DNA from: Saprospiraceae bacterium
GTDB taxonomy: Bacteria; Bacteroidota; Bacteroidia; Chitinophagales; Saprospiraceae
DNA: 64,000 nt
Direction of reading: 5' to 3'
NCBI GenBank assembly: GCA_028280415.1
Contig: JANQLV010000041.1
Location: forward strand, 1 to 64,000
Below the pieces are notes generated by a model. That model was not told the origin of the DNA, searched no databases, and saw only the letters and a list, made by a program, of their open reading frames with translations. Made by a program: the position numbers and the translations under genes. How positions within the stretch are numbered: position 1 is the stretch's first letter; each line of letters opens with the position of its first letter. Below, piece by piece: positions 1 through 64,000 of this stretch.

Positions 1-94
1 GTTCGTGGTTCGTGGTTCGTGGTTCGTGGTTCGTGGTTCGTGGTTCGTGGTTCGTGGTTCGTGGTTCGTGGTTCGTGGTTCGTGGTTCGTGGTT
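1..94. repeat. 7-bp tandem repeat (GTTCGTG)n
   Basis: Thirteen uninterrupted copies of the heptamer GTTCGTG (1-91) are followed by a partial GTT. The array begins at the window edge, so its true length is unknown. It is non-coding here and ends about 107 bp before the MarR-GNAT start codon. A rotated version of the unit (TTCGTGG) differs by one base from the TTCGGGG array at 1904, which suggests a common origin. A 7-bp unit in perfect copies is prone to slipped-strand length change. Confidence 0.95.
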
Positions 95-200
95 TAAAAA
101 TACTATTTAACATTTAAAACGTTCATTAAGATTTGTATTTAAAAATCAGAATCCATATATTTATGTAACCAATTACGTAACTATCTTTATATTTATTGCT

Positions 201-1151
201 ATGGATTTTTTCAAACATGCCGGAAGAATGGCACTGGGCAGCAGGCTTCGGATTATGAGTGAAAAATTACTGGAAGATGCAGGTGCTATTTATCAACACT
301 ACGATGTACCTATTCAACCGAAATGGTTTCCTGTCTTTTATATGCTGGCAAAAAACGGAAGCATGTCCATTACGGATATTGCAAAAGCAATTGGACATTC
401 CCATCCTTCCGTCAGTAAAACCGTCAAGGAAATGCTTAAAAAAGGCTTGCTGGCAGAAACTAAAGATATAAACGACAAGAGGAAAAATCTGGTTGCCTTA
501 TCCGACGAAGGAGAAGCAATTCGCGCAAATGCAGAATTGCAGTTTGGCGATGTCAATACTGCGGTTGAGGATATGTTAGCACATACTCAACACGATATTT
601 GGAAGGCGATGGATGAGCTGGACCTATTATTAGAAGAACATTCGCTGTATAAGCGGGTCATTGAAAAGAAAAAGCAAAGGGAAGCACAGGATGTAGAGAT
701 TATTCCGTTTAGCCCAAAATACAAACAAGCCTTTAAGTCCCTTAATGAAGAATGGATCAATCATTATTTCACTTTAGAAGAGGAAGATCAAAAATTATTG
801 GATCATCCACAAAAAAATATCCTCAATAAAGGAGGCTACATTTTTATTGCCCTTTACAAAGGAGCGCCCGTGGGTACTTGTGCACTGGTTCCGACTAATA
901 ATGCCGAATATCAATTCGAGTTAGCAAAGATGGGGGTATCTCCCAAAGCACAAGGCAAAGGAATTGGCTGGCTGTTGGGAAAAGCTGTTATAGAAAAAGC
1001 GCAGTCGCTGGGAGCCGATAAAATTTACCTGGAAACGAACGCCGTTTTAAAACCAGCTATCCGGCTTTATCAAAAGCTCGGCTTTCGAAGAATTATAGGC
1101 CATCCTAGCCCCTATGCCCGTTGTAATGTCCAGATGGAGTTGCGTCTTTGA
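201..1151 (+). CDS. MarR-family regulator fused to GNAT acetyltransferase
   Basis: A 316-residue two-domain protein. Residues about 1-150 form a MarR-type winged helix; the recognition-helix region reads ITDIAKAIGHSHPSVSKTVK and is followed by a wing with DKRKN. Residues about 165-316 form a GNAT N-acetyltransferase, with the acetyl-CoA pyrophosphate loop QGKGIG near residue 250 and a C-terminal LYQKLGFRR segment typical of the fold. MarR-GNAT fusions are a known bacterial architecture. Here the regulator presumably controls a local target while the other half acetylates a small molecule or protein; the substrate is unknown. ATG at 201 was chosen because it gives the full MarR N-terminal helix. 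It stands alone on the plus strand, convergent with the AlkB-like gene. Confidence 0.88.
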   Translation: MDFFKHAGRMALGSRLRIMSEKLLEDAGAIYQHYDVPIQPKWFPVFYMLAKNGSMSITDIAKAIGHSHPSVSKTVKEMLKKGLLAETKDINDKRKNLVALSDEGEAIRANAELQFGDVNTAVEDMLAHTQHDIWKAMDELDLLLEEHSLYKRVIEKKKQREAQDVEIIPFSPKYKQAFKSLNEEWINHYFTLEEEDQKLLDHPQKNILNKGGYIFIALYKGAPVGTCALVPTNNAEYQFELAKMGVSPKAQGKGIGWLLGKAVIEKAQSLGADKIYLETNAVLKPAIRLYQKLGFRRIIGHPSPYARCNVQMELRL

Positions 1152-1264
1152 ATGCGCCAATTATGGCCTGAACCAGAGTTCTTCTTCGCAGGCAGATAAC
1201 CGTATAGTCTCATTGCTGTCCAATCGCGAAATAATCTGGTTATTAATAGAGAAATGATATTTTC

Positions 1265-1867
1265 TTATTGCGCCATTTTCCGGAAAGTCAGGTTTACCCG
1301 GGGGGATTTGACTTTTTTGGTCTTTGGCAAACGGTGAACCCAAAAATCCTGAGTGGCTCCTTTCATCACTAACAAACTCCCATGCTCCAAAACCTGTGTT
1401 ACCCTTTCCTTCGTTTCTTTATGTCGAAAAAGGAAGCGACGATCCGCTCCAAAACTAAGTGAAGCGATGGCAGCATGCCTGACCAGCGTTTTTTCATCAT
1501 CACTATGATAGGCCATTCCTTCCTCTCCATCGTGATAGAGGTTAAGCAAGCAGGAATTATAATTAGCACCGGTTTTTTCCTCGGCTATTTGTTTAAGTTC
1601 CAAAAGCTCCCTGGTCCAGGGCAAAGCATGTTTGGTTGCTTTTGAATAGGTATAATGAAAATTGCGATCCCCGTACCAGGCTACTTTTCTCCTGGTAATA
1701 AAATGCTTTCCAAAGATGAAAGCTTCATCATTTTTCCATTCAATCTCCGAGAGTAGAATATCCAGATAATGTTTGGCATCGACCGCGCTAAATATTTTTC
1801 CATAATAAATCACCTCCCCGTCATAAGGCAGCAAATTCGCAGCTGTATTCTGTTCAAAAAGATTCAT
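1265..1867 (-). CDS. AlkB-like 2-oxoglutarate/Fe(II) dioxygenase
   Basis: A 200-residue cytoplasmic protein of the AlkB superfamily (2OG-FeII_Oxy_2), which oxidatively removes alkyl groups from DNA or RNA bases. The iron ligands are visible as H121-x-D123 (YHSDDE) and H178 (FWVHRLPK). The 2-oxoglutarate-binding arginines follow as R190 and R196 (SPRVNLTFR). The ASLSFGADRRF strand and the nucleotide-recognition lid (ITRRKVAWYGD) match short AlkB proteins of the ALKBH2/3 type rather than E. coli AlkB itself. Full length, with no neighbour in the same operon. The start codon lies directly beside the TTCG-rich repeat at 1871-1934. Function in alkylation repair follows from the family; the substrate was not determined. 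Confidence 0.9.
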   Translation of the reverse strand: MNLFEQNTAANLLPYDGEVIYYGKIFSAVDAKHYLDILLSEIEWKNDEAFIFGKHFITRRKVAWYGDRNFHYTYSKATKHALPWTRELLELKQIAEEKTGANYNSCLLNLYHDGEEGMAYHSDDEKTLVRHAAIASLSFGADRRFLFRHKETKERVTQVLEHGSLLVMKGATQDFWVHRLPKTKKVKSPRVNLTFRKMAQ

Positions 1868-1870
1868 TTT

Positions 1871-1934
1871 GTCATTCGGAGTTCGTTATTTGTTAATTCG
1901 TCATTCGGGGTTCGGGGTTCGGGGTTCGGGGTTT
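1871..1934. repeat. TTCG-rich repeat with (TTCGGGG)4 array
   Basis: A degenerate stretch (ATTCGGAGTTCG, ATTCGTCATTCGG) leads into four perfect copies of TTCGGGG at 1904-1931. The unit is one base different from the TTCGTGG array at the start of the window. Related ATTCG-rich stretches occur at 57271-57327 and 60471-60526. Confidence 0.9.
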
Positions 1935-2050
1935 TGTTGGCCATATGTCTTCCTGCAAATTAAAGCTTTTCCAGTTAAATATTATTTTCATAATAAAATG
2001 AGTGATCCCGAAGCAGGTTGAAAGGGTAACAAAATACAAGTATCCAGCAC

Positions 2051-2068
2051 AAGTTCAAGTTCAAGTTC
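2051..2068. repeat. Hexamer direct repeat (AAGTTC)3
   Basis: Three perfect tandem copies of AAGTTC lie in the intergenic region. A degenerate relative (AAGTTTAAGTTGAAG) sits upstream of recF near 62033. Function unknown. Confidence 0.8.
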
Positions 2069-2083
2069 AACATTTAGTTATTT

Positions 2084-2133
2084 AATTTAATAAGAACCGT
2101 ACTCTTTCCAGGTTTTGATTGGAAAAAGTACGG
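2084..2133 (-). terminator. Hairpin terminator after the SRPBCC gene
   Basis: The arms 2097-2110 and 2120-2133 pair over 14 bp around a 9-nt loop. Read on the minus strand the single imperfection is a G-U wobble, and the stem is followed by the T-rich TTCTTATTAAATT. It lies about 85 bp past the stop of the minus-strand SRPBCC gene. A likely terminator, slightly atypical in its T-tract. Confidence 0.6.
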
Positions 2134-2216
2134 ACTAAACCATTATTAAAAATTCAATTCATTCTAAAGATTGCTCAGAGCTGATTAGAGACATCATTAT
2201 TTTTACAGTACAAAAA

Positions 2217-2669
2217 TCAGGCGAGCGAGATCGCCCGTTCATCTTTATATAGTTTCTCGAGTCCCTTTAGCAAATTAGGTGCAGCAAAGAATTTAAACAT
2301 CAGATAGAGCATGGGTTGCATAATCTTATACTTGGGTTTCAACTCTATATGCATATAAGCCTCTGTTTTCCCATCACTCAATGGTGCAACCCCAAGGGTA
2401 GCTTTTGCATTTTTGATCGGCATAGAAGTTTCGTAAATATCAACGGTATAATGTGAATTTTCTTTCCAATCAATCACCCGCTCCTTCAAAAAATGTCCAT
2501 CTTTCATATTGCATTGGCGTTGTGCGCCAAGTTCACAAGTCTCCGAGCCATCTACGAAGTGAGCATTTTTCAAGAGAGGATGAAAACGGTGAATATTTGA
2601 ATAATCCGCAAGATAATCCCATAGTATTTGGGCTGGCGCATCAATCTGTCTTTTTGATCTGATTTTCAT
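2217..2669 (-). CDS. SRPBCC-family protein (cytoplasmic)
   Basis: A 150-residue START/Bet v1-like (SRPBCC) protein without a signal peptide. It starts with the typical first strand IRSKRQIDAPAQILWDYLADY, followed by a helix-strand pattern and a long C-terminal helix (LLKGLEKLYKDE). Such proteins form a deep hydrophobic pocket and belong to the polyketide cyclase/dehydratase group, but no catalytic residue can be named. It lies 52 bp downstream of the secreted SRPBCC gene at 2722-3318 in the same direction, so the two are probably co-transcribed and related by duplication. Ligand unknown. Confidence 0.8.
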   Translation of the reverse strand: MKIRSKRQIDAPAQILWDYLADYSNIHRFHPLLKNAHFVDGSETCELGAQRQCNMKDGHFLKERVIDWKENSHYTVDIYETSMPIKNAKATLGVAPLSDGKTEAYMHIELKPKYKIMQPMLYLMFKFFAAPNLLKGLEKLYKDERAISLA

Positions 2670-2721
2670 ATCATTAAAGTTTTAACAAAGTAAGAAATAT
2701 AGATTATTAGGTCTGTAGGTC

Positions 2722-3318
2722 TTATGTAGCACTGCGCTTTTTGTAAGCTTTTTTAATCGCTTTAAAATTTTCTCTGGTAACGGACTCTCCGGTTTTGACA
2801 TGGTGTTCGATTGCAATCGCATAATCCCGAATCAACTTTTTGAAATTCTTTTTCATCATTCCCCCCATAAAAGCGGGTTTGGTTCGATAGGTCATATCAA
2901 ATACAAAGCGACAGGATTGATCGTCAATGGGCTCTACTTTGTAAATTGCATAGGTATATTCGGAATCAACCGGAAACTTTCCCGCCTGGTAGACCTGATT
3001 TTTGAATGTATAATTATCGGGGTCGTAATCCAGTTGCTTCTCTTTGAGATAACGCGTCCCTTTTTTATTAAAATTGCAAATCCTTTCTGCCCCCTCCCCT
3101 GCTTTTAAAGTACCATTGACATAATTCGAGCTAATAACCCTGGGATGAGAATGGGCAATCGCTCCATAATCTTCGCCGACTACGGCCCAGACCTGATCCG
3201 CCGGAGCATGGATCACATGAGTAATTACAAATTTCTTTACTTTCTTCTGGGCCTGTACAGCATTGACTGTGATGATCAATAGAAAGAAAAACAGGCTTAA
3301 CTTAATGGCATTTTTCAT
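2722..3318 (-). CDS. SRPBCC-family protein with signal peptide
   Basis: A 198-residue protein with a Sec signal peptide (residues 1-23, cleavage after VQAQ). It is followed by a SRPBCC/Bet v1-like domain opening with FVITHVIHAPADQVWAVVGE and ending in a long helix rich in Lys. It is probably periplasmic and could bind a hydrophobic ligand. It is first in a two-gene unit with the cytoplasmic SRPBCC protein at 2217-2669 and lies 145 bp downstream of an AraC-type regulator in the same orientation, which may control it. The basic tail (AIKKAYKKR) is unusual. Family assignment is good; the role is unknown. Confidence 0.8.
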   Translation of the reverse strand: MKNAIKLSLFFFLLIITVNAVQAQKKVKKFVITHVIHAPADQVWAVVGEDYGAIAHSHPRVISSNYVNGTLKAGEGAERICNFNKKGTRYLKEKQLDYDPDNYTFKNQVYQAGKFPVDSEYTYAIYKVEPIDDQSCRFVFDMTYRTKPAFMGGMMKKNFKKLIRDYAIAIEHHVKTGESVTRENFKAIKKAYKKRSAT

Positions 3319-3463
3319 AATTCAAATCGTTTAATGTTAATAGTATCAAAATCGATATGACAAAAATGCCCTTGAAAATCTGTTTTCCTTTTGCCGATTC
3401 GTTCAAAAATTTGTGTGTTTAGTTCAATTTAATCCCTTCAGCAATTCCTCTATAACATAAGCC

Positions 3464-4303
3464 TCAATTTGCTCTAAACTCTGAAGGAGTTTGTTCATAT
3501 ACTTTTTGGAAAGATTTGGAAAAATGCGCCAGATCAGTAAAGCCGCAGTCGAAAGCAATATCCGAAATACGGAGTTGGGTAGCTTTTAGCAATTTTGCAG
3601 CACGTTGCAATTTCCTTTTTTTAATATATTTGGCGGGAGAACTATTATAGTGTTTGACAAATTCTCTTTTGAAGGAGCTAAGGCTAAGGTGGCTTAGAGT
3701 TGCCAGCTCTTCCAGGCTAAAGTTATTATATAAATTAGCTTCGATAACTTCCTTAAAGTCAATTTCAGTCTTGGTAAACATTCCTGCAATCAGCGAATGA
3801 ATCATTTCCGCATTATCTGTTTTTGCCAACAGGATCAACAATTCTTTCACTTTAAGTTTTAAAATCTCTTCACTTACCAGCTCCGGATTTTCGAAATAAA
3901 ACTGCAAACTGCTAATGTAGTTTTTTATGAGTTCCGAGGCTTTGATCTTATTATAATTTACCGGAGTGATCTTTTTTACATTCAATAAAAAATCCGGAAA
4001 CTCCTTATCGTAAAGCATTTTCAGGACATCCTCATGCAAGTGGATAGCAATGGCTTCACAATATTCTATATTATTAGATTCGAGAAATTCATTGAAATAA
4101 TTGCCACACTGCATTACCAGACCTTCCATTGCATCCATTTTAATGCGTTTGGTAGGGGTAATGACATCTGCACAGCCCCTTATCACATAATAAAAGCAAG
4201 CCTCATTTTGCATTTCTGCAATGAAGCGAAAAGGTGGCTTCACAACCGCTTTTACAAAGGTTTGCTTACCGTATAAATCAAATTGCCGAACGTCTTTTAT
4301 CAT
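3464..4303 (-). CDS. AraC-family transcriptional regulator
   Basis: A 279-residue regulator. The N-terminal half (about 1-165) resembles an AraC-type cupin sensing domain, with strands such as FRFIAEMQNEACFYYVIRGC. The C-terminal 100 residues contain the two AraC helix-turn-helix motifs: FSLEELATLSHLSLSSFKRE, then LRISDIAFDCGFTDLAHFSK with the usual RxxxQxxPSEFR ending. It lies upstream of, and in the same direction as, the two SRPBCC genes. They are its most plausible targets, but no operator could be identified. The inducer is unknown. Confidence 0.9.
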   Translation of the reverse strand: MIKDVRQFDLYGKQTFVKAVVKPPFRFIAEMQNEACFYYVIRGCADVITPTKRIKMDAMEGLVMQCGNYFNEFLESNNIEYCEAIAIHLHEDVLKMLYDKEFPDFLLNVKKITPVNYNKIKASELIKNYISSLQFYFENPELVSEEILKLKVKELLILLAKTDNAEMIHSLIAGMFTKTEIDFKEVIEANLYNNFSLEELATLSHLSLSSFKREFVKHYNSSPAKYIKKRKLQRAAKLLKATQLRISDIAFDCGFTDLAHFSKSFQKVYEQTPSEFRAN

Positions 4304-4605
4304 AGACGTAAATATAAAGCTTTCCCTATTGTCATTTTTTGTAAATAAAGATCAATGATTTGTCTAATTAGTTCAGCATCTTTTGAAACCAGCCTCTCTT
4401 TAATTTTTTGCACACTTTACCGGTGAGCAATTGAATTTTAATGCAAAAAGAATTGAATCCGGGAATTTACTTTTTCACCATAAGAGCGGAAGCGTCGATT
4501 ATAGGAACTGGCCAACGAATAGCTCGTTAGGATCAACGACTAATACATAGTAAAGCCTTAGCCCCTTTCAAGTTAGGTCAAGACTTGAAGGAGGTTTTTT
4601 ATTAT
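4304..4605. other. Intergenic region, possible plus-strand small RNA
   Basis: No protein gene is visible in these 302 bp between two minus-strand genes. Near 4486-4545 there are small self-complementary segments: GCGGAAGC, CCAACGA-ATAGC-TCGTTAGG, and flanking GTCG/CGAC. The stretch ends in a hairpin with a T6 tract that reads on the plus strand (4562-4602), although no plus-strand gene lies upstream. A short structured transcript is possible; no promoter was recognised. Confidence 0.3.
4562..4602 (+). terminator. Plus-strand intrinsic terminator
   Basis: The arms 4562-4573 and 4583-4594 pair over 12 positions with one mismatch and one wobble around a 9-nt loop. They are followed by TTTTTT from 4595. 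The T-tract is on the plus strand only, yet both neighbouring genes are on the minus strand and the sigma-factor stop is at 4606. It either ends an unannotated plus-strand RNA or blocks antisense transcription into the sigma gene. Confidence 0.6.
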
Positions 4606-5466
4606 TTAAAGGTCAAAGGTCTTTTTTAAAGCATCCATAGTGAGTAAAGATTCAAAAAGTTGGAGTTCATTGACCGGCTTTTGATAATGATGTTGCTGGA
4701 ACAAAGCCTGGTACTCCCCGATTACTTCATGATGAAAAGTGTGCAACTTGGGTTCGATCACTTTTTCAATACTGGAAATTACATTTTTCTGAAACTGCAA
4801 ATTTTTGGGATTCACATAACCCGCTTTGATAAAACCGGCGGTTTTTCGAGCGCAACGACAAGGATTTTTTTTATTGATCAGTCCACACTTTTCATTCATA
4901 AAATTATAAAGCTGCTGGCGGGTTCTGCTGAGTTTTTTCCGAAAATTATCTTTACTGATTTCCAAAATTTCACTTGCTTGTGAATCCGGGATTTCAAATA
5001 ACTCCCCCATCACGTATATTAATCTTTGTTCGGGCGTCAAACAGAGTAGCATACCTTTCATACAACTCATTTTGGCTTCTTTAACCAACAGTTTTTGCTC
5101 AATACCATATGCGGTCGGCACAGGTTCATCTCTGGTATTATCCAGCCCCTTGCCAAAAGTTTCCCAGGGAATTACTTCATAATATTGTTTATCGCGTTTG
5201 CTATTCAGAAAATGGTTTTTAATGATGCGATATACCCAGGTCCGGAATTGGCTTTTTTGCTCAAACTTTGACAGATTCGTTACTACTTTAATAAAAACTT
5301 CCTGCATCAGATCTTCCGCATCATTAGTTTCAGCCGTGAGGTTTAGGGCTACATTATAAACCCAAACCTGATGTTTTTTTATCAAAGTTTCGAGTGCTTC
5401 TTTATTTCCGTCCAGGCTCTCCTTGATTAATCGAATATCCTCTTGATTATTATCTGTATTTTTCAT
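4606..5466 (-). CDS. ECF-type sigma-70 factor with Cys/His-rich C-terminal tail
   Basis: A 286-residue RNA polymerase sigma factor. Region 2 spans about residues 25-95 (LIKKHQVWVYNVALNLT, DAEDLMQEVFIKV, KSQFRTWVYRI). Region 4 spans about 135-190 (LTPEQRLIYVMGELFEIPDS, then the HTH ILEISKDNFRKKLSRTRQQL). A typical ECF factor ends near residue 190. This one continues for about 95 residues, beginning with C194-G-L-I-N and the cluster NPCRC (C203, C205), followed by several His (242, 245, 246, 259, 260). No anti-sigma gene lies beside it, so regulation may reside in this tail, for example by metal binding or redox; this is inference. It sits between SRPBCC genes. Confidence 0.88.
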   Translation of the reverse strand: MKNTDNNQEDIRLIKESLDGNKEALETLIKKHQVWVYNVALNLTAETNDAEDLMQEVFIKVVTNLSKFEQKSQFRTWVYRIIKNHFLNSKRDKQYYEVIPWETFGKGLDNTRDEPVPTAYGIEQKLLVKEAKMSCMKGMLLCLTPEQRLIYVMGELFEIPDSQASEILEISKDNFRKKLSRTRQQLYNFMNEKCGLINKKNPCRCARKTAGFIKAGYVNPKNLQFQKNVISSIEKVIEPKLHTFHHEVIGEYQALFQQHHYQKPVNELQLFESLLTMDALKKTFDL

Positions 5467-5570
5467 TAAAAAATTAAATGTCCTTTTAATAAAGGGAAAA
5501 GTTAAGAAGTATTAGGTTCAAAAGCACGTTTGGGAATTACTGGCTAGCTAAAGTCAATTAGCAAACATTC

Positions 5571-5609
5571 AGTTATGAGGCTTTAGCTATTGACAAAAGC
5601 CCCATAACT
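5571..5609 (-). other. Intergenic hairpin between SRPBCC and sigma genes
   Basis: AGTTATG-a-GGCTTT pairs with AAAGCC-c-CATAACT around a 10-nt loop, giving 13 pairs with one mismatch, which becomes a G-U wobble on the minus strand. It lies between the stop of the SRPBCC gene (5685) and the start of the sigma gene (5466). There is no T-tract, so it may be an RNA-stability or processing element rather than a terminator. Confidence 0.45.
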
Positions 5610-5684
5610 CCGCAAAACCACTTTCAAGCGTTTTATTCATGCTGTTCAGTAATCGAATGCAATTCTCAGTATAAGATACCATAA

Positions 5685-6107
5685 TCAAGCCCGGTTTTCA
5701 CTTTCCAGGATTTTTTTCAATTCCAGTAACTCTTCGGCCAACTGCTTTTTTTGTTCAGACATAATGCCTTCGATTTTTTCCAGTGGTGCAGGTGGTGCCA
5801 TCAGTACAAAAGAAAAAATGGTAGATAAACCATCATCATTAGGGATAACCCGGGAATAGGCGTTCCCTATACTGCCATCCGGCATCGTCAAAACAGTATC
5901 TATCGCTCCCCATTCAGGATTACAGAGCATTCGCATACCTATTTTCATTTTGCCCTTTTCTGTTTCCATCAAAGCTGTTTCGCCGTTTACTTCAGAAAAA
6001 TCTTTTGCCCATTTGGGAACATTGGTGGGCTCTGCCAGAAATTCGAAAACTCTTTCCGGTTTTGCATTAATCGCAATACTTTGTACATCAAAATTTTGAT
6101 CTAACAT
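5685..6107 (-). CDS. SRPBCC-family protein
   Basis: A 140-residue SRPBCC/Bet v1-like protein, opening with VQSIAINAKPERVFEFLAEP followed by NVPKWAKDF, the standard first strand and helix of this fold. A long C-terminal helix (KKQLAEELLELKKILESE) closes the pocket. No signal peptide. It precedes the sigma-factor gene in the same direction by about 220 bp. It is the third SRPBCC gene within 4 kb, but looks less similar to the other two than they are to each other. The 5' leader holds a short inverted repeat (ACTCCA/TGGAGT, 6136-6165). Ligand and function unknown. Confidence 0.8.
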   Translation of the reverse strand: MLDQNFDVQSIAINAKPERVFEFLAEPTNVPKWAKDFSEVNGETALMETEKGKMKIGMRMLCNPEWGAIDTVLTMPDGSIGNAYSRVIPNDDGLSTIFSFVLMAPPAPLEKIEGIMSEQKKQLAEELLELKKILESENRA

Positions 6108-6313
6108 ATTATCAATTTTTAGTTTAAAAAGCCAAACTCCAATATCTCGGGACGATAAATGGAGTCCTGATTTTATTAAAGTAATTTACAGTTAGACACA
6201 GAATCCGGAAGACCGTGACCGTTTATCCAATTTTTTCAAAAATTATCTAAAACGCAATTGATGAATACCGAGCAGGAAAAGACAATCCTTTAACAGGAAC
6301 AAGCCTGTTTTCC

Positions 6314-6343
6314 AAAGTATTCCCGGCAAACCAGCAATACTTT
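6314..6343. other. Short perfect inverted repeat after membrane gene
   Basis: AAAGTATT (6314-6321) and AATACTTT (6336-6343) are perfectly complementary around a 14-nt loop, starting 10 bp past the stop of the membrane protein gene. There is no T-tract on the minus strand. It may stabilise the 3' end; weak evidence. Confidence 0.3.
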
Positions 6344-6353
6344 CATAAAGATT

Positions 6354-7565
6354 TTATTTTACCTGCTCAATGGTCCAATGAAAATCATCGCGAAGCAAGG
6401 GCATTTTTTTCCAGTCCAGGGATCTGGCTTTGAGTTGAACAGGGTTGTTTTTATACAATAATCGAAGCTCGAGCAAACTATCGGTTTTATTAAAAAGATA
6501 ATCCGCACTAATCTCATTTTTATCATAATCCAAAAGCAGGAACTTTTTCTTGAGTGTATCAATCTCCAATTTGTAATCCCGCATTTCGAACTTTTGATTT
6601 TCTATAATAAAATATCCCCGGCGGTGTATATAAAACCTTTTGATTTTCCAATCAACGGGACCTGGAAGGCTATCTACAAACTGTATCTCTTCCACCTGAT
6701 AGGCCCCGTGTAGAAAGGGTCTGTTCACCAGATCATCATTAAATTGCCCATTCGGCAAATAAGGGAAAAGCCCTTCGGCAATAATAAAGCCAATAAGCAG
6801 TGTTTTTAATAGAAACTTCAAGGATGGCCTGTTCCTGAAAAGCATTAAACCGAAAGATAGTCTGGCCTGTTTTTTCAGGATAAAAAAATCATATAATACT
6901 TTTAAATGAGGCAAAAGCAGGAACCAACACAAAGCCCATAAAAAGACAGAATATAATTTGACAGAGATATCAAAGCCGAGGTTGATAAAAACGATATTCA
7001 ACAAAACGCCAAATGCCATGAGCAAACCCAGTACCCTTGTATTTCGAAACCATAATAATATCGCGGGAATGATTTCCAGTAAACCCATGAATACATTATA
7101 GGTATACGAAGTCCCCATAGTGGACCAAAACAATAGGTCCTTGCTGATTTGCCCCAGAGGTGTATATAAAGTATTAGGTTCGGGAAGGTAAAACTGCGCC
7201 TTGAATAATTTATCACAACCGTAAATGAATAATTGAAGGGACAAATAATACAACAAAGCAATATGGATATGAGCCAAAACACTTGCCCGGTACTTGTTCC
7301 ATTTTTTTGAAAAGCCAAGTAGAAATGTAATGATAACTGCCAGCCCAAACAGCAAAGCTAACAGTAAATACATCCCTTGCGAATCGGAGCTAATTCCCAC
7401 TTGTGCTTCCGGATGCAAGCCAAGGTTACGGGTGATCAGCATTACCGTATCTTCAAACAGGAAACGGCATATATATCGCTGAGGCGAAAAAAAATCATAT
7501 GGGAAAGGAATACTCACCAGGCCTAAACCAAAGAAAATATACAGTATAATCCGTCCCTTATTCAC
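6354..7565 (-). CDS. DoxX-like multi-pass membrane protein with soluble C-terminal domain
   Basis: A 403-residue inner-membrane protein. Several hydrophobic helices span about residues 5-270. The core reads YGCDKLFKAQFYLPEP, then GQISKDLLFWSTMGTSYTYN, then GLLEIIPAILLWFRNTRVLG and FGVLLNIVFINLGFD. A soluble, mostly beta C-terminal domain of about 120 residues ends in DDFHWTIEQ. The core matches the plus-strand protein at 27185-28429 residue by residue in many places, so the two are paralogues. The helices resemble the DoxX/DoxD-like superfamily, but this is fold-level inference. It follows the tail-anchored protein gene by 9 bp and is probably co-expressed with it. Substrate unknown. Confidence 0.75.
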   Translation of the reverse strand: MNKGRIILYIFFGLGLVSIPFPYDFFSPQRYICRFLFEDTVMLITRNLGLHPEAQVGISSDSQGMYLLLALLFGLAVIITFLLGFSKKWNKYRASVLAHIHIALLYYLSLQLFIYGCDKLFKAQFYLPEPNTLYTPLGQISKDLLFWSTMGTSYTYNVFMGLLEIIPAILLWFRNTRVLGLLMAFGVLLNIVFINLGFDISVKLYSVFLWALCWFLLLPHLKVLYDFFILKKQARLSFGLMLFRNRPSLKFLLKTLLIGFIIAEGLFPYLPNGQFNDDLVNRPFLHGAYQVEEIQFVDSLPGPVDWKIKRFYIHRRGYFIIENQKFEMRDYKLEIDTLKKKFLLLDYDKNEISADYLFNKTDSLLELRLLYKNNPVQLKARSLDWKKMPLLRDDFHWTIEQVK

Positions 7566-7574
7566 TTTCCTGAA

Positions 7575-8330
7575 TTAGCTTTTCGGTACAGCTGTGGCCA
7601 ATTTTCGGAAAAGCATAGTCGTAGAGAGCGTCAGCCCCAAAATCATCAAAAGGAATATAAATCTGGGAGGGATTAAAGAGTCGGCTGGTTTAGAAGGTGA
7701 ATTATTTTCTGCCGACAAAACCTTAATAGAAGAATCTTCTTCCTCAGATTGCTTTTTCTCATTCAAATCTTTTTCCATTTTCTTCTTTTCTTTGCGCATC
7801 TGTTTCCTAAGCTTCCGTTGTTCCTTTTTGGCAGGGCGCTTCAAAAAGGCTCTGGTCCGGGTTTCATATTTGATATTTTCAAAATTAATCAACTGGAGAG
7901 AGTCCAATATGAAATTAGTCCATTGAGGCTCTTGGAAAAAATGCGAAATACTATCTTTTAACGCTGGATTTTTAATGAGTTCCGGAATGAGTATCGTTTT
8001 CTTTTGGATATCGTATCGATGCTCTGAGAGTTTTTCCTCACTTAGCCAATCGAAGTGAATATTCCGGGTACTGGAAATCAATACAAAGGTGGAGTCTTTG
8101 ACATACATCAAACTATCTAAAGTATATACCAGTTCTTTTCGAGTCGGAGGAACCGGTTCACCAAAATCGGAAAGCATTACATCTACCAACAAATCGCTTT
8201 CCAGTGCTTTAGCAAAATTAGCATTTGTTCCTCCATGGCTTTTATGAGCCACTAATTTAGTCTGAGCAGATAATGATGAGTAGAATCCGAATATCAGAAG
8301 GATGGCGATGTTAATCGTTTTCATAAGCAT
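7575..8330 (-). CDS. Exported, tail-anchored protein of unknown function
   Basis: A 251-residue protein not recognised as any family. It has an N-terminal signal peptide (ending SLSAQ, residue about 23) and a globular part (about 25-155) of alternating strands and helices. A highly charged Lys/Arg/Glu segment (about 165-205, RKLRKQMRKEKKKMEKD) follows, then one C-terminal transmembrane helix (about 225-243). The topology suggests a periplasmic domain anchored in the inner membrane. It is 9 bp upstream of the DoxX-like membrane gene in the same operon, so the two may form a complex. The start is either the first ATG (8330) or the ATG two codons later (8324). Confidence 0.65.
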   Translation of the reverse strand: MLMKTINIAILLIFGFYSSLSAQTKLVAHKSHGGTNANFAKALESDLLVDVMLSDFGEPVPPTRKELVYTLDSLMYVKDSTFVLISSTRNIHFDWLSEEKLSEHRYDIQKKTILIPELIKNPALKDSISHFFQEPQWTNFILDSLQLINFENIKYETRTRAFLKRPAKKEQRKLRKQMRKEKKKMEKDLNEKKQSEEEDSSIKVLSAENNSPSKPADSLIPPRFIFLLMILGLTLSTTMLFRKLATAVPKS

Positions 8331-8350
8331 TATGGTTTAAAAAGCAGTGG

Positions 8351-8455
8351 TTCAAAGAATCACAGGGAGCACATAAATCTAAAAATAAAACACTAGAGCT
8401 GGCTGGCCACTCTGTGAAACTTTATGTCTTTTCGGTGATCCTCTGTGTTCAAAAG
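8351..8455. repeat. Imperfect inverted repeat (CACAG-rich element)
   Basis: A left arm TTCAAAGAATCACAGGGAGC-ACATAAA is mirrored by TTTATGTC...GTGATCC...GTTCAAAAG at 8421-8455, with a CTCTGTGAAAC segment between. The composition (CACAGAG/CTCTGTG words) is that of dispersed intergenic palindromic elements seen in many environmental bacteria. It lies between the tail-anchored gene and the NlpC/P60 gene. Confidence 0.5.
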
Positions 8456-8487
8456 TTATCGAAGTATATAAAAGTCAAAAGTTGCCC

Positions 8488-9333
8488 CTATTTGAATAAC
8501 GGAACCTGGGTGGATTCAAATTGTTCCAACTCTTCACTAGTTAGTGTAATTTCTTTTTTGGGCAAAACTCTTTTGATCACTCTCAGTCGATGGGTATATT
8601 TTGATTTTTCGGTATTATAAATGCCATAGTGATCAATTTTATCGATACGCACCTTACCGGAAGCATGAATGATTTGATTATCACCCATTAAGATACCGAC
8701 ATGGGAAATTCTACCTTTCCTATTTTCAAAGAAAGCCAGATCCCCTTCCTGAGAAAGTTCAATGAAATCAATCAATTCTCCTTTCTCCACCTGATCTTTG
8801 GCATCCCGGGGCAGAGCAATGCCTACAAGTTTGAAAGTAACCTGTGTAAATCCGGAGCAATCGATTCCCAGAGGAGAGCGCCCGCCCCAAAGGTATGGAG
8901 CATATAAATAACGTCGGGCCATCTTGAGCAGCAACTCAGCATTGGCCTTAATTTCGGAAGGATTAATTGCCTGACCGCTAAACTGGAAATTACTACCATT
9001 CAGAGAAAATCGCAAACCATCGAAGTTAGGGAGATTTGCTCCAATTGTAATGGGTAAATAATGACCTTGGCCCACCGCTGGCTGAACCAATTCTATACTA
9101 CAGGCGTGATTCAAGCGATACAGATGAAACTCATCGGCAGAGATTTCCTTAAGCTGCTTGCTGTCTATCCAGCCAATGTAATTATCCCATTCACATCTGA
9201 CCTTCGACCAATTGCCTTTTGTTTCCAATATTTCAACCATTTCGCCAAAAAGTATCTGGGAAATCATCTCACTTTTATCAGAAGCCGAACTACGAATCGG
9301 AACTACACTTAATGGGTTGATAGCGTATTTCAT
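8488..9333 (-). CDS. C40-family (NlpC/P60) peptidase with SH3-like N-terminus
   Basis: A 281-residue cysteine peptidase. Residues about 5-65 form a bacterial SH3-like domain (GEMVEILETKGNWSKVRCEW), followed by a second SH3-like region. The NlpC/P60 catalytic domain covers about 130-260. The catalytic Cys is C159 in GIDCSGFTQ, His is H211 in SHVGIL, and the third polar residue is H223 in IIHASG. The order resembles YkfC-type gamma-D-glutamyl-L-diamino acid endopeptidases. No signal peptide is visible, which favours a cytoplasmic role in recycling murein peptides over wall cleavage outside the cell. That location is inferred only from the N-terminus. Confidence 0.88.
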   Translation of the reverse strand: MKYAINPLSVVPIRSSASDKSEMISQILFGEMVEILETKGNWSKVRCEWDNYIGWIDSKQLKEISADEFHLYRLNHACSIELVQPAVGQGHYLPITIGANLPNFDGLRFSLNGSNFQFSGQAINPSEIKANAELLLKMARRYLYAPYLWGGRSPLGIDCSGFTQVTFKLVGIALPRDAKDQVEKGELIDFIELSQEGDLAFFENRKGRISHVGILMGDNQIIHASGKVRIDKIDHYGIYNTEKSKYTHRLRVIKRVLPKKEITLTSEELEQFESTQVPLFK

Positions 9334-9386
9334 TAAAAATTTCTGCCGTTTTTATTAAATCTTTTCTTTGCTTGCTCAATATTGAC

Positions 9387-9413
9387 CAAAAATAAGACCT
9401 ATTCTGCCGACAA
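9387..9413 (-). promoter_or_regulatory. Bacteroidota-type promoter for the NlpC/P60 gene
   Basis: On the minus strand TATTTTTG (9387-9394) matches the -7 consensus TANNTTTG. A TTG lies 16 bp upstream of it (9411-9413). It is about 53 bp from the start codon. The spacing is slightly short of the usual 17-23. Confidence 0.4.
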
Positions 9414-9703
9414 GATACTTAAAATCAAATTAATAGAAAAGTTGATATCAGAATTTCGCTGTTTGTATCTGAGGCTTCAAAAATTGGATCCCGAAAACTG
9501 CACTACAAATACTAAAAGCGCGAAATACGCGTTTTTTCTAGGTAATTCCGGAAAGAGCAAAGTTATTGCGGACGAATCCTTTCGCCAATGCGTTCTTTTA
9601 ATAAATAATTCGCGATACTTTGGCAAGAATTTTAGTCAAAATTTAGCAGCACACATTTTAATATTTGATCACAGAATAACTTCTATTTTCCAAAGTGAAA
9701 AAT

Positions 9704-9711
9704 TAACTTTG
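9704..9711 (+). promoter_or_regulatory. Candidate -7 box of the PorP/SprF gene
   Basis: TAACTTTG matches TANNTTTG exactly and lies 51 bp before the start codon. No clear -33 TTG is present at the expected spacing. Confidence 0.4.
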
Positions 9712-9762
9712 CGTTCTAAATTGATGTGCTAACAGCTTGCGCAGCTATTATAAATCCTTTAT

Positions 9763-10797
9763 ATGAGAAAAATAAGTTTTACACTTCTTTGTTTGGTGAT
9801 CATGATAGTCGGATCAAATGCCCAGGATCAGCATTTTACTCAGTTTTATGCATCTCCGCTTACGCTTAATCCGGCACTCACTGGTGCATTTAATGGGAAA
9901 TATCGCGCAAGTGCTATCTACCGCGATCAGTGGCGCAATGTTTTGGATAATCCTTATACTACTTTTTCGGCAGCAATTGATGTACGATTTGATGTAGAGC
10001 TGGATTCCAGATATAAAGATGCTTTTGCGGTAGGCTTGATGTTTTATAATGATCAGGTGAGTGGCATTGATTTTAGTACGAATCAAATCGCACTTTCCGG
10101 ATCCTTCCACAAAGGACTTGACTTTGAAAAAACCCAGTTTTTGAGTGTTGGTTTTCAAGGCGCTCTGGCACAACGAAACATCAATTACGAAGATTTGGTG
10201 TTTGATGATCAATTTAATGATGTTGATGGCTTTGAATTTGCAACCGGCGAGAGCTTGCCGGAAAATAATTTCACTTTTTCTGATTTGTCGGTTGGACTTA
10301 ATTATACTTATTCGCCAACCAAGCGGCTTTCTTTTTTTGCAGGAGCAGCTATGCATCATATTTTTAGACCACAAGTGACTTTTTACAGCATCGAAGAAGG
10401 CGGTGACAGTAAGTTATACTCCAAATATTCTGCTCAGTTGAGTGCGCGTATTCCAGTCGCGGATCTGGTATCCATCAGCCCTCGCTTTTTGATTGCTTCC
10501 CAGGGACCTCATTTGCAGGTCAATACGGGCAGCAATGTAAGATTTCAATTCAATGATTATGGCGATACCGCTTTGCATCTCGGAAGCTGGGTAAGGCCGG
10601 TACGCAATCAGGATGATTCCATCGACCTAGATGCTTTGGTATTAATGGCCGGAATAGAATTAAATGCCGTGATTATTGGCTTATCCTATGATCTCAATCT
10701 CCAGAATATCAGCACAGCCCGCAGAGGTGCTTTTGAAATGTCGATTACTTATATAGGGGATTTTGAGGATGACGGGATTCTTTGTCCAAAATTTTAA
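9763..10797 (+). CDS. PorP/SprF-family type IX secretion membrane protein
   Basis: A 344-residue outer-membrane beta-barrel protein. The signal peptide ends at SNAQ (residue 21). It is followed by the family hallmark DQHFTQFYASPLTLNPALTG, then KYRASAIYRDQWRN and alternating amphipathic strands (LSVGFQGALAQRNINYEDL, IELNAVIIGLSYDLNL). It ends in the short GDFEDDGILCPKF tail common to this family. PorP/SprF proteins associate with the T9SS and are needed for export or surface attachment of partner adhesins. Usually one sits beside a type B sorting-domain protein. Here the nearest such proteins are 11 kb (1488 residues) and 27 kb (3109 residues) away, so its client is not evident. Confidence 0.92.
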   Translation: MRKISFTLLCLVIMIVGSNAQDQHFTQFYASPLTLNPALTGAFNGKYRASAIYRDQWRNVLDNPYTTFSAAIDVRFDVELDSRYKDAFAVGLMFYNDQVSGIDFSTNQIALSGSFHKGLDFEKTQFLSVGFQGALAQRNINYEDLVFDDQFNDVDGFEFATGESLPENNFTFSDLSVGLNYTYSPTKRLSFFAGAAMHHIFRPQVTFYSIEEGGDSKLYSKYSAQLSARIPVADLVSISPRFLIASQGPHLQVNTGSNVRFQFNDYGDTALHLGSWVRPVRNQDDSIDLDALVLMAGIELNAVIIGLSYDLNLQNISTARRGAFEMSITYIGDFEDDGILCPKF

Positions 10798-10880
10798 TGC
10801 TGCCCACTTTTTTGTAAAAGTTGTTCAAAAGATCAGGCTGTTTTTATTTCGGGAACCTTTTATACCGATCTGATCCCTGA

Positions 10881-11516
10881 TCAGAAATTAGCTAATTGCA
10901 TGCCGGTAACGTATTTAGAGCTTTTCGAATAACGGAAAGGGATGAATCGAAAAATGTCATCTGCAATATCATCATGCTTTTGCTCGTATTTGATTTCCAA
11001 AATGCTGGCAGAATCAATAAGATTGTAGCGGGTAAAACGCCTGGCGCTCAGCAGCGAAAAATAGCTTAGGTTCCAGTCAATGGTCATCCTGAATTTACCG
11101 GAAAAGCTTTCATAATAAGACCTTTGATAAGAATTGATCAGTGTAGGCAATAAAGAGAGTTTTAGTTCACTATGATTTGAAACCGTTTTGCTCAAAGCCT
11201 GTAAATCATCCAGGGAAAAATCATCTACAGCATAACTTTTTTTTGTCCCTAAGAGATTGTCTTTTATTTTTATTTCCAGAGTGGGGTTTTTGATCTCTTC
11301 GATATGCGAAGCATACCAGCGCACCCGGAACTTTCGTCGCTGCGGAACGCCATCGACATTTTCCTGATAAGCTATCAGGCTGGCAGTATCGAAATAGATA
11401 TTATTAATCTGCCGATCCGGATAAGTCTTCCGAAAAGAGGCCGGATGGTTTCTAAGTACTTGACGTACTACTTCCGGATGTACTCCTTCTAAACGGTACT
11501 TGCGTTCGTACCTCAT
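10881..11516 (-). CDS. VTC-domain (polyphosphate polymerase-like) protein
   Basis: A 211-residue protein with the VTC fold, a triphosphate-tunnel barrel. It opens with RYERKYRLEG, continues with INNIYFDT and RRKFRVRWYA, and shows basic/acidic strand pairs EIKIKDN and ILEIKYEQK that would line the tunnel. In the family such domains make polyphosphate from ATP or bind polyphosphate. The basic residues K/R and the Glu metal ligands (LEIKIK, LEIKYE) are present, so activity is possible. It starts 3 bp after the stop of the RibBA-like gene, in a three-gene operon with the glycosyltransferase; the functional link is unclear. Confidence 0.85.
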   Translation of the reverse strand: MRYERKYRLEGVHPEVVRQVLRNHPASFRKTYPDRQINNIYFDTASLIAYQENVDGVPQRRKFRVRWYASHIEEIKNPTLEIKIKDNLLGTKKSYAVDDFSLDDLQALSKTVSNHSELKLSLLPTLINSYQRSYYESFSGKFRMTIDWNLSYFSLLSARRFTRYNLIDSASILEIKYEQKHDDIADDIFRFIPFRYSKSSKYVTGMQLANF

Positions 11517-11519
11517 TTT

Positions 11520-12674
11520 CTAAAATTCCAATTGAACATTATCTACAATTTCCAGCCCATAGCCAATTAAACCGACTCTTCTTTTGGAACTATTGGAAAT
11601 CAGTCTGATTTTCGAAATGTTTAATTCCCGAATGATCTGCGCTCCTACTCCATAATCCCTTTGCTCCATACTTTTACTCCCCTCCTGGCTAATATTGGTA
11701 TCTCCGGCCAGGCTTTTCAGGCGATTGAGGATCGAATTGCCTTTTTCACCGTGTCGCATATAAATCAGTGCGCCCTTGCCTTCTTTGGCAATCATCTCCA
11801 TAGAACGATGCATTTGCAAGCCATAATCATCGAAAAGTGTCCCGAGAATGTCTCCTGTTTCGGAGCTGGAATGTACGCGAACCAGCACAGGTTCATCATT
11901 TCCCCATTCTCCCATTTTAATCGCCAAATGGGTATCGCCAGTGGTTACCTGCGTAAAAGCAATCACCTCAAATTTGCCGTATTTGGTTTCCATGTCTACC
12001 GAAACTTCCCGTTTAACGATCCTTTCGGTACGCATCCGATAGGCTACCAGGTCTTCAATAGAGATAATCTTTAAATCGTGTTGCCTGGCAATTTCCATCA
12101 ATTGAGGCAGGCGAGCCATTGTCCCATCTTCATTCAGAATTTCTACACAAACACCTGCCGGGTACAAACCCGCCAGTCGAGCCAGGTCAATCGTCGCTTC
12201 GGTATGCCCGGTTCGCCGCAACACCCCTCCCATTTTGGCCCGCAAAGGGAAAATATGTCCCGGACGTGCATAATCAGAAGCCTTGGTATCGGGATCGACC
12301 AATGCTTTGATTCCCGTGGCCCGGTCAAAGGTTGAAATCCCCGTTGTACAACCCTGCCCAATCAAATCTATAGAAATCGTAAAAGCCGTTTCATGTGGAT
12401 CGCTATTGGATCGAACCATCATCGGTAAATCCAATTCATCTGCCCTTTTTTCTTCAATTGGCGTGCATATCAAACCACGGCCATAAGTAGCCATAAAATT
12501 GATAATCTCCGGTGTAACGGTTTCTGCCGCACAGATGAAATCACCTTCGTTCTCCCGATCTTCATCATCGACAACGATAATTACTTTTCCAGCCTTGATA
12601 TCGGCAATAGCTTCTTCTATTGTATTGAGTTGCAAATCTGTCTCTTTAGTTACGCTTAGGTGGTTGCCAAACAT
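11520..12674 (-). CDS. ribB: RibBA-like protein: DHBP synthase with degenerate GTP cyclohydrolase II half
   Basis: A 384-residue protein of riboflavin synthesis. Residues about 17-213 are 3,4-dihydroxy-2-butanone 4-phosphate synthase with intact motifs: DDEDRENEGDF (36-46), GISTFDRAT and RPGHIFPLRA, and H157-T-E. Residues about 220-384 align with GTP cyclohydrolase II, but the three zinc cysteines of the usual CxTGD...LRCDCG motif are replaced by S271, D282 and Y284 (VRVHSSSETGD, LFDDYG). The RQEGRGIGL loop is replaced by RHGEKGNSIL. The second half is therefore probably inactive, as in proteins called RibBX. The ATG at 12674 overlaps the glycosyltransferase by 29 bp; a TTG at 12632 is an alternative start. 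Confidence 0.93.
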   Translation of the reverse strand: MFGNHLSVTKETDLQLNTIEEAIADIKAGKVIIVVDDEDRENEGDFICAAETVTPEIINFMATYGRGLICTPIEEKRADELDLPMMVRSNSDPHETAFTISIDLIGQGCTTGISTFDRATGIKALVDPDTKASDYARPGHIFPLRAKMGGVLRRTGHTEATIDLARLAGLYPAGVCVEILNEDGTMARLPQLMEIARQHDLKIISIEDLVAYRMRTERIVKREVSVDMETKYGKFEVIAFTQVTTGDTHLAIKMGEWGNDEPVLVRVHSSSETGDILGTLFDDYGLQMHRSMEMIAKEGKGALIYMRHGEKGNSILNRLKSLAGDTNISQEGSKSMEQRDYGVGAQIIRELNISKIRLISNSSKRRVGLIGYGLEIVDNVQLEF

Positions 12675-13842
12675 TGTTTTTTACGCCTTTTATAAATTTA
12701 AAAAATCCCTCCAGCAAAGCAATATTCATCATCATAAAATATCGAATCGCCCGGAAAGGCATTATATTGACATTAGCTTTTTTTAATATAAAATCCAAAA
12801 AGGGAATGAAAATCCCACCAACTAACATTAGTAAGAACAATATTTGGTAAAGGATGTTTCCGCTTATTGCCAATATCAAACTACTGATCAATGCAAAGAT
12901 AATAAAAAAGGGGCCGAGCCATCTCAAAACCTTATGAGAGAAAAAAGCAAAACTTAGCCAATTGCCTTTGAATAACAAATGCCGGAAAGTGTGCAGGTTT
13001 TGAAAGTTCCCCGCCGAAATTCTGGATTTTCGGCGATATTCTTCAGACATATCATCGGGTAAAGCTTCGTAACAGATTGCTTCGAGTTCATTGATCGCAT
13101 CTCCTCCTTTTTCAAATGCCCGCATAGTTATATAGAAATCATCCACCAGAAATTTATCCGGTATCATGGAAAAATGGCTGGCCCGGATTGTATAGCAGCC
13201 TCCAAAAGGGCCTATCATCTTTCCGTGTACCAGGCTTTCCCTGTGTTTCAGTCCAACCTCCGAACTGATGTATTGCTTTTCCAATGCAGAAATACCCTTT
13301 GTTTTGGTGTCGATATTGAGCATATTGGCATCCACAATCATGATTTTTTCATTCTTGAAATGCTTTACCAGTTCAAACAGGGTTTGTGTTTTAAGCATCA
13401 CACTGGCATCTGTCATCAATAGAATATGTGTTCTCGTTTTTCCGTGCTTATCGAAAGCAATTTGTGCCAATTCATTGACTACTCCCGGTTTGCCTCTTCT
13501 TTTTTTAAAAGGAAAGAATTTGAAATAAGTGATACAGTTCTGGTATTCTTCAAGTATATCATTGGTATTGTCATCCGAATGATCCGAGCCAATGTATATA
13601 TTAAGTCGATCCTTCGGATAATCCAGCGCCAATAAGCTTTCCATTTTATCCTCAATTACCGCTTCTTCATTATAGACCGACATAATTACAGAGACGATGG
13701 GTAAAGTATCTGTTTTTTGAAAGCAGATCGAATTCTGCTTTTTATTCCTCACGCTAATCCTTAGAATAAGAGGATAAAAGATATAAGAGTGAAATAGTCC
13801 AAGTACTGCCGTCCAGAAAAGTATTTTAAAGATTATGAGCAT
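12646..13842 (-). CDS. Membrane-associated family 2 glycosyltransferase
   Basis: A 398-residue protein. It has an N-terminal transmembrane helix (about 2-25), a GT-A catalytic domain (about 50-300) and two or three C-terminal transmembrane helices (about 305-360). GT2 signatures are VSVIMSVYNEEAVIEDKMES, IGSDHSDDNT and the acceptor-side ED-like region DDFYITMRAFEKG. A YRRKSRISAGNFQNL segment stands in the place of the QxxRW-like motif seen in processive GT2 enzymes. It probably extends a cell-surface polysaccharide or glycolipid. It is the first gene of an operon with the RibBA-like and VTC genes; its stop overlaps the next start. Confidence 0.85.
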   Translation of the reverse strand: MLIIFKILFWTAVLGLFHSYIFYPLILRISVRNKKQNSICFQKTDTLPIVSVIMSVYNEEAVIEDKMESLLALDYPKDRLNIYIGSDHSDDNTNDILEEYQNCITYFKFFPFKKRRGKPGVVNELAQIAFDKHGKTRTHILLMTDASVMLKTQTLFELVKHFKNEKIMIVDANMLNIDTKTKGISALEKQYISSEVGLKHRESLVHGKMIGPFGGCYTIRASHFSMIPDKFLVDDFYITMRAFEKGGDAINELEAICYEALPDDMSEEYRRKSRISAGNFQNLHTFRHLLFKGNWLSFAFFSHKVLRWLGPFFIIFALISSLILAISGNILYQILFLLMLVGGIFIPFLDFILKKANVNIMPFRAIRYFMMMNIALLEGFFKFIKGVKNNVWQPPKRN

Positions 13843-13954
13843 TCGGAAACAAGCATTTAGCAGTCAGTCTCGAATTGGTTATCAATGAAAAGCCAAAAAT
13901 ACGACTCTAAATGATTTTATCGGGTTAAAAGTCAGGAGGTTCTTTTCAAATTAA

Positions 13955-13981
13955 AGCTGATGTAAGAAATGATCATCAGCT
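13955..13981 (-). other. Perfect 8-bp hairpin between glycosyltransferase genes
   Basis: AGCTGATG and CATCAGCT flank an 11-nt loop. On the minus strand the stem is followed by TTAATTTG, which is only partly T-rich. It lies about 120 bp past the stop of the family 4 glycosyltransferase. A weak terminator candidate. Confidence 0.3.
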
Positions 13982-14102
13982 GAAGTTTTGGCGATAAGTG
14001 CCTGCTATCCTGGTTTTATCCCAATTCACCCACTTTGAGTCTAAAATACATTTTGCAAAAGTAAAGGAAATTGATGAATAGCCAGGTCTTTAATTAAAAA
14101 AA

Positions 14103-15320
14103 CTATCGTTCGACGGTTTCCATTAAATAGGTTTTGTAGGTCTCTGCCAGGCGACGAGCTACCTGTAGATTATCATAACGTTGAGTTATAAATGTATGAG
14201 CGCGCTTTCCAATTTCGATTAACCGCTCTTTATGCTCGTGGCAATATTGAATTTGTTTTAAAAAATCTTCGGCAGTATCGGCTAAAAGTACTTCTTTTTG
14301 ATGTCTTGCATCAATTCCTTCCAATCCGATTGAGGTCGTCAATACCACTTTGCCAAGTGCCATACCTTCCAGTATTTTCGCACGCATCCCGCTGCCCGAC
14401 AATAAGGGAACTACCGTTAAAGCATGTGCATTTACAAAATCTGCGGCAGAAGCTACTTCCCCGTGTACAATGATGTTCTTTTGTTTTAGATTGAGTATCC
14501 AGTCTGGTGCGTTTCGACCAGCAATATGGAGCTTTAAATTCGGGAACTGCTGAACTGCTTTTGGCCAAACTTCTTTCAAAAACCATTGCAGGCCCTCCTG
14601 ATTGGGCATCCAGTCGAGTGAACCAATAAAAGAAATAGACAAGTCTTTTTCAAATGTTCCAAAATCAGGTTGATAATGGCTCTGATCAACACCAATAGGT
14701 GTCACTTCTGCTCCATTTTTATATCCCAGTCCCTTGAATTTCAACAAATCCCGCTCTGTAATCGGAATCAATACATCATAGCCATTCAACTGTTCTATCT
14801 CGTATTTTTTGAGTTTATCGGTAAGATGCTCCAAATACCATTTTTTGAGTTTTTCGGGAGTATTTTTTGCAATACGTTCCCAAATTTCATGCTCGACATT
14901 ATGGGCGCGCATAGCGACCACAGCATCAGAATACTGACGAATCGCAGGAATATAGGGTGCAAGGTAAAGCGTTTCGAGCTGTACAACATCAAAGCGCTCT
15001 TCCTGAAGAAGTTTTACCAGTTTTAACTCAAAATCTTTGGAAATAAAGCGGCTAATATGATATGAATCCTCAGAAAAAAGGTTAAAAAAGGCATCCTTGA
15101 GCTTTAATTCACTATCAACAGCTACAGAATGGATATTTTTATAATGATTGAAACCGGCAGGTAGTTGATCAAGATCGAAGTAATGCTTCTTGGTATTCAT
15201 GCTCAATAGCGTCACTTCGCAACCAAGTTCGTGCATCGCTTTTCCCAGATTGGTGATGGCGATGGCTTCCCCATCCTTAAGCGGATAAGGAAACTTCTTT
15301 GTCAACTGTAAAATTTTCAT
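14103..15320 (-). CDS. Family 4-like glycosyltransferase
   Basis: A 405-residue GT-B enzyme. The N-terminal domain begins ILQLTKKFPYPLKDGEAIAI, the substrate-entry loop of the family. The C-terminal domain holds ISFIGSLDWMPNQEGLQWFL, then the nucleotide-sugar region GSGMRAKILEGMALGKVVLT with the E of the EX7E motif, and IGLEGIDA. Proteins with this WMPNQEG pattern belong to the PEP-CTERM/sugar transferase GT4 subgroup. No membrane helix. It is probably involved in exopolysaccharide or O-antigen assembly. It stands alone, with a long 5' leader containing a -7 box. Confidence 0.88.
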   Translation of the reverse strand: MKILQLTKKFPYPLKDGEAIAITNLGKAMHELGCEVTLLSMNTKKHYFDLDQLPAGFNHYKNIHSVAVDSELKLKDAFFNLFSEDSYHISRFISKDFELKLVKLLQEERFDVVQLETLYLAPYIPAIRQYSDAVVAMRAHNVEHEIWERIAKNTPEKLKKWYLEHLTDKLKKYEIEQLNGYDVLIPITERDLLKFKGLGYKNGAEVTPIGVDQSHYQPDFGTFEKDLSISFIGSLDWMPNQEGLQWFLKEVWPKAVQQFPNLKLHIAGRNAPDWILNLKQKNIIVHGEVASAADFVNAHALTVVPLLSGSGMRAKILEGMALGKVVLTTSIGLEGIDARHQKEVLLADTAEDFLKQIQYCHEHKERLIEIGKRAHTFITQRYDNLQVARRLAETYKTYLMETVER

Positions 15321-15425
15321 AATTCGTTGTTTAAAGACAACAGGGGCATCGATTGTAATTAATGAATTGTTTTAGGTAAAATTCTATTCGATAGGACTGT
15401 ATTTAGCTTTAAACAAAATTTCCTT

Positions 15426-15433
15426 CAAAGATA
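15426..15433 (-). promoter_or_regulatory. Candidate -7 box of the family 4 glycosyltransferase
   Basis: TATCTTTG on the minus strand is an exact TANNTTTG match, about 105 bp upstream of the start codon. No -33 TTG was found at the right distance. Confidence 0.35.
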
Positions 15434-15537
15434 TTTATTAGACTCAAACGTGAGCGCTACAAATTTAGCTTATTTTATTTTAAAAATTTGACCCAACAAA
15501 GGTTTTGTCAGGCAATAAATAAACTAATTGCTCAAGC

Positions 15538-15900
15538 TCACAAAAGCCGATCCTGCTCCGAAAACCAGGGCGGAGAAACAATACACAAAAACTCCAGCTT
15601 CATATCTCCCTGATTTTCAATATATTGCACAAGCCCTTTAGGAACAAAAGCGATATCTCCTGCTTCTAAAATTTTAGATTCTTCTCCGATTATCATCCGG
15701 CCCTTCCCTTTAAGAATGTAGTACAGCTCGGAACAAGCTTCCAGAACGTGAGGCAAGGAAGCCTCCCCTATTTCCAGACTGGCATGTGCTAAACTATACG
15801 CTATATTCACCTCATCATTATCGGGATGTAATACTTCAATTAATTTAGTCTTATCCCCTGCTATAAAGGCAGTTAAGTCTTTTACAGATTTTGTAAGCAT
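15538..15900 (-). CDS. Single-domain cupin protein
   Basis: A 120-residue cupin. Motif 1-like residues are in YSLAHASLEIGEASLPHVLEA (normally G-x5-HxH-x3-E; here one His at PH and an E), then ELYYILKGKGRMIIGEE. Motif 2 is GDIAFVPKGLVQYIENQGD, where the usual metal His is absent and replaced by Q. The metal site is thus incomplete, and a binding or non-canonical role is possible. The end IVSPPWFSEQD is typical of small mannose-6-phosphate isomerase-like cupins. It is divergent from the LolD-type gene. Function unknown. Confidence 0.82.
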   Translation of the reverse strand: MLTKSVKDLTAFIAGDKTKLIEVLHPDNDEVNIAYSLAHASLEIGEASLPHVLEACSELYYILKGKGRMIIGEESKILEAGDIAFVPKGLVQYIENQGDMKLEFLCIVSPPWFSEQDRLL

Positions 15901-16075
15901 ATATGAGATTTATCCATTTTCTGGCTTTGTGATCAATATATCCTTCTAATTATCATCTATCCCATCATGATACACATCCTATCTTTGAATTTCCACATCT
16001 ACAACGTGAAATGTCTTCATTTGGCTGCGTAAAACCCATTTCAAAGAGATGATGACTACTTTCCTCTAAAATTAA

Positions 16076-16105
16076 TTGCTTTTTATAGTCGTTTACTTAT
16101 TTTTG
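16076..16105 (+). promoter_or_regulatory. Bacteroidota-type promoter for the LolD-like/DUF389 operon
   Basis: TTG (16076-16078), a 19-bp spacer and TATTTTTG (16098-16105) fit TTG-N17-23-TANNTTTG exactly. Transcription would start a few bases before the ATG at 16123, giving a very short leader. Another TATCTTTG at 15980-15987 has no -33 partner. Confidence 0.6.
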
Positions 16106-16122
16106 GTTTTTAATACCAACTT

Positions 16123-16770
16123 ATGCTAAAAGCCTCTAATATTCATAAATCTTACGGCAATCTACATGTATTAAAAGGAGTGGATCTGCTGGTTGAGAAA
16201 GGCGAAATTGTTTCGATCGTAGGAAAGTCAGGTGCAGGAAAGAGTACCCTTTTACATATTCTGGGGACACTGGACAACCCGGATCGCGGTGAGTTACTCA
16301 TCAATGATCAAAGTGTTTTTAAACTTCCTTCCAGGCCTCTGGCCCAGTTTAGAAACGAGAACATTGGCTTTATTTTTCAGTTTCATCATCTATTGCCGGA
16401 ATTCACTGCTTTGGAAAATGTTTCCATACCTGCCTATATCAATAAAAATTCAAAGATAGATATTACAGCAAGGGCCAAAGAATTGCTTTCTTATCTCGGG
16501 CTTAGCGATAGATTGGATCACAAGCCTACTCAATTATCGGGAGGCGAGCAACAACGAGTGGCGGTTGCCCGGGCCTTGATGAATCAACCATCGGTTGTTT
16601 TTGCGGATGAGCCAAGTGGTAATCTCGACTCGGAATCATCTAAAGACCTGCATCGCTTGCTTTTTCAACTAAGAGATGATTTTCAACAAACTTTTATCAT
16701 TGTAACGCATAATGAAGAATTAGCAAAAATGAGTGATCGTACTTTAGTTATGAAAGACGGATTGCTCTAG
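16123..16770 (+). CDS. lolD: LolD-type ABC transporter ATP-binding protein
   Basis: A 215-residue ATPase of the LolD/MacB (lipoprotein-release) subfamily. Walker A is GKSGAGKST (34-42), the Q-loop is IFQFHHLLPEFTALENV (Q86), the signature is LSGGEQQRVAVARAL (138-152), Walker B is VVFADEPSGNLD (158-169), and the H-loop is in VTHNEE. The QFHHLLPEFTALENV motif is the LolD hallmark. It would power extraction of lipoproteins from the inner membrane for the Lol pathway. The permease (LolC/E-like) is not adjacent; in Bacteroidota it is often elsewhere. The next gene, DUF389, follows by 27 bp and may be co-transcribed. Confidence 0.88.
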   Translation: MLKASNIHKSYGNLHVLKGVDLLVEKGEIVSIVGKSGAGKSTLLHILGTLDNPDRGELLINDQSVFKLPSRPLAQFRNENIGFIFQFHHLLPEFTALENVSIPAYINKNSKIDITARAKELLSYLGLSDRLDHKPTQLSGGEQQRVAVARALMNQPSVVFADEPSGNLDSESSKDLHRLLFQLRDDFQQTFIIVTHNEELAKMSDRTLVMKDGLL

Positions 16771-16797
16771 TTTTGATACTTCAACAAGTTTTTTGCA

Positions 16798-18267
16798 ATG
16801 TCTGAAAATACGGTAAATAATAACAATAACAGTAATAGCAACAGCAGTAGCAGTAGCAACGGCAATAATAGCAGGAGTAGAAACATCCTTGAAAATTTGA
16901 AAAATATCTTCAATGATGTCCTTTCCTTTTTCTTTGAGCTAATTGATATTAGTCAGGGGATGGATCGAAAAGGCACGATCCAGAAAATCAAGAATAATAA
17001 ACGCATGAAAGGGGCCAATGCCTGGCTGCTCATGTGTTCTATTATGATTGCCTCACTTGGACTCGACCTCAATTCTCCTGCAGTAATCATTGGTGCGATG
17101 TTAATTTCTCCTTTGATGTCTCCTATTTTGGGCGTTGGGCTCGGAATTGGTATTAATGACCGGGAAACCCTTAATGTTTCGCTCAAACATTTTGGTATTG
17201 CCATCGGGATTGCTCTGTTTACCAGCACAATTTATTTTTTCTTCACTCCTTTTGGAGAAGCAACGCCAGAAATACTTGCCCGAACCAAACCCGGTACACT
17301 AGATGCACTGGTTGCTTTTTTCGGAGGAATCGCCGGTATTATTTCCGGTTCGCGGATTGATAAGTCCAGTGCTATACCGGGGGTAGCCATCGCTACTGCT
17401 TTGATGCCACCGCTATGTGTGACAGGTTTTGGTATTGCTTCTGGTAATTGGACTATCCTGATCAACTCTTTCTATCTGTTTTTCCTGAACGCTGTATTGG
17501 TCGCTTTTGCAACCTTCCTGATTGTTCGTTTTTTGCGTTTTCCTATGAAGCAATACGAGACCGTACAGGAGAGAAGAAAAATGCTCATTTTTATATATAC
17601 ATTCAGTATTCTGGCAGTTTTACCGAGTATTTCAATTCTCTCTCAGGTATGGGGCGATATTCAGCTGAAAAGGAATACCGAAAAGTTTTTAAAAGAATAC
17701 CATGGAGATCATATTAAGTATATCGATAGTTGGGAGATTGCAGAACTGGATTCGGTGAATACCCTGGCGATCAAGATTTATGGCTCTGGAGCGCAGTTTT
17801 TTGATAAAGAAAAAATGGAAGCCAAGCTAAAAGAGGAGGGTTTGGATAATATGGTTGTCGATCTGATTCCTACTTCCGAAGTCGACCTGGCAAAGTATAG
17901 AAAGCTGGAATCAGAAATTTCCGGTTTTAAAAGTATTGCCGAACAGTTTGAAATTGTAAAAAATGCTAAAACGCAGGATGAAATTACCATTCAAAACCTG
18001 GAAGCTAAAATTGATAGTATATTGTCTGACACTATTCCTTTCAGTAAAATATGCCAGGAGGTACAAACCGTATTTCCAACGGTAAAACAGATAACTTTTG
18101 CAGAAGCCCAGGAATCCAATTTTGATACGATTTCACAAATCCCGATCCTGCTGTTAAGCTGGCAGCCGAGGACGCCAAGATCCATTATTCGCCAGGACAA
18201 GCCAAAGATTGGTGAATTTATTAAAGTGCGAATCGGCCTGGATACGATAAAAGTGATAGATTATTAA
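16798..18267 (+). CDS. DUF389 (TIGR00341-type) membrane protein with poly-Asn/Ser N-terminus
   Basis: A 489-residue multi-pass protein. Residues 1-30 are almost pure Asn/Ser (NNNNNSNSNSSSSSN), encoded by AAY/AGY trinucleotide-like repeats. Residues about 75-275 carry six hydrophobic helices with the DUF389 core: ANAWLLMCSIMIASLGLD, SPAVIIGAMLISPLMSPILG, FGGIAGIISGSRIDKSSAIP and GVAIATALMPPLCVTGFG. Residues about 300-489 are soluble and partly coiled-coil. The family is widespread but of unknown function. It is 27 bp behind the LolD-like gene and ends 9 bp from the convergent photolyase-family gene. Confidence 0.88.
   Translation: MSENTVNNNNNSNSNSSSSSNGNNSRSRNILENLKNIFNDVLSFFFELIDISQGMDRKGTIQKIKNNKRMKGANAWLLMCSIMIASLGLDLNSPAVIIGAMLISPLMSPILGVGLGIGINDRETLNVSLKHFGIAIGIALFTSTIYFFFTPFGEATPEILARTKPGTLDALVAFFGGIAGIISGSRIDKSSAIPGVAIATALMPPLCVTGFGIASGNWTILINSFYLFFLNAVLVAFATFLIVRFLRFPMKQYETVQERRKMLIFIYTFSILAVLPSISILSQVWGDIQLKRNTEKFLKEYHGDHIKYIDSWEIAELDSVNTLAIKIYGSGAQFFDKEKMEAKLKEEGLDNMVVDLIPTSEVDLAKYRKLESEISGFKSIAEQFEIVKNAKTQDEITIQNLEAKIDSILSDTIPFSKICQEVQTVFPTVKQITFAEAQESNFDTISQIPILLLSWQPRTPRSIIRQDKPKIGEFIKVRIGLDTIKVIDY
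16817..16878 (+). repeat. AAY/AGY trinucleotide-like repeat in the DUF389 gene
   Basis: An imperfect run of AAC/AAT/AGT/AGC codons encodes the Asn/Ser N-terminus. Length variation in steps of three would keep the frame. Confidence 0.7.
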
Positions 18268-18276
18268 GCCTGTAAC

Positions 18277-19713
18277 CTACTGCCAGCGCGAGGTACTGAT
18301 CATGGCTTTGGGATAGTCTGCACCAATTCTGATATGACACTCGTTTTGCTCTTTCTCGGAAAGCATGTCCGGCTGATGAATTTTTTCCTTAGGAATTTCG
18401 GATAACTCCGGTAGCCAATGCCGTACATAATCGCCGGACGGATCATATTTTCTGGCTTGCGAAAGGATATTGAAGTACCGATTCTCGCGCGGATCGCTTC
18501 CCACTCCGGCGATATAATTCCAGTTCCCCCAATTGCTGCACGGATCATAATCAATCAAAAGACTTTCGAAATATTCCGCTCCCATTTGCCAGTTGACTTT
18601 CAGGTCCTTCACCAAAAAGCTGGCTACGTTTTGCCTTCCGCGATTCGACATATAACCCGTAGCTGCTAATTCACGCATATTGGCATCGATCAAGGGAACT
18701 CCGGTTCGGCCTTCGATCCAAAGATTCAATAAATGCCGATCATTTTTCAGGCAAGGATCATGTTCTTCCTTGGTTCCTCCTTTCAAAAATATTTTATTCC
18801 CGTGCTTCTTGCCCATCAATCTAAAAAAGTCCCGCCACAATAATTCAAAAAATATCCAGTAGGTCGATTTATTACTACCGCGCTCCGATTCATAGCGTTT
18901 AAGTTCGTAATGAATCATCTTGGGAGAAAGGCATCCCTGAGCCAGCCAGGGAGAGAATTTGGTAGAGTTATCCCCTCCTGTCATTTCATTTCGGGTATCA
19001 AAATAAGTCTTGGCAAGATCATTTTCCCAAAGAAAATATTTCAATCTTTTCAGCCCCTCGGTTTCTCCTCCTTTAAACGCAAGTACCCCTCTGGGATCAG
19101 GCTCAAATTCTTCGTAGCCCAATTCGGTCATCGTCGGCACCTCTCCGGCTTCTACTTTGATGCTCCGGGGATTGAAATGCGTCCGCGGGCTGGGTAGGGG
19201 TTCGCGCACCGGAACGATTTTTTCAACTTCTTTTCTAAAATTGGAAAAAATATCGGGGCAATGGGTAACTGGAAATGGCAGATCCTGCGTATAAAAAAGC
19301 ATCTTGCCACGCGAGTATATAATCTCCTGTCCGATAGACCACAACTTACGTTCGAGTGCATCCTGTACTTCAACTTCTTCTTGGGTCCGTTCCCGATTAC
19401 AGAATACCCAGCTGGATTTGATTTCCTGGGCAATCTTAAAAATTTCATCCTCGGTAATACCATATCTTATAATCAGATCACTTCCAAGCTTGCGCAGGGA
19501 TTTTTGAAGATCCTGAACACTTTCCAGAATAAATCTCGCCCGATACTTTCCAGTCTTGCCAAAGCCATATCTCGTTTTTGTATTAAAATTTCTTTTATCA
19601 AAAACATAAACTGGAAAAATTTCCTCTCCACTTTTAATCGCATCTGTTAAAGCCTCATTATCGTGAAGTCTTAGATCTTGTCGAAACCATACAATTACCC
19701 TTTGCCGTTTCAT
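18277..19713 (-). CDS. DASH-type cryptochrome/photolyase
   Basis: A 478-residue flavoprotein of the photolyase/cryptochrome family. The N-terminal antenna domain begins KRQRVIVWFRQDLRLHDNEAL. The FAD domain contains GGDNSTKFSPWLAQGCLSPK, GVPLIDANMRELAATGYMSN-RGRQNVASFL and DYDPCSNWGNWNYIAGVGSD-PRENRYFN. These motifs are those of cry-DASH, which repairs cyclobutane dimers mainly in single-stranded DNA, rather than of class I photolyases. The reading frame stays open 32 codons further upstream, but the first methionine in line with the family is at 19713. It is convergent with DUF389. Confidence 0.93.
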   Translation of the reverse strand: MKRQRVIVWFRQDLRLHDNEALTDAIKSGEEIFPVYVFDKRNFNTKTRYGFGKTGKYRARFILESVQDLQKSLRKLGSDLIIRYGITEDEIFKIAQEIKSSWVFCNRERTQEEVEVQDALERKLWSIGQEIIYSRGKMLFYTQDLPFPVTHCPDIFSNFRKEVEKIVPVREPLPSPRTHFNPRSIKVEAGEVPTMTELGYEEFEPDPRGVLAFKGGETEGLKRLKYFLWENDLAKTYFDTRNEMTGGDNSTKFSPWLAQGCLSPKMIHYELKRYESERGSNKSTYWIFFELLWRDFFRLMGKKHGNKIFLKGGTKEEHDPCLKNDRHLLNLWIEGRTGVPLIDANMRELAATGYMSNRGRQNVASFLVKDLKVNWQMGAEYFESLLIDYDPCSNWGNWNYIAGVGSDPRENRYFNILSQARKYDPSGDYVRHWLPELSEIPKEKIHQPDMLSEKEQNECHIRIGADYPKAMISTSRWQ

Positions 19714-19985
19714 AAAAATCTGATTAGTAAAATAAAAACGAATGAACGCCCAATACGGAGGGTTTTTAAAATTAACAGTTCTCTCAATAAGTTGTTTGCA
19801 AATGGGCACAAAAATAAAAGAAATATTGGTACAAAATAAAAAAGGTGGAGTATTTTCGCAGTTCTACTTTAAAACAACAATTATCGAATAAAACATCGAA
19901 TCAGCATTTGACAATTCTATTACAACTTATGCTAATTTTGCTTGTTTTCGGATTGTACTTTTATTAATCATAACCAGATTCTGTA

Positions 19986-20399
19986 ATGAGACTTCTTTTC
20001 CTACTACTCCCATTCGTTTTAATATTCAGTTGTAATAATCAACAAAAACAAATCGACCAGTTAAAGGACGAGGTTATTGCTATTCACGATGAAGTCATGC
20101 CGAAGACTGCAGATATCAACCGGGTAAAACGCAAACTTAAAGCTATTGCCAAGGATACTACTCTGACAGAAACACAAAAGGGGCAATTGCTAAATCAAAT
20201 CACAGAACTTACCAAAGCAAACGAAGCAATGTCGCAATGGATGGCTGAGTTCAAACAACCTGCGGCTGATGACAAATTTGAAAATACCATGAAAATGCTC
20301 AATGATGAAAAGGGCAAAATCACGGCTGTCAAAGATTTGATGCTAAGTAGTCTGGAAAATGGACAAGAACTATTAAAACAGATGCAGGAAGCACAATAA
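19986..20399 (+). CDS. Small helical lipoprotein
   Basis: A 137-residue protein with a lipoprotein signal peptide: a hydrophobic stretch and the lipobox IFSC with Cys16. The mature part is almost entirely alpha-helical, with charged heptad-like segments (QIDQLKDEVIAIHDEVMPK, DINRVKRKLKAIAKDT). It is known in Saprospiria-type genomes only as a hypothetical protein. It is probably a periplasm-facing or surface lipoprotein. It lies 59 bp upstream of the SCO1-type gene in the same direction, so a role linked to that copper/haem operon is possible. No specific function can be assigned. Confidence 0.78.
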   Translation: MRLLFLLLPFVLIFSCNNQQKQIDQLKDEVIAIHDEVMPKTADINRVKRKLKAIAKDTTLTETQKGQLLNQITELTKANEAMSQWMAEFKQPAADDKFENTMKMLNDEKGKITAVKDLMLSSLENGQELLKQMQEAQ

Positions 20400-20458
20400 C
20401 AATTCCTGCTAATCTTATATTTTTATATATCTAATTAAATGGCCAAAAATACTGATCC

Positions 20459-21091
20459 ATGCAAAGATTAATTAGCGGAATTGTTTTTATACTCTTACTC
20501 ATAATCGGCATTCTATTTGTCATTCCTTCCGGCGAATCAGATAATGGTAAACTTCCAATTTTTGGATTTAAAGATGTAGACAATAAAGGAGACACCATTT
20601 ATCATAAAATTCCAGATTTTTCTTTTATCGACCAGGATAGTAATATCATTACCAATGAGACTTTTGCAGGAAAAGCATATATAACTGATTTCTTTTTTAT
20701 TCATTGTCCTTCCATCTGTCCGAAAGTAAAAGCACAGATGATGCGTATTTATGATGAGTTTGAAAACAACGATCAGCTTTTAATGATCTCGCATTCTATT
20801 GACACCCGTAATGATACTGTTCCAGCTCTTAAAGCCTATGCCAATAAACTGGACGTCAATACGGAGAAGTGGCGCTTTGTTACCGGAGAACATGATTTGA
20901 TCTATGAAATGGCCGATGATTATTTCATTACAGCTTTGGTAGATGAAGATGCCCCGGGAGGTTTTGATCATTCGGGGACCCTTATCTTGGTAGACAAAAA
21001 CAGACATGTCCGTGCTTCTGCCAATGGTACTGATCCTAAATCGGTCGATGAATTTTTGGTAAAAATTGAAAAACTATTGAATGAAGAGTAA
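20459..21091 (+). CDS. SCO1/SenC-family thioredoxin-like copper chaperone
   Basis: A 210-residue protein with one N-terminal transmembrane anchor (about 5-22) and a periplasmic thioredoxin-fold domain. The copper site is C83-x3-C87 (HCPSICPKV), with the distal His H171 in FDHSGTLILVD; all three ligands are intact. SCO proteins deliver copper to the CuA centre of cytochrome c oxidase or act as thiol-disulphide reductases. The stop codon overlaps the start of the cytochrome c gene by 11 bp, suggesting translational coupling. It follows the helical lipoprotein gene. Confidence 0.93.
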   Translation: MQRLISGIVFILLLIIGILFVIPSGESDNGKLPIFGFKDVDNKGDTIYHKIPDFSFIDQDSNIITNETFAGKAYITDFFFIHCPSICPKVKAQMMRIYDEFENNDQLLMISHSIDTRNDTVPALKAYANKLDVNTEKWRFVTGEHDLIYEMADDYFITALVDEDAPGGFDHSGTLILVDKNRHVRASANGTDPKSVDEFLVKIEKLLNEE

Positions 21092-21518
21092 TTCATTATT
21101 ATCGGATTCAAAAGTTAAATTCATTATAAGTGCAGTTGCTATAATTATTTTAGTGTTCCAACTGAGTAATTGCAGCTACCAGCCTTTCTCTCAGGGTGAA
21201 ACATTGTACGAATATCATTGTGCCAACTGTCATATGCCAGATGGTACGGGACTTAAAAGTCTGATTCCCCCATTAGCCAATTCCGATTGGTTAAAAGAGC
21301 ATCAAGAGGAACTTCCATGCCTGATCAGAAAAGGAATAAAAGGCCCCTTAACCGTTAATGGTAAGGTTTATGACACGGAGATGGCCGGCATAGAATATCT
21401 GAATGATGTACAAATTAACAATGTTATTAATTATATTAACAATGCCTGGGGCAACGAGTATGGAGATTCTAACGTTAAAGTGGTAAGAAAGGCGCTGGAA
21501 TCCTGTAATTCTCAATGA
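21081..21518 (+). CDS. Monohaem cytochrome c lipoprotein
   Basis: A 145-residue cytochrome c. The N-terminus holds a hydrophobic segment ending in LSNC (Cys31), a lipobox, so the protein is probably lipid-anchored. The haem motif is C47-A-N-C50-H51 within YHCANCHMPDG. A distal Met ligand lies in the MAGIEYLNDVQINNVINYI segment typical of class I cytochromes. It is translationally coupled to the SCO1-type gene through an 11-bp overlap. It would carry electrons in the periplasm or at a membrane surface; its partner oxidase is not in this window. Confidence 0.92.
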   Translation: MKSNSLLSDSKVKFIISAVAIIILVFQLSNCSYQPFSQGETLYEYHCANCHMPDGTGLKSLIPPLANSDWLKEHQEELPCLIRKGIKGPLTVNGKVYDTEMAGIEYLNDVQINNVINYINNAWGNEYGDSNVKVVRKALESCNSQ

Positions 21519-21772
21519 CCAGGCCAACTGTAGCGATTTTTTTCCCGTCTATTTTACCGATACTCAGTACCTATTATTTTCCCAAACTGAGTATGGTAAA
21601 AGGTATTCCTCTTTTTAAAAGCATTTTGCCTGCAAATTGACAGGATTTAATTCATATTTTGATGCTTAGTTTTAAAAAGTATGTATTTTGAGCTTTAATT
21701 ATATTGAGGATACCAATCTATTTCAAATAGAAATTCATCCCATTTACCCGCAAACTAAAACTTTAGGTTCAG

Positions 21773-24700
21773 ATGAAAAAAAGCTTTACATTAATTTTTC
21801 TTCTTTTTACCATTGGACTATTCGCTCAACCTGTAAATGACGATTGTTCTGGAATAATTGATCTGGGAGTAGTACCATATTGCCCCGATACTGTTTTTTA
21901 TACGAATGTAGATGCAACGGCTACCGATATCGGAAATGATAATATCCCTATGCCCGGAAGCTGTGGTGATAATGATATTACTTTCGTTGGTAATGATGTC
22001 TGGTTTCAATTTACCAGTAGTGATACTATTACGGATTATACCATCACTGTTACAGGGATGGATGATGGCATGGGCAGTACAGCTATGTCCAACCCCCAGA
22101 TTATGATTTATCGTGGAGATTGTGAATTTGATGGCCTGGCCTTGCTTGCATGTGGTTCCGCTGACGATGGTGAACTTATCCTCGAACTGGATGTACTCGA
22201 CCTTGATCCAGGTGAAATATATTATATCAGAATCAATGACTGGTCGCCCAGTGCCACTCCAAACTGGGGATCCTTCCTCTTGTGTATTGATGAGATCGAT
22301 CCTATAAATACTATTGATCAAGATGGTTCGAATGCCTGTACCGGAGAACTCTACGATACCGGAGGTCCGGATGGCGATTATGGCCCGAACGAGAATCACA
22401 GCTTTACTATTTGCCCTCCTTTTGGTCAAAATGCCTGTGTGACTTTTAATCTGGAATACTTTAATATTGAAAACTTCAACGATGAGCTGGTATTCTACGA
22501 TGGTCCAGATACCAATTCACCGGTTATTTTGGACATTGATGGAAGTGGCTTTGGTAGTGGCGGCCCCAATATCACCGGTGGCGGTGGGGTTTGCCTTACC
22601 GTACAAGCGAGCAGTGGCTGTCTTACCGTAGAATTCAATTCCGACGGTTTTACTGAATTTGAAGGATTTGCCGGTTTTTGGGAATGTTCTGCCACGCCCT
22701 GCGAGCCTCTACAATCCATTATTACCGATGATGATGTAACCGATCAGGATATCATAGATAATATTACTACACCACAAACTACTGTGACCATTGATACGAT
22801 TATCTGCCCACAAGGTGCTTATGGTACCTTTACTTCGGGAGATAACTCTGACCTGGGACTCGAAAGAGGTTTAATCCTGACCAGTGGATCGGTTTTTAAT
22901 ACTTTAGGGCCAAACACAGATGGCGGCATAACACAAGATAATTTTGCTCCCGGGGATGACGATTTGGATTATCTGTCCAGTCAGTCCGGTAACGGATCCC
23001 TATCTCAGGATGCCTGTATTGTGGAGCTGGACGTTTTTGTAGCCACAAATGAATTAGTGTTTGAATATGTCTTTGGTTCAGATGAGTATCCCGAATGGGC
23101 AAACTCGACCTTTAATGATATTTTTGCATTCTTAATCTCCGGCCCGGGTATTACCGGTGATCCGAATATTAATAATCAGGAAAATATTGCTATCATCCCC
23201 GGAACAACAACTCCTGTTCAGGTGAATAGTATTAATAACATCAACAACTGGGAGTATTATAGAAATAATGAAGCGGGATTAAGTGTAGAATATGATGGTC
23301 TGACTTCCGATTTCTTGGGTATTAAGAAAAGTTTGACCGCCCGAAGAGATGTAACCCCCTGTAATACTTATCATTTGAAATTAGCTGTTGCGGATCGTGG
23401 AGATGGTTCTCTGGATTCCGGAGTTTTCATATCAGAGATTGCAGGAGGTACTCCTACATTGACCATAAATTTTGCTTCAGGAGTTGATTATCTGATCGAA
23501 GATTGTACAGGAATGGATGATGAGTTATTGATCACTTTAAGTACTGCATTACCCGATTCTACTACTTATGATGTCAATATTTCCGGAACGGCAGTAGAAG
23601 GTGTCGATTATATCCTTGATATACCCGATCAGGTTACCATCGCTCCGGGGGAAACACAGCTTTCCTTTCCCATCTTCCCATTATCTGATGGTATTGATGA
23701 AGGATTAGAGACAATTGTTATTGAGCTAACTACCAATTTTGGTTGTGGAGATGTACAAGTGAGTGAAGTAACTGTTAATCTGGCGGATGCTCCAATCGTA
23801 GATATTTTCGCAGGTTTAGATACTGCTTTTGTATGTAATAATGAATGTATCATGCTTGAGGTAAATGGTGCAGTTGATTACTTCTGGGAGCCGGATTCTA
23901 TTCTAAATGATCCTTTTTCTGCCAGCCCGGAAGCTTGTCCTTCTATTAGCCAGTTCATTTATGTAACAGGTCAGGTAAGTGCTCTTCCAGGTTGTTCTGA
24001 TACCGATACAATTTGGCTGGAAGTTGTTGACCCGCAAGTGGATATCGTTCCATTAGGAGATATAAATTTCTGCCAGGGAAGCAGTGTAGACTTACAGGCT
24101 GTCAATAATGTAAATAATACAAATCTCGAATGGACACCTGCCGACGGTTTAAGTAGTACTAGTGATGAAGTAGTTACCGCTTCTCCCCTTCCAGGCAGTA
24201 CCTCCTATATAGCTACAGTGACCATTGCCGGATGCGACGCCTCCGATACTTTAACGGTAAACGTCGATCCTTTTGATTTCCCTACTCTAACTACTACAGA
24301 TACTACTATATGTCAGGGGCAAAGTGTGCAACTGGCCAATAATATTGTTATTACCACTACAGAATTTGAGTGGACACCCGACGAAGCACTTAGCCCCGCT
24401 AATGATGTATCGGGACCATTGGCCACGCCTGAATCAACAACCACTTATACACTTATCGCAACCAGTGCAAGTGAATTCTGCGCGGATACTGTGGACGTAA
24501 ACATTAATGTTATTCCCGCAGAAGTAACGATTATGCCAGAAGATACTGTTTTTGTTTGTCTGGGAGATACGGCTACTTTAACTGCCACAACCACTACCAA
24601 TATGGTTGAATGGACACCGACCAATGGATTAATAGGTAGTTCAACTGATTTGTCTGTTGATGTCTTTATTGAAGCATCTCAATGGTATTTTGCTACCATG

Positions 24701-26239
24701 ACCGTGGGTGCTTGTACCATCACTGATTCCGTTTTCGTAAGAGTAGATTCACTCCCTGAAATGAACATTCTGCCTATTCCAAATGCAGGGCCGTTCTGCC
24801 CGGGTGAGCCTGTTACATTTGTATCACCACCTTATGAGCCTAATGATTACCCGGATATTATACATGCCTGGGCACCGGGACTCGGTGCAGAATCAGATCT
24901 GGATAATCTGAATCTTGTGATTTCAGCAGTAGAGACCACTACTTATGTAAGAACGACTACCAATAATGCCTGTAGCCAGACAGATGAAATTACTATAGAA
25001 GTAGTCGATGCAGACGATATCATGATTGCCTGGACTGATACGACACTCTGCGAAGGAGAAATGGTCACCAATGAAGTATTCAATGGTGATAATCATGAAT
25101 GGTCTCCAGGGACTGGTTTATCCTGTACTGAATGCGATAATCCAACGATTACGGCTACTTCGACAACTACCTACACCGTCTCTGCGGATATTATGGGTTG
25201 TCCAATCACCGGGCAGGTGAATGTAAATGTAATTCCCGATGCTAGCGGATCCGTAATTGGCGATCAGGGGATTTGTCCGGGGGATAATATCCAGTTGAAT
25301 TTATTTGAAGATACTACTCCCGGAACGGTTTATACCTGGTCATCCGATCCAACTGATCCGGATCTCGATATCAATGAACCGCTACCGGTCGTTTCTCCTG
25401 CAGTTACGACTACTTATTCGGTAATTATCACAAACGGCATTTGTGATCCTTATGAAGCAGAAGTGACTATTTTTGTTATTCAGTCTCCAACCTTCGCCCT
25501 TAGTCCGGACGAAACGATATGTGCAGGAGATACCATAGAAATTAGCTTAATTACAGAGGATCAAAGTGGAAGTAATACCACCTGGACCGGTGATGATATA
25601 ATTTCAGAAGATGGAAACACTATTTCTGTAAATCCATCTGTGACATCGGTTTATACTGTCAATTATGCCGATAACTGTGGAAATACATTTGAAGGAGATA
25701 TTACTGTAAATGTCATTGAAAGTATTAATATCGATATTGTTGCCGTACCGGATACTACCAGCCTGCCACAAGGATCAATAGTTGAATTGACCGCTGTTCC
25801 CGATGCTCCGGTCAATGATCCGATCTATATGTGGAGTAATGGGTCTACAGGAGTAACGATACTGGATACTCTTTTGGAAATTCCGCAGGAGACGATTAGT
25901 GTGATGTTATTAACTGCGGAAGGTTGTGAAGCAGATGCGAGTATTACTTTCGACGTAGAGGAACCAGAATACGATATTCCAAACGCATTTTCACCAAACG
26001 GTGATAATCTGTCGGAAACTTTTAATGTCGTTTTCCGGGGTGATCTGGAAGTGATTGAATTCAAAGTCTTCAGCCGTTGGGGAGAAATCGTCTATAATAA
26101 TGAAAACCCCACGCTTGGTTGGGATGGTAGAAAAGATGACGAAGATATGCCTTCGGATGTGTATTTATACGTTATAAGGCTTCAAAATGCAGCAGGCCTG
26201 ATCATTCAGGAAAAAGGAGACGTAACCCTGATTAGATAA
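21773..26239 (+). CDS. T9SS-secreted surface protein (CUB-like, choice-of-anchor L, Ig-like repeats, gliding C-terminal domain)
   Basis: A 1488-residue secreted protein. The signal peptide ends at FAQ (residue 19). A jelly-roll segment with CFxxD-like strands follows. A CUB-like domain covers about 186-308 (NACTGELYDTGG, VFYDGPDT). A choice-of-anchor L domain covers about 316-555 (LERGLILTSGS, FEYVFGSDEYPEW). A Calx-beta-like domain (about 560-685) is followed by some seven Ig/PKD-like repeats, each with a WTP or WSP core. A type B gliding-motility C-terminal domain ends the protein (about 1402-1488: IPNAFSPNGDNLSETFNV, FSRWGEIVYNN, DGRKDDEDMPSDVYLYVIRL). It is probably a calcium-loaded adhesin. 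It is followed by its own terminator and a small outer-membrane protein that could be its partner. Confidence 0.92.
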   Translation: MKKSFTLIFLLFTIGLFAQPVNDDCSGIIDLGVVPYCPDTVFYTNVDATATDIGNDNIPMPGSCGDNDITFVGNDVWFQFTSSDTITDYTITVTGMDDGMGSTAMSNPQIMIYRGDCEFDGLALLACGSADDGELILELDVLDLDPGEIYYIRINDWSPSATPNWGSFLLCIDEIDPINTIDQDGSNACTGELYDTGGPDGDYGPNENHSFTICPPFGQNACVTFNLEYFNIENFNDELVFYDGPDTNSPVILDIDGSGFGSGGPNITGGGGVCLTVQASSGCLTVEFNSDGFTEFEGFAGFWECSATPCEPLQSIITDDDVTDQDIIDNITTPQTTVTIDTIICPQGAYGTFTSGDNSDLGLERGLILTSGSVFNTLGPNTDGGITQDNFAPGDDDLDYLSSQSGNGSLSQDACIVELDVFVATNELVFEYVFGSDEYPEWANSTFNDIFAFLISGPGITGDPNINNQENIAIIPGTTTPVQVNSINNINNWEYYRNNEAGLSVEYDGLTSDFLGIKKSLTARRDVTPCNTYHLKLAVADRGDGSLDSGVFISEIAGGTPTLTINFASGVDYLIEDCTGMDDELLITLSTALPDSTTYDVNISGTAVEGVDYILDIPDQVTIAPGETQLSFPIFPLSDGIDEGLETIVIELTTNFGCGDVQVSEVTVNLADAPIVDIFAGLDTAFVCNNECIMLEVNGAVDYFWEPDSILNDPFSASPEACPSISQFIYVTGQVSALPGCSDTDTIWLEVVDPQVDIVPLGDINFCQGSSVDLQAVNNVNNTNLEWTPADGLSSTSDEVVTASPLPGSTSYIATVTIAGCDASDTLTVNVDPFDFPTLTTTDTTICQGQSVQLANNIVITTTEFEWTPDEALSPANDVSGPLATPESTTTYTLIATSASEFCADTVDVNINVIPAEVTIMPEDTVFVCLGDTATLTATTTTNMVEWTPTNGLIGSSTDLSVDVFIEASQWYFATMTVGACTITDSVFVRVDSLPEMNILPIPNAGPFCPGEPVTFVSPPYEPNDYPDIIHAWAPGLGAESDLDNLNLVISAVETTTYVRTTTNNACSQTDEITIEVVDADDIMIAWTDTTLCEGEMVTNEVFNGDNHEWSPGTGLSCTECDNPTITATSTTTYTVSADIMGCPITGQVNVNVIPDASGSVIGDQGICPGDNIQLNLFEDTTPGTVYTWSSDPTDPDLDINEPLPVVSPAVTTTYSVIITNGICDPYEAEVTIFVIQSPTFALSPDETICAGDTIEISLITEDQSGSNTTWTGDDIISEDGNTISVNPSVTSVYTVNYADNCGNTFEGDITVNVIESINIDIVAVPDTTSLPQGSIVELTAVPDAPVNDPIYMWSNGSTGVTILDTLLEIPQETISVMLLTAEGCEADASITFDVEEPEYDIPNAFSPNGDNLSETFNVVFRGDLEVIEFKVFSRWGEIVYNNENPTLGWDGRKDDEDMPSDVYLYVIRLQNAAGLIIQEKGDVTLIR

Positions 26240-26260
26240 ATTTTAAAATTAGACTATAAA

Positions 26261-26300
26261 AAAGAGGCAATGATTAATTTTATTGCCTCTTTTTATTTTT
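26261..26300 (+). terminator. Terminator of the 1488-residue surface protein gene
   Basis: AAAGAGGCAAT (26261-26271) pairs with ATTGCCTCTTT (26282-26292) around a 10-nt loop, followed by TTATTTTT. It is about 20 bp after the stop codon. Confidence 0.9.
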
Positions 26301-26381
26301 GGTAAGTACTTTGCTCTGGTCAAAGTAATTTCCAAGGTTTAGATTCAGAAATTTTCTTTATTTTTAGAAAAAATTGAGCAG

Positions 26382-27113
26382 ATGAATAAAATAATCCTTA
26401 CGCTTTCGAGCCTTCTTTTGCTTTCTCTTACCGGCTTTACTCAAAATACGGACCATGTTAATCGCGGTGCCCTGGGCTTTGTAAAATTCGGTCTAGGATT
26501 TGGAAGCCCTAATGACTTAAACGATGATCTTAGTACAACTTTTGGTCAAAACACTTCAATTACCGGTACTTCCCTGCAGGTAAGCGGTGGTGGATTCATG
26601 CTTTTATCCAAAAGGGTTTTATTGGGTTTGGAAGGAACGGGCTTTTTACATGCCGAAGAAGAAACAGGACCTTATTCTGCTAAGCTTAACGGCGGTAGCG
26701 GTACAGTGAGAGTAGGCGTCGCGCTGTTGAATAATACCAAATGGCTGGGTTTCCCCTATCTGGGTATTGGATACGGCGGTAGCCGTCTGGAAATCAGCAA
26801 TAATACCAATGAACCTGTTTTCTTTGGGGAAACTACCGTTCCCGAGTTCCTCGAAGAAAGGCTCAGGGTGCGTTATCCCGTACTCGACCTGGGCGTTTCT
26901 ATTTTCCGAATTCCTGCTCCGGATATTGATGGGCTCAGCCTTGGGGGGCATATAGGTTTCATGACTGCTCTGGGCAAAGACACCTGGCAAATGGATAATG
27001 ATGATGAGGTAATAGGGGTACAGGATATGGGTTTATCTTCTTTTTATATTAAACTTTCTATTGGTTGGGGAGGATTTTTTCATAAGAAAAAACCGGTAAG
27101 CGAAGGGCCCTAG
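26382..27113 (+). CDS. Probable outer-membrane beta-barrel protein
   Basis: A 243-residue protein with a signal peptide ending at GFTQ (residue about 21). Glycine- and aromatic-rich alternating strands follow: ALGFVKFGLGFGSP, FLHAEEETGPYSAKLNGG-SGTVRVGVALL, FPYLGIGYGGSRLEI and LSLGGHIGFMTALGKD. It ends in FYIKLSIGWGGFFHKKK. The pattern is that of a small outer-membrane barrel; no named family was recognised. It lies downstream of the large T9SS protein but after a terminator, so it has its own promoter or read-through. It could act as a surface anchor or porin; this is inference. Confidence 0.7.
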   Translation: MNKIILTLSSLLLLSLTGFTQNTDHVNRGALGFVKFGLGFGSPNDLNDDLSTTFGQNTSITGTSLQVSGGGFMLLSKRVLLGLEGTGFLHAEEETGPYSAKLNGGSGTVRVGVALLNNTKWLGFPYLGIGYGGSRLEISNNTNEPVFFGETTVPEFLEERLRVRYPVLDLGVSIFRIPAPDIDGLSLGGHIGFMTALGKDTWQMDNDDEVIGVQDMGLSSFYIKLSIGWGGFFHKKKPVSEGP

Positions 27114-27184
27114 TTTAGTTATTTTTTTGCTAATTGAACATCGAAAAGCTCAAATCCAATGGCAAAAAATAAAACACAAGGACT

Positions 27185-28429
27185 ATGAACAAGCGATGGC
27201 CACTCTATTGCAAAATAGGTTTTTTCTTCCTGGCCTTTTATTTTGTTGTATACGGAAACTCCAGTCAGTTTTTTTTCAGTTTTGTGTTCGAAGGAATATG
27301 GCGAAAAATAATTCCCTGGTTTGCCCAAATAATGGGGCATGATACTGCCATTACCATATTCACTAATGGCAGTGGAGATACTACTTATAACTACTATCAA
27401 ATATATTTCTTTGCTATCCTTGCCGCCCTGGGAGCACTGGTTTTTGCTTTTATAAAAATCAAAGACCAGGACATGGATCTATTCCATCGTTTGCTCACTA
27501 CATTTCTCCGGTATTACCTTGCTTCTCAAATGATTAGCTACGGTTTTGCGAAAGTCTTTTATTTACAATTTAGATTTCCCAGTGCAGCCAGATTAGATCA
27601 GGAGTTGGGTGATTTTTCACCCATGGGTTTATTATGGACCTTCATGGGTTATTCCAAGGGCTATACGATTTTCACAGGGGCGCTTGAGCTCTTAGGTGGT
27701 TTATTACTGCTGAGCCGAAAAACAACTACCCTCGGAGCGTTAGTTACATTCGGCGTAATGCTCAATGTAATGATGCTTAACTTTTGCTATGATGTACCTG
27801 TGAAAATATTATCTTCTCATCTGGTGATGATGAGTCTGTTTTTAATTTTATTGGATGGTAAGCGGCTGGCTCAGTTTTTTATTGGCAATAAAATCAGTAA
27901 ACTGGCGGTACCGCCGTCTATCGTTCCGCCCAATATTGAAAAAGCAAAAAATATCGTCAAATGGAGTGTATTAGGTATCTACTTCACTTATTCCTTATTC
28001 AGCTATGCACAACGTTCTCTCGATTACGGTCCCAATGCTCCCAAGCCTTTGTTTTATGGTAAATATGCCGTAGAATCCTTTTATCAATATGACGATAGTC
28101 TTCAATTGAAAACGGTAGCAGATTCTGTTCGTTGGGAAGCTTTCTATCAAAGCTGGAAAGGACATGCTCTCATTAAGACCGGTAGTGAAAAAATTATTCG
28201 CTTCAAATTTAATCCGGATACTGTTCGTCATATCCTGGAAATTTCATCCTATAAAGATGATTTTGAAGATGAACTTTTCTACGAACGTTTGGATTCGACC
28301 CGCTATCACGTTTACGGAATTTTTCAGAAAGATTCACTGGATATGATTTTCAGGAAAGAAGACATCAATAAACGATTGCTCGTCAAGCGAGGCTTTCACT
28401 GGATTAATGAATACCCCTTCAATCGCTAG
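27185..28429 (+). CDS. DoxX-like multi-pass membrane protein with soluble C-terminal domain
   Basis: A 414-residue paralogue of the protein at 6354-7565. The hydrophobic helices span about 10-275, with the shared core YGFAKVFYLQFRFPS, then LLWTFMGYSKGYTIFTGALE, LLSRKTTTLG and FGVMLNVMMLNFCYDVPVK. The C-terminal soluble domain (about 290-414) ends in RGFHWINEYP, matching FHWTIEQ of the other copy. It lies 71 bp after the small outer-membrane protein gene. A truncated kinase-like open frame starts 8 bp after its stop. DoxX-like fold is inferred; the function is unknown. Confidence 0.75.
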   Translation: MNKRWPLYCKIGFFFLAFYFVVYGNSSQFFFSFVFEGIWRKIIPWFAQIMGHDTAITIFTNGSGDTTYNYYQIYFFAILAALGALVFAFIKIKDQDMDLFHRLLTTFLRYYLASQMISYGFAKVFYLQFRFPSAARLDQELGDFSPMGLLWTFMGYSKGYTIFTGALELLGGLLLLSRKTTTLGALVTFGVMLNVMMLNFCYDVPVKILSSHLVMMSLFLILLDGKRLAQFFIGNKISKLAVPPSIVPPNIEKAKNIVKWSVLGIYFTYSLFSYAQRSLDYGPNAPKPLFYGKYAVESFYQYDDSLQLKTVADSVRWEAFYQSWKGHALIKTGSEKIIRFKFNPDTVRHILEISSYKDDFEDELFYERLDSTRYHVYGIFQKDSLDMIFRKEDINKRLLVKRGFHWINEYPFNR

Positions 28430-28437
28430 GTCATCAG

Positions 28438-28485
28438 ATGAAAAAAATCATGCTTATTGGCTGCGGAGGAAGCGGCAAATCATAA
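28438..28485 (+). pseudogene. Remnant of a P-loop kinase (N-terminal stump)
   Basis: A 15-codon open frame encodes MKKIMLIGCGGSGKS and then TAA. This is the exact N-terminus, including the Walker A motif GCGGSGKS, of small P-loop nucleotide kinase-like proteins (the topology-modulation/adenylate-kinase-like group, about 170 residues). It is cut off at the point where the family continues with T/S-x-L-A. No further homologous sequence is visible before ndk. It is most likely the leftover of a deleted gene; a functional micropeptide is less likely. Confidence 0.6.
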
Positions 28486-28594
28486 ACAGGTCAATCCATT
28501 TTTGTCCACGATTTCCAATAAAGCAAACTAAAATCATTCCCTGCTTTTGGATTTAATACCTCCTACTCTTTTTGCCTTTTCAAGCTTTTCGATC

Positions 28595-28630
28595 TTTGCT
28601 GGTTCTTTCACTTTTCTTTTTTTATCTTTG
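28595..28630 (+). promoter_or_regulatory. Candidate promoter of ndk
   Basis: TTTG (28595-28598) and TATCTTTG (28623-28630), the latter an exact TANNTTTG match, are separated by 24 bp, one more than the usual maximum. They would give a leader of about 80 nt before the ndk ATG at 28719. Confidence 0.4.
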
Positions 28631-28718
28631 CGGCTGCTTAGCGAACGGAGCTGTTTTATCTTCGTTTGGATGCTCCTTAGAATTCATTTTTCTGACAATA
28701 CATAAAATAACATTTATA

Positions 28719-29183
28719 ATGGAAAGAACATTGATTTTGATTAAGCCGGATGCCATTCAAAGAGGTCTTGCCGGTGAAGTACTGAATCGCTTTGAGCGAA
28801 AAGGACTTAAGTTAGTTGGTGTAAAGATGATGCAGCTAACAGATGAGTTATTGAAGGAACATTACTCGCATATTGCGGATAAACCTTTCTTCCCGGGTAT
28901 CGCTAATTTCATGAAATCCTCTCCGGTAATCGCAGTATGTGTAGAAGGTCTTGATTGTGTTGAGACCGTGAGAAGATTATGTGGTGTAACAAAAGCCAGA
29001 GAAGCTCAGGTCGGAACTATTCGCGGAGATTTTGCTATGAGTATCCAGACCAATATCGTACACGCTTCTGATAGCCTGGAAACTGCAAAAGCAGAGGTTA
29101 AACGATTCTTTAAAGATGAGGAATTATTTGATCACAGTGCCGTACTTGCTACCAATATTTATTCCGCTGACGAGTTGGGATAA
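28719..29183 (+). CDS. ndk: Nucleoside diphosphate kinase
   Basis: A 154-residue enzyme that transfers the gamma-phosphate of ATP to NDPs through a phosphohistidine. The family is visible from residue 2: ERTLILIKPDAIQRGLAGEV, then the nucleotide loop, and the catalytic His H115 in NIVHASDS. The length is usual (about 140-155). The frame stays open 49 codons upstream, but that part has no family similarity and contains the predicted promoter, so the start is placed at 28719. A strong terminator follows within 16 bp. Single-gene unit. Confidence 0.97.
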   Translation: MERTLILIKPDAIQRGLAGEVLNRFERKGLKLVGVKMMQLTDELLKEHYSHIADKPFFPGIANFMKSSPVIAVCVEGLDCVETVRRLCGVTKAREAQVGTIRGDFAMSIQTNIVHASDSLETAKAEVKRFFKDEELFDHSAVLATNIYSADELG

Positions 29184-29198
29184 ACAATAAATCTTGTT

Positions 29199-29240
29199 AA
29201 AAACAAATCCCGGATTTCATAAAATCCGGGATTTGTTTTT
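29199..29240. terminator. Bidirectional terminator between ndk and the YD-like protein gene
   Basis: AAAAACAAATCCCGGATTT and AAATCCGGGATTTGTTTTT form a perfect 19-bp stem with a 4-nt loop and T-runs on both strands. It ends ndk (plus strand) and the gene at 29240 (minus strand). Confidence 0.95.
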
Positions 29241-30127
29241 TAAAAAAACTCATATTCAAAGCGATTGAGTATTACTCCATCCCCCATACGGGTTTCCTGC
29301 TCTTCAAGAATACCATCAGCTCTATATCGACTTTCTATAACCTGAATAGGCCGGTCGCCCATTAATCGTTCAAAGCGTATCTCGCGATCATTCTCGTCAA
29401 AGGCTCTAATATCTACAAACAAACTGCCACGTTCCAGATTTTTCATAATGTGCTTAATACGATTACCTCGCTCATCGTATTCAAATTCATCCACCCTGAT
29501 AATATTTTCATCTTCGTTGAGCATTTCGACCTTATTGATCCGGGATTGATCATCCCGGTAATAATCATAAAAACGAACCGTCTCAAATCCCTCATCATCA
29601 ACTTTTACACTTTCGATAATATCCCCATAATCATTGTATTCGTATTCAGCCTTGGTTTCTATCGCTCCGGTATCTGTAAAAATCGTCTCTTCCAGAATAC
29701 GGTTTTCACTATCAAATTTGCGATATTCCTTACCTTCAAGTTCATTATCCTGATCCACTATTTCAATTGTCGTGGATTTTTCAGCCTCATCCCGGCTATA
29801 ATTCTTGTAGGAAGTTGAACCATCAGCATATTCTACAATTATCTGATGTGCTTTTCCACTTTCATTATAATTGACTTTAATTACCTGATCCGGGCTTTCT
29901 CCATTCGAATACTGCTTCTCAACAATTACGCGATTTTTCTCATCAAATTCGAAAAGCGTCATCCCATCAAGTCCGCCTTTTTCAGTATAATTTTTCAATA
30001 AAGTGATATTCCCTTCCTGATCGCGCTCTTCATAAGCCGCAGGAGTGGTAGAGCCGTTTTCTTCAATAACCAATGTGGTGATAGATTTGATCTTGTTCAT
30101 TTGTTTTTCGTCGTTCGTTTTCTCCAT
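29240..30127 (-). CDS. YD/RHS-like repeat protein without signal peptide
   Basis: A 295-residue acidic protein built of about eight repeats of the pattern [FY]-[DE]-x-x-[ND]-R-x-I/[EV]: FEFDEKNRVIVEKQ, KFDSENRILEET, YEYNDYGDIIES, FEYDERGNRIKHI and AFDENDREIRFERL. This is the beta-strand repeat of YD/RHS-like or MORN-like proteins, usually found in secreted proteins, but no signal peptide is present and the start is charged (MEKTNDEKQ). It may therefore be cytoplasmic or exported by another route. It lies downstream of the deiminase gene after a hairpin. Function unknown. Confidence 0.7.
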   Translation of the reverse strand: MEKTNDEKQMNKIKSITTLVIEENGSTTPAAYEERDQEGNITLLKNYTEKGGLDGMTLFEFDEKNRVIVEKQYSNGESPDQVIKVNYNESGKAHQIIVEYADGSTSYKNYSRDEAEKSTTIEIVDQDNELEGKEYRKFDSENRILEETIFTDTGAIETKAEYEYNDYGDIIESVKVDDEGFETVRFYDYYRDDQSRINKVEMLNEDENIIRVDEFEYDERGNRIKHIMKNLERGSLFVDIRAFDENDREIRFERLMGDRPIQVIESRYRADGILEEQETRMGDGVILNRFEYEFF

Positions 30128-30142
30128 ACCTCAGCAGATCAG

Positions 30143-30180
30143 GCGCCATTGACCCTCCATTTTTGAAAGGTCAATAGCGC
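30143..30180 (-). other. Hairpin between the deiminase and the YD-like repeat gene
   Basis: GCGC-c-ATTGACC (30143-30154) pairs with GGTCAAT-a-GCGC (30169-30180). Read on the minus strand this is a 12-bp stem with a G-U pair and a 14-nt loop. It lies in the 65-bp gap between the two genes and just upstream of the downstream start codon. There is no T-tract, so it may be an mRNA-processing or translation-control element. Confidence 0.5.
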
Positions 30181-30192
30181 TTGGGAAAAGTA

Positions 30193-31977
30193 TTATTTGA
30201 CCAGTAATTTTTGCGTATGCGAACCGGCTTGGGTAGTTAGGGTAACAAAATAAGTACCTGCCTGATAAGTATCTGCATTAATAAAATATTTGGACTCTCC
30301 CGCAGGAATATCCCCCTGATAAACCGTCTCTACCAATCGTCCCAGTACATCCATCACCTGAATAGTACCTTCGATTGAGAATTCACTAGTCACGGGAATA
30401 CAGGTGATCGCAGATGCCGGATTGGGAAAAATAGTTTCCAGTTTCGTTTGTCCGGTAATTAATTCATCGATGCTAACAATGCCACAGAATTTGACTTCAT
30501 AGTCAAAAGGCCCCTCTGCCCCAGGCAATGGGCGGGTAATTTGTTTACCATTATCAGCAGTAGCTTCAATATAATAGGATACTTTTGTATTCTCATCCAT
30601 CATTGGAATTTCTGCGGACCAGATATCATCACTGGAATTACTCATCTCTAAACTGAGCCAATCCGAAGCATCTGTTTTATAATAAAGCATTGCTCCGGAT
30701 ACTCCTGTCTTATGCTTTATTTGAGCTTCTACCAGCGTCGCCTCTTCCATACAGCCAAAATCCACCTTATTCATTGAAATCCAAAGCGGTTCGGATACTC
30801 CTACTTCTTTCGTGATACAGTGGATTGCTCCAAGTGAAGGAATAATATCATTACATTCAATTCCGATAATATTATAACCGGGCATGTTTTCTTCCCAGAT
30901 TCGCAAGGCAGTAGTATCATACTGCTCTTCGTAAGTTGGAACAAGAATGGTTGTATTTACAATTACAGAATTGGCATAGGTTCGATAATCTGCCCACCAG
31001 GTATCCGGATAAGCACCATTATCGGGTGGCATAGGGATGCGAACAATTTTGAAATCCTCTCCGTAAGCAGTTTTATAATTATCCAAAACGTATTGAATAT
31101 TGGCTTCGATCTGCGGGCCATCTGCTACGCCTTCCGGATATTCACCCACCAATAAGGTTTCTTCGTTTAAAAGCTTCATGTGCATATCAATGTGATGAAT
31201 TACATCATAAGGCAATGCCTCCATCAAAGGATACGCTTCAATCCCCATAAATTGGTTCATGATCTCTAAAAACTCTTCTTCACTGTGGTTAGAAGTTCCC
31301 CATTCATTGAAAGGACCATTTTCTTCCAGAACCAAATCAGAGGAGAATGCTGTACCGAGGCCATCTGACATATAGTTTCCTCCGGTATGTACAATATCAA
31401 GCGGAGCAATAGTGGTACAATAATTATCGAGCCCTAAATAATCCGCAACTACCTCCGGTATTCTGTCATCATCGGGGCGGGGGCGATTATAAATCCAGTC
31501 TACGAAAGCCAATTCCTCCACATCATCTAAATAAATAGAATTCGGACCATAATCTCTAACCCAAATACTATCGAATTCATCTTCAATAAAAGTAACATTT
31601 GACGACCAGTTAACTCCGGCAGAATTCAATTGGTTTTTTACTACATTTTCATTACTGCAGACAATAATCACTTCAACTTCCTCTCTGGCATGTCTGACAA
31701 TCTCTGTCAAAATATTGGTAAAAGAAGTCCAGGTAATCACTAAAGCCTGTTGCTCTTCCCATTCGGCCATCGATCTTACCTTTCCCTCTGGTGGGCTGGT
31801 AATACAAGCCAGGCTCCGACTTTGTAAGCCAGCAATATAATCTTTCATCAAGGCTTCCTCTCCGGGAGCAAAGCCTTTGGGCAAGATGATTTCCGCCGTA
31901 CCCTGCTGTTGGGTAATCTGGCTATTAAGATTTATTAAAAGACTGAGGAATACCAGGAGTAATAAAGCTTTTTTCAT
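30193..31977 (-). CDS. T9SS-secreted agmatine/peptidylarginine deiminase
   Basis: A 594-residue secreted enzyme. The signal peptide ends near LNSQ (residue 20). The deiminase domain (about 60-395, PAD_porph) has intact active-site residues: D142 in WVRDYGP, H262-I-D264 in HHIDMHMK, N336 in ANSVIVN and Cys387 in LGAIHCITK. An Ig-like domain follows (about 400-500). A type A T9SS sorting domain closes the protein (about 510-594: FPNPASAIT, VLGRLVET, YQAGTYFVTL). This order (catalytic, Ig-like, sorting domain) is that of Porphyromonas gingivalis PPAD. It hydrolyses agmatine or protein arginine; which one cannot be decided here. Confidence 0.9.
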   Translation of the reverse strand: MKKALLLLVFLSLLINLNSQITQQQGTAEIILPKGFAPGEEALMKDYIAGLQSRSLACITSPPEGKVRSMAEWEEQQALVITWTSFTNILTEIVRHAREEVEVIIVCSNENVVKNQLNSAGVNWSSNVTFIEDEFDSIWVRDYGPNSIYLDDVEELAFVDWIYNRPRPDDDRIPEVVADYLGLDNYCTTIAPLDIVHTGGNYMSDGLGTAFSSDLVLEENGPFNEWGTSNHSEEEFLEIMNQFMGIEAYPLMEALPYDVIHHIDMHMKLLNEETLLVGEYPEGVADGPQIEANIQYVLDNYKTAYGEDFKIVRIPMPPDNGAYPDTWWADYRTYANSVIVNTTILVPTYEEQYDTTALRIWEENMPGYNIIGIECNDIIPSLGAIHCITKEVGVSEPLWISMNKVDFGCMEEATLVEAQIKHKTGVSGAMLYYKTDASDWLSLEMSNSSDDIWSAEIPMMDENTKVSYYIEATADNGKQITRPLPGAEGPFDYEVKFCGIVSIDELITGQTKLETIFPNPASAITCIPVTSEFSIEGTIQVMDVLGRLVETVYQGDIPAGESKYFINADTYQAGTYFVTLTTQAGSHTQKLLVK

Positions 31978-32120
31978 AGAACTTGGTTTTATAGTCTTTT
32001 GTCCTTAAAGGACTTAAAATAATCTCGCAGCAAACTGCTAATTATATAATGCATTTAAAATACACAAGTTCAAAGCTAATTTTTTAATAATCAAGCTTCG
32101 GACCTGTTAATTTTCTATTT

Positions 32121-34445
32121 TTAAAAACTGAAAATCAAACCGAAACTGGGTAAAATCGGTAATTGATCCACTCTATCGCCGGTTACCCGATCAACGAAGA
32201 AAATATTCTGTCGATTATAAAGGTTCGTCACACTTACAACTGCTTCCAGCTTAGCGTATTTACCAAACTTGAAAATGCGTTTCAGACTAGCATCAAATCG
32301 GTGATAAACGGGTAAACGACCTCCATTTCTGGTTTCCGAAAAAATAATCCCCAGATTTCCATTTTCCGTAATTACATTGGACCCAATGCTTTCCCCAAAG
32401 TCAGATAATTCATAAAATCCCTGAGTTTGGGTGAAGGGAAAGCCTGTACCAAAATTCCATCTACCACTCGCTTCCCACTGATTAGAAGAACCAAAACTGT
32501 AAGTCAGTAATGTATTGACATTATGTCTTCGATCAAAAACAGTAGGATATACCTGTTCCCCATCATCTCTTTTAACATATCCCAGGGAATACGTGATCCA
32601 GAGATAGGTATTGGGTTTTTCATATTTAAAAGAAAAGTCGATCCCGTAAGCTTCTCCGGTTTCAGCCTGATAATCCGGGTCCGTCGGCTCTATTTTATTT
32701 CTATTCACATTGATCAACTGTGTAAAGCCTTTATAATATGGTTCTACATTGATGGAAATATTATTTGAAACATCGTATTCTACTCCAAAAATACCGTGAT
32801 ATGCCGTCTGTAGTCTGTGATCGGTTTCTTCTTCCGAGCCAGGTTTGCGAATAGCTTCTTCAGGCCCCGTCAGAAATCCTACAAACAAATTAACTACGTC
32901 GCGTTCATTAACGGTACTGATCAAGTTTTGAGAATAGGTTCCTGCTGCTGCTTTAAACCGCAAACGATCTGTAGCATTATACTTTACACCAAACCGGGGT
33001 TCTAATCGCAACCTGGCCAGGGAAGCATAATATTGCAAACGCAAGCCAGGCTCGAGAATCAAGTTATTGGCTTTTATTTTATATTTTGCAAAGGCCGCTA
33101 TTTCTGTCGTAAAGCTTTCTTGCTGGAAATCAAATCCGAGGAAATTTCTGAATTGGAAATCAGTATCAATTCCATCAATCGAGAAACCGTAGTTTACTTC
33201 ACTATTATTAGCCCCAAAATAAGTAAAATCGAGTCCGGCAGAAAAACTTCGAATGGAGCTAAATCTTGGTGCCTGATCCTGTTGTTCGGTCAATTCTATT
33301 TCATAATTGGAAAAAGTAATATTTCCTCCAATGATCATATTTGAAGTAGCTGGAATCAAGGTAAAATCGGCTCCGACTCCGACATTATCCCAACCCAGGT
33401 CTGCAACTCCGGGAATATCTACCCGATCTCTGAAATTAAAACCAAAAAGGTTAAGCTTACTACCATTAGCAGAGACAAAAGACAATTTTCCATATAAATC
33501 TGTAAAACTAAAAGGCAGCCCCAGATCATCCGGGTTGAGCGTAGTATCTGCACTGGCACCGAATAAAGTGGTGTCTATGGCATAAGAATACAAGAGTTTA
33601 GAAGTCTCATCAATATAAGAATGCTTACCGGTCAATAAAAAGGAAGTACTTCCTTTACCTTCTTTCAGCTTTTTTATCGGCCCTTCGAGCAACAGTTTGG
33701 ACTGAAATGGATTAACCGATGCTACTCCCGACAATCTTTTCTTATTTCCTTCTCTGGTTTTAATATCTACGATTGCCGATATACGTCCGCCATACTCTGC
33801 ATTAAAGCCTCCGGTCAATACATCGACTGAGCGAATAGCTTCTGTTTCAAATACCGAGAAAAAACCGATGGAGTGGAAAGGATTGTAGATGGTCATCCCG
33901 TCGAGCAGGATTTTATTTTGGATAGGTGAACCACCCCGGATATAAAGTTGCCCTCCCTGGTCCCCGGTAAAGATGATTCCCGGTAAAACCGGCAGGTACT
34001 GAGCAATATCCGGTTCCCCACCCGTGGAAGGTAAAGCCTTGATTTGCTTTGGAGTAACCGTGACCATAGAGACTTTAACCTCGTTTCTCGCTTTCTCTCG
34101 CTCTGCACTCACCTGAACAGTTTCCAGTTCAATTCCTGAATTATCAAGATATAAGCTTTTATAAGTAATTCCGTTATCTACTACTTTTACATCTACTGCT
34201 ACACTGTCATAGCCAACATAAGTAGCAATTAGTTTATAATCTCCTGCAGGAATATTCGTCATAGAGAAAAAACCGTCAAGATCCGTATTTACCCCGATCG
34301 TCGTTCCTCCCAGTCGAACTGTACCGTAAATAATCGGTTCCCCCGATTCTTTATCATACACATTTCCTCTTACAGTTCCCTGCGCCCATAAACTACTTCC
34401 GGCTACAAAAACCAGAAAGATCGCACAAAATATTTTTTTCATCAT
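32121..34445 (-). CDS. TonB-dependent receptor
   Basis: A 774-residue outer-membrane receptor. The signal peptide ends at SLWAQ (22). A carboxypeptidase-regulatory-like beta-sandwich covers about 23-100 (TVRGNVYDKESGEPIIYGTV). The plug domain covers about 120-250 (QLYIRGGSPIQNKILLDGMT; AEYGGRISAIVDIKTREG). The remainder is a beta-barrel of about 20 strands ending in a C-terminal aromatic residue (FGLIFSF). Such receptors import siderophores, vitamins or oligosaccharides using TonB. There is no SusD partner, so it is probably not a glycan-uptake (PUL) system. The ligand is unknown. Confidence 0.93.
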   Translation of the reverse strand: MMKKIFCAIFLVFVAGSSLWAQGTVRGNVYDKESGEPIIYGTVRLGGTTIGVNTDLDGFFSMTNIPAGDYKLIATYVGYDSVAVDVKVVDNGITYKSLYLDNSGIELETVQVSAEREKARNEVKVSMVTVTPKQIKALPSTGGEPDIAQYLPVLPGIIFTGDQGGQLYIRGGSPIQNKILLDGMTIYNPFHSIGFFSVFETEAIRSVDVLTGGFNAEYGGRISAIVDIKTREGNKKRLSGVASVNPFQSKLLLEGPIKKLKEGKGSTSFLLTGKHSYIDETSKLLYSYAIDTTLFGASADTTLNPDDLGLPFSFTDLYGKLSFVSANGSKLNLFGFNFRDRVDIPGVADLGWDNVGVGADFTLIPATSNMIIGGNITFSNYEIELTEQQDQAPRFSSIRSFSAGLDFTYFGANNSEVNYGFSIDGIDTDFQFRNFLGFDFQQESFTTEIAAFAKYKIKANNLILEPGLRLQYYASLARLRLEPRFGVKYNATDRLRFKAAAGTYSQNLISTVNERDVVNLFVGFLTGPEEAIRKPGSEEETDHRLQTAYHGIFGVEYDVSNNISINVEPYYKGFTQLINVNRNKIEPTDPDYQAETGEAYGIDFSFKYEKPNTYLWITYSLGYVKRDDGEQVYPTVFDRRHNVNTLLTYSFGSSNQWEASGRWNFGTGFPFTQTQGFYELSDFGESIGSNVITENGNLGIIFSETRNGGRLPVYHRFDASLKRIFKFGKYAKLEAVVSVTNLYNRQNIFFVDRVTGDRVDQLPILPSFGLIFSF

Positions 34446-34499
34446 TCGTTTGAAATTTCAACTTTAAATGGAATTTCGAAAACTCTCTATTCCGAGGCA

Positions 34500-34507
34500 C
34501 AAATATA
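34500..34507 (-). promoter_or_regulatory. Candidate -7 box of the TonB-dependent receptor gene
   Basis: TATATTTG on the minus strand matches TANNTTTG exactly, about 55 bp upstream of the start codon. No clear -33 TTG at the usual spacing. Confidence 0.4.
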
Positions 34508-34616
34508 AAGGGTATCTACGGGATTGCCCTAACTTTGGTTTGTTAATCTTATTTATGTCGCAAAGGTTTCAGAGAAGCAAGGAAAGAGCAGCCAAAAATA
34601 AAAAGGGAAATGATCT

Positions 34617-35231
34617 CTATTCAATCAGTTCGCCCTTACCGGCACGAATAATCTCGATGTCGTTATTGGACAAATCGACTACCGTAGAAGGTTGATGCCC
34701 CCCGACCCCGCCATCAATCACGATATCTACTAGTTTTTCAAAATCTTCGTGAATTTCATAGGGATCGGTAAAATACTCGGCAATCATATCATCGGATTTC
34801 AGAGAAATAGAGAGAATCGGATTCCCCAGCCGTTCTACGATTTCCAGGGCGATCTTGTTATCAGGGATTCTGATTCCCAGTGTACTACGCCGGTTGTCCA
34901 GCATCTTGGGAAGCTTTTTGCTCGATTTTAAAATAAAAGTAAAAGGCCCAGGCAAGTTTCGTTTTAATAATTTAAAAGTACGATTATTAAGCTGTTGGGT
35001 ATATTCCGCTAACTGGCTTATGCTTTGGCAAATAATCGTCAGATTTGCTTTCCTGGGATTCAATTCTCTGATCCTGCAAATTCGTTCAATGGCCTTTTTT
35101 TGAAAAATATCACAACCCAAGCCATAAATAGTATCCGTAGGATAAATGATCACCGAACCACTTTTAAGTTGGTCAACGACTTGATTAATTTTTCTATCAT
35201 TAGGATTATCAGGGTTAATGGAAAGCAGCAT
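34617..35231 (-). CDS. L-threonylcarbamoyladenylate synthase (Sua5/YciO/YrdC)
   Basis: A 204-residue enzyme that makes threonylcarbamoyl-AMP for the t6A37 modification of ANN-decoding tRNAs. The KxR/SxN-type binding surface is recognisable: GSVIIYPTDTIYGLGCDIF, the basic helix RICRIRELNPRKANLTIIC, GPFTFILKSSK and TLGIRIPDNKI. Single YrdC/YciO-like domain without the Sua5 C-terminal domain, so closest to YciO/TsaC-type proteins. The frame is open 14 codons further upstream; MLLSINPDN at 35231 is the more likely start. It is upstream of the TonB-dependent receptor on the same strand. Confidence 0.9.
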   Translation of the reverse strand: MLLSINPDNPNDRKINQVVDQLKSGSVIIYPTDTIYGLGCDIFQKKAIERICRIRELNPRKANLTIICQSISQLAEYTQQLNNRTFKLLKRNLPGPFTFILKSSKKLPKMLDNRRSTLGIRIPDNKIALEIVERLGNPILSISLKSDDMIAEYFTDPYEIHEDFEKLVDIVIDGGVGGHQPSTVVDLSNNDIEIIRAGKGELIE

Positions 35232-35409
35232 TTTGTAGTAATTTTTCGCGAAGATAGGGAAATTACCAAGCAATTTTGTGATTAGTATTTATTGCTCATC
35301 AATTATTGAGGCACGAACATCCCGGGCCCGGAACGAACAGTGCCTGTTCTTGTCTATCCCCTCTCCGAGCTACCTTCCTCCGGCAATTAAGCATATACTA
35401 TCCCTTTAA

Positions 35410-36888
35410 CTAATTATCTCCAAAATCATCAAAATCAGAATCATCACCAAACATGCCTGCAAGCATATCTCTAAAGTTAAATTTGGAATCGACAATATCC
35501 TTACTGATGACATTAAATTCCGCCAGACCGTGCAATACCAGTTCCATATAAGTGTAGCGATCCTTTTTTGAAAAACCGGCCTTATCAACTAATTTACCTA
35601 AGCCGGCCACACCGTCCAGTTGTTTTTGGTAATCTTTATCACTCCCATCATTGAGTATGTTAATGGCATTTCCACCAGCGAACCAGGCGCGGATTGTACC
35701 ATAGGGATCTTTTTCCCGGCCTTTTTGAAGTTTATCCGGATCGGGAAAATGGTTGAGAAATTCTTTTTTAATCGCACTGGATAGCAAGGACAAAGCGACT
35801 GCATAAGGGCCTTCCTGCTCTCCTTCATAGACCAATTCCACTTTCCCGGTAATTGCGGGCACAACGCCCCAAAAATCAGTTACCCGGACGGTAGTTTTAG
35901 CTTCCCGGTTAAGCAGCATTCTTCTTTCAGCAGTACTAACCAGATTCTCATAGCCGGAAATACTCAATCTGGCTGAGACTCCACTCTTTTCATCTATATA
36001 TTCGCTACTACGCGCTTCGAACACAATTTCCTCTAACAATATTTTCAAAATATCCGGTACGACAACATTATCCTTTTGATTAGCCGCCAGCCTCGCTTCC
36101 TGGCCAGTGATTTTTAAAGCCGTTTCCAGATTTCTGGGATAATGCGTTAGTACCTGACTTTCGATCCTGTCCTTAAGGGGCGTAATAATGCTTCCACGAT
36201 TGGTATAATCTTCCGGGTTTGCCGTAAAAACAAACTGAATGTCCAAGGGTAAACGAAGCTTGAAGCCTCTGATTTGCATGTCGCCTTCCTGTAAGATATT
36301 AAATAATGAAACCTGAATTCTGGCTTGAAGATCGGGCAATTCGTTAATTACAAATATCGAACGATGAGAACGCGGAATTAAACCAAAATGAATCACTCTT
36401 TCATCCGAATAAGCTAATTTAAGCGAAGCCGCTTTAATAGGATCTACATCCCCTACCAGATCGGCAATACTCACATCGGGGGTTGCCAGTTTCTCTACAT
36501 AACGATTATCCCGGTGTACCCATTCGATAGGCGTATCATCGCCTTTTTCAGCAATAAGATCGCTAGCATAACGAGAAATTGGATTCAGAGGATCATCATT
36601 GAGTTCACTACCTGCTACTATTGGCATATATTCATCCAACAGGTTTATCATCAAGCGAGCAATACGGGTTTTTGCCTGTCCCCTTAGCCCCAATAGCAAG
36701 ATATTATGTTGGGAAAGAATCGCTCTTTCAATATCGGGAATGACGGTATCTTCGAAACCGAGAATACCTTCAAATACATTTTCTTTATTGCGCAGGCGTT
36801 CGATCAGGTTTTCTCTCAACTCTTCCTTTACTGATCTCGACTTATAAGCCGTTTGCTTTAATTCTCCCAAAGTTTTTGCTTTTTCCAT
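35410..36888 (-). CDS. MoxR/magnesium-chelatase-like AAA+ ATPase
   Basis: A 492-residue AAA+ protein of the ChlI/MoxR type. Walker A is GLRGQAKT (67-74). Walker B and sensor are in SIFVINELPDLQARIQVSLF and FTANPEDYTNRGSIITPLKD. The arginine-finger region is in ISGYENLVSTAERRMLL. The C-terminal 150 residues are a helical extension ending in an Asp-rich tail (GDDSDFDDFGDN). Bacteroidota encode such proteins usually with a VWA-domain partner; no VWA gene is present here. A chaperone or metal-insertion role in partner protein maturation is inferred from the family. Confidence 0.88.
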   Translation of the reverse strand: MEKAKTLGELKQTAYKSRSVKEELRENLIERLRNKENVFEGILGFEDTVIPDIERAILSQHNILLLGLRGQAKTRIARLMINLLDEYMPIVAGSELNDDPLNPISRYASDLIAEKGDDTPIEWVHRDNRYVEKLATPDVSIADLVGDVDPIKAASLKLAYSDERVIHFGLIPRSHRSIFVINELPDLQARIQVSLFNILQEGDMQIRGFKLRLPLDIQFVFTANPEDYTNRGSIITPLKDRIESQVLTHYPRNLETALKITGQEARLAANQKDNVVVPDILKILLEEIVFEARSSEYIDEKSGVSARLSISGYENLVSTAERRMLLNREAKTTVRVTDFWGVVPAITGKVELVYEGEQEGPYAVALSLLSSAIKKEFLNHFPDPDKLQKGREKDPYGTIRAWFAGGNAINILNDGSDKDYQKQLDGVAGLGKLVDKAGFSKKDRYTYMELVLHGLAEFNVISKDIVDSKFNFRDMLAGMFGDDSDFDDFGDN

Positions 36889-37523
36889 GCTTTGTCGCTA
36901 GTTTTTTAATACAAAAATTTGTTTTCAGATTATATCCGCCAATTTGTTTCCTTCTGTTCCGGGTCGCTACTATGCTAACAATATCCATAAACATAAGAAT
37001 AACTATGTTCTTACAAACAAAACAATAAACAGAGTATTCAAGGTATTGTTTTAAAAGATTGGCTAAAAGGGCAACATTCACTCAAAAGCCTATATGCAAA
37101 AGCTAAAAAGCTTCAAACCCGGATTAGTTGACCTTTACATTAAGCATCTTTTCTCTGTCTTTTAACAATTCAAACCTTGTTTTTTTATAAAATGACTTTT
37201 AAGAAAATCACTGGTTAATAGTTCCCAAACAGGTTTTTGACATTCTTTTTGTTAAATTTTATTTTTTTTCATAAAAAACGATTGTCACTAGTGAAAAATA
37301 ACTTTTGAAAATTTAAAATTAAACAACTAATGTGTAATCGTTTATAGATAGTAAACTTCTCCTATTTGAATAAAACACCTTTTCTAAACAATAATAAAAT
37401 GAGTAATACCCGAGCCCGGTGCTTTATTTATAGCACGCTATTTGTCTATCTTTTAGCAACTATTAAATACATAACGAATATTACACCTGCAGCCAGGACT
37501 ATTTATATTTTCAATATCAGAAT
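36889..37523. other. Long AT-rich divergent intergenic region
   Basis: 635 bp without a recognisable gene lie between the minus-strand MoxR-like gene and the plus-strand orphan gene. The sequence is unusually AT-rich with poly-T/poly-A runs. It contains a perfect palindrome TCACTAGTGA at 37285-37294, a possible operator. No convincing promoter pair could be recognised. Confidence 0.5.
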
Positions 37524-37910
37524 ATGAATAGTTTCATTAAATATATACCAGAAAGTCTTAACGACCACAAGGCATTTGTAGAACTACTTTTGAGTATCAT
37601 TGATACCAAGCTCCAGTTTATAAAATATCGAACCGATGTCATTATTACTGACTATTCCGAGTTCACCATAAGCAATGAACCACCGGGGAACTCCCACCCA
37701 TTCCTGGATAATCATCCGGATATCGAAGGCGTTGAACTGATGATCGGTACGATTGAAAAATATAGTAAAACCACTAAGCTCTTATTATTACTTCGATCCA
37801 AATTAAGTGTGCATAACGTAAGCCTGATCTATGACCTTTTAAATAATAATCGGTATTTGACCTATGATCATAAATCATTAGATCAACTACTGGAAGAAAA
37901 CTTCTTTTAA
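37524..37910 (+). CDS. Small protein of unknown function
   Basis: A 128-residue soluble protein. It has no signal peptide, membrane helix or recognised domain. The sequence is rich in Leu, Ile, Asp and Asn, with predicted helices at both ends (IPESLNDHKAFVELLLSIID; SVHNVSLIYDLLNNNRYLT) and a basic-hydrophobic core (KTTKLLLLLRSKL). The plus-strand orientation opposes all neighbours for 15 kb, and a 635-bp AT-rich leader precedes it. A short inverted repeat AAGCGA/TCGCTT lies just after its stop. The reading frame could be real, but no family supports it. Confidence 0.5.
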   Translation: MNSFIKYIPESLNDHKAFVELLLSIIDTKLQFIKYRTDVIITDYSEFTISNEPPGNSHPFLDNHPDIEGVELMIGTIEKYSKTTKLLLLLRSKLSVHNVSLIYDLLNNNRYLTYDHKSLDQLLEENFF

Positions 37911-37981
37911 AAAGAAAAGCGACACTCCGAAGAGCATCGCTTATAAAAGTTTTCAATAGTATGTTATACGTTTAGTCTTGT

Positions 37982-40900
37982 TTATCGATATAGTTCAAAA
38001 TATCCCTGGAATACCCTATTGGCCTCATCCTTCAATTCCAACAAGTAATAATACGTTCCATCCGGCAAATCTCTGTTACCGTTCCAGGTTCCATCCCAGG
38101 TATTCTTATAATTAACAGTTTCATACACTAAATTTCCCCAACGATTAAAAATCTTTAGTTCACTATTGGGATATTCTTCAATATTAGCGATATAAAATAC
38201 GTCGTTTACGCCATCACCATTTGCTGAAACTGCGGTGAAGATGACAATATCTACACAATCAATGCAAATAATCACAGTAGCAGTATCACAACCCGTAGGA
38301 GTGCATACTACGTATTGCAAAGAGTCCGTCCGCTCACAAACCTGCTCGTCTGCATTAAAAGTAATTGAACCATCTAGATTAACCGTCGCAGTACCCCATT
38401 GTGGTTGTGTAAGTATATATAGCGAATCAACACCTCCATAAAGTATATCATTCGCCTGAACATCGATCACTACAGGGGTGCCTTCTAAAACCCCGGGGTT
38501 ACAAATACTATCCGCTTGTGCAGTCGGTGGATCGAGGTATTCCACTACTGCTACACAGAATAAAGTAGTGTCACAGAAACCAAATTCGTCACAGACCACT
38601 ACGCAAGCAGAATCGACGCCAATTTCCACACCGGTGTACTCCATACAAAAGCCCATCGGATCGATAAAGAAATCAACGAATTCTCCTGATAAATCAGCAC
38701 AATAATTCTCTATGAAAACAATCTCTCCAGGCAAGGAAATAGTATCTATACAATAAATCTCCGTTTGATTGATGAAAACAGTGTCTTTAACATTAGTGAT
38801 TTCCGAAGTCACACAAGAATCTACCATCACAATTAAATCAAGGGTGTCGCATATTCCACCGATATCACAAAACTCAATACAGATTGTATCTGTTCCAAAA
38901 TTTACTCCGGCATAGTCCATGCAATAATTATCCTGATCCAGGGTAAACTCAACAGCACCACTGGCCTGATCGGGACAGACATTAGTCATAGAAGCTATTG
39001 TTCCAGTGAGGTTTAGGGTTGTGGTATCGATACAATAATTTACTTGATCGCTTATACAAATATTGAAAGCATTTGTACAGCTAACTACTGCAAATAAAGT
39101 ATCTGAGCAACCGGAAAGTGTATCAATCACTACGACCTCATGTGTTCCTACTCCTAATTGCAATTCATAACCGGTTGGTAAAAATGTATTACTGGCTCCC
39201 AGATTGGAAATGGAACCAAAGTCAATAGCTTCAATGATCATTGTACTATAATCCGAACCGAATGCACCTCCGATAATGAATTGTCCAACACTTGCAATCA
39301 TCCAATTACCATCGGGATCCCAGACATTCATAGAGTCAATAAGGGCCGGAATATCTGCAAACTCTCCGGAGAAAGTATTTCCGTTTACGGTCCATGAAAG
39401 TAGATCATAAGGGCCAAGATTCCCCTGCCCAAAGAGCTGTCCATAATCATACTCTACAACTAATGAGTCAAAATTACATCCAATAATTGGCAAGGTATAG
39501 GACATACCATTATCCAGAATCTGAGCCTGAAAAACGTCCTGTGTAGATATCTCAAAACAGTAAGTAGCTGCCGATTGGCAATCGGGAGCCTGTATCATGA
39601 TCGTATCCAAACCTCCAAAGAAATCACAGGTATCTATACAGGAAGGTATAATAATAGCATCTTCAATAATCAGACAACCCAACGAATCTGTAACACTAAG
39701 ACCATAAGTTGCAGCACTTAATCCACAAACATCTTCGGGATCGTCTGTACCGGATAAATGTGACCAATCAAAAGTAAATGGAGCAGAGCCGCCATTAACC
39801 GTTACATCTACACAGCCATCATTATTACAATCCGGAGTAAGTACCAAATACAAATCCATGGCTTCCGGTTCATTGATCGTAAAACAGCCGGAGCTTACCA
39901 GACAACCCGAGGCATCCCCCAGATAAATACAATAATCTCCAGCCGGAAGATTCCCATTTTCATAATAATAAGTACCATCAGTGATGACCGTATCAGCAGG
40001 GAAACTAAAAGCCGGATCATAATTAACCGTAAAATCAATTGCCCCATCGGCAAAGCCAGCACAGCTAACATGACTGGTATCACTGATTAGCATAGTAGCC
40101 GTACCTACATTGTCTTCCAACACGAATAAGAATTCAAGCTCGCAGGCTGTAGCATCCATATTCGTTATCGTCACGGAGTAGATTCCTGAGGACAGATTAG
40201 TCCTGGTGGCATTGGTTGTCATTAAACCGTCTTCCCAGGTAAAATTATAACTGCCACTACCATTCATTACATCAATGGTCACGGTACCGTTACTGACTCC
40301 ACAATCCGGTGCTGTATCTACTGTAAGGTTAGCAGTAAGCGGGGTATCTTCTTCGATCTCCAGCATTAACACATTTGGACAATTCGGATTATTAATGGTA
40401 TCCGTCAAGGTCACAAAATATATTCCGGCACTAAGGGTATCTCTAAAATTACCCGTAGATGAATCCTCCCAAACGTACAGATAATCAGCAGGACTTAGCG
40501 TAGCTGAACCATCATTCGCCTGGCAGGTTGCCGGAGTAGTCGTTACTTCTGCATCAGGACCATCCGAATTTGTCAGCAATACCAATACTTCCGTCATACA
40601 GGTAGGATCAGCAATAGCAGATACTTCTACCACATAAGCTCCAAAAGGCAAATTATTTCTGGTGTTCCCAATTCCAATAGAAGTTCCTAAATCGGGTATC
40701 CAGTTATAATTATACAAACTGTCATTATCCATCAGATGTATTGTAGCACTTCCATCAGAATTACCACAGGTTGCCTCGACAATCAAAATAGAATTAAGTT
40801 GTGGAGGCTCACAAGCACAAGGGCCTACTTCTACAAAATCATTGATCACACAGCCATTGGCATCCGTCACAACAATTGGGTAAGTACCCGCCATTAAGTT

Positions 40901-43900
40901 ATCAATATCTTCCTGATCCGGTGATCCGGGAATAAAATCCCAATCAATATTAAAAGGTCCGGTTCCTCCAATAATTTCAAGATCGACACTACCATCATTA
41001 TCACAAGCCGGACTTACTGTAAACCACAATAATAATGAATCCGGCTCGGGCATTGTGAAACAAGATTCACCAGCCAAACAACCATTGCCATCCCGAATTA
41101 ACAGACAGAAATCTCCGGCAGGGATATTTCCATTCGTATAAACATTTACTCCATCAGTAATAATCGTATCCGCAGGAAGTACAAATGCTAAATCATAGTT
41201 TACTGTAAAATCAATGCTACCATCATTAATCCCGGCACAAGTCAAGGCGGTAGTATCAGTAATATTGATCATGGCCGAAGGAACATTATCGGTCAGCGCA
41301 AAAGTATATTCCAACTCGCAGGCACCAGTTCCCAGATCAGAAATTGTTACCGTATAAACTCCCGAGGATAAATTGTTTTGAGTGGCGGTATTATCTCCCC
41401 AACTAAAACTAAAAGGTCCAACTCCGCCGGTTACATTAATTGTTACCGAGCCATTAGCCAGTCCACAATCCGGTTGATTATTAACCGTGATTGAGGCTTC
41501 CAGGTCAGATTCTTCTCCGATCTCGATCTGAAAGACATTAGGACAATCCGGAGCAAGTGGATCATTGACGGTTACGAAATAAACTCCCGCTGCAAGATCG
41601 TTTCGGCTGGAAGCCGTTGAACCATCTCCCCATTGATAATTAAAAGTAGCCGGAATAAAAGTAGCCGTACCATCCGCAAATCCACAAGTCGCCGGGCCAA
41701 TTGTCGCAGTAGCAGTTGGTCCATCACTATTTTGTACCAAAATATCAAGAGTAGTACTACAAAGCGGATTAACCGGATCAGAGATCAATACAGTGTATCC
41801 CCCGGCGGGTAATCCTCTTCTTTGGTTGTTATCATTGTTCGGAATTCCAATATCCGGTGTCCAGGTGTAAAGGTAATTACTTTCTGCTCCCTCCAGATGA
41901 ATTACCACTTCACCATCATTATTACCACAAGTAGCATTTACTACTGCGACACTAGTCACTGGGGGAATCGTACAAGGAGCAGTATTGACGACCAGTATAG
42001 AATCAACCGCCGTACAGCCCGTAGCACTGGTAACTGTAACTGTATAAGTTGTCGAATCCTGCACGGGTGTAGCTATAGGCTGAATAGCATTCGGATCATC
42101 CAAAGTGGATGCAGGTTCCCAATTATAAGCATAAGGCATACTCCCTCCTGAGGGATTGGCATTTAATACTACAGGATTACCATTCGTAGTAATTGTCGAA
42201 GCCGGGTCAAGCTCAATCCCCGCTCCCAGAATAATTCGTACGGTATCACTCGAAACAGCCAAACAGCCAGGACGAGTAGTTTCCAGATAATAGACCAATG
42301 TATCTTCTGTCACTCCGTCGAAATTGGTACTGAATACCGGATTTAAAATAGTCGTCGAGCTCAAATCAGCAGTGCTTGCCGGGGGAACTGCGAACCATTG
42401 ATACGTATAAGTTGTAAAACCGGAACAGCCCGCTTCTCCAAGATTAGCATTAACTGTGGTAGGAACAGTTTCACAAATTAAAATATCATTTCCGGCATTT
42501 TGCAGATTCGCATTATCGATTGAAAATAAGGCATCATCGCAAAGCGTTAAACCCGTCGTATCAATCAATCCAAAAACCTGACAAAATTCTGAGACATTTA
42601 CCGTTATAGTATGTTGAAAAGGAACCGCATCTCCGGTGATAATTGGGCCATTTTCGGTAAAATTGGCCAATTCCGTATCTCCTGCGGAAAAGCTTCCACT
42701 ATTATCTGCGTCGTAAAAATATCGTATTGTAAAATTAGGTTCAACAAAATCTATCCCATTATTCAAAACCAGACCATCTATAGTAACCTGTTCCTCCGTC
42801 GGGCTGACACAGACACTCGTGATATACGTCAGGTTAATATCCAGAGATTGTTGATTAATATTAATCCCGGTAAGCGCCCCATTATTCGATGAGGTAATTG
42901 ATTCCACACCGCAATCCAATCCATTAGCAGAACAAGTTAAATCCTGTCTTAAGATAGTATACAGGCCCAAATCGAGACTATCCACACTACAATCATAAGC
43001 GGGGCTGTTTAAAACAAGGCTCATGCTCACAGTATCATTTTGCAACAAACCAGCGGGAAGACACCAATAAAGATTTTGGAAACCGCCATTCACTTCAATT
43101 TCGGGTTCTGTTATAGCCCAGGCCGGCGGATCAATTGCAATTGTGGAACCTGGTTCGTAACTGATATTTGCAGGTAGTGTCAATAGTATTTTATCAGTCG
43201 TATCCGTTGGGGTTGTGGTCAGATTAACAGCAGTGATTTCAATAAGTGATGCTGCACCCGGAATCAATGCACTTCCTTCATTGAATTGTACATCAAAGAT
43301 TTTGGAAACACCAGGATCTGCACCATTAATTTCGATTGGCAGGGTTTCTCCTGTTTCAAAATTGGTAGAATCTCCACAACCTTTTAAGCCTTGTAACTGA
43401 TAATAGGAAATCGATCCGCTGATATAATCACAATCCGTTGTAAATTTATATCGGATGACAAACTCATTGGAATCCGTAGGACTGGAAGGATTAAAACCGG
43501 GCAATCCGTTTGCATCTAAAAAACTATTCAACAAAGAAAAATCATCATATTGAAAAATTCTCCCTCTTGAATTAGTTCCGGCAAAATACGGATCAGTTGC
43601 AATCGGGACATAAGGTGCACTTGGAGGATAGGCAAATTCCACACTTCCCGGGACAATCTCTGCACCTTCGAATGGCAAGATCAATTGAGTAGTCACATCA
43701 TAGGCATTTCCCTGATCCGTGTTTCTTACCAATATTGCTATCGTATTTGTATCACAAAGATTCGGATCAGTAAGTGGCTGCTCAATGATGTTTCCATCCA
43801 GAAAGGGATCGAGGGTAGTAACCGATAAAGGAATAATCAAATCTTCACAGGGTGGATACAATTCAGGATTCCAGCCAGGTTCTGTATACATCACACAGTT

Positions 43901-46900
43901 CCAACCTACTTTTGCATCAAAATTGGTTACACCACATTCGTTTACCAAAGCCGTGATCCGCAAAGTATTACAAACGTCCTGTATTGGGGCACTTCCATCT
44001 CCTTTGATCAATCCCGGAGCAAAAGCAAAATAGTTTTCACCACTCGCTCCAAAAGAGCTAAACGACAAACTAGTAATATTCAGAGGATCACTAATATCTT
44101 CGATTGCTACTACTTCAATCGCCTGGGTTGAATCTTCTATTGATATCCAGGTTATTCCGGCATCCGCTGTAAAAGAAGTATTACAATGTTGAATAATCCA
44201 GGTCGCAGTATCCGCTGCCAGATTGAAATTAGGGTTGGAAACATAATTCAAACTAAAAGTAGGCGGATCGGTATAAAATATATCATTATCTACCGAATCT
44301 ACTACCTGCTCGGTACAGCTGCCATCACCAATATCATTAGCATAATATCTGTCCTGAAAGTAAATCTCCGGATCAAAGTCAAAACGATTATTCCCATTAC
44401 TGCTTCCCGCAATTGATCTACAATTCGGAATCGCTCTGACTCTAAAGTTGAAAGAATAGGATAAAACATTATTCAGTGAAGGTACTGCCGTCAGGGTATC
44501 GAATCTTACAATATATCGTCCATCCGGAAATGATTCGAAAGCAGGCATAGGGAAAAAGTCGTTCCCGTGTATCGGATGATTGGGAATGGATACTTCCGGT
44601 TCAAAAACATCAAAAGCATTATAAACTGCTGTATCAAAAGTAAATACCAGCGAATCAATACCAATCGCCTGTCGGAATTCATTACCAAACCAGTCCACAA
44701 AACCATTATTAACGGTAATCAGCCGGTAGCGAAGGTAAATTTCATCACATCCTTCCGGGAAACTACTACTATTTGGAAAATTAAAAACCGTTTGATTTTT
44801 AGCAATGGTAATAATATCTCCAAAATTATCACAGCTTTCATCGACTCCGTCAAAACGCGCATAACCATAACCTCTCAGATTTTGTACTTTTTTAAATTGT
44901 ACAGGATAAGGCCCATCGGGATTAACCGTAAAGTTTGCTCTGAAATCAACAGTATCTCCGGGGTTAAGCGTAATTCCAAGCCCAGCCAAACAAGGATCAA
45001 GGTCGAATGTCAAAATTTTAGTACTATCAACAGCCTTTACATCGAGAATAGTAGTATCTACCGTACAAAAATATTCAGAACCACCATTGGTAATTCGCAA
45101 TGTCCCCAGACCAAATAAAAAGGTCTCAACAGGGTCGAGAGAACCATCAACATTATTATAAGTAATGACCATCCCCAGGCTATCAGTAACCGGTGTATCT
45201 CCAACGATATTGAGGATTCGCATTTCAACGGAATCACAGGAAATGGCTACTTTTTTATTGGCCAGGTCGGGATCGTAAGGGGTCGTATAAGTTTCATCAG
45301 TATAACCAAAAGTAGTTCGATTTACATCAAAGTCCATCGTTCTCAGGCCAATTGGACAGGGAACCGGAGGACAAGGCGGATCGGTAGAATGCAGGGTCGG
45401 TCCTTCCAAATCGCCACAAAACCAGGTATGCTTACAATCACAATCCGGACAATAATGCGCAAACTCTATCGGGAAAGAAGTAGGTCCTAATAGAGCGGTA
45501 CAATCCGCCTGTAAAGCGATAATGACTTGATATTCTCCATTTATAAAAGGTGAGGCAGAAGCATCAAAAACCAGATAGGTTGTATCATTACTAGTTGTAT
45601 TTCCGATCAACGGATAGGAAGTAGATTCATTGCGAATTACTTCCGTCACGCCGGGAATAATACTTACGCCCATTGGCAAGACGACTGTTACGAGTAACTG
45701 CTCACCTCCCGAGCAACTTTTATCAAAAAAACGAACCCCTCTGGTTTGCGTATGTGTAACATAAAAAGTATCCGTTACCGCAAAAGCATCGGGATCAGTA
45801 AAGTTTTCCAGCTCGGCACGGGTTTGTGAAGGGCGGAAATAACTGGGCTCAAGACGTATAATTCGTTCATCGCAGGCATCGGTATGATCAATTCTGGCAT
45901 TAAAAGCAGTGCTATAGCTATTGGCACAGGTACTGTCCATTCCGGGGGAAGTAGCCAGAGAACAATCAAATTCATAAAAGGCGGTAATCTCAATTGACTC
46001 GTTTTGGGGTAAATCATCAAAAAAGCCATCCCCATCAAAATCTGTCAATCCCCCTGCCCCATCAGGATCAGTGGTAAACTGTAAGTTACCATCCAAATCG
46101 ATCATAGCAGCCGGTACCGCAATGTCTACCCCTGCAATCCGGATACCAGTAATTTCAAAAGCAGCATCCGTCAGTCCGAAAGCACTTCCAATGCCAATCC
46201 CGGCAGAAACACTCATCATAGTGGCAAAGCCGGGATCGACTTCCAGACCATCATTGGTAAAGGTTATAGTTGACTGGCCCGCCTGGCAATATCCCGTATT
46301 GATATTGGGCAATGAACCATTATCTGCAAAAACCACATTTGCAGCTCCCTGGCCAATGTCGGCAAAACCATTAATAGAAACCGTTTCACAAAAGCGCCCA
46401 TCACAACCCCATTCCACACTATGAAAGCTGGTCCGGTCTTCAAAACAATCCAGCACACAAATATTTTCAACAATTGTAACAGTTTCGTCCGGATCAAAGA
46501 ATACATCTCCATCACCAGCTCCACCGCCAATGGTATTGTTAACAAAATAAGTCCCGTCAATCAGAAGCGTAATCAGGGTATCGGTACCGACTACCTGCTT
46601 ATTGGGCGTGACGGTAATACCGTTGACAACAATGCTTTCGACATATACTCCCGCCCCCTGAGTATTGCTATAGTAAATCGTATCCACAAAGCCATCCAGA
46701 CCACTATTCGTCGTAAGCACTTCTCTGGAATAACAATCTCCTACTCTGGCCGGTCCAAAAGTATTAATCACATCAATGGTAAAGGAAGGAATGGCAAACG
46801 CATCCCGGTATTCAATATTTGCATCAAACTCCGTAATATTTGTCGTTGTACCAAGGTCATAGTTGAATTCCCAAAGATCAAAAACTTCGGCTGCATTATT

Positions 46901-47311
46901 TGCTGTAAGCGTATCGATATATTCACAATTAGCTTTTACAGTAAAAGCAATATCAACGAAAGTAGTAGCAAAAGGACTGAGATCAGGTAATCTAAAAATT
47001 GGTTTAGTCGGGTCGGAAAGATCTTCGGGTATCACACCGGGCGTTGAATTTGCTGCATCAAAATTAACCAGTTCAACTCCTTTGAAAAGATGGGCGGTAG
47101 CAAGAATCTCGGATCGGGTTTCGGGAGCAAGTCCATCGACACTAACTCTGACAACTTCCGTGTCGGTATCCCCACAGATATTTAGAAAATCAGGAACCGA
47201 TGCCGCATTGGCAAAATCAACCTGTAGGTTATCCTGCGCAATAATTTGATTAAAAAGGGGAAAAAACAAAAGCATTAAAGCTCCAAATAATTTGTATAAT
47301 TCCTTTTTCAT
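37982..47311 (-). CDS. Giant T9SS-secreted SprB-type adhesin
   Basis: A 3109-residue secreted protein. The signal peptide ends at IIAQ (residue about 25). Residues about 26-1780 consist of DUF11/Ig-like beta-sandwich domains. Residues about 1784-2165 and 2168-2560 are two similar roughly 390-residue blocks, each made of SprB-type repeats (ATCGNNDGEV, LSSGVYTVTISD, PDCGLANGSVTI). Short Ig-like domains follow, then a cadherin/Big-like domain (about 2930-3015, EGTPVVIDVQANDIL). A type B gliding-motility C-terminal domain ends it (about 3020-3109, SANGDGVNDVFYI, FNRWGNLVYE, LPDGTYYYLLEL). SprB-type proteins are exported adhesins of gliding cells. Confidence 0.92.
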   Translation of the reverse strand: MKKELYKLFGALMLLFFPLFNQIIAQDNLQVDFANAASVPDFLNICGDTDTEVVRVSVDGLAPETRSEILATAHLFKGVELVNFDAANSTPGVIPEDLSDPTKPIFRLPDLSPFATTFVDIAFTVKANCEYIDTLTANNAAEVFDLWEFNYDLGTTTNITEFDANIEYRDAFAIPSFTIDVINTFGPARVGDCYSREVLTTNSGLDGFVDTIYYSNTQGAGVYVESIVVNGITVTPNKQVVGTDTLITLLIDGTYFVNNTIGGGAGDGDVFFDPDETVTIVENICVLDCFEDRTSFHSVEWGCDGRFCETVSINGFADIGQGAANVVFADNGSLPNINTGYCQAGQSTITFTNDGLEVDPGFATMMSVSAGIGIGSAFGLTDAAFEITGIRIAGVDIAVPAAMIDLDGNLQFTTDPDGAGGLTDFDGDGFFDDLPQNESIEITAFYEFDCSLATSPGMDSTCANSYSTAFNARIDHTDACDERIIRLEPSYFRPSQTRAELENFTDPDAFAVTDTFYVTHTQTRGVRFFDKSCSGGEQLLVTVVLPMGVSIIPGVTEVIRNESTSYPLIGNTTSNDTTYLVFDASASPFINGEYQVIIALQADCTALLGPTSFPIEFAHYCPDCDCKHTWFCGDLEGPTLHSTDPPCPPVPCPIGLRTMDFDVNRTTFGYTDETYTTPYDPDLANKKVAISCDSVEMRILNIVGDTPVTDSLGMVITYNNVDGSLDPVETFLFGLGTLRITNGGSEYFCTVDTTILDVKAVDSTKILTFDLDPCLAGLGITLNPGDTVDFRANFTVNPDGPYPVQFKKVQNLRGYGYARFDGVDESCDNFGDIITIAKNQTVFNFPNSSSFPEGCDEIYLRYRLITVNNGFVDWFGNEFRQAIGIDSLVFTFDTAVYNAFDVFEPEVSIPNHPIHGNDFFPMPAFESFPDGRYIVRFDTLTAVPSLNNVLSYSFNFRVRAIPNCRSIAGSSNGNNRFDFDPEIYFQDRYYANDIGDGSCTEQVVDSVDNDIFYTDPPTFSLNYVSNPNFNLAADTATWIIQHCNTSFTADAGITWISIEDSTQAIEVVAIEDISDPLNITSLSFSSFGASGENYFAFAPGLIKGDGSAPIQDVCNTLRITALVNECGVTNFDAKVGWNCVMYTEPGWNPELYPPCEDLIIPLSVTTLDPFLDGNIIEQPLTDPNLCDTNTIAILVRNTDQGNAYDVTTQLILPFEGAEIVPGSVEFAYPPSAPYVPIATDPYFAGTNSRGRIFQYDDFSLLNSFLDANGLPGFNPSSPTDSNEFVIRYKFTTDCDYISGSISYYQLQGLKGCGDSTNFETGETLPIEINGADPGVSKIFDVQFNEGSALIPGAASLIEITAVNLTTTPTDTTDKILLTLPANISYEPGSTIAIDPPAWAITEPEIEVNGGFQNLYWCLPAGLLQNDTVSMSLVLNSPAYDCSVDSLDLGLYTILRQDLTCSANGLDCGVESITSSNNGALTGININQQSLDINLTYITSVCVSPTEEQVTIDGLVLNNGIDFVEPNFTIRYFYDADNSGSFSAGDTELANFTENGPIITGDAVPFQHTITVNVSEFCQVFGLIDTTGLTLCDDALFSIDNANLQNAGNDILICETVPTTVNANLGEAGCSGFTTYTYQWFAVPPASTADLSSTTILNPVFSTNFDGVTEDTLVYYLETTRPGCLAVSSDTVRIILGAGIELDPASTITTNGNPVVLNANPSGGSMPYAYNWEPASTLDDPNAIQPIATPVQDSTTYTVTVTSATGCTAVDSILVVNTAPCTIPPVTSVAVVNATCGNNDGEVVIHLEGAESNYLYTWTPDIGIPNNDNNQRRGLPAGGYTVLISDPVNPLCSTTLDILVQNSDGPTATATIGPATCGFADGTATFIPATFNYQWGDGSTASSRNDLAAGVYFVTVNDPLAPDCPNVFQIEIGEESDLEASITVNNQPDCGLANGSVTINVTGGVGPFSFSWGDNTATQNNLSSGVYTVTISDLGTGACELEYTFALTDNVPSAMINITDTTALTCAGINDGSIDFTVNYDLAFVLPADTIITDGVNVYTNGNIPAGDFCLLIRDGNGCLAGESCFTMPEPDSLLLWFTVSPACDNDGSVDLEIIGGTGPFNIDWDFIPGSPDQEDIDNLMAGTYPIVVTDANGCVINDFVEVGPCACEPPQLNSILIVEATCGNSDGSATIHLMDNDSLYNYNWIPDLGTSIGIGNTRNNLPFGAYVVEVSAIADPTCMTEVLVLLTNSDGPDAEVTTTPATCQANDGSATLSPADYLYVWEDSSTGNFRDTLSAGIYFVTLTDTINNPNCPNVLMLEIEEDTPLTANLTVDTAPDCGVSNGTVTIDVMNGSGSYNFTWEDGLMTTNATRTNLSSGIYSVTITNMDATACELEFLFVLEDNVGTATMLISDTSHVSCAGFADGAIDFTVNYDPAFSFPADTVITDGTYYYENGNLPAGDYCIYLGDASGCLVSSGCFTINEPEAMDLYLVLTPDCNNDGCVDVTVNGGSAPFTFDWSHLSGTDDPEDVCGLSAATYGLSVTDSLGCLIIEDAIIIPSCIDTCDFFGGLDTIMIQAPDCQSAATYCFEISTQDVFQAQILDNGMSYTLPIIGCNFDSLVVEYDYGQLFGQGNLGPYDLLSWTVNGNTFSGEFADIPALIDSMNVWDPDGNWMIASVGQFIIGGAFGSDYSTMIIEAIDFGSISNLGASNTFLPTGYELQLGVGTHEVVVIDTLSGCSDTLFAVVSCTNAFNICISDQVNYCIDTTTLNLTGTIASMTNVCPDQASGAVEFTLDQDNYCMDYAGVNFGTDTICIEFCDIGGICDTLDLIVMVDSCVTSEITNVKDTVFINQTEIYCIDTISLPGEIVFIENYCADLSGEFVDFFIDPMGFCMEYTGVEIGVDSACVVVCDEFGFCDTTLFCVAVVEYLDPPTAQADSICNPGVLEGTPVVIDVQANDILYGGVDSLYILTQPQWGTATVNLDGSITFNADEQVCERTDSLQYVVCTPTGCDTATVIICIDCVDIVIFTAVSANGDGVNDVFYIANIEEYPNSELKIFNRWGNLVYETVNYKNTWDGTWNGNRDLPDGTYYYLLELKDEANRVFQGYFELYR
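39640..41970 (-). repeat. Two long supra-repeats within the SprB-type adhesin
   Basis: Two coding blocks of about 1.2 kb (protein residues about 1784-2165 and 2168-2560) share the same ordered motifs: EATCGN-DGxATIHL, LTNSDGP, TTPATC/GPATC, LSSGIYSVTI, ADTxITDG and CFTM/CFTINEP. An ancient internal duplication is indicated by protein similarity; DNA identity was not measured. Confidence 0.75.
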
Positions 47312-47355
47312 ATCAGAAGGGAAATGTCCTGGTTAAATCGCTTTGAAAACAGTTT

Positions 47356-47385
47356 CAAATACACCCAAGCGTATCTAAATGCCAA
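47356..47385 (-). promoter_or_regulatory. Bacteroidota-type promoter for the giant adhesin gene
   Basis: On the minus strand TTG (complement of 47383-47385), a 19-bp spacer, and TGTATTTG (47356-47363) match TTG-N19-TANNTTTG with one deviation (G for A). It lies 45 bp from the start codon. Confidence 0.5.
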
Positions 47386-47668
47386 GCTTTTAAATCCTGC
47401 TTACTGTTGATTTCCAAAAAGACTTATGTCTAAATATTTTTATTTCATTCCTGAAGTAAGATTGTGAACGAGATTATAATTCTATAGGTTTCAGATTAAA
47501 TTTGTTTATAATATGTAAACCTACATCTTCCCTACTTCAAATATTATGTATTTGCGAAAACCATACCAAAACCAAAGGAAGGATAGCGGTTCGGTAATAT
47601 TGCCGGTAATCAGGCTTTCAAGTAAAAAGTGATGCTATGGTTGAGAAAAGACTATTTGGACAGTATAC

Positions 47669-47719
47669 TGTACCATATCCTAAAGACATTTGCTTCGCTT
47701 TAGAATATGGTACATTTTT
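47669..47719 (+). terminator. Strong hairpin with plus-strand T-tract after the 1511-residue gene
   Basis: TGTACCATAT-c-CTAAAG (47669-47685) pairs with CTTTAG-a-ATATGGTACA (47698-47714), 16 pairs plus one C-A position (a G-U on the minus strand). A T5 tract follows on the plus strand only. The stop of the minus-strand gene is at 47730, so the T-tract is on the wrong side for that gene. Confidence 0.55.
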
Positions 47720-47729
47720 ACTCCCGATC

Positions 47730-50700
47730 TTAATTTTCTTTTGCCGAACGAATTCTGTTGACAAACATTTGTGCAGAGCCCTGATTCACTAGAGCAATTT
47801 CATAGAATTCACCATCTTCCATTTTGAAGATTTTTTCTTTCTTTTTGAGTTCCTCTACTGTGGTGTTGAATTTTTCATTGTTTGAGGCACAATTGAGAAT
47901 TCCCTGTTTATAGCCAAAGAAATAGAAATTTCCGGAAGGAGATTTGATATAAATATAGACCCGATCATCTTCGTTGGTTGGCATTTTAAATTCTACATAA
48001 CAATCCAGCATTCTGTTGATTACTTCTCCGTCGATGCTGCCCACTCCAACCTTTTCTTCGGAAGAAATAAGCGATTGCAATTCTGCATTCCATTCCATCG
48101 GCAAATAGGAGAAAAAGAATTTGAAATTATCATATTTTCCGGGTAGATCGAGTCCTACATTGAGCATTTTGTTAAAAGCCTGATCATAATCCTTGCCAGG
48201 AGGAATAAACTCCGTCAGTGCTTTGGCATACAAATCCTGATCTTTCAAATAATCTACTACCCGGGCATCAAAACTACTGGACTGAATGTCCGTAGCCATG
48301 ATTTTCATAAGTTTCTCCGGAATGATAGCTTCTACTCCTGCCATCAATTTAAAAGTCGTTTTGGTATCTCCGGGTTCGGGGAAATCCGTCGGTTCGGCGG
48401 AATCTTCCGGGAAAGTAGTTTCCGCAATTCCCCCTGCTTTTACACTGATATAATCGAGTCCGGAACCAATATTCATTTTCCCTTCAGCAGTAATCTTTCC
48501 GTTTCTATTGGCATAAACCAGTTTATTCCCCTTTAAAGAACCGGTGGCCATTAGGGTAGAATCCCCAAAAATAAAGCGATCATCGACTTTATTATATTTA
48601 AAAATACCAATTTCATTGTCCCCTCTGGCTTCGAAGATCATGCGATCCTTGCGGATATAAAGCGGCATCATGATGCTCGGATACATTTTTGCCGAAGTTT
48701 TGCTTACGAAAATTCCCGTACGCAAAGGATCCCCCAGATAATTTTTAGGTACTTTATACTGAATAGCCAGGTCATTTTTGTCCCCTTCGAATTGTACCGA
48801 AAACCAATCTCTTCGCGGCATATCAGGTACATCCAGGCGAGCAAAGCCGTCAAACTGCAGGTTTTTAGATTCTGCGTTCAGAGAGATTTTTCCACGATAC
48901 TCCGTCTTGTGATCAATGTAGAAATTATCTCCTTCCTTTACTTCTCCGGTAGCTCTGGTTACAGTTTTCTTTTCACTCCGTTTGCCCTTTCCCACACGTG
49001 TACCAATAATATCTACAAATTCGATTTCCTGCATTCTTTTACCAATATTGTACTCATAAAAACCTTTTGCCCGGTAATCCTTTTTACCTAAAATATCCAC
49101 AGTAGCCCGATTGATCACATGATACTTATTCTCGGTATTGGCGATGATTTTAGCACTATCCAACGTCGCCATATTAGCCCCTTCACTGATTTCTACATTG
49201 CCATCACTCAAATAAACATAGGCATCACAAGTCTGAATAACCTCTACCCCACCGATCTTCAGCTCATTAGTTTTCAAATCGTAAATAGCCGTCTTGCCGA
49301 GAAAGTTTAAAGAATCCTGATCCGGATGTATCGAGGTAAATTTCCCAAAACCATCTTTATCGTTTTTAAACGTCACATTCTCCTCTTTCATATTCCAGAG
49401 ATATTCGTTGAGTGAGGTTTGATATTGGTTAAAAGGCATCACTGTTTCTACATCATCAGCATTCGCTTTAATCCTGCCCAGTTGTTCTGTAAAATCCAGA
49501 TCGGCATTTACATTATCCGTATTCAGGGCAAGTGCATCGGTCCCAATCGTTTTAATTCGAATATCCGCTGTATCGGAAAGCGCAGAGAAAATTCCAAAAG
49601 AGATCAAATCCGAATCCAGGCTTCCTTTATCCCAATCGAACAAGCCTCTACCTCTCAATCCGTCGGGCGTCAGGATCAGCGTTCCTTCAAGCGTATGGTT
49701 ATTAGCTTTAAAAATATCAAATGCTTTTTCCTTCGTGGTTACATACATCGAATCCTGATAAGGTTTCCAGTCGATACTCACATCCAGGCCCAATGCCTGA
49801 GGTACTTTTACTTCCCCATCATCTTCCTTCAGTTCAAAGCGTTCGGCAGTAGCCAACATCTGATTGGGTTTAAATATGAAGTCCTCGGAATTCACATCGG
49901 CGGTCAGGTAAGTAAGCGTCCCTTTGCCCAGAAAGCCTTGATTGCTTATCGAGATTTCTCCTACGTAATTTCCTTTATCGGCATAAGTAGGAAAACCATC
50001 CTTGGGTTTGTCAGAAACAAAACCCAGCGATTCATCCTCCTGCAATACCAAAGTCTCTTCGAAGTCCGGGAAGATACCTCCCGATACCATTTTTCCGGTA
50101 AACTCAAGAGCCTCTTTGCTAAAATTATCCAGGCTGTTAAAGCTAAATTTATCCAGTTCAAAATAAAATGAGTCCCGACCATAAGCTCCACCCTGTGTAT
50201 CTTCGTAATCGTAGTAAACGTAGGACTTTCCTTTGCTCTGATAAGAAGGAAAAATCGGAATGTCTTCAGTCCCCGATTTATTTGAAGGTGCATCGATCAA
50301 TAACACTCCATGCGAATGTTCAATCCTCGAAGCTATGGAGAGTGCTTCGGGAACCCCTTCTCTACTCACTACGCCCGTCGGTATAAAAAGATCGAAATAC
50401 CGAACCGAATCCATCTCTATCTGATTTTTATCATAATCAAAGGAAAAATCTTTTCCATCGAGTAAACCGAATCCGGCAAAAACTCTTCCATCGAAATCCA
50501 GATTTCGATTGCGTTTAATCGTCACTTGATTATTGAAGGGCCGGACCGCAACCTTTTGAGTCTTGCTAAATTCTACAGAAGAAACACCGGATGCTTTAAT
50601 CGTCAAATCTTTTAGCGACATCACAGCATTGGTACTATCGGATTTTGACAATATTTTCAAAAAATCGTAATCCACCTTCCCCTGTTTGGCATCCGCATAG

Positions 50701-52265
50701 TGATATACTTTATCTTTCACGTATACCAATTCTTTATCACTGTCATAATTGACAAACCCCTTAGCAACCAGATCATAAAGTAAACTCTGAATACTGGATA
50801 CTTTGAATCGCGGATTTAGCTTTTTAGCCAGATTTTCTGCACTTAGCAGGTTTCCTTGCTCATCCGCATAGACCTTAATAGTAGCAATAGGATTAATCGA
50901 GGAAATATTCTGCAAACGATTGTAATCATCTTCTTCAAAATACTTCATGGACTCGAAAGCCACCGTTTTTTTCCTTTTGGCAAAGCCTACTCCGGTTTGA
51001 CCAAAAACTACCGAATCTTTTTCCAGAAACCAGTCGATATTCTCCACATCGACATTGACTTGATGCAAAGAATTGAAAAAGGGATTTCGGTCACTTCCCC
51101 GGTTCCCCCGAAACAAATTCAGCTCTTTATCCGGAATTTCAAATTTTAAATTAACCGAAGGATGATAAAAGGAATCCTGACCGAAATAAAGTGTTGTTTC
51201 AACTCTTTCACCGGCAATTCGTTCATCTTTTCTGATCACAAACAACTCGGAGGCTCCACGAAACAGGACTTCGCGGTTTTCATCGTATACGGCAATTTTT
51301 GCATTCAACTCCTTGCTTCCGTAGCCATAAACCGTCGTTCCATTCAGCTTAAACCCGCCGACATATTCTACCCCTCCACCGATATTATTTATTTGCAGGA
51401 TACTATCTTTTGATTCAAAACGCGGAAAAGAGCCTCCTTTAGAATTACTGGAAGCTACGATTTTATCTGTAAAAGAACCTTCAATTGCCCCATTGGGAAA
51501 TAGCTCAGGATAATAAAGTTTTACCGATTCTACCTCATAAATACTCTTCTTGGTTTCGATCTCATATTCTGAAAGTACTACATTGATACTATCTCCAAGG
51601 CCAAAACGATCCCATGACACCTTTCCCCCACTTCCTTTCCAAAGCCGCTGATTGGGATAAAAAATCCCGGAAGTTCCCTGGATTTTAATAGAGTCTTTTT
51701 TTCTGAATCCAATCAAATCAACTTTCTCATACTGGATTATTGGTTCGTTATTTTCAAATTCAAGTTTATATTGATCGGCCACTCCAATCCAGTTCACACC
51801 ACTGCTGGAATGTTGCAGTGCCTGATTTTCGAAAAAATTCAAGGAAAAATCCAGATAAGATCGATAGGGTTTGATCTTTCGATTAGTGATATTGTCGAGG
51901 ATGCCATTTAAAATCCTGTGCCATTCTTTAAAGGTTTCCTCGCCGTTTTCTCCTTTTTTGACTACGCCCAAACCTTTAAGATAATTCGTAAAATAAGGAT
52001 TAGCGGTCATTTTCTGCACCAGCATTTTATTGCTTGTACTATGAATAGTCAAAAATTCCTCTTCGGTAAAAACACCCCCTTCAAGCTGTTTTTTATACTG
52101 TTTGAAGAGCTTTTCCATGTCTTTGCGCTTACTTGCCGTCATAAAATCTTCCAGTTGCTTCAGGTATTCCGACTGATCGGCCGAAAACTCCGTTAAGCGC
52201 TGAGCAAAAACGTTTTGCGTAAAGCCAAAAAACAATATAAATGCAAAAAGTAGCTGATTTCTCAT
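47730..52265 (-). CDS. Very large exported beta-rich protein of unknown function
   Basis: A 1511-residue protein with a signal peptide ending at VFAQ (residue about 22). A helical first 100 residues is followed by over 1300 residues of short beta-strand repeats with DG/KG/NG turns: VTIKRNRNLDFDGRVFAGFG, GTLILTPDGLRGRGLFDWDK and GEFYEIALVNQ. A stretch around NELKIGGVEVIQTCDAYVYL and LDSAKIIANTENKYHVIN resembles the OstA/LptA-type jelly roll used in envelope transport. It has no T9SS sorting domain, so periplasmic or inner-face location is likely. Large proteins of this kind occur in Saprospiria; none has a known role that I recall. Family assignment is by pattern only. Confidence 0.65.
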   Translation of the reverse strand: MRNQLLFAFILFFGFTQNVFAQRLTEFSADQSEYLKQLEDFMTASKRKDMEKLFKQYKKQLEGGVFTEEEFLTIHSTSNKMLVQKMTANPYFTNYLKGLGVVKKGENGEETFKEWHRILNGILDNITNRKIKPYRSYLDFSLNFFENQALQHSSSGVNWIGVADQYKLEFENNEPIIQYEKVDLIGFRKKDSIKIQGTSGIFYPNQRLWKGSGGKVSWDRFGLGDSINVVLSEYEIETKKSIYEVESVKLYYPELFPNGAIEGSFTDKIVASSNSKGGSFPRFESKDSILQINNIGGGVEYVGGFKLNGTTVYGYGSKELNAKIAVYDENREVLFRGASELFVIRKDERIAGERVETTLYFGQDSFYHPSVNLKFEIPDKELNLFRGNRGSDRNPFFNSLHQVNVDVENIDWFLEKDSVVFGQTGVGFAKRKKTVAFESMKYFEEDDYNRLQNISSINPIATIKVYADEQGNLLSAENLAKKLNPRFKVSSIQSLLYDLVAKGFVNYDSDKELVYVKDKVYHYADAKQGKVDYDFLKILSKSDSTNAVMSLKDLTIKASGVSSVEFSKTQKVAVRPFNNQVTIKRNRNLDFDGRVFAGFGLLDGKDFSFDYDKNQIEMDSVRYFDLFIPTGVVSREGVPEALSIASRIEHSHGVLLIDAPSNKSGTEDIPIFPSYQSKGKSYVYYDYEDTQGGAYGRDSFYFELDKFSFNSLDNFSKEALEFTGKMVSGGIFPDFEETLVLQEDESLGFVSDKPKDGFPTYADKGNYVGEISISNQGFLGKGTLTYLTADVNSEDFIFKPNQMLATAERFELKEDDGEVKVPQALGLDVSIDWKPYQDSMYVTTKEKAFDIFKANNHTLEGTLILTPDGLRGRGLFDWDKGSLDSDLISFGIFSALSDTADIRIKTIGTDALALNTDNVNADLDFTEQLGRIKANADDVETVMPFNQYQTSLNEYLWNMKEENVTFKNDKDGFGKFTSIHPDQDSLNFLGKTAIYDLKTNELKIGGVEVIQTCDAYVYLSDGNVEISEGANMATLDSAKIIANTENKYHVINRATVDILGKKDYRAKGFYEYNIGKRMQEIEFVDIIGTRVGKGKRSEKKTVTRATGEVKEGDNFYIDHKTEYRGKISLNAESKNLQFDGFARLDVPDMPRRDWFSVQFEGDKNDLAIQYKVPKNYLGDPLRTGIFVSKTSAKMYPSIMMPLYIRKDRMIFEARGDNEIGIFKYNKVDDRFIFGDSTLMATGSLKGNKLVYANRNGKITAEGKMNIGSGLDYISVKAGGIAETTFPEDSAEPTDFPEPGDTKTTFKLMAGVEAIIPEKLMKIMATDIQSSSFDARVVDYLKDQDLYAKALTEFIPPGKDYDQAFNKMLNVGLDLPGKYDNFKFFFSYLPMEWNAELQSLISSEEKVGVGSIDGEVINRMLDCYVEFKMPTNEDDRVYIYIKSPSGNFYFFGYKQGILNCASNNEKFNTTVEELKKKEKIFKMEDGEFYEIALVNQGSAQMFVNRIRSAKEN

Positions 52266-52392
52266 ATTAGCAACCTTTATTACTAGGTAATTAATTCTAA
52301 ATTAAAATTGATACGGGTATCCAATGGGTCTTTTAAGGTATTAAAATTTGTCATACTATCTTCGATGTTTTTTAAACAACGAATGAAAATGA

Positions 52393-53217
52393 CTAGTTTT
52401 TTTCGAAAACGATAGAAATCCAATTATCCTTACGCTTTGTTCTCAATGGTGAAAAACCCAGGTTTTTCGAAGCTTGAAGCAGTACTTGCGTATCTTTTTC
52501 AATAAAACCCGAGACAATTAATTTGCCGTTTTTAACCAACTTAGAATATAACGAAGGGAGGCTCTCTAAAATTACATTGCGATTGATGTTCGCCAGAACA
52601 AGATCAAAGCCCGATGTTTCTATGTTTTCCAGTGTTCCGTGTATTACCCGAATGTGGTCGGTTTGGTTGATTCGAGCGTTTTCGACAGTATTTTCAAAAG
52701 CAGCCAGTTCGATATCCACCGCTTCAATTGCTCCCGCACCAAGGCGGGCAGCTAAAATGGCTAAAATTCCCGTTCCACAACCATAATCCAGTACTTTCAA
52801 GCCCCTAAAATCCAAGTCCTGCATTTGCTCAATAACCATATAGGTAGTGGCATGATGTCCGGTTCCAAAGGCCATTTTAGGATTAATGATGATTTCATGT
52901 TCTACATTTTCGATCTGATCGTGAAAATCTGCTCGAATTGCACAAAAATCCCCTACAATAATAGGTTGAAAATTGGATTCCCAGACTTGATTCCAGTTTT
53001 CAGCTTTAAGCAGTACTTTTTCGTAGCTAAAATCAAATCTAGTGGCCAGTTTTTCCACTTCTTTATCTAAAGAAGCCTGGTGTAAACGAACCGGAACAAA
53101 TGCATCCACCCCTGCTTCCGTCTCTTGAAAAGTATCAAAAGGAAGTTCTCCGAGAAAGGCCATGATGATCTCTACCAAATCAGCTTTAGCAGAAATCTGA
53201 TAATTAAAATATTCCAT
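52393..53217 (-). CDS. prmA: Ribosomal protein L11 methyltransferase
   Basis: A 274-residue SAM-dependent methyltransferase that trimethylates ribosomal protein L11. The N-terminal substrate domain (about 1-95) is followed by the methyltransferase core: motif I LKVLDYGCGTGILAILAARL (about 138-157), the conserved KMAFGTGHHATT, and the catalytic-like motif DLVLANINRNVI. Family length is about 275-300. It lies 29 bp after the folD stop codon in the same direction. Confidence 0.92.
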   Translation of the reverse strand: MEYFNYQISAKADLVEIIMAFLGELPFDTFQETEAGVDAFVPVRLHQASLDKEVEKLATRFDFSYEKVLLKAENWNQVWESNFQPIIVGDFCAIRADFHDQIENVEHEIIINPKMAFGTGHHATTYMVIEQMQDLDFRGLKVLDYGCGTGILAILAARLGAGAIEAVDIELAAFENTVENARINQTDHIRVIHGTLENIETSGFDLVLANINRNVILESLPSLYSKLVKNGKLIVSGFIEKDTQVLLQASKNLGFSPLRTKRKDNWISIVFEKN

Positions 53218-53246
53218 CGGCTTGGGTTGATTCGAGCAAGCGGTCT

Positions 53247-54134
53247 CTATCCATAGACTTCTTTTTTGGCAGCTCTAAGTGTGTTTTTTATTAAGGAAGT
53301 CACCGTCATTGGGCCGACGCCTCCCGGAACGGGGGTGATAAACGAAGCTTTTTCGGCCACTTCATCGTACTTCACGTCCCCAGTCAGCCGATATCCGCGC
53401 TTGGCATTGGGATCATCCACCCGATTAATCCCCACATCGATAATTACTACTCCTTCCTTTACCATATCAGCCGTCAGGAACTCCGGAATTCCCAGGGCAA
53501 CTACAATAATATCCGCCCGCAGGGTATGGCTTTTCAAATCTTTTGTCCTACTGTGACAAAGTGCAACGGTGGCATTTCCAGGGCGGGCTTTTCGGGATAG
53601 TAATATGCTAATTGGTGTACCAACGATGTTACTCCTTCCGAGCACTACACATTCTTTGCCGGTTACTTCGATATCATAACGTTCGAGCATTTGCAGGATA
53701 CCAAAAGGTGTGGCGGGTAAATAGGCGGGTAAGCCCTGAGCCATTCGTCCAAAATTCACCGGGTGAAAACCATCCACATCCTTATGCGGATCAATAGCCA
53801 AAGTCACCTTTTCTTCATCAATATGTTTAGGTAAAGGCAGCTGGACGATAAAACCATCGATCGCCTCATTTTCGTTGAGTTCATGTACAATCTTTAACAA
53901 TTCTTCTTCCGTAATATTCGAATCTTTACGAATCAAAGTAGAATCGAATCCAACTTTTTCGCAGGAGCGAACCTTGTTTCTGACATAAACCTGGCTTGCC
54001 GGATCTTCTCCCACTAAAACGGCAGCGAGATGCGGGGCTCTTTGCCCACTTGCTTTCATTTCCTGAACCTCCTGGGCAATTTCTTCAATGATTTGCTTTG
54101 ATAATAGTTTTCCATCCAAAATCTTCATAGTCAT
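53247..54134 (-). CDS. folD: Bifunctional methylenetetrahydrofolate dehydrogenase/cyclohydrolase
   Basis: A 295-residue enzyme interconverting 5,10-methylene- and 10-formyl-tetrahydrofolate with NADP. The family motifs are [12 protein letters not shown], the catalytic region [15 protein letters not shown] with Lys, the NADP loop [12 protein letters not shown] and the C-terminal [11 protein letters not shown]. The length matches the family. Two in-frame ATGs (54134 and 54128) are both plausible. It follows the glycosyltransferase gene and precedes prmA, forming a minus-strand run. Confidence 0.96.
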
Positions 54135-54229
54135 TTTTTTATTAGTGGCCGTAGCCTTGTTTGATTTGTCGCTGCGTTTTTTCTAAAATGGCAAAGGTAA
54201 TATTGTACTTAGGATTTTGAAAAAATGAA

Positions 54230-55333
54230 CTAAGTATTTTCAAAAACCTTTTTATAAAAATTAAATAACTTTTCAGCCTCTTTTTCCCAAACAAAAATAC
54301 GGGCCGCTTGTTGGCAGTTTTTCTTTAATCTATTGTACAGCTCTTTACTTTCCAGAAGTTTATTGATGGTATCCGCAAGAATGCGTGGTTCCAGTTCTTT
54401 TAATAAAACAGAAGTTTCGTAAACCTCATTGAGTCTTTGGTATTCCGGAAAATCCATATTAATCGCCGGAACATTCATCTGGATATAATCGAATGCTTTA
54501 TTCGCCAAGGAATAATAATAGCTCAGCCCTTGATTGCGAAGCAAATTGAGGCCAATTGTTGCCTGCCGGGTCAGGTCATCAAGATAAGCCGGTTCTACAA
54601 AACCTTTAAAAATCACTCTGTCGTTCAACTTATGTTCCTTTGCCAGTTTTCTAAGTTTCTGTGATAGATCACCTTCGCCCACCAGCCAGAGCTGCGCGTT
54701 TTCAATCCATTTCATTGCTAAAATCGCTTCTTCCAACCCTCTGCCTTCGTTTAGTGCTCCTTGATAAATAATGATCCTTTTTCCACTACTATCAATATCC
54801 GTTTTATAGTCTTTTCGAAAAGGTACATTTCGAATCACTTCGAAGGGCGTACCGTACTTTTCCTCAAAAATATCGGCAATACTTTGACTCACTGTATATG
54901 CGTAATTCAAACGGGGAACGATCAATTTTTCCAGCCAGGTCCATATTTTTTTCACCAAAGGGCGGTTGATGACTTCGGGTACTTCAGTGAAATATTCATG
55001 TGCATCATAGATCATCTTTTTCCCTCTGATTTTAGCAATAAAAAAAGCCGGCGCGATTGTATCCAGATCAATGGCGCATATGGCATCGCATTTTTTAAAA
55101 AGTAAAAAGAAGCACAAGCGCAAATTATATTCAATATAAAATGCTTTTCCATTTTCAAAAAAGCAGCTTAAGCGTTTTTGCTGAAAAGTTCTTGGAGACA
55201 GAGGAACAGAGGATTTTCTTTTCCTCCCGATTAAAAGAATTTCATAAGACTGAGCAAGTGTCGTACAAATCCGGATCATACGCTGATCGTAAGTCAGGTC
55301 ATTAGTTACAGTAAATAAAATGCGTTTGCTCAT
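54230..55333 (-). CDS. Family 4 glycosyltransferase
   Basis: A 367-residue GT-B enzyme. The N-terminal domain begins SKRILFTVTNDLTYDQRMIR (a YDxRM pattern of GT4 enzymes). The C-terminal nucleotide-sugar domain carries IIIYQGALNEGRGLEEAILA, LWLVGEGDLSQKLRKLA and ANKAFDYIQMNVPAI. The E of the EX7E-like motif is replaced by KAFDYIQMNVPAINM, as in some GT4 subgroups. Met at 55333 is preferred over an ATG six codons upstream because the family begins at SKRI. It is in the same operon as recQ (30 bp downstream). It may glycosylate a cell-surface glycan. Confidence 0.87.
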   Translation of the reverse strand: MSKRILFTVTNDLTYDQRMIRICTTLAQSYEILLIGRKRKSSVPLSPRTFQQKRLSCFFENGKAFYIEYNLRLCFFLLFKKCDAICAIDLDTIAPAFFIAKIRGKKMIYDAHEYFTEVPEVINRPLVKKIWTWLEKLIVPRLNYAYTVSQSIADIFEEKYGTPFEVIRNVPFRKDYKTDIDSSGKRIIIYQGALNEGRGLEEAILAMKWIENAQLWLVGEGDLSQKLRKLAKEHKLNDRVIFKGFVEPAYLDDLTRQATIGLNLLRNQGLSYYYSLANKAFDYIQMNVPAINMDFPEYQRLNEVYETSVLLKELEPRILADTINKLLESKELYNRLKKNCQQAARIFVWEKEAEKLFNFYKKVFENT

Positions 55334-55363
55334 ACGATTCAAAATTCCCAATAGTAAACAGCT

Positions 55364-57268
55364 CTATATCTCAAAAATGAGTTTTCCGTTTTTTTCGCTC
55401 AAAATCCCTTCATCCAGCAGATAGTCGAGGGTTTGCAGAACCTGTTCCTTTCTCTTTGGAGCAAAAGCATCTACGATTTCTTCCAGACTCAAAGCACCAT
55501 CTTTAAGTACCATCCGAATTTTTTGCTCGTACTGTTTAAAGGATTCACTGTCAAGACCGGATTTATTTTTTTCAAGACAAACATCACAAATTCCGCAATC
55601 ATCCGTTTCCGTTTCATTGAAATAATTCAATAACTGTCGACTTCGGCAAATTTGATCTTCGGCATAAGCAACAACCCGGTCAATCCGTTCTTTATGTCTC
55701 TGTTTTCTGAATTCGTATAATTTTTTATCAAAAATCAGATTCTTTGCATCGATCCGTTCTTCCAGCAGTGTTAGTTGAGGTTGATCTTTTTGCGGTTTAT
55801 AATGAATGATCCCCTGAGCTTTCAGATTATTAAAAAGCATTTCCAATTCTGTTTTGGAAATCTTTAAAAAGCGCGCTAACTGGTATTCATTAATATTAAC
55901 AAAATGGCTAAAGGCTCCCTGATAGGTTCTTAAAATCGTTTTGATCAATAAATCGAACTTCCTGTTTTTCAACTGAAAATCGTATAGTTCCTCCTTACTT
56001 ACCTGCACTTTGAGCTTGCTCGGGATATAAACAGCCTCACTCATGGAAAGCCAGCCATCATCCGCCAGAATTTTCAGGCCATTAAGTGCCTTGATCGTTT
56101 CGAAATTATAATTTTTCGCAAAGCGTATAATATCAAAATCATAACTCTCCCCCTTACCACTACCAATAGCTAATTGCAAAAAACTTCCCAAAGCCTGATA
56201 GACTCTTCTCACCTCTTTTAAATCGGGAAAAGCAAGTTCATATTGCCGAATTAAAGTCATTTTATCCGCTTCATTATACAACAATACGGCGTATGATTTT
56301 TTACCATCTCTTCCTCCCCGGCCCGCTTCCTGAAAATAGGCTTCAAGACTATCCGGCAAATCCATATGTACAACCGAGCGTACATCCGGCTTATCGATCC
56401 CCATTCCAAAAGCATTGGTGGAAACAATAATTCGAATTTTATTCTGCATCCAGTCATCTTGCTTTTTCGATCGATCTTCGGGACTCAATCCGGCATGGTA
56501 AAAGTCTGCTCTGATGCTATTGCGCTGGAGGAAGAGCGCTATTTCCTTGGTCTTTCTTCGATTTCGGACATACACTACTCCTGAACCCTTTACATTTTTA
56601 ACGATGCTTAGAAGTTTGGCATTTTTATTTTCCTCCTGCAATACTACATAGGCCAGGTTGGGCCGGTTAAAACTGTTTTGAAATACATTCGATTTTTGAA
56701 AAGACAGTTTATCCTGGATGTCTTTGACAACTTCTTTTGTAGCAGTAGCCGTCAGTGCTAATATCGGAGCAGGTTTATCCAGCCATTCCCGTACTTCAGC
56801 TATTCTCAAATAGGCAGGTCTGAAATCATAGCCCCATTGAGAAATACAATGTGCCTCATCAACAGCGATTAGATTGATATTCATTTGCTTGATCCTTTCA
56901 ATTGCCAAATCCGAAATCAACCTCTCAGGAGAGAGATACAGCAATTTGATTTCGCCGTAAATGCAGTTATCCAGAATGCGGTCAATATCCTTGAAGTGCA
57001 TCCCGGAATAAACCGCTTCCGCCCGAATATTGCGTTTCCGCAAATTGTAAACCTGATCTTTCATCAATGCAATTAAAGGCGAAATAACCAATGTGATCCC
57101 CGGCTTGCAATGCGCCGGCACCTGATAACATATGGATTTTCCACCACCGGTAGGTAATAAGGCCAGCGTATCTTTTCCCTCCAGTACAGATTCTATGATC
57201 TCCTGCTGCGCAGGTCTGAAGGATTCAAATCCCCAATAATCTTTTAGAATCGCTAATGGTGTAGGCAT
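55364..57268 (-). CDS. recQ: RecQ-family ATP-dependent DNA helicase (short form)
   Basis: A 634-residue superfamily 2 helicase. Motif I is LLPTGGGKSICYQVPA (about 37-52), motif II is VDEAHCISQWGYDFRP, motif III is ALTATAT, and motifs V/VI are VSTNAFGMGIDKPDVR and YFQEAGRGGRDG. The zinc-binding RQC region is visible as CRSRQLLNYF and TDDCGICDVC. A winged-helix part follows; there is no C-terminal HRDC domain, which makes it the shorter RecQ form. It unwinds DNA 3' to 5' during recombinational repair. It is the first gene in an apparent unit with a glycosyltransferase, folD and prmA. Confidence 0.95.
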   Translation of the reverse strand: MPTPLAILKDYWGFESFRPAQQEIIESVLEGKDTLALLPTGGGKSICYQVPAHCKPGITLVISPLIALMKDQVYNLRKRNIRAEAVYSGMHFKDIDRILDNCIYGEIKLLYLSPERLISDLAIERIKQMNINLIAVDEAHCISQWGYDFRPAYLRIAEVREWLDKPAPILALTATATKEVVKDIQDKLSFQKSNVFQNSFNRPNLAYVVLQEENKNAKLLSIVKNVKGSGVVYVRNRRKTKEIALFLQRNSIRADFYHAGLSPEDRSKKQDDWMQNKIRIIVSTNAFGMGIDKPDVRSVVHMDLPDSLEAYFQEAGRGGRDGKKSYAVLLYNEADKMTLIRQYELAFPDLKEVRRVYQALGSFLQLAIGSGKGESYDFDIIRFAKNYNFETIKALNGLKILADDGWLSMSEAVYIPSKLKVQVSKEELYDFQLKNRKFDLLIKTILRTYQGAFSHFVNINEYQLARFLKISKTELEMLFNNLKAQGIIHYKPQKDQPQLTLLEERIDAKNLIFDKKLYEFRKQRHKERIDRVVAYAEDQICRSRQLLNYFNETETDDCGICDVCLEKNKSGLDSESFKQYEQKIRMVLKDGALSLEEIVDAFAPKRKEQVLQTLDYLLDEGILSEKNGKLIFEI

Positions 57269-57270
57269 TT

Positions 57271-57327
57271 TTCGAAAATCGTTATTCGTTTATTCGGGGT
57301 TCGGAAGCTGCGAATCGAAGGTCGAAC
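57271..57327. repeat. ATTCG-rich degenerate repeat
   Basis: Recurrent ATTCG/ TTCGGGG words (CGTTATTCGTTTATTCGGGG) directly upstream of recQ, similar to the arrays at 1 and 1871 and the reverse-complement stretch at 60471. Confidence 0.6.
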
Positions 57328-57340
57328 AAATGTAAATATA

Positions 57341-57381
57341 AAACAAAAACGGAGTACCTTTTCTAAAAGCACTCCGTTTTT
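57341..57381 (-). terminator. Terminator of the DUF6089 gene
   Basis: AAAAACGGAGT (57345-57355) pairs with ACTCCGTTTTT (57371-57381); on the minus strand the stem ends in TTTTTGTTT. The loop is 15 nt. It lies 20 bp past the stop at 57402. Confidence 0.88.
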
Positions 57382-57401
57382 GATCTTTGCAGAATCTTCA
57401 A

Positions 57402-58244
57402 CTAGAAAGTAGGACAACCGGATTTTTTACGAGATCTGGAACGACTCCCCACCAAACCATTATCGATGAAATTATAGGAAATTGAAAATCCGGTGAAAAC
57501 ATACCAATCCAGATTATCCGGATTTCCTCTTTGCGCTCCTCCGGGAATATCTTCGCCGCTTCGATTGGCCAAAGCCGCCGCCAATTCTCCATTAGCAGCA
57601 GCAAGGATATCTCCATCTACATACCTCGTACTTACATCGTCCAGATAATCTGTAAACGTTTTGCGCAATCCGAGTTCCGCTCCTAAAGTCCATTTATCAT
57701 TAATCGCATATTTCAGACCGCCCCCAAATGGAATGACAACCTGAACAAGGCTATATTTCTCACCGTATTCCGGAATCCCCTGTCCTTCTGTACCAAGTGG
57801 TTGTAGCTCCACCCATTCATCATTATATTTAGTACGCGGATTAAAATGTACAAAACCAACACCGACAAAAACATAGGGAGAAAATACTCTTTCCAAAGCA
57901 TAAGGTTGAAAGCCAAGAATATTAAACTCTCCAGTAAGACTTACATCGATTAGATCGGAGCGAAAGTTTAAGTTACGGGAACGATCATTATCTGCATCAT
58001 CCGCAGAAATAGTTCCGTAAGTAATCCCCAGTTTAACCGAAAGGTAATTATTCATATTATACCTTCCGAAAGCTCCAAAAGAGGCATGCGTACGCCCGAG
58101 TGAAGTTTTCAGATTTGAAGGGGAAAGATCCCCCTGATAATTGGAAGTCCCGGCAATCAGGCCGATTTCAGTATATTGAGCATTAAGTATAAGCGGGAGT
58201 AGAGCAGCTAGCAAAAAGCAGATTTTTTTAAGCATTCTTCTCAA
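57402..58244 (-). CDS. DUF6089-type outer-membrane beta-barrel protein
   Basis: A 280-residue protein with a signal peptide (ending LNAQ, about 22). It starts with EIGLIAGTSNYQGDLSPS, the family hallmark, and continues with amphipathic barrel strands: SVKLGITYGTISADDADNDR, VSLTGEFNILGFQPY, PYVFVGVGFVHFNP and GLKYAINDKWTLGAELGLRKT. It ends with VFTGFSISYNFI and a basic tail containing SRSRSRKKSGC. DUF6089 proteins are common in Bacteroidota and are presumed outer-membrane porin-like barrels. The tail's arginine/lysine cluster is not typical of a membrane-embedded end and could be a cell-wall or RNA contact. Confidence 0.85.
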   Translation of the reverse strand: MRRMLKKICFLLAALLPLILNAQYTEIGLIAGTSNYQGDLSPSNLKTSLGRTHASFGAFGRYNMNNYLSVKLGITYGTISADDADNDRSRNLNFRSDLIDVSLTGEFNILGFQPYALERVFSPYVFVGVGFVHFNPRTKYNDEWVELQPLGTEGQGIPEYGEKYSLVQVVIPFGGGLKYAINDKWTLGAELGLRKTFTDYLDDVSTRYVDGDILAAANGELAAALANRSGEDIPGGAQRGNPDNLDWYVFTGFSISYNFIDNGLVGSRSRSRKKSGCPTF

Positions 58245-58602
58245 TTTATTTTATTCAAAAAATAGGGGTAAAAAATAATTTAAGAGCGGGTTCGGGATTT
58301 CGTAATTGGCTACAAATGTTCAGTTTCACTGCAAAAATCAAATTCCAAAACACTCTCCAAGTCTGTATTTAGACGTAAAAATAAGTTTTTTGATTCGATT
58401 TAATTGTTAAAGGTTGTTGATAGCTTTATTCTATCGGTTTATCATACACAAACCGTTCCTTTGTCTATTTGAGTCAAACTACAAACTTTGTTTATGCTAT
58501 ATTCGTTATAATTATCCTATTTTTGGTGAAATATTGCAGTTTTGAAAGCCCAGGAATTTTCAAAACTATTCATTAACTCAAATCATAAAAAATTAGAAAG
58601 TA
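58245..58602. other. Divergent intergenic region
   Basis: 358 bp between the DUF6089 gene (minus) and the S8 protease gene (plus). It contains a -7 box for the latter at 58518-58525. No other structure was recognised. Confidence 0.5.
58518..58525 (+). promoter_or_regulatory. Candidate -7 box of the S8 protease gene
   Basis: TATTTTTG matches TANNTTTG exactly, 77 bp before the start codon. The nearest upstream TTTG (58487) is 27 bp away, too far for the usual spacing. Confidence 0.4.
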
Positions 58603-60285
58603 ATGAAGTTTAAATTGTTTATGTCGGCTGCTTTACTAATGTTTTTTAGCAGTTTTGTAATAGCCCAGGGAGGAGATAAAAAAGAAGTACCAAAGGACTG
58701 GTTTCATTTTAATCCTTCCAATTCGGAATATCCGGGTATTGATACGCGGAGTACTTATGAAAAACTTTTAAAAGACAGAAAATCAGAAACTGTTATTGTT
58801 GCCGTAATTGATGGAGGGGTAGATCCAATGCACGAGGATCTCAAAGATATTATGTGGGTTAACACGGATGAAATCCCGGGTAATGGTATTGATGATGATA
58901 AAAATGGCTATGTTGACGACGTACACGGATGGAATTTCATTGGCAACAAGGATGGAAGAAATGTTAATGCTGATGCTTTAGAGATTACTCGCCTGGTTGC
59001 GAAATACCGAAAAATGTTCAAAGACAAAGATGTTTCTTCTCTTTCTAAAAAGGAGAAAAAGCTCTATGATAAATTCCAGGAGATGGAAAAAGAAGTAGTT
59101 GCTGAAAAAGAAACCTGGGCAAAACGCTATCAGGAATCCGGTATCCCTTTGTATAAAAATGCTTTCGCTACCATGAAAAAGCATCTCGGCAAAGAAACGA
59201 TTGCCAATGAGGATTTATCCAAAGTTGAAAGTACGGATACAGAAGTACAACAAGCTTTGACTCTACTCCAGTCAATTGTTGAGAAAGGAGCTAATCTGGT
59301 AGAAATGGAAAAAGAACTAAAAGCCATAGACGCGCAATATCTTCCAAGAGTTGAAAGCTATTACAATCCTGATTTCGATCCAAGACATATCGTAGGTGAC
59401 AACTATGCTGACGCTAAGGAGCGATACTACGGAAATGCGGATATCAAGGGCCCTGATGCCGATCACGGGACACATGTTGCAGGTATTATTGCTGCTTCCA
59501 GAGGAAATGGTATTGGTATGGATGGAATTGCAGATAATGTGAGAATCATGGGCGTGCGCTGTGTACCTAATGGTGATGAGCGCGATAAAGATGTGGCTAA
59601 TGCTATTCGTTATGCAGTAGATAATGGAGCAACTGTAATCAATATGAGTTTTGGAAAAAGTTATTCCTGGAACAAACGCGTTGTAGACGAAGCTGTAAAA
59701 TATGCTCAGAAGCACGATGTTCTTTTAGTACATGCTGCCGGAAATGATGGTAAAGACAATGATACTTCCAATAACTTCCCGAATGATGTGTACGATAAAA
59801 AAGGCTGGTTCAAGCCTAAAAAAGCAAAAGTATGGATCGAGGTTGGAGCATTAAACCACGATAAAGGAGAAAAGAAGGCAGCCAGCTTCTCTAATTATGG
59901 AAAAGAAGGCGTAGACGTTTTTGCCCCAGGTGTTGCAATTTATTCTACTACTTCAGATAATAATTACGATAGCTATCCGGGAACTTCCATGGCTTCTCCG
60001 ATGGTAGCTGGTGTTGCAGCTCTGATGCGTTCATACTACCCTGAGTTATCCGCAAAGCAGGTTAAAGAAATTATTATGGAATCTTCTGTAAAATCTGATC
60101 AAATGGTTGTGAAGCCAGGAACAGATGAAAAAATAAAATTTTCTGATCTTTCTGTGACCGGTGGAATACTCAATTCTTACAAAGCAATGGAGAAAGCTTC
60201 CAAAACCAAAGGTAAGCGCAAGAAAAAATTCCGCTCAAAAGCAGCCGCTAATGCCAGCGCGATTAACAAGGCTGGAAAAGCATAA
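58603..60285 (+). CDS. S8 (subtilisin) family exported peptidase with helical insert
   Basis: A 560-residue exported serine peptidase. The signal peptide ends at VIAQ (residue 22). The catalytic triad is D70 (AVIDGGVDPMHED), H288 (DADHGTHVAGIIAA) and S462 (GTSMASPMVAGVAAL). The oxyanion-hole Asn lies in VHAAGNDG. Between Asp and His there is an insert of about 150 residues, strongly charged and helical (residues about 125-240: KMFKDKDVSSLSKKEKKLYD). The C-terminus is basic (KGKRKKKFRSKAAANAS) and lacks a T9SS sorting domain. Probably a periplasmic or secreted protease of broad specificity. Single gene, terminator follows. Confidence 0.93.
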   Translation: MKFKLFMSAALLMFFSSFVIAQGGDKKEVPKDWFHFNPSNSEYPGIDTRSTYEKLLKDRKSETVIVAVIDGGVDPMHEDLKDIMWVNTDEIPGNGIDDDKNGYVDDVHGWNFIGNKDGRNVNADALEITRLVAKYRKMFKDKDVSSLSKKEKKLYDKFQEMEKEVVAEKETWAKRYQESGIPLYKNAFATMKKHLGKETIANEDLSKVESTDTEVQQALTLLQSIVEKGANLVEMEKELKAIDAQYLPRVESYYNPDFDPRHIVGDNYADAKERYYGNADIKGPDADHGTHVAGIIAASRGNGIGMDGIADNVRIMGVRCVPNGDERDKDVANAIRYAVDNGATVINMSFGKSYSWNKRVVDEAVKYAQKHDVLLVHAAGNDGKDNDTSNNFPNDVYDKKGWFKPKKAKVWIEVGALNHDKGEKKAASFSNYGKEGVDVFAPGVAIYSTTSDNNYDSYPGTSMASPMVAGVAALMRSYYPELSAKQVKEIIMESSVKSDQMVVKPGTDEKIKFSDLSVTGGILNSYKAMEKASKTKGKRKKKFRSKAAANASAINKAGKA

Positions 60286-60352
60286 TTAATTTATAATGGA
60301 TATTTTTCTAATGAGATAGTATAACAGAAAATCCATTTTAAACAAGTTCAAT

Positions 60353-60392
60353 AAAAAAGGTATTCGTTCTTCCTGAATCGAATACCTTTTTT
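60353..60392 (+). terminator. Terminator of the S8 protease gene
   Basis: AAAAAAGGTATTCG (60353-60366) pairs perfectly with CGAATACCTTTTTT (60379-60392) around a 12-nt loop. A-run and T-run on either side make it potentially bidirectional. Confidence 0.93.
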
Positions 60393-60470
60393 ATTTTCTA
60401 ATTTGTTTCCTACGAAATAAAATTTGAAAGTCTAATTGCTAAATGTGCTGATACAAAATCTTGGGGAGAA

Positions 60471-60526
60471 AATCGAACCTCGAAATTCGAAAAAACGACG
60501 AGAAGCTAAATACGAATAACGAATAA
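60471..60526. repeat. CGAA-rich degenerate repeat (reverse ATTCG family)
   Basis: CGAACCTCGAAATTCGAAAA and ACGAATAACGAATAA are the reverse complement of the ATTCGTTATTCG words found at 57271 and 1871. The pieces are degenerate. Confidence 0.55.
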
Positions 60527-60585
60527 TTTTTTATTTCCAATGAAGTAATCATTGTCCCCATTTATTTCATCCCTACAGCTAAACG

Positions 60586-60876
60586 TTAGCGGATAATCAC
60601 TTCTTCAATATAGTCCTCCCCCAGTTCCTCGTTGATAATTGTTCGGATTTTATCCCTCCCCATACTGAGTTCCTGCTTAAGAGAAGAAGACTGGATAGTG
60701 ACATATAATTTTTTTGCCCGGATTCTGATATCAGTAGTGTAACGGTTAATACTGGTCCCCATCAATTCTACCCACATGGACTTGATTCTGGTCTGGTTTA
60801 GTTTGGACCGGAGTTTATAGGTATCCACCATTTCTTTAAGGACATCTTTTAAATGTTGATCATTATGCCGTTTCAT
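60586..60876 (-). CDS. DUF721 (DciA-like) protein
   Basis: A 96-residue protein of the DUF721/DciA family: LKDVLKEMVDTYKLRSKLNQ, then TRIKSMWVELMGTSINRYT, IRAKKLYVTIQSSSLKQELS and a C-terminal IRTIINEELGEDYIEEVIIR. DciA loads the replicative helicase DnaB in bacteria without DnaC. The frame is open 31 codons further upstream but overlaps recF there; the ATG at 60876 matches the family start. It begins 4 bp after the recF stop at 60881, so the two are translationally close. Confidence 0.88.
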   Translation of the reverse strand: MKRHNDQHLKDVLKEMVDTYKLRSKLNQTRIKSMWVELMGTSINRYTTDIRIRAKKLYVTIQSSSLKQELSMGRDKIRTIINEELGEDYIEEVIIR

Positions 60877-60880
60877 GATT

Positions 60881-62014
60881 TTATTGATTAACAAGTGCAG
60901 GTGTAACAACGCCGTTTTCGATAACGAATTTTTTAAATTCCGAACCGTAAGCCTGAATGATCTCTTCAACTCGATTTTCGTAGGTGTCTGTTATAAAAAC
61001 CTGTCCAAAATCACCTTCGATCAATAAATTGATCAATTGCTCTACCCGGCTGCGATCCAGCTTATCGAATATATCATCGAGAAGCAAGATCGGTTTTTTT
61101 TGTTTGAGTTGCTTTAAAAATTCGTATTGAGAAAGTTTTAAAGCAAGAATAAAAGACTTCAATTGCCCTTGTGAAGCAAATTTTTTCAATATAAACCCAT
61201 CAATAAAAAATCGAAGATCATCTTTATGAATTCCTACAGTGGTTCGCTGCAAGATACGATCTTTTTCTATAGACGCTTTCAGTAAAGCCCCGAAATCCTG
61301 ATCAGATAACTGGGAACGGTAAGTACAAAGCACACGTTCTCTTTCACCTGATATTTTTCCGTAATATTGCTCAAATACCGGTGAGAACTGCTCTACGAAG
61401 GCTGCTCGTTTTTGATTGATATATCTGGCAGGGCTCAGCAATTGGGCATCAAAGGTTTCCAGTAAGATCCGGTCAAAACCACCCTGCTGTGCAAACTGCT
61501 TAAGAGTAGCATTCCGTTGTTTCAAAACCCGGTTATAGGTCAATAAATATTCCAGATACTGAGGATCGGATTGGGAAAGGGTATTGTCGAGAAAACGGCG
61601 CCTCACTTCGCTCCCCTCTTTGGCTAAATCCGTGTCATCAGGTACAATCATCACCACTGGCAAAAAACCGATATGTTCCAATAATTTTGCATAGGGTTTC
61701 TGAGCTTTTTCAAACTCTTTTTTCTTTCCGGGAATTACTTTTGCAACGATTTCCTGTGCTTTGTCATTTAAAACGAAATCTCCCTCCAGGCGAAAAAACG
61801 CCATTTCGCGTTGTACCACATTTTTATCATTCAGACCAACACTGCTTTTGCACATACACAGATAATAAATGGCATCCAGTATGTTGGTTTTTCCCATACC
61901 ATTTTTACCGACAAAGCAGTTGAGCCTAGCCGAAAATCGCAGTTCTTCGGAAGTATAATTTTTAAATTGAATGAGTTTTAATCGCTCTAAATACAAGGTC
62001 AGATTTTTGTTCAA
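60881..62014 (-). CDS. recF: DNA replication and repair protein RecF
   Basis: A 377-residue SMC-like ATPase of the RecFOR pathway, which helps load RecA at gaps. Walker A is VGKNGMGKTN (about 35-44). The signature/Walker B region is QGQLKSFILALKLSQYEFL and PILLLDDIFDKLDRSRVEQL, and the D-loop is in that motif. The N-terminus LERLKLIQFKNYTSEELRFS is typical. It lies directly upstream of the DUF721 gene, an arrangement seen in many Bacteroidota. It is divergent from pdhA. Confidence 0.96.
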   Translation of the reverse strand: MNKNLTLYLERLKLIQFKNYTSEELRFSARLNCFVGKNGMGKTNILDAIYYLCMCKSSVGLNDKNVVQREMAFFRLEGDFVLNDKAQEIVAKVIPGKKKEFEKAQKPYAKLLEHIGFLPVVMIVPDDTDLAKEGSEVRRRFLDNTLSQSDPQYLEYLLTYNRVLKQRNATLKQFAQQGGFDRILLETFDAQLLSPARYINQKRAAFVEQFSPVFEQYYGKISGERERVLCTYRSQLSDQDFGALLKASIEKDRILQRTTVGIHKDDLRFFIDGFILKKFASQGQLKSFILALKLSQYEFLKQLKQKKPILLLDDIFDKLDRSRVEQLINLLIEGDFGQVFITDTYENRVEEIIQAYGSEFKKFVIENGVVTPALVNQ

Positions 62015-62146
62015 AGATAAAGAATAAGTGCAAGTTTAAGTTGAAGAATCAATTTTAAATAATGAGGCAAATCATCTCGCGAACAGCAGTGCAGCGGAAT
62101 ATTAAACGATTCCCGGGCTAATTACAGCGAACATAGAGGATTAATT

Positions 62147-62176
62147 TTTGTTTTACCTCAGCAGGCCGTATCTTTA
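62147..62176 (+). promoter_or_regulatory. Bacteroidota-type promoter of pdhA
   Basis: TTTG (62147-62150), an 18-bp spacer and TATCTTTA (62169-62176) match TTTG-N17-23-TANNTTTG with one deviation. It lies about 55 bp before the start codon. Confidence 0.5.
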
Positions 62177-62230
62177 GGCCTTGATTGGACAGAAAAGATT
62201 TGATCAAAAAAAGAAAATTTCGACATAATT

Positions 62231-63259
62231 ATGGCGCAAGCAGCAGAAAAAGCAAAATCCAAGAATAAAAAGCAAACTAAATTCAGCAAAGAAACATACT
62301 TGAACTGGTATGAGATGATGTTACGTATTCGTAGATTCGAAGAACGTACCCTGATGGCTTATGGTCAACAAAAAGTGAGAGGTTTTTGCCACGTATATAT
62401 TGGTCAGGAAGCAATTGCCGCAGGTCTGACCTCTGCCATTCGTCCTGAAGATGCAGTTGTAACCGCTTATCGGCAACACGGAATTGCTATTTCTCGTGGC
62501 ATTTCTACCAAAGAATGTATGGCTGAGCTTTTTGGTAAGAAAACCGGTGTAGTGAAAGGGAAAGGTGGCTCTATGCACTTTTTCAGCAATGAGCATCGCT
62601 TTTTCGGGGGTAATGGAATCGTCGGGGCACAAATTCCCATTGGTGCAGGAATTGCTTTTGCAGAAAAATATAAAGGGACCGATAATCTCTGCGTGACAAT
62701 GTTTGGCGACGGTGCTGCTCGTCAGGGAGCTCTTTTTGAAGCATTCAATATGGCGATGACCTGGAAATTGCCGGTACTTTTTATTTGCGAAAATAATCAG
62801 TATGCTATGGGGACTTCTGTAGAAAGAACCAGTAATGTCCAGGATATTTACAAAATCGGAAGTGCTTTTGAGATGCCAAGTGAGCCGGTAGATGGCATGC
62901 GTCCGGAGGAAGTACATAATGCTATGGAGCGTGCTGCGGAGCATATCAGAGCCGGGAAAGGACCTTATTTCCTGGAGATTAAGACCTATCGTTATAAAGG
63001 GCACTCGGTTTCCGATCCGGCAAAATACCGTACCAAAGAAGAATTAAAAGAGTATAAGGACCAGGATCCTGTAAAAATGACGGAATCCAAAATCCTAAAC
63101 GACAAGATTGCTACCGAGGAAGAGATTAATGTTATTAAAGATAAAATAAAAGCGGAAATTGAAGAAGCTGTCCAATTTGCAGAATCTTCTCCATTACCGG
63201 ATCCAAGTGAGCTTTACGACGACAATTACGTCCAGAAAGATTATCCTTTTATCACATAA
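62231..63259 (+). CDS. pdhA: Pyruvate dehydrogenase E1 component subunit alpha
   Basis: A 342-residue thiamine diphosphate enzyme that decarboxylates pyruvate in the PDH complex. The TPP-binding motif GDGAARQGALFEAFNMA...ENN lies at about residues 157-195. Also present are the substrate-side MLRIRRFEERTLMAYGQQ, GFCHVYIGQEAIAAGL, KGGSMHFF and the phosphorylation-loop-like region YRYKGHSVSDPAKYR. The N-terminal 25 residues are Lys/Ala-rich. Typical alpha subunit (E1 alpha2beta2). The beta subunit is not in the window. A strong terminator follows, so it is a single-gene unit. Confidence 0.96.
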   Translation: MAQAAEKAKSKNKKQTKFSKETYLNWYEMMLRIRRFEERTLMAYGQQKVRGFCHVYIGQEAIAAGLTSAIRPEDAVVTAYRQHGIAISRGISTKECMAELFGKKTGVVKGKGGSMHFFSNEHRFFGGNGIVGAQIPIGAGIAFAEKYKGTDNLCVTMFGDGAARQGALFEAFNMAMTWKLPVLFICENNQYAMGTSVERTSNVQDIYKIGSAFEMPSEPVDGMRPEEVHNAMERAAEHIRAGKGPYFLEIKTYRYKGHSVSDPAKYRTKEELKEYKDQDPVKMTESKILNDKIATEEEINVIKDKIKAEIEEAVQFAESSPLPDPSELYDDNYVQKDYPFIT

Positions 63260-63339
63260 GCTCCAGCTGTAAACTGTATTTGGTATCATTTTCCGCACTA
63301 ATGTAAACAAACATCAAATAGAGAAAACTACACCAAATG

Positions 63340-63372
63340 ATAGGAGTGCTATACAGTACTCCTATTTTTTTT
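63340..63372 (+). terminator. Terminator of pdhA
   Basis: ATAGGAGT (63340-63347) pairs with ACTCCTAT (63358-63365) around a 10-nt loop, and a T-run follows to 63372. It lies 80 bp after the pdhA stop. Confidence 0.88.
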
Positions 63373-63405
63373 GTATCAAAATCTGCATCAATTTAAAAGT
63401 TTCCT

Positions 63406-63413
63406 TATTTTTG
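63406..63413 (+). promoter_or_regulatory. Candidate -7 box of the TPR membrane-protein gene
   Basis: TATTTTTG is an exact TANNTTTG match, 73 bp upstream of the start codon. No -33 TTG at the right distance. Confidence 0.4.
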
Positions 63414-63485
63414 CGTGGCTTTTTGAAATTCAAGATCATAAACAAAGGGAAGATTAGTAATACCCGAAAACTTTAAATTCATAAA

Positions 63486-64000
63486 ATGGCAAGAAGACGA
63501 AATAAAAAGAAACAAGACGAGACACTGGTTGACCTGGTAGAAGCAAAAGAACAAGCACAGGACTATGTTAACAAAAATGCTACTTTAATTATTGGCGGAA
63601 TTATCGCTCTAGTAGTTATTATAGGTGGATTTTTTGCCTACCAGACCTTTGTAAAAGGCCCTAATGAAAAAAACGCCAAAGAGGCTATGCGATTCGCTCA
63701 GGATCAATTTGAAAGAGACTCTTTTGCGCTTGCCTTGGATAATCCCGGTGGAGGTAATCCTGGATTTCTGGATATCATTGATGAATATGGTGGTACAACG
63801 GCAGCCAATACTTCGCTTTACTACTCCGCTATTTGCTATCTTAACCTTGGGAACTATGAAGTAGCAATAGATTATCTTAAAGAATTTTCTCCGGACGATG
63901 ATATTTTACCAATTTCCAAATATGGCGTGATGGCCGATGCTTATGGCGAGTTACAAGATTTCGATAATGCCATCAGTTTTTATAAAAAAGCCGTTGGCGC
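63486..64000 (+). CDS. TPR membrane protein (partial, cut by the window end)
   Basis: The first 171 codons of an open frame continuing past the window. The N-terminus is very basic (ARRRNKKKQDE), followed by one transmembrane helix (about residues 36-57, LIIGGIIALVVIIGGFFAYQ). TPR-type helix pairs follow: TSLYYSAICYLNLGNYEVAI, and KYGVMADAYGELQDFDNAIS. The layout matches YfgM-like (periplasmic TPR, signal-anchor) proteins, which in Bacteroidota are tetratricopeptide repeat membrane proteins linked to envelope assembly. The family beyond this is not decidable because the gene is truncated. Confidence 0.88.
   Translation, partial: MARRRNKKKQDETLVDLVEAKEQAQDYVNKNATLIIGGIIALVVIIGGFFAYQTFVKGPNEKNAKEAMRFAQDQFERDSFALALDNPGGGNPGFLDIIDEYGGTTAANTSLYYSAICYLNLGNYEVAIDYLKEFSPDDDILPISKYGVMADAYGELQDFDNAISFYKKAVG

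Follow-up and report, generated by a model that had tools for sequence, protein, structure and literature searches.

A RibBX-type protein of apparently bacteroidete origin in Saprospiraceae, and related families with the zinc-less form but no recognised RibA

The window, i.e. the whole stretch of 64,000 nucleotides analysed here, carries a gene for a fused riboflavin protein whose GTP cyclohydrolase II (GCHII)-like half, the X half, is very probably dead, a separate RibA opening GTP and the domain being retained as a partner of the DHBP synthase. According to this explanation, the gene would encode the single recognised DHBP synthase of its genome joined to a GCHII-like domain that could neither bind zinc in the known way nor open GTP, and GTP opening for riboflavin would fall to a stand-alone RibA from another contig. 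The domain would once have been active, its active site decaying once the family had a stand-alone RibA, and selection would have kept fold, linker and C-terminal block as an aid to the DHBP synthase half in assembly, stability or activity control. Judged from sequence comparisons, the encoded protein belongs to the RibBX type and has an independent, bacteroidete origin. Interest in the case grows through a large family, named f20 here, in which most genomes share this loss and have no recognised RibA.

The fused gene and the loss of its zinc site

Pfam assigns residues 20-212 of the window protein to DHBP_synthase (E 8.1e-88) and residues 222-380 to GTP_cyclohydro2 (E 3e-45); the plus strand across 11520-12674 is interrupted by stops (Table 1). 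The protein passes TIGR00506 (DHBP synthase) with 257.1 bits against a cut-off of 177.45 and fails TIGR00505 (RibA) with 88.6 bits against 205.85. For the residue comparison we used 93 intact RibBAs, some identical to each other, as reference, with E. coli RibA positions numbered along the 2bz0 chain. The DHBP synthase half is intact by sequence, with 68 kept of the 69 columns conserved to at least 97% among these RibBAs, in agreement with the first-pass annotation, which had described all motifs of this half as present.

The same annotation had reported the loss of all zinc ligands and of the RQEGRGIGL loop, and both readings hold up in the alignment. C54, C65 and C67, cysteine in 93/93 intact RibBAs, are replaced by S271, D282 and Y284, and the segment QEGRGIG (E. 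coli 91-97, invariant in 93/93) corresponds to H308-S314. Among the positions which, from work on E. coli RibA, we take to be catalytically important, Y105, D126 and K154 are changed to L322, E337 and R365, and R128 is retained as R339 together with the block RDYGVGAQ...GLIGYGLE. In addition, positions ~112-117, six residues ahead of the RDYG block, are deleted, and the C-terminal tail past ~173 is absent, including the YLxTKRDK...H motif conserved in intact forms. Among the 179 proteins aligned, all three zinc cysteines are present in 97, none in 81 and one or two in 0, L053 being cut by a contig end inside the zinc motif; this all-or-none pattern argues that the loss of the cysteines is not due to chance. 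One other row of this alignment, L170, is a RibA-RibD_C fusion of 479 aa from G446 (family f51; L170, L193), a genome that also has a separate zinc-less RibBA-like protein.

The neighbours of the fused gene include a PorP/SprF-like type IX secretion gene (window 9763-10797) and, directly beside the fused gene, a VTC-domain gene of 211 aa (window 10881-11516). An Rfam scan of the window and five loci of the same genome returned no FMN riboswitch or other family at gathering score.

Table 1. Features of the fused gene and the other GCHII-family genes of the same genome (G000).
Feature	Position	Strand	Description and basis
ribBX-like gene, DHBP synthase + zinc-less GCHII-like domain	11520..12674	minus	384 aa, ATG start
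DHBP synthase (RibB) half, residues 16-213	12036..12629	minus	Pfam, TIGR00506, conserved columns
GCHII-like X half, residues 214-384	11523..12035	minus	Pfam match; fails TIGR00505
S271 at zinc-ligand C54 position	11862..11864	minus	alignment with intact RibBAs
D282 + Y284 at zinc-ligand C65 + C67 positions	11823..11831	minus	alignment with intact RibBAs
RHGEKGNSIL, residues 307-316, replacing RQEGRGIGL loop	11727..11756	minus	alignment
Retained C-terminal block QRDYGVGAQ...GLIGYGLEIVDNVQL, residues 338-382	11529..11663	minus	alignment, pairwise identity
Stand-alone RibA (L001)	G000:C58:4521-5018		198 aa; HSECLTGD...CDC, RQEGRGIGL; other contig than window gene
GCHII-family paralogue	L003 1480-1995; G000:C57:96276-96758		171 aa; zinc cysteines CIFGHY...CDC, loop DQEGKGNG

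Riboflavin genes of the same genome

Together with the window gene, the genome (7.1 Mb, 99.39% complete) contains three genes of the GCHII family. The first-pass annotation had expected an independent functional ribA elsewhere, to be found by a search for CxTGD...CDC, and had named the lack of any other GCHII gene as what would speak against its reading. The search turned up a stand-alone RibA on contig C58 with all motifs and 244.4 bits in TIGR00505 (cut-off 205.85), so that a functional enzyme is predicted; genomes with no second GCHII gene do occur in related families. The third gene, a paralogue on C57, fails TIGR00505 with 135.8 bits (cut-off 205.85) and forms a separate tree group (100/100) with relatives in G020 and the f20 genomes G746 and G897. 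No second DHBP synthase was matched in this genome, the window gene being the single match. RibH lies just beyond the window (C41:64838) and RibD, with 359 aa of bifunctional size, on C25.

Besides, a RibD_C-like reductase gene of 310 aa without apparent deaminase half comes after the stand-alone ribA (L001 1495-3133, G000:C58). The same gene pair is present in G003 (L023), and it may act in a side pathway in addition to riboflavin synthesis.

Distribution within the Saprospiraceae

The family labelled f1 corresponds broadly to the Saprospiraceae, as its DHBP synthase halves include sequences identical to those of Saprospiraceae bacterium and Saprospira grandis. In a first sample of 24 genomes, the own one included, 21 had the zinc-less fusion (20 complete reads, 1 incomplete), and in 19 of these 21 it co-occurs with a RibA without DHBP synthase half; of the remaining two, G013 has a RibA fragment at a contig end and G012 no RibA. 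Stand-alone RibA was found in 0/3 f1 genomes with an intact fused RibBA and in 0/14 genomes with a match from other families of the order (15 searched), each with a single match.

A larger draw of 284 f1 genomes was classed solely by best E-value. By this measure, 22 have an intact fused match (E 1e-70 or better), which is the single match in 20 of them, and 244 (by subtraction) have a best match of RibA strength (1e-70 to 1e-50), in 14 cases as the single one. A further 11 have weaker matches alone and 7 have none; among these 18, G293 is rated 100% complete and the fusion sequence was read for G012 alone. Because of these 11 and 7 genomes, the zinc-less form may not always accompany RibA.

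Origin of the zinc-less form

The closest intact relative compared is a RibBA of the own family and not a proteobacterial RibBX: the window protein shares 67% identity with the former and 48% with the RibBX-type protein of Aeromonas. In the DHBP synthase tree, zinc-less and intact forms of f1 fall together (72 rows, SH-aLRT 99), with one long-branched f51 row inside. A tree of 71 rows with Aeromonas, Vibrio and other outgroups, in which bootstrap is not fully settled and several branches are long, places the Aeromonas/Vibrio pair, the two proteobacterial RibBX-type rows of the comparison, away from the bacteroidete rows except for the long f45 branches L171 and L172. That the gene is an acquired proteobacterial RibBX is thus very improbable, even though architecture and class of loss are shared and 6mnz as well as the Aeromonas and Vibrio proteins align nearly full length. 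The resemblance to the RibBX type proposed in the first-pass annotation therefore stands for the architecture, i.e. a zinc-less fusion with a separate RibA, and not for descent: the window protein groups with the RibBA of its own family, and the likeness looks convergent.

By the tree placements, the zinc-less architecture arose more than once in the phylum. Zinc-less proteins of f1, of G604 (f23) and L142 are placed among intact RibBAs of their own or near relatives, those of f39 sit on a long stem beside Mucilaginibacter, and for f20 and f19 the trees contain no intact member. The zinc-loss label changes 7 times in the tree of 175 fused rows (169 different), at least 4 of these changes being forced by starred branches, and 10 times, at least 5, in the 71-row tree. 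In L142 (Bacteroidetes bacterium MAG-117), the zinc cysteines are replaced by S, E and G and the loop is still readable as NQEGKGMG; from these residues, its zinc loss looks recent.

In the GCHII-domain tree, one group (98/87) holds the RibAs of 24/27 f1, 3/3 f19 and 3/11 f20 genomes and is separate from the GCHII halves of bacteroidete RibBAs, which argues that the RibA of f1 was not split off from RibBA. Exceptions are G091 as well as G041 and G044, the latter two lying beside a fused protein from their own genus.

Selection on the X half and competing explanations

Mean pairwise identity in f1 was compared by segment between 20 zinc-less and 22 intact members. The DHBP synthase half is equally conserved in both (76.5% vs 75.7%), the start of the second half less so in zinc-less forms (43.4% vs 61.6%), and the former active-site segment turns from the best segment of intact forms (81.3%) into the worst of zinc-less ones (33.5%), the C-terminal block keeping 64.7% (intact 79.6%). 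Since the active-site segment decayed while the C-terminal block stayed conserved, the X domain has probably persisted as a partner with a structural or regulatory function, and the identity pattern is what a loss of catalysis with such a retained role would predict. The dN/dS values for f1 are rough, with dS about 1 or more: 0.31 in the former active site vs 0.13 in the DHBP synthase half for L052/L042 (0.70 in the former active site for L052/L040), and 0.13-0.25 over the whole X half in the closest pairs, up to 0.43 with the fast-evolving L040. A non-functional relic, kept only through fusion to an essential enzyme and drifting freely, would fit the raised dN/dS and poor conservation of the former active-site segment; it is nevertheless unlikely given the constraint on the C-terminal block and on the whole X half in close pairs, and the f1 members read showed no frame break (L053 ends at a contig end). 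It is further opposed by f20, where the former active-site segment has a mean identity of 66.5% (29 proteins), new invariant stretches (LGTLT, FINQ) and a dN/dS of 0.007-0.06 in the closest pairs and about 0.2 in more distant ones. Because the f20 X half is constrained including this segment, it looks repurposed rather than a relic.

An altered, perhaps metal-independent active site by which the zinc-less domain still opens GTP would be in line with the retention of R128 and of some of the C-terminal block, and with f20, f39 and f23 genomes examined by sequence in which the zinc-less fusion is the sole GCHII-family protein, most f20 genomes having no match of RibA strength. However, zinc ligands, QEGRGIG loop and Y105 are all gone, the replacements differ by lineage, and the own genome has an intact RibA. 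In addition, according to the accessible part of the report, the RibBX of Aeromonas salmonicida, with 4/16 critical residues kept, complements E. coli ribB and fails to complement ribA (PMC10012899). Taken together, we consider GTP opening by the zinc-less domain highly unlikely, and a dead X half kept as a partner of the DHBP synthase half, a role toward which its conservation points, remains our preferred explanation.

Structural model and comparison with known systems

An AlphaFold2 model of the window protein (47 sequences) reached a mean pLDDT of 85.3 and a pTM of 0.81, being weak around residues 310-340 and below pLDDT 70 in parts of the X half. It matches Mtb RibA2 (4i14) and A. baumannii RibBX (6mnz) along the whole chain, with an rmsd of 7.1 to 6mnz and of 2.2 and 7.2 to the two 4i14 chains; how the halves are placed relative to each other in the model is uncertain.

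RibBX, with Brutinel et al. 2013 as the cited reference, is represented by Shewanella oneidensis, Acinetobacter baumannii (6mnz) and Aeromonas salmonicida. Like the window protein, it combines DHBP synthase with a GCHII-like domain of the same fold lacking zinc ligands and ring-opening residues, beside a separate RibA in the genome. In contrast to RibBX, the window form derives from a bacteroidete RibBA and has other replacement residues, and its sister families carry the zinc-less form where the RibA search found none. With the bifunctional RibBA of Mtb (RibA2, 4i14), its best PDB sequence match, the window protein shares domain order, DHBP synthase half, linker and C-terminal block, whereas zinc cysteines, loop, the six residues before RDYG and the C-terminal tail are missing; three zinc cysteines and a QEGRGIG loop, as expected of a bifunctional RibBA, were not found in it. 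The X half is homologous in fold to stand-alone RibA (E. coli 2bz0; L001), but L001 keeps the ligands and passes TIGR00505, unlike the X half. A ribBA annotation would overstate the capability of the window protein.

Families with the zinc-less fusion and no recognised RibA

Judged by its place and by its size of 177 genera in the draw, f20 is probably the Flavobacteriaceae. In 10 single-contig f20 genomes (99-100% complete), the zinc-less fusion is the sole PF00925 match. A larger draw held 297 genomes at least 98% complete, 294 of them with a match; classed by E-value, 0 of these have an intact fused RibBA, 10 a stand-alone match of RibA strength, 2 a match near 1e-47 (172-175 aa, paralogue type) and 282 weaker matches alone (some with two) and none of RibA strength. 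All 29 fused f20 proteins read, 18 of which are among the best-scoring matches of the larger draw, are without any zinc cysteine; one of their genomes, G669, has RibA too. The zinc-less fusion without RibA was likewise found in 5/5 f39 genomes read and in G604 (f23), and RibD and RibH are kept in 16/16 RibA-less genomes checked from f20, f39 and f23.

For 150 marine isolates representing five orders, the accessible part of a growth survey names auxotrophies for B1, B3, B7, B9 and B12 and none for B2, with Flavobacteriales in the groups of the figure and riboflavin in the vitamin mix (PMC12448291). As no B2 auxotrophy is named there, bacteria like f20, the surveyed strains being unmatched to our genomes, are suggested to make riboflavin. 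Two Flagellimonas strains are described in the accessible part of a 2025 paper with ribBA within a complete riboflavin gene set (PMC12688033), and we infer that Flagellimonas belongs to f20. A whole family may be scored as riboflavin-complete through a ribBA call unable to do the GTP step. If such bacteria make riboflavin, a well-studied environmental group would have an unrecognised GTP-opening enzyme; otherwise, a widespread B2 auxotrophy would have been missed. For most f20 and f39 genomes, where the zinc-less RibBX appears as the sole GCHII-family protein and RibD, RibH and DHBP synthase are kept, we give an even chance to an unrecognised enzyme doing the first committed step of riboflavin synthesis. 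Such a replacement would be hidden, as zinc-less proteins, e.g. the Vibrio one, are annotated as bifunctional RibBA. Our literature search, with most subscription papers beyond its reach, returned no report of a RibA gap in these families, which is no proof of novelty.

Candidates for the GTP-opening step

Archaeal-type GTP cyclohydrolase III (PF05165) gave no match above cut-off in 17 genomes, with sub-threshold matches in G357 (E 0.09) and G417 (E 0.75). Inspection by eye of the ribBX, ribH and ribD neighbourhoods in 10 f20 genomes yielded conserved neighbours, none recognised as a GTP-opening enzyme.

The first half-reaction of FolE (GTP cyclohydrolase I; PF01227) is the same chemistry as GTP opening, which makes a FolE encoded beside cysS a candidate, albeit a weak lead that is more probably wrong by far. 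FolE loci, counted leaving out 7 f17 genomes, lie beside cysS in 24/27 RibA-less genomes read (15 f20, 11 f39, 1 f23) vs 0/20 genomes with intact RibBA, a contrast that amounts to about three lineages. Of the other 3, G330 and G487 fall in the same tree region with no cysS within 1 kb, and for G376 the second FolE alone was read. Against this candidate, the cysS-linked FolEs are not one clade and keep the GCHI motifs without group-specific change at residues known to be catalytic; with these motifs kept and two of them passing curated FolE cut-offs, they look like ordinary folate enzymes. Moreover, no cysS-linked FolE was seen at the FolE loci read in RibA-less f1 genomes (G012, G293, G212 and one of two in G209), and three f19 genomes have a cysS-linked FolE alongside RibA.

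In f23, where G604 was the single zinc-less genome seen, this genome carries an additional, cysS-linked FolE, and 6 genomes with intact RibBA have PTPS-linked FolE only. Within f39, all 32 genomes classed as zinc-less by E-value (5 of them read) have a FolE match, that of G602 with an internal stop, vs 9/11 genomes with an intact-strength RibBA without any, the other 2 having a different FolE. The f39 genomes without FolE may make folate precursors otherwise, perhaps from RibBA, or not at all.
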